DNA of 12,662 nucleotides from an uncultured Ruminococcus sp. (GTDB lineage Bacteria; Bacillota; Clostridia; Oscillospirales; Acutalibacteraceae). The notes under the pieces were generated by a model. The model did not search any database, was not told where the DNA came from, and worked only from the letters and a program-made list of their open reading frames with translations. Shown here piece after piece: positions 1 through 12,662 of this stretch. Numbering within the stretch: position 1 is the stretch's first letter; each line of letters begins with the position of its first letter. The translations under genes were made by a program, and so were the position numbers. The stretch covers positions 1 to 12,662 of the forward strand of contig USJJ01000012.1 in NCBI GenBank assembly GCA_900554995.1, read 5' to 3'.

Positions 1-3000
1 AGTACAATTTTCAATAATTACCGCACTGCCCGAATTGTGAACAGCCAGAATACCTGCGGAAACCGTATTCACCCTTTCGGAAACAACCTTTGCACCGCGG
101 ACATTTACATTTTTAACAGTAAGTCCTGTATCGGCAAACGTTCTGCCGACAACCGCAGACGCAATACCGGCTTTAACGGTTACATTTCTGACCTCGGCAC
201 CGTCGATCTGCGAACCGAATCCCGATGCGATTCCGCCCGCAACAAAAGCGGCTGAATCGGAAACCGTAGAAATTTCTGTGCCGATAATATTAATCTCGGA
301 AAGGGAACTCTCGCCCTTACCTGCCGCAACGCCCGATACTTCGGACATGCCCTTGATGTCGGAATCGGATACGGCAACGGATTTAACTGCAAGTTTGCCG
401 TCCATAAGACCGATCAAACCTGCAACATACTCTGCACCGCTGAGTTTTACCTTTTCAATATTTATACCGGCAACGTTTCCACCGCAAGCCGCATAGCCTG
501 CAAACGCACCGACGTAATTTGCCTTTGAATTGACGGAGCTATCCGTTACACTGATTCCGCTTGCGACAATTGAACCCGAATCAACGGAACCTGCTATCAG
601 TCCCGAATAAATTCCGTCTGCCGAAACCTTGCTGTTTGTAACGGTGATATTCTCAAGCTTTGTGCTGCCGATAACCTGACCTGCAAGAACAGCCGCATAA
701 ATGCCCTTCGCGCTAACATCCGCAGAAGAAATCACAAGATTATTAATCTCCGCACTATCAAGTGATGCAAAGAGTCCGACCTTTGATGTGCCATTAATCC
801 TGAGATTTGATATTGTGTGACCGTTTCCGTTAAATTTGCCGCTGAACGGAATGAGTGTTCCGCCGATCGGTGCAAAAGAGGTGATCACCGACATATCAAT
901 ATCAGACTCAACAACAAAGCTCGCTTTGTTAAGCTCGGAGATGTTTTCGCTGATATATGCAAGGTCATATGCAGTTGCAACAATATAGTTGCCTGCGCTG
1001 TCCTTTTCAAGTCCGTTTGAAACCTTAACGGTTGTGTAAAGACCCGTCTTTTTATTAGTAACTGTTACGGCACATCCCTTTACGGTAACAACACCTGCCG
1101 CACGGCTGACTTTGAGGACAACCGAGCCGTTCTCAACCGCAACACTTGCTGAAAGCAGTGACGAATCACAGCTTACGGAGTAATCGGATGAAGCCGAGTC
1201 AAGCATAGCCTTGACTGACGGCAAATCTGCGACAAACTTTCCGCCGTTGCCGGTGAAGAAAGCAACCTCGCCGTCATTGAATGACCACTCACTGAACTGA
1301 GCCTTGTCAATAAAGCTGTACTTTGCAAAATCAATGGCAGCCTGAGTGCCTTTACTCATATATATATCGGAAACATTCACTTTCTTTGCCGTAATATCGG
1401 CGATAAACGAATACTTTCCCGCATCATTTTTGCCCGAAACATAGCAATCGGAGATGCTGACGTTTTCAGCCTTGATCGATCCGATAAAGCCTGCAGCATT
1501 TGCTACTTTCTTCGACGAGCCGATGTTTGCACAGGCACCGCTGTTTGTAATAACGGTACCGCTGCCGACAATCGAGCCCGCGAGTGCACCGAAATTCGTT
1601 GTGTCTGCGGCAATGACAACATCCGCTTTGACACGGCAGTCGTTGAGCTTGCTCTCACCCGCAATCGTGCTGAACATCACGCCCGAGTTTGCTCCCGAGG
1701 CGTTGAATTTCGCACCGCTTGTAACGCTGACGCCGACATTGCTAACCTCAGCGCCGACAGCCCTGCCGAACAGAGACGAAGAAATATCTGTTTTTGCAAC
1801 GAAATCTACATTTTTAAGTATACCGCAAAGCTCGGTGAACACCGGTGCGGCAACATTGACCGTATGACCGTTACCGTTGAACGTTCCGTTAAACTCAAAA
1901 GCGGAGACATTTACTGAAATATCCTTATCAAGCTCAACATGGATTCCGTGTGCATATCGAAGCATATTGAACTCCGAGGAATTTGTGATTGTAAGCGGAT
2001 CGGAAGAAGTTCCGTTTCCGTTCGCCTTTGCCGAAACAACAAGGATCGGTATATTGAAATTCTGAGTAACCTTGAGATTTCCCGTTCCGACTGATGACGG
2101 AAGTGAAATTTCTGCGGCATAGCTAAGTCTGCCGACTGTATCGGCGCTTACGCCCTTAATCGTTGCCGAATTTGAATCGGAGGAAAGGGCAAGTCCGTCT
2201 CCCGACTTTGAGAATCCGCTATTAACGGCAATGCTCGCCTTGCCCCAAGACGCCGAAAGATCTGAGGCGTATACCGTTGCCGTTTCGCCGACCTTAACTG
2301 TTTTGAAGCGAAGTGAGTCTATATCGTTTACGTCCGCACCGTAATCGGTTACGGAATTTGACCTTGCGCTGACGGCACTCGACCAGTAGCAGTCAACGAG
2401 CATATCCTTTGTTGCACCCGATCCGACAATTCCGTTGCCCGATGCCGGACAATTGAGCGCAACAAGCACGTAGTTATTTACAATCCTTGCACTCTTTGCC
2501 GCAGTACCTGCGATACCACCGACCGTATCCGTTGATTTACCTCCGGTGACATTACCCGAGGCAAAGCTGTTTGATACAGTACCCGAGGTCGATCCGGCGA
2601 TGCCGCCGTAAACGGTCTTACCCGAAAGCGATGAATTGATAAACTCGCCGACATTGATTGCAGATGCGCCGGTTATCTTTCCGCTGTTGCTTCCTGCGAC
2701 AGCGCCGATGATGCCGTTTCCGCTGATTGTGTGTGACGTTGCAGATGCGCCGCCGACATTCGTCTGAGTTCCGACAACCTTAACCTTGCTGACGGTTCCT
2801 CTGTTTACCGCAACAACAAGACCTGCGTTCGTAACCTTTTTCATTGTGAGAACAGATTTAACAATTGAGCAGTCGTAAATCGTTCCGTCGTTCTCTGCCG
2901 CAAGAATTGAACAGTTTCCCGCATCTGTATTTACGCTCATCACACTGTTTTCAACGGTAAGATTTTTAATTGTTGATCTTGAATTGATATATCCGAACAG

Positions 3001-3531
3001 AGCAAAGTTTTCACCCTTGCCGAAAGCAACATTCAGTCCCTTGAGCTTGTGTCCGTTACCGTCGAGGACGAAGCAGACATTCTTTGAGGATGCGCTGAGA
3101 GTCTTGCTTACAGAAATCAACGAGCCTGCGTAGACCGAATTTGAGGTGAATTTATCTGCACCAATGTCGGAAAGATCAATATCGTTTGTGAGCACAAAAT
3201 ATTTGTTTGCGCTTGTTGTGAGATTAATCTTGTCCTGCATTTTGAGGAGATCGTCAACATCGGAAATTCTGTAAGGATCGGCAACGGTGCCGCTTCCCTT
3301 TTCCTCTGTTGTGAGTGTTCCGCCCTCGGTTGCTACCGTTGTTGTCGAAATCGCTCCGCCCTCCTGCGAAACAGTCGTGGATCCTTTTTCAGTGGCGGCA
3401 GAGACCGTGGTTGATGTGCCGGATACACTACCATCGTTGACAGCCAACGACGATGCTATTCCGGTTGATGACAGCAACATTGCAACGCTGAGCAACGTCA
3501 CCGCAACCCTTTCTAATCTCCTTTTAATCAT
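1..3531 (-). CDS. Large secreted GLUG/GNGHT-repeat surface protein, C-terminus beyond window
   Basis: The frame is open from an ATG at 3531 to base 1, giving at least 1177 residues with no stop, so the C-terminus lies outside. GGAGG at 3539-3543 sits 7 bases before the ATG and fixes the start. Residues 1-30 are a Sec-type signal peptide (MIKRRLERV, then a hydrophobic stretch AVTLLSVAMLLSSTGIA). A Ser/Thr/Gly-rich linker runs to about residue 82. Three long modules follow, starting near residues 83, 497 and 838. Each opens with a segment of the type 'DPYRISDVDDL' and 'NDIDLSD' and contains a GNGH turn: LDGNGHKL at 156-163, FNGNGHTV at 551-558, FNGNGHTI at 900-907. Between them are many short V-x-G-x-x-A-G blocks like the GLUG motif. 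These features are typical of beta-helical surface adhesins of Clostridia. No anchor or sorting signal can be judged because the end is missing. It is the last visible gene of the proposed fibre locus and may be a tip or adhesin; that role is inferred. Confidence 0.85.
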   Translation of the reverse strand, partial: MIKRRLERVAVTLLSVAMLLSSTGIASSLAVNDGSVSGTSTTVSAATEKGSTTVSQEGGAISTTTVATEGGTLTTEEKGSGTVADPYRISDVDDLLKMQDKINLTTSANKYFVLTNDIDLSDIGADKFTSNSVYAGSLISVSKTLSASSKNVCFVLDGNGHKLKGLNVAFGKGENFALFGYINSRSTIKNLTVENSVMSVNTDAGNCSILAAENDGTIYDCSIVKSVLTMKKVTNAGLVVAVNRGTVSKVKVVGTQTNVGGASATSHTISGNGIIGAVAGSNSGKITGASAINVGEFINSSLSGKTVYGGIAGSTSGTVSNSFASGNVTGGKSTDTVGGIAGTAAKSARIVNNYVLVALNCPASGNGIVGSGATKDMLVDCYWSSAVSARSNSVTDYGADVNDIDSLRFKTVKVGETATVYASDLSASWGKASIAVNSGFSKSGDGLALSSDSNSATIKGVSADTVGRLSYAAEISLPSSVGTGNLKVTQNFNIPILVVSAKANGNGTSSDPLTITNSSEFNMLRYAHGIHVELDKDISVNVSAFEFNGTFNGNGHTVNVAAPVFTELCGILKNVDFVAKTDISSSLFGRAVGAEVSNVGVSVTSGAKFNASGANSGVMFSTIAGESKLNDCRVKADVVIAADTTNFGALAGSIVGSGTVITNSGACANIGSSKKVANAAGFIGSIKAENVSISDCYVSGKNDAGKYSFIADITAKKVNVSDIYMSKGTQAAIDFAKYSFIDKAQFSEWSFNDGEVAFFTGNGGKFVADLPSVKAMLDSASSDYSVSCDSSLLSASVAVENGSVVLKVSRAAGVVTVKGCAVTVTNKKTGLYTTVKVSNGLEKDSAGNYIVATAYDLAYISENISELNKASFVVESDIDMSVITSFAPIGGTLIPFSGKFNGNGHTISNLRINGTSKVGLFASLDSAEINNLVISSADVSAKGIYAAVLAGQVIGSTKLENITVTNSKVSADGIYSGLIAGSVDSGSIVASGISVTDSSVNSKANYVGAFAGYAACGGNVAGINIEKVKLSGAEYVAGLIGLMDGKLAVKSVAVSDSDIKGMSEVSGVAAGKGESSLSEINIIGTEISTVSDSAAFVAGGIASGFGSQIDGAEVRNVTVKAGIASAVVGRTFADTGLTVKNVNVRGAKVVSERVNTVSAGILAVHNSGSAVIIENCT

Positions 3532-3538
3532 AGTAAAA

Positions 3539-3543
3539 CCTCC
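3539..3543 (-). promoter_or_regulatory. Ribosome binding site of the GLUG protein gene
   Basis: GGAGG on the minus strand, 7 bases upstream of the ATG at 3531. A strong hairpin (3545-3587) ends one base before it, so access to this site could depend on that structure. Confidence 0.8.
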
Positions 3544-3544
3544 A

Positions 3545-3587
3545 CTGTTTCCGATATGCCGACTCCACGATATCCGCATATCGACAG
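3545..3587 (-). other. Inverted repeat (hairpin) abutting the GLUG gene ribosome site
   Basis: CGATATGC (3552-3559) is perfectly complementary to GCATATCG (3576-3583). An outer CTGT (3545-3548) pairs with ACAG (3584-3587) across a 3-base bulge, giving 12 pairs with a 16-base loop. There is no T-run after it in either direction, so it is not a typical intrinsic terminator. It fills most of the 85-base gap after the coiled-coil gene. A role in mRNA processing, stability or translation control is possible but not shown. Confidence 0.6.
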
Positions 3588-3616
3588 AACATTGTATCTG
3601 ATTATCTTAACGTATA

Positions 3617-5902
3617 TCAGCCGTTCTTGGCAGCCTTATCCGCCTTGAGCTTTGCTTCCTTTGCCTTTGCTCGCTCTCTCGCAAGGCGCTCCTGCTCCTT
3701 AGCTTTTGCTCTTGCTTTCTCACGAGCTATACGTTCTTTTTCTTTTGCCTTTTCTTTAGCCGCACGCTCCTGCTCCCTGATCTTCTCACGGGCAATGCGT
3801 TCTTTCTCTTTGGTTTTTTCCTTGGCAATTCGCTGTTTTTCGGCCTCGGCGGCTCTCATCTTTGCGATGCGCTCCTTTTCCTTAGCCTTTGCCTTTTCTC
3901 TTGCCGCCTTTTCTTTTTCTTTCGCCTTTTCCTTGGCTATGCGCTGTTTCTCTGCCTCCGCAGCCTTTGCCGCTACCGCTTTTTCCTTTGCTTTTTCACG
4001 GGCTATGCGGTCTTTCTCGGCCTGTGCGGCTTTTGCTTCGGCTTCCTTTTGCTTAGCTTTTTCTTTAGCTATGCGATCTTTTTCAGCCCGGGCAGCTTTT
4101 ACGGCAGCTTCTTTCTGCTTTGCTTTCTCTTTTGCAAGACGTTCTTTTTCTTTAGCCTTTTCCTTGGCAACACGCTGTTTCTCTGCCTCAGCAGCTTTAG
4201 CTTTTGCTGCTTTTTCCTTTGCCTTTTCACGGGCTATGCGGTCTTTCTCAGCCTGTGCAGCTTTTGCGGCAGCTTCTTTTTGCCTTGCCTTTTCTTTTGC
4301 GAGGCGTTCTTTTTCAGCCTGAGCAGCTCTGGCTCTGGCAATTGCCTCTTTTTCTCTCTTCTTTGCGGCGGCCGCCTTTTCCTTGGCTTTTTGAGCGGCA
4401 AGCTCTTTTGCTTTGCGCTCTCTTTCCTTTGCCTTGGCTTTGGCTGCCTTTTCTTTCTCTATCTGAGCGAGCTTTGCGGCTTTCTCCCTTGCTATGCGCA
4501 TCTCTTCACGCTGCTTTTCTTTTGCAATACGAGCTTCTTCCTGCGCTTTGAGCTTTGCCGCTCTCTCTTTTTCCTTTCTGGCTTTCTCTTTTGCAAGCGC
4601 CTTTTCCTTGGCAATTCTTGCTTTCTCTCTTTCCTTTTCTCTCTTGAGTCTCTGCTTCTCTTTTTCTTTCTCTTTTCTTGCACGCTCTTTTTCGCGTGCA
4701 ATACGACGGCGCTCCATCTCTTTTTCATGAGCGATTTTCGCCTTAATTTTATCTTCAATGGCTTTCTTGCGTGCATTCTCTGAATCAAGAGCACGCTGAA
4801 TTGCCTCCTGAATCTTCTTCTCGCCCTCAATCTTCTTGCGACTTACGCGTTTAACCTCATCGACAAAAACTCTCTGGATTTCGACTTCTTCCATATCATA
4901 GTCCATAACGAGCTCTTCTGCCAATCTCTTGAGAAGTTTCGGCTTAATCTTACGCTTTTTCTGCTTACCGACTGAATCCTCGGAGAGGGTGTTTGCCTTG
5001 AGCATCATATAGTTCATTGCGGTCATGCGGTTAAGCTCATTCATATACTCCGCACTGACCATATCGTTTGATTCTTTAACCGTTATCTCATAGCCCAACT
5101 CATTGTATGACTGAATAAACTGCCATAATTTAAGGCAAGCTCTGAAATTCGGATTCTTCTGAATCGCATTTGTTCTCATTATCGGAGGTCTTACCGGTAC
5201 GCAGTTTCTCAGCTCTTTCATAAACGAAGAGTTCGCATACTCGTTTATGATCCTCTTAACTCTTTCGATACGCTGGAACGCTGTTGCGTTTTCTCCCTCG
5301 GGGCCTGCTTCGCCATCAATGTCGCTTCCTGCCGACTGAGCGGAAACTTCCAGCTTGTACTGTATCTTTTCGCGTCCACGGTTGAAATCGCTCTCCATTT
5401 TGAGCGACGCCATATTATCATCATCAGAGATATTGAAAAGGACGTTATATCTTACATCAATAAATCTTACAAGGTTCTGCATAAGGGTGTAAACAAATCT
5501 GTTTTCATAAACCTCATAGCTTTCCTCACGGAAAACGTTGAGAATCTGGTTCGGAGTAACATCGTCGCCCTCAACCTTGGCAATCATATTTGTATGCTGA
5601 GCAAGATGGCGGATTGATTCATTTGTGATCTTTCTCGCACGCTCGATCGGAACAATTTCCTCTTCCTGAACGATAAACTTTCTCGGAACACGAATAATAT
5701 TGTCAAGGGGAATTATGCACGCTTCGATCTCCTCGACCCACTTAAGGTCGATCTTTTTATCAAAATATCTGTTGAACAAGGAATAGCTGTTCGTACCGCT
5801 GTTGATAGCAGTATTCATCTCGTCATAAAACTCGTTATCCGCTGTCGCCGACGCAAGATAATCCTTGTATTCAAGATATAATTCAAGATACGATTTGTTC
5901 AT
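3617..5902 (-). CDS. DUF2357/McrC-partner-like head fused to a ~400-residue charged coiled coil
   Basis: 761 residues; ATG at 5902 with AGGGG (5912-5916) 9 bases upstream. Residues 1-300 are a folded head with motifs I associate with DUF2357/PDDEXK_7 proteins, the usual partners of McrB-like ATPases: VPIERARKITNESIRHLAQH (84-103), EESYEVYENRFVYTLMQNL (126-144) and PPIMRTNAIQKNPNF then LKLW (239-260). In those families a PD-(D/E)XK nuclease normally follows. None is visible here. From about residue 352 to 755 the protein is almost entirely Lys/Glu/Arg/Ala, with recurring AEKDRIAREKAKEK-like blocks, and should be one very long coiled coil or single alpha-helix. A 77-residue tandem unit (11 heptads or 7 hendecads) is visible. 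No signal peptide or membrane segment, so probably cytoplasmic. It lies 44 bases after the ATPase gene and is likely its partner. Family assignment is from memory of motifs, moderately sure; a filament or scaffold role is inferred. Confidence 0.7.
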   Translation of the reverse strand: MNKSYLELYLEYKDYLASATADNEFYDEMNTAINSGTNSYSLFNRYFDKKIDLKWVEEIEACIIPLDNIIRVPRKFIVQEEEIVPIERARKITNESIRHLAQHTNMIAKVEGDDVTPNQILNVFREESYEVYENRFVYTLMQNLVRFIDVRYNVLFNISDDDNMASLKMESDFNRGREKIQYKLEVSAQSAGSDIDGEAGPEGENATAFQRIERVKRIINEYANSSFMKELRNCVPVRPPIMRTNAIQKNPNFRACLKLWQFIQSYNELGYEITVKESNDMVSAEYMNELNRMTAMNYMMLKANTLSEDSVGKQKKRKIKPKLLKRLAEELVMDYDMEEVEIQRVFVDEVKRVSRKKIEGEKKIQEAIQRALDSENARKKAIEDKIKAKIAHEKEMERRRIAREKERARKEKEKEKQRLKREKEREKARIAKEKALAKEKARKEKERAAKLKAQEEARIAKEKQREEMRIAREKAAKLAQIEKEKAAKAKAKERERKAKELAAQKAKEKAAAAKKREKEAIARARAAQAEKERLAKEKARQKEAAAKAAQAEKDRIAREKAKEKAAKAKAAEAEKQRVAKEKAKEKERLAKEKAKQKEAAVKAARAEKDRIAKEKAKQKEAEAKAAQAEKDRIAREKAKEKAVAAKAAEAEKQRIAKEKAKEKEKAAREKAKAKEKERIAKMRAAEAEKQRIAKEKTKEKERIAREKIREQERAAKEKAKEKERIAREKARAKAKEQERLARERAKAKEAKLKADKAAKNG
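3925..4267 (-). repeat. 231-bp tandem repeat inside the coiled-coil coding region
   Basis: The segment around 3925-4036 recurs 231 bases further on at 4156-4267. The best-conserved 57-base blocks (3980-4036 and 4211-4267) differ at only three bases, and both encode KAAQAEKDRIAREKAKEK. The period is 77 codons, which keeps both heptad and hendecad register. It looks like an in-frame duplication within a larger field of degenerate repeats. Confidence 0.75.
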
Positions 5903-5946
5903 TCAGTATGTCCCCTTTGACAAAAGTTGTGATAACGGTTTCGGGA

Positions 5947-7494
5947 TTACATAAGTCTCTTAAGGAGCTGGAGATATTCCTTACACTCGTTCATATTTGC
6001 TTTACCGAAGTGCTTATTGAGATATGTAACAAGTCCGTCGATTTCGTCACGGATAAACGAAAGGTTCAAGCTCTCAAACTTACGGAAAACCTTCTTTGCA
6101 AGAACGAAATCAATACCGTCGATCTCAGTTCCGCCGCATCCGACGTAAGCCGGAACAAACTCTTTAAGCTGCTTAACAATACGGTTACCGAAAGCAAGGC
6201 GGAAATGTTCAATAACATAGTCGTCAAGTTCCTCAATCTTCTTGAGGTTTTCGTCTGAAACTTTATATTTGGTCTGGCACTCAAGGAACATGCCCTCAAG
6301 GTGCTTATAGCTGAGGTTGAGCTCCTCTGTGTACGGAGCCTCAAAGAACTTACCCTTACTGTTAAGGTCGATCGGAATAGCACGGTCATAAACCTTATCC
6401 GAAACGGCGAATGTCGAGTCATCGTTATTGATCGTTCCGATATACCACATATTCTCGGGGAGCTTAAGCTTACCGTCGATAATGTGTTTTGGGTCTGTTG
6501 GCCATACGCTCGGAACAAGTGATACAACCCACTCGTCACGTGACGGCATTTCGAGAATTGAAAGAAGCTCTGCAAAGTAATACTCAACACGAGCAATGTT
6601 CATCTCATCAAGAACGGTGATGAAAATTTCCTCTTTAAATGTTGCCTCGTACATCTTTTTGAGAACTTCGGTCTCGTTGAAACGTTTTGTAAATTCATTG
6701 AAGTAACCGAAAATCTCGGTACGGTCACGCCACGACGGCTGAACCGATGCGATTGTAACCGGGTTTTTGAGGAATTTACCCCAAGCATAAGCAAGCGAAG
6801 TTTTACCTGTACCGGAAATACCCTGAAGGATAATAAGTCTTGTTGATGCAAACGCCGAAAGGAAAAGGCGGATGATCTTTATTTCATAGAAAAGACCGAG
6901 ACGCGAGCAGGCAAAGTTACGGAATCTTTCGCAGATCTCCGGAAGGGTGATCTCATTGTCGAAATCGGGAGCAACATAGTTTTCAATCTCAAGGTCAACC
7001 TGAGTACATTTATAGAATCGGCTGTAATCGTCGGCAGTTTTGTCGACCTCACCGTCCTTTTTCTCCTCTGTGCCCTCTTCTTCTCCCTCTTCATACGGAC
7101 TTTCGCCGGGATTGAGGCCGAGCTGTGAGACCTTCATTGCGAGGATTCTTTCTTTTTCATTATTGAGCTTTATAACCTCACGGTTAAGGTTGCCGACCTC
7201 CATAAGGAGCTCTTCCTGATCAACAAGAGTCTTTCTGACTCTTACATACTTTTTAATAAGAACAACGACCAAAATAACTATCGCAGCAAGCACCGCAACA
7301 GTTGCGATGACCGCAACGATGGCAAGAAGCCAGTCAACAATTGTGAACTTGCCCGACCAAGCCTTAAAGATTTTTATGTACTGCGGAATGTTAAAAATAT
7401 TGGCAATTCCCAAGCCGATACCTTTAAAAATACCCCAGACACCTTTTACGAAAAACTGATTTAAAAATTCTGCAAGGAACTTTGTGATTGTCAT
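5947..7494 (-). CDS. Membrane-anchored McrB-like AAA+ ATPase
   Basis: The open frame starts at a GTG (7503), but GAGG (7504-7507) is 9 bases before the ATG at 7494, so I take that ATG (515 residues). Numbering here counts from the GTG. Residues 1-50 are hydrophobic and amphipathic, then a 30-residue membrane span at about 54-83 is followed by the basic KKYVRVRK. A short helical linker (90-125) and an acidic stretch (134-160) lead to the AAA domain. Walker A is GISGTGKT (228-235), Walker B FITVLDEMN (294-302) followed by VEYYFAELLSILE, and sensor-like GTINNDDST (356-364) is followed by DRA (373-375). The VQPSWRDRTEIFGYFN segment (254-269) is typical of McrB-like AAA_5 proteins. It most probably hydrolyses ATP or GTP and remodels a partner. 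True McrB proteins work with a nuclease and carry DNA-reading N-terminal domains; this one has a membrane anchor instead and sits beside a signal peptidase gene. Specific substrate unknown. Confidence 0.85.
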   Translation of the reverse strand: MTITKFLAEFLNQFFVKGVWGIFKGIGLGIANIFNIPQYIKIFKAWSGKFTIVDWLLAIVAVIATVAVLAAIVILVVVLIKKYVRVRKTLVDQEELLMEVGNLNREVIKLNNEKERILAMKVSQLGLNPGESPYEEGEEEGTEEKKDGEVDKTADDYSRFYKCTQVDLEIENYVAPDFDNEITLPEICERFRNFACSRLGLFYEIKIIRLFLSAFASTRLIILQGISGTGKTSLAYAWGKFLKNPVTIASVQPSWRDRTEIFGYFNEFTKRFNETEVLKKMYEATFKEEIFITVLDEMNIARVEYYFAELLSILEMPSRDEWVVSLVPSVWPTDPKHIIDGKLKLPENMWYIGTINNDDSTFAVSDKVYDRAIPIDLNSKGKFFEAPYTEELNLSYKHLEGMFLECQTKYKVSDENLKKIEELDDYVIEHFRLAFGNRIVKQLKEFVPAYVGCGGTEIDGIDFVLAKKVFRKFESLNLSFIRDEIDGLVTYLNKHFGKANMNECKEYLQLLKRLM

Positions 7495-7503
7495 TTCGGT
7501 CAC

Positions 7504-7507
7504 CCTC
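7504..7507 (-). promoter_or_regulatory. Ribosome site that places the ATPase start at 7494
   Basis: GAGG on the minus strand directly touches the GTG at 7503 but is 9 bases from the ATG at 7494, a normal spacing. This favours the internal ATG. Confidence 0.6.
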
Positions 7508-7542
7508 TGTTTTTATTGTTTTATATTTTTATGAGTTGAATG

Positions 7543-8289
7543 TTATGTGTCTTCTTTGCTTTCCTTATCGGATTCTTCCTGTTCTTTCTTTTGCTGAGCA
7601 AGGTATTCCTCGATAACACGCTGTTTGGATTCCTCATCAATGTTGCCTGCAAGACTCTCAGCCTTTGCGGTCATAAACATTGAAATCAACTTGTAAATCT
7701 GCCAGATAAAGAAAAGCGCAAGCGGAATTATAATGCAAATCATAAAGCCTGTTCTGCTCTGTAGGAAGTTAAGTGCGGATCCGAAGTTTGCAATCTTCAT
7801 TCCGGTCAGCTTTTTGCCGTTATCGTCAATTCCCGAATTAACCTGTTTTGCAATAACCTCGTCGGGAAGAACATTGACCGCATCTTCCATACCTACTGCA
7901 TCACCCATTGTCACGAACGCATAGACCGAATTGTCTGCCGCACGTTCGATATCTATAATTCTATGGGTGTTGTATCCACGAATTTTTTTGCCGGGCTTGT
8001 CGCTCTCAATAACGGTCGAATAAGTAATTACATCGCCGACCTTGAGCGTCTCGGGATCCTTAACCTCCTTGGAGATTATCAGATCGCCCGAGCCGAATCC
8101 GGAAGGTTCACCGGAATCCATTGAATCAGACTGGACGGCAAAAGGTGTATATCCCAAGACATTGCCTATTCCCATATCCGAGTTTTTTGAGGTAAACGTC
8201 ATAACCGTGATAATAATTGCTATTATAATAATTATAATAAGCAATATATCTGAGATGACACCCCAAATACTTTTCCCTTTTTCGTTCAT
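7543..8289 (-). CDS. SipW-like (ER-type) signal peptidase I with extended acidic tail
   Basis: 248 residues; ATG at 8289, with GGAG (8303-8306) a rather long 13 bases upstream. A first membrane span lies at about 13-30. The catalytic serine is in VQSDSMDSG (S55, followed by M56). The second catalytic residue should be His in NTHRI (H108), since SipW/ER-type (S26B) enzymes use Ser-His in place of the Ser-Lys of ordinary bacterial signal peptidases. A later AFVTMGDA box (124-130) matches the family's GDA region. A second span lies at about 181-203, then a 45-residue tail rich in Glu, Gln and Lys that SipW of Bacillus (about 190 residues) lacks. SipW processes TasA-type fibre subunits, and the neighbouring gene at 9417-8497 encodes such a substrate. 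The gene follows a terminator-like hairpin, so its expression may be lower than the subunit's. Confidence 0.88.
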   Translation of the reverse strand: MNEKGKSIWGVISDILLIIIIIIAIIITVMTFTSKNSDMGIGNVLGYTPFAVQSDSMDSGEPSGFGSGDLIISKEVKDPETLKVGDVITYSTVIESDKPGKKIRGYNTHRIIDIERAADNSVYAFVTMGDAVGMEDAVNVLPDEVIAKQVNSGIDDNGKKLTGMKIANFGSALNFLQSRTGFMICIIIPLALFFIWQIYKLISMFMTAKAESLAGNIDEESKQRVIEEYLAQQKKEQEESDKESKEDT

Positions 8290-8321
8290 TATGTAACATT
8301 CACTCCTGTAATTTTTTACCT

Positions 8322-8370
8322 AAAAAGGTCATTTGCCGACACACACTGTGTGCAGACAAATCGCCCTTTT
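8322..8370 (-). terminator. Imperfect terminator-like hairpin after the TasA-like gene
   Basis: Three stacked complementary blocks: AAAAGG (8323-8328) with CCTTTT (8365-8370), ATTTG (8331-8335) with CAAAT (8357-8361), and a CACAC/GTGTG core at 8342-8352, separated by small internal loops. On the minus strand it ends in CCTTTTT, as in a weak intrinsic terminator. The SipW ribosome site follows within about 20 bases, so any termination must be partial or SipW would not be transcribed. Confidence 0.55.
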
Positions 8371-8417
8371 AGCCGATGACAGCCAACAAATAAGGTGATA
8401 TCTTTTTTCAGGGCCAC

Positions 8418-8456
8418 GGGTGACGCCGTTTCCGACGTCACCCTCCCAAAGTGACG
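8418..8456 (-). other. Competing stem-loops just downstream of the TasA-like gene
   Basis: GGGTGACG (8418-8425) and CGTCACCC (8436-8443) form a perfect 8-pair stem with a 10-base loop. The middle arm can instead pair with GTGACG at 8451-8456. There is no T-run, so this could protect the 3' end of the subunit mRNA or act as a switch; neither is shown. Confidence 0.55.
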
Positions 8457-8496
8457 GGTTAATTCGGGATCAAAGATCCGTCAATCTTGAAACAAA

Positions 8497-9417
8497 TCAG
8501 TCTATTTCAAGAACAAGGTTGAAGTTAATGGTCGAACCTGCAACATCGTTTGCACAGTCAACATCATTACCTTCCATCCACATATAAACTCTCATACGAG
8601 TGATGCCGGCTGCAACATTGATTTTGGCTGCAGATGCAGTTGTTGCAAGGGTTGCAAAAAGTTTATACGAATTTGAACTTACTATATTGGGATAGTCCGT
8701 CCTACAGCTGATTCCAGTGCCGGCGTTTGATATAGGGTTCGTTGTCATTATTCCGCTTGCTCCCAATAACTGAGCTGCAGTAGTATGGTTGCTTGCATCA
8801 ACTTCATAAACAACCTTTCGAGCATCGGTGTTCGGCGGCAGTACGCTTTTAATTGCAGAAGCCTCTGCATTCTCCTGTACTGTGCCACAGTTAACAAGTG
8901 CAATTCTCATTGCGGTCGGAAGCTCCGCGTTTCCTTCGCAACTTACACTTGAAGAACCGAACTTAACCGTTGTCGCACTTTTAACCTTGATAAAAAGATC
9001 AAATGCAACAAAGCCACTAAGAGTCTCATCCACAGAATGAATATCCATTGTTCCTTGATCATTTATCGCTCCATCAAACCAATACGGAAGAGCATCTTTA
9101 GTATCAAATATTGATGATGACGGTTTAACTGTTGTAGGAACATTATTAATATTTCCGGTATAAGCGTTAAAACGCTTGCCGCCGGCTGTCTCGTCTGTGC
9201 CCTTAATGTTATCAACCGTCAGCTTCGTTGTGAAGGCAGATGTGTTAGCAGAAATCTGGATGCCTTCAGGTGATGTGACGTTCAATTCCATGGACTCGAC
9301 TTCAACTCTTTTTGCCATTGAGAACCATGCATATGTAGCTGATGTCAAAACGATAGCAGATACGATAAGCATTGCAATGGCAGAAATGAAAGCGCGCTTT
9401 TTGAATGTCTTTTTCAT
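8497..9417 (-). CDS. TasA/camelysin-like secreted fibre subunit with SipW-type signal peptide
   Basis: The frame could begin at an ATG at 9432, but GGAGG (9426-9430) overlaps that codon and lies 8 bases before the ATG at 9417, so the protein starts MKKTFKKRAF and has 306 residues. A basic n-region and hydrophobic core (about 10-26) lead to LTSATYAWFS. By analogy with Bacillus TasA (TWA followed by AF), cleavage is expected after A30, exposing WFSMAKRVEVES. The mature part has few charged segments and many Ser/Thr/Asn/Val residues, as expected for a beta-sandwich. A middle stretch FVAFDLFIKV and the C-terminal MRVYMWMEGNDVDCANDV are also present, in similar form, at the end of the stalk protein encoded just upstream. 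It is the most likely substrate of the neighbouring SipW-like peptidase and a probable fibre-forming surface protein; polymerisation is inferred from the family. Confidence 0.8.
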   Translation of the reverse strand: MKKTFKKRAFISAIAMLIVSAIVLTSATYAWFSMAKRVEVESMELNVTSPEGIQISANTSAFTTKLTVDNIKGTDETAGGKRFNAYTGNINNVPTTVKPSSSIFDTKDALPYWFDGAINDQGTMDIHSVDETLSGFVAFDLFIKVKSATTVKFGSSSVSCEGNAELPTAMRIALVNCGTVQENAEASAIKSVLPPNTDARKVVYEVDASNHTTAAQLLGASGIMTTNPISNAGTGISCRTDYPNIVSSNSYKLFATLATTASAAKINVAAGITRMRVYMWMEGNDVDCANDVAGSTINFNLVLEID

Positions 9418-9425
9418 TATCTTTA

Positions 9426-9430
9426 CCTCC
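9426..9430 (-). promoter_or_regulatory. Ribosome site that places the TasA-like start at 9417
   Basis: GGAGG on the minus strand overlaps the upstream ATG at 9432-9430 and is 8 bases from the ATG at 9417. The earlier ATG therefore cannot be the main start. Confidence 0.8.
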
Positions 9431-9446
9431 ATAAAGATTTCATGCC

Positions 9447-9471
9447 TTGGCGACCGTTAACGCGCCGCCAA
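9447..9471 (-). other. Inverted repeat upstream of the TasA-like ribosome site
   Basis: TTGGCG (9447-9452) pairs with CGCCAA (9466-9471) around a 13-base GC-rich loop. It lies about 17 bases before the ribosome site in the untranslated gap. It has no T-run. It could be a protein-binding site or an mRNA stem. Confidence 0.45.
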
Positions 9472-9484
9472 ACGCATAATTTAT

Positions 9485-9510
9485 ATCCGAATTGTCATAG
9501 AATTCCGGAT
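9485..9510 (-). other. Strong bulged hairpin between stalk and TasA-like genes
   Basis: ATCCGAATT (9485-9493) pairs with AATTCCGGAT (9501-9510): nine pairs with one bulged base and a 7-base loop. No T-run follows on either strand, so it is unlikely to terminate. A candidate for mRNA processing or stabilisation of the downstream subunit message. Confidence 0.5.
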
Positions 9511-9547
9511 AAGCATAAAGTTTCTTTGAATTTGATTAGAATGGGAC

Positions 9548-9569
9548 AAACTTCCCGTCACGTAAGTTT
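9548..9569 (-). other. Inverted repeat overlapping the stalk gene stop codon
   Basis: AAACTT (9548-9553) pairs with AAGTTT (9564-9569) around a 10-base loop; the TAA stop is at 9570-9568. An alternative GGGA/TCCC pairing overlaps it (9543-9556). Weak, with no T-run. Confidence 0.35.
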
Positions 9570-11241
9570 ATACAAAATCATAATCAAATTTCATTGAGAG
9601 CTTAATGCTTCCACCGAGAATGTCATTGACGCAATCAGGATCCCAGCCTTCAAGCCACATTACTATCGTATATTTATGATAGTTGCCGGCTTTTGTAAGA
9701 ACGTTCTTATCCTGCATAACCGTTGAATCGTTTATGAACAGCTTATCGTCCTTATCATACTTATCATTGATATCAAAGACATCACTTGTTCCCCTCTTTG
9801 GCTTTGCATAAATCGTTGGGGTACCGCCGTCTCTGATAACCATAACTCTCACTGCCTCGTCCGCATCAAGTTTTACGGACTCAATCTGAAGATTCGCCGT
9901 ATAGTTGACGTCGACGTCTCCCACGTTCTTAACATAGAAAGTATAGGCAAAGAATTCTTTTCCGTTGGAGCGGTTATGCGAACCGTCCACACTGTCAAGC
10001 TCTGTTGCAGACGGAAGCCACGTATATGTACAGTCACCCATATCATTCACGCTTGCTCCGCTGAGAACCGCCTTCATATCGGTAAATTCCTTCGATTCCG
10101 AAAGAAGAAGTCCTCTTGTCTGCTCGGACTTGTTTATCATTGCGGTAAAATCACCGGTATCCGTAACGCTTGTCTTGTTTTCGACAATTTCGCGAATACT
10201 TGTAACCTCGCTGACGCTGGTTACGGGAACAATCGTGGTTACCTCAATTTCTTTAATAATTTCCTTGATAACTTCGACTTCCTTGATGACTTCCTTAATA
10301 ACCTCTTTTATCTCCTCGACCTCACGGATACTCGTAACTTCGCTGATGCTGGTTACAACGCTCGGAACCTCACGAATGCTTGTGACTTCGCTGATGCTTG
10401 TTACCGGAACAATGCTTGTCACATCAATAAATCTTGTGACGTCATTGTATCTTGTCACATAGCTCGGGACCTCGCTGATTCTTGTTACATCGCTTACCCT
10501 CGTTACATCGCTGATTCTTGTAACGTCACTGATTCTCGTGACGTCGCTTACTCTTGTTACATCGCTGATCCTCGTTACATCACTGATTCTCGTGACGTCG
10601 CTGATCCTCGTAACATCACTGTATCTTGTAACGTCCACGGGTCTGACGCTTGTAACTTCTCTCTCGACAGTGTTGATAACCGTTTCAATTCTCTCAACAC
10701 GCTGTTCGATAACTCTCGTTACTTCCTGAATCCTTTGAAGAGTTGTAACTCTTACGCTCGTTACCTCACGGATGCTTGTAATCTCTCTTGCCGTCGAGGT
10801 CTGATCTCCGATATCAATATCGGCATCAAGAATCTTGTTGATGTCATCTCTGATTCCTCTGAGCTTTTCTTTAATAAAGCTGATCTGTCCGGGAGTGAGA
10901 TCAAGAGTGTTGATTGCTGTGCTGACAGCCTGAGTCTCCCTATCCATCTTATCAACAACTTTTTTTAGATCCTCAAAGCTCTTTATATCGTCAACATCGT
11001 CGAGCATTGCATTCTTTATCTGCTCGTCGTATTCTCTTCTTTCGTTTATGTATGAAGAGCAACCGAACATTACGGAAAGAAAAATCAGAAGAAGTACAAG
11101 GATAATAAGAAGAATCCTGATAATTGCTTCTCTCTTCTTTACTTTCTTGCTCTCTCTTCTGACACCGTATCGGCTCATACGGTCCTGCTCAGGGGCAGTA
11201 CCGTCGCCGTGAAGCTGTTTTTTTCTGTCTTTCTTAGCCAA
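9568..11241 (-). CDS. Membrane-anchored stalk protein: coiled coil, hexapeptide repeats, TasA-like C-terminal domain
   Basis: The frame opens at a GTG (11250), but AAGGAG (11250-11255) overlaps it and lies 8 bases before a TTG at 11241, which I take as the start (MAKKDRKKQ, 557 residues). Numbering here counts from the GTG. A basic 43-residue tail precedes a membrane span at about 44-63. Residues 68-150 look helical. Residues 151-357 are built of repeats with a hydrophobic residue every third position: nine tandem VTRISD-type hexapeptides at 207-260, then VTSISE/VTSIRE and VIKE variants. The C-terminal domain (about 360-560) contains FFAYTFYVKNVGDVDVNY and MWLEGWDPDCVNDILGGSI, resembling the TasA-like subunit encoded next. 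The orientation is most likely N-in, C-out with an uncleaved anchor. This would suit a base or tether for the fibre (inferred). I know of no named family covering the whole protein. Confidence 0.78.
   Translation of the reverse strand: MAKKDRKKQLHGDGTAPEQDRMSRYGVRRESKKVKKREAIIRILLIILVLLLIFLSVMFGCSSYINERREYDEQIKNAMLDDVDDIKSFEDLKKVVDKMDRETQAVSTAINTLDLTPGQISFIKEKLRGIRDDINKILDADIDIGDQTSTAREITSIREVTSVRVTTLQRIQEVTRVIEQRVERIETVINTVEREVTSVRPVDVTRYSDVTRISDVTRISDVTRISDVTRVSDVTRISDVTRISDVTRVSDVTRISEVPSYVTRYNDVTRFIDVTSIVPVTSISEVTSIREVPSVVTSISEVTSIREVEEIKEVIKEVIKEVEVIKEIIKEIEVTTIVPVTSVSEVTSIREIVENKTSVTDTGDFTAMINKSEQTRGLLLSESKEFTDMKAVLSGASVNDMGDCTYTWLPSATELDSVDGSHNRSNGKEFFAYTFYVKNVGDVDVNYTANLQIESVKLDADEAVRVMVIRDGGTPTIYAKPKRGTSDVFDINDKYDKDDKLFINDSTVMQDKNVLTKAGNYHKYTIVMWLEGWDPDCVNDILGGSIKLSMKFDYDFV
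10471..10632 (-). repeat. Nine tandem 18-bp units encoding VTRISD hexapeptides
   Basis: Nine consecutive in-frame units encode V-T-R-(I/V/Y)-S-(D/E). The DNA copies vary mainly at synonymous positions, so the protein pattern is better kept than the DNA, which suggests selection on the structure. Looser copies continue on both sides through roughly 10183-10800. Confidence 0.9.
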
Positions 11242-11249
11242 GCCGATCA

Positions 11250-11255
11250 CTCCTT
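11250..11255 (-). promoter_or_regulatory. Ribosome site overlapping the EAL stop codon; sets the stalk start at a TTG
   Basis: AAGGAG shares bases with the TAA stop (11256-11254) of the EAL gene and is 8 bases from the TTG at 11241. Translation of the two genes is probably coupled. Confidence 0.65.
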
Positions 11256-12000
11256 AATTGATTTGTTTCTCTTTTATCGCCTCGCCGAAATACGAACCCG
11301 TAAATTGGTCGGCTCCCATCTTGTTGAGAAGATCAAACATTTCCTTGGATTCAATTCCGTCGACTCTGACCTGCGCATCAATCTTCTTGCAGAAATCAAT
11401 AATACCCTGCACGGCATTCTGTACTTTTTCGCTGGTCATAATTCCGTCGAGCAGACTCTTGTGAAGTCCGATATAATCGACATCATAATGAGCAAGGTGT
11501 GTCAGCGAGGTATACTCAAGTCCGAAATCATTGATCGAAACCTTGAGACCCATCTCTCTGAAAGCGGTTATGTTTTCCATAACCTGATCCTTGACTGCTT
11601 CAAGAATACTTTCGTTTATATCAAAGCAAAATCTGTCGGGTGAAACAGAATGTTTGTCCAATATTTTTTTAACCTGAGTGACGAAATTTTTCTTTGCAAA
11701 ACTTTTAACGGAAATTTCCACGATAATTGAGTTCAGATCGGCCTCTCTCTCCTCGCAGCGTTTGATCGCCTCGCATGCCTCTTCAATCTCCCAGAGATTA
11801 AGCTGAACAATCTGATTGGATTTTTCTGCAATCGGAACAAAGAGCTTCGGGAGCATAACCCCCATAACCTTGTCGTTTATGAGCATTGAGATCTCATAAT
11901 CTATCGCCATATTCAAATGAATGTCAAAGACCGGTCTGTATCTGAGCTCAAGAGTTCTGAGTCTTTTGCCCGATCCCGTATTCTTTTTGTTTTCAGCCAT
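11254..12000 (-). CDS. Degenerate EAL-domain protein (probable non-catalytic c-di-GMP or protein sensor)
   Basis: The frame extends to a GTG at 12009, but GGAG (12011-12014) is 10 bases before the ATG at 12000, so I start at MAENKK (248 residues). The whole protein is one EAL domain with no added sensor or membrane part. The family's landmarks are recognisable but altered: EALLR becomes EISML (36-40), FELTES becomes FDINES (126-131), DDFG becomes NDFG (157-160), the K of LKID becomes G178 in YIGLHKS, and AEGVE becomes VDGIE (213-217). Several metal ligands and the catalytic lysine are therefore changed, so c-di-GMP hydrolysis is unlikely. Inactive EAL proteins are known to work as c-di-GMP receptors or protein-binding modules. 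It is the first gene after the candidate promoter and is translationally coupled to the stalk gene, which fits a control role for surface structures. Confidence 0.85.
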   Translation of the reverse strand: MAENKKNTGSGKRLRTLELRYRPVFDIHLNMAIDYEISMLINDKVMGVMLPKLFVPIAEKSNQIVQLNLWEIEEACEAIKRCEEREADLNSIIVEISVKSFAKKNFVTQVKKILDKHSVSPDRFCFDINESILEAVKDQVMENITAFREMGLKVSINDFGLEYTSLTHLAHYDVDYIGLHKSLLDGIMTSEKVQNAVQGIIDFCKKIDAQVRVDGIESKEMFDLLNKMGADQFTGSYFGEAIKEKQIN

Positions 12001-12031
12001 ATGCGACACTCTCCATCATAAAAAATCCGCA

Positions 12032-12108
12032 AAAATTCCGTCTTGTGGTCGAATTTTAGGACAAATACAACATATTGTATGTTCGTGCAAAAGGGGGCAC
12101 TTGTCCCA
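12032..12108 (-). promoter_or_regulatory. Candidate structured mRNA leader upstream of the EAL gene
   Basis: Read on the minus strand, an outer stem (12108-12101 with 12064-12057, eight pairs including one G-U) encloses two hairpins. One is GTGC/GCAC (12085-12088 with 12097-12100) with an 8-base loop. The other is a perfect six-pair AACATA/TATGTT stem (12069-12074 with 12078-12083). This gives a three-way junction. It is followed at once by an A/T-rich stem (12057-12050 with 12040-12032, one bulge) running into TTTTT, like a weak terminator. I do not recognise a known riboswitch class. The same inverted repeats could instead be protein operators. Confidence 0.45.
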
Positions 12109-12132
12109 TTGACGCACTTTCACATATATATT

Positions 12133-12161
12133 ACTTTAACATATATAAAGAGAATAGTCAA
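12133..12161 (-). promoter_or_regulatory. Candidate sigma-A promoter of the fibre locus
   Basis: TTGACT (12161-12156, five of six consensus bases) and TAAAGT (12138-12133, four of six) are separated by 17 bases in an AT-rich tract on the minus strand. Transcription would start near 12126, placing the folded leader at the very 5' end of the message. Confidence 0.5.
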
Positions 12162-12212
12162 TATTTTTTTTATTTAAAAGTACAATAAATCGATTGTTTG
12201 TCCATTTTATCT

Positions 12213-12662
12213 TTAATTTATTTTACTCTGTTTTATTACCGTGTTCATCGCATTCAGAACCGACAGAATTATTTCGTTATCTCTTATAATTCCGTTGCTT
12301 TTTTTGCACATATATTCATAAAAATCTTTAGCCTCTTCGCTCATAAGAATATGCTTTTCAATCTCGCCGACAAGCACTTCTTCCGTTCCGTTTTCATAAA
12401 TTATTTTCACACCGGTGAGCTTTGAAATCGAACCGATCTTCATCGTTCCCTTGTCACCGATGATTTGCGATCCGCACCGATCCTGACCGATTTTTGAATA
12501 TGTCAGCGTGACTTGTTTGTCAGAGTAGTTGAGAATTGCCGATCCGTAACCGTCCGCCCCTGTGCTTAAAAAACCTGCCGTTGAAATGATTTCTTCCGGC
12601 TCGCCGAAGAAATCCACTGCCGGATAAAAACAATAAATTCCGAGATCACGCAAACATCCCGT
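12213..12662 (-). CDS. Gfo/Idh/MocA-type oxidoreductase, C-terminal part
   Basis: The last 149 residues of a protein whose N-terminus lies beyond the window; the frame continues upstream of the TTG at 12653 as T-G-C, so that codon is not a start. The visible TGCLRDLGIYCFYPAVDFFG matches the conserved start of the substrate-binding half of Gfo/Idh/MocA enzymes (commonly GG-x-L-x-D-LG-x-Y). DKGTMKI (78-84, counting from the TTG) is the usual 'G-x-x-G' strand turn of this domain. These enzymes bind NAD(P) with an N-terminal Rossmann fold not seen here and oxidise or reduce sugars or related alcohols; the substrate cannot be told from this part. It is separated from the fibre locus by 203 bases with its own promoter and is probably functionally unrelated. 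Confidence 0.85.
   Translation of the reverse strand, partial: TGCLRDLGIYCFYPAVDFFGEPEEIISTAGFLSTGADGYGSAILNYSDKQVTLTYSKIGQDRCGSQIIGDKGTMKIGSISKLTGVKIIYENGTEEVLVGEIEKHILMSEEAKDFYEYMCKKSNGIIRDNEIILSVLNAMNTVIKQSKIN

Follow-up and report, generated by a model that had tools for sequence, protein, structure and literature searches.

The stretch of DNA analysed here (the window, 12,662 nucleotides) carries seven co-directional genes, as an earlier note on its letters had proposed; each is an open reading frame of the minus strand. They are read in the order EAL protein, anchor, TasA-like protein, SipW-type peptidase, McrB-like NTPase, DUF2357 protein and large secreted protein, with intergenic gaps of 3, 135, 207, 39, 44 and 37 bases. 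The block sits downstream of the end of an oxidoreductase gene, which is probably flank and outside the system, and the large secreted protein is cut off by the window edge. A phage collection searched by megablast gave no match to the window. The features, in reading order, are as follows.

12213..12662, minus strand: GFO/IDH/MocA oxidoreductase, C-terminal part (PF22725, E 1.5e-6; relatives in 11 of 81 entries, namely 80 loci and the window)
11254..12009, minus strand: degenerate EAL-domain protein, 251 aa (Pfam EAL, E 5e-47; 3 of 8 catalytic residues; relatives at 31 of 80 loci)
9568..11250, minus strand: membrane anchor, 560 aa (hydrophobic segment and repeats; relatives measure 224-348 aa and lack the insert)
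10472..10635, minus strand: 18-bp tandem array in the anchor stalk (Tandem Repeats Finder; protein repeats)
8497..9432, minus strand: TasA-like secreted subunit with a SipW-type signal sequence, 311 aa
7543..8289, minus strand: SipW-type (ER-type) signal peptidase, 248 aa (TIGR02228; S56 and H109 invariant; SEC11C/SEC11A matches in the PDB)
5947..7503, minus strand: McrB-like AAA+ NTPase with an N-terminal TM helix, 518 aa (Walker A, Walker B and N-N-D-D intact)
3617..5902, minus strand: DUF2357 (McrC-type) activator domain with a basic coil behind it, about 400 aa (nuclease not found)
3873..4328, minus strand: internal 11/22-residue repeats of the DUF2357-protein coil (66-bp and 231-bp repeat rows; autocorrelation lags 11 and 22)
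1..3579, minus strand: large secreted protein, N-terminal 1193 aa, running off the window (relatives at 15 of 80 loci)

The NTPase had been described as a membrane-tethered McrB-like ATPase, and both parts of that description are borne out: its profile, run against all solved PDB chains, matched McrB alone (E 3.5e-7), and the protein has one strong hydrophobic segment at residues 65-83. Behind this TM segment, residues 87-132 form a conserved stretch that was judged by eye to be a coil. The segments that we take to be Walker A and Walker B are kept across 34 aligned NTPase sequences and N-x-D-D is present at 94 of 94 distinct loci; on the strength of these conserved segments the protein should hydrolyse NTP, either ATP or GTP. 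The motif by itself cannot tell the NxD branch from the NxxD branch, since N-x-D-D fits either signature and the alignment with McrB runs through this place without a gap. Conservation over 96 NTPase entries, four of them duplicates, is highest in the AAA core (0.78 vs 0.48 for the N-terminal part). The number of database proteins that match the NTPase is at least 8000, and the best 120 of these are at least 61% identical to it. One entry of 646 aa (P0049) has a long internal duplication of its AAA part, perhaps an assembly artefact.

The partner of the NTPase is recognized by the DUF2357 model (E 6e-11, above the cut-off) once the coil is removed from the query, while the full-length protein, coil included, obtained no score against Pfam. 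The DUF2357 domain has a McrC-type fold. Nuclease families were looked for and not found, both in the window protein and in eight DUF2357 relatives of its type; a control McrC (L103) gave a weak PD-(D/E)XK match below the cut-off. A PDB sequence search with the DUF2357 profile returned nothing meaningful. The giant coiled coil noted earlier is real in the window but is not a constant part of the system: depending on the lineage, the tails are basic, neutral, acidic (L067, L069 and L071) or nearly absent, and are of unrelated sequence types, the Bacilli loci encoding a DUF2357 protein almost without a coil. A nucleic-acid-binding role, considered for the coil on account of its basic charge, was dropped because the tails of relatives are neutral, acidic or almost missing. 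At one locus (L007:11583-13790) the DUF2357 gene is split into two frames of 141 and 586 aa and is either broken or mis-assembled.

The window peptidase scores above the cut-off of the signal-peptidase model TIGR02228, but with the NCBI equivalog for Bacillus SipW it reaches E 4.7e-18 and 65 bits, under that model's own cut-off of 190. Its residues S56 and H109, the Ser-His pair of ER-type signal peptidases, are invariant in 24 sequences, and SEC11C/SEC11A are its top PDB matches. The 'TasA-like' label of the neighbouring subunit is weaker than had been said: no family model matches, and what speaks for it is a motif and a predicted fold. Behind the signal helix, A-W-F is invariant in 41 aligned TasA-like sequences, but only 140 of the 192 frames caught by a wider TasA-like profile show it as A-W/Y-F. 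Of the seven top-ranked rows for the predicted fold, with moderate scores, six belong to subunits of fibres or cannulae. No curated TasA/camelysin model in Pfam or NCBIfam matched the window protein; the 41 members searched against NCBIfam hit three unrelated families, each matching one member, and a PDB sequence search with the TasA-like profile gave nothing meaningful.

The anchor falls into one single-linkage sequence cluster with the subunits. It consists of a short N-terminal tail, a hydrophobic segment (residues 46-64), an inserted stalk of about 300 residues and a C-terminal domain of the TasA-like cluster, and it is devoid of the A-W-F motif. The membrane-anchored repeat stalk of the earlier description exists, the 18-bp array encoding six-residue repeats of the V-T-R-I/V-S-D type, but among the fetched sequences it is peculiar to the window, the listed anchor relatives measuring 224-348 aa against 560 here. 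A homologue search with the anchor gave one irrelevant match among 7998 candidates; since the repeats probably filled the candidate list, this search says nothing about how common a repeat stalk is. The inner tail of the anchor is less conserved than its outside part (0.25 vs 0.47), and this poor conservation weakens the idea, which had been entertained, that the tail is a handle for the NTPase.

At the two ends of the block, one earlier designation was confirmed and one fell away. The EAL protein is degenerate, as had been said: its match to the Pfam family is strong, and it retains three of the eight scored positions, which we assume to be the catalytic residues. The loci hold 46 EAL entries, of which two are duplicates; in 37 of the 44 distinct ones, the window included, 0-5 of the eight residues are retained, although the zeros may reflect poor alignment, and in the other seven all eight are. 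These seven belong to bigger frames (766-816 aa; L085-L090 and L104), and two of these loci, L086 and L090, encode an additional EAL protein with 0 of 8. From its residues, the window EAL protein is probably a non-catalytic regulator, and the EAL entries hint at cyclic-di-GMP control through an inactive reader. The supposed huge 'GLUG' protein has no Pfam GLUG match, either in the window or in its 2053-aa relative at L001, and the 1193 aa present in the window match no Pfam family over the cut-off.

The earlier note had stated that the association would be accidental if the ATPase/DUF2357 pair were rarely found near SipW and TasA-like genes in related genomes. A genome scan for NTPase relatives yielded at least 496 confirmed ones, of which the best 80 were fetched with their surroundings; locus profiles were run on all six frames, and a neighbour was counted if it lay no more than 10 kb away and on the strand of the NTPase (blastp counts were lower and were set aside). 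SipW lies near the NTPase at 78 of the 80 loci, DUF2357 at 78, a TasA-like or anchor gene at 68, an EAL gene at 31 and a large secreted protein at 15. All four misses of SipW or DUF2357 occur at contig ends: the SipW-less loci have 16 and 575 bases upstream, and the DUF2357-less ones 126 and 1 downstream. SipW is immediately before the NTPase at 53 or more of the 80 loci, and the linkage recurs in records whose titles name Clostridia, Christensenellaceae and Bacilli. SipW and the NTPase are separated by unlabelled genes in some of the Bacilli loci, and at nine loci (L065 and other Bacilli) a protein of about 350 aa, which as encoded at L065:8937-9992 matches no Pfam family, directly precedes the NTPase.

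Because these 80 loci had been picked by closeness to the query, a second sample was taken without that choice: 197 genomes, spread evenly over the order to which one carrier belongs. The NTPase profile matches 23 of them: 18 hold the window type, four a sister type only and one an ordinary type only, and two of the 18 hold a second match, sister-like or ordinary. SipW is near all 18 window-type loci, vs none of four sister loci (L097-L100) and none of three ordinary McrB-type loci (L101-L103); for 18/18 vs 0/7, the odds, calculated by hand, are about 2e-6, although the loci share ancestry. The 18 comprise L081-L096 (16 loci), L001 and L104, which is cut by a contig end; five of them were already among the 80 (L001, L020, L021, L024 and L026) and 13 are new. 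Of the 18, L081-L084 are the same loci as L020, L021, L024 and L026 and are doubled in the coil-tail, EAL-entry and conservation tallies; the fragments G206:C16, G206:C7, G245:C32 and G133:C75 were left out of the fetched loci. When DUF2357 was searched alone in the 197 genomes, 22 matches appeared in 20 genomes, at 16 SipW-linked, three sister and three ordinary loci. SipW-like genes occur in 79 of the 197 genomes, one to six in each, and 61 of these genomes are without the window NTPase type; the SipW profile was built from SipWs beside such NTPases, so that their top scores are biased. SipW thus occurs without the NTPase, whereas an NTPase of the window type was never seen without SipW save at contig ends. 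At about two SipW genes per 2 Mb, we estimate that some 2% of given genes would have one within 10 kb by chance, vs 18 of 18 observed. The gene block is real and the co-occurrence goes beyond chance, so that the association has held.

Gene order, judged from labelled genes only, is SipW-NTPase-DUF2357 at 79 of 94 distinct loci and anchor-NTPase-SipW-DUF2357 at five (L044, L052, L067, L069 and L071); eight have no labelled upstream gene (five with 575 bases or fewer there) and two have none downstream. The SipW-linked NTPases form a single clade (94 of 94), with weak support (0.63). As to distribution, when 100 genomes of one family were scanned, 11 had a strong NTPase match and a twelfth had a weak, partial one, and in a phylum sample of 398 genomes, with at most three candidates scored per genome, the strong type occurs in the centre genome only; this scarcity indicates that the system is concentrated in certain lineages.

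The system had been thought undescribed; such loci have in fact been named CoCoPALM by Bell et al. (eLife 2024, PMC11090510), in one paragraph of that article which defers them to a later paper. The features given there are an NxD-type McrB NTPase (D or E usually next) with an N-terminal TM and an FtsB-like coil, signal-peptidase neighbours and a coiled-coil McrC homolog. The window NTPase resembles this description in its N-x-D-D, its TM segment and the coil seen by eye, and the locus does so in its signal-peptidase neighbour, recurrent at 78 of 80 loci, and in the coil fused to the McrC homolog. It differs in that the main text of that article mentions no cargo other than 'pilus assembly factors', whereas here there is a probable cargo of TasA-like subunits with an anchor of the same family, as well as a degenerate EAL protein, and in that the McrC coil is nearly absent or unrelated in some lineages. 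TasA, SipW and EAL are absent as whole words from the same main text. Literature searches, with most subscription journals outside their reach, found CoCoPALM only in the naming paper and its preprint, and nothing relevant by title or listing that joins SipW with DUF2357, or McrB with SipW or TasA; a wider search on McrBC, CoCoNuT, pilus assembly, FtsB and signal peptidase found that paper and preprint alone. What is new here beyond CoCoPALM is the probable cargo, the McrC fold, the lineage-divergent coil tails, the mostly degenerate EAL neighbour and the sister group described below.

Other known systems share parts of the block. McrBC Type IV restriction agrees with the window pair in the AAA+ module of McrB and in the DUF2357 fold of McrC; unlike it, the window pair has a membrane-tethered NTPase, and neither a nuclease nor a DNA-recognition domain was found in the pair. 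CoCoNuTs are also coiled-coil McrBC derivatives in which the McrC nuclease is often lost, but PMC11090510 describes a constant link of CoCoNuTs to nucleases, HEPN or others, and predicted RNA-binding domains in them, whereas Pfam finds no such nuclease or RNA-binding domains in the window proteins. The TasA-TapA-SipW operon of Bacillus subtilis, as presented in PMC9674648, likewise combines a SipW-type peptidase, secreted beta-rich subunits and an anchoring or nucleating partner; it contains, as described there, no NTPase, and its TapA is cut by SipW, whereas the window anchor is without A-W-F, and a sequence-level match is absent.

Taken together, the locus is very probably McrBC-derived, nuclease-free and linked to a fibre. 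We regard it as an even call whether this CoCoPALM-type locus makes and controls a SipW-processed surface fibre by means of a membrane NTPase machine, that is, plausibly, a cytoplasmic motor serving a fibre. In the proposed model, SipW would cleave and free the TasA-like subunits, which would polymerize outside the cell by strand donation, as TasA subunits do (PMC9674648, in the portion on assembly), and the uncleaved anchor would form the base of the fibre. A cytoplasmic McrB-type hexamer, turned on by the DUF2357 domain, would consume NTP at the membrane and thereby build, position or release the bases of fibres; the coil might act as a lineage-specific spacer or tether, and the degenerate EAL protein may be a regulatory reader rather than an enzyme. 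That the NTPase acts on fibre assembly or anchoring falls just short of an even call; against it stand the poorly conserved inner tail of the anchor and the TasA assembly account in PMC9674648, which proceeds, in the portion concerned, without a word beginning with ATP. Still more tentative is the broader proposal that an McrBC machine has moved from DNA destruction to the envelope, with an NTP-driven ring and an McrC-type shaft building, anchoring or releasing TasA-type fibres. Should the NTPase drive fibres, a module of restriction enzymes would have been reused for surface architecture, the McrBC family would have a role outside defence, in a TasA-type fibre system powered by an NTPase, and defence scans that flag such ATPases (as PADLOC does with PDC-M26A) would mislabel machinery of the envelope. 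The small size of the conserved SipW-NTPase-DUF2357 core makes it amenable to in vitro work.

Among the alternatives, the one that survives best, although we consider it rather unlikely, is that the NTPase pair organizes the cell, as a device for membrane scaffolding, polarity or envelope stress, without ever touching the fibre, whose genes would merely be co-expressed. The weak conservation of the anchor tail speaks for it, as do coil tails that vary by lineage in the way expected of a scaffold adapted to each cell, and sister NTPases that lie near transglutaminase proteins without SipW; the near-constant SipW, missing only at the two loci whose upstream part is cut off and mostly placed directly before the NTPase, speaks against it. 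It is improbable that the locus is a defence system in which an McrBC relative guards the envelope against phage and the fibre serves as sensor, decoy or effector. In its favour, PMC11090510 presents restriction as the best-known activity of the family, the distribution is patchy, as seen in the family of 100 genomes, and the PADLOC candidate model PDC-M26A matches the window NTPase at 2e-35; this model is unspecific, however, since the other five McrB-type ATPases tested also match it (six of six, two fibre-linked ones included), and the eight DUF2357 proteins tested are without a nuclease family. The NTPase might instead be an AAA+ for trafficking or quality control, clearing or refolding the substrates of SipW at the membrane without building the fibre. 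That would explain why a membrane-tethered AAA+ adjoins a peptidase and its likely substrates, but with an McrC-type activator as partner, in place of a protease or chaperone, we hold this to be more doubtful again. A chance neighbourhood can be dismissed as next to impossible, given linkage across records from Clostridia, Christensenellaceae and Bacilli and the contrast of 18/18 with 0/7 in the order sample.

Beside the fibre-linked NTPases stand the sister NTPases of four genomes (L097-L100), which have a different hydrophobic start, judged by eye, and no SipW nearby. A split of the loci by the presence or absence of a TM was tried and given up, as the sister NTPases have a hydrophobic start of their own, and the split by NTPase type was used. 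At the two sister loci scanned, L097 and L098, large transglutaminase-core proteins adjoin, at L097 together with MBG domains. Because these NTPases adjoin transglutaminase proteins without SipW, the link of the NTPase to the envelope may be older than its link to SipW, and the sister group points to a broader class of McrBC machines at the envelope. L098, L099 and L100 have one DUF2357 gene flanked by two NTPases.

A last observation concerns the length of the DUF2357-protein coil. Among proteins that are 98-100% identical over their first 345 residues, 8 of 11 listed coil lengths (window 3617-4828 and P0121-P0240) differ by multiples of 11 residues, which is fast repeat slippage in a cytoplasmic coil.
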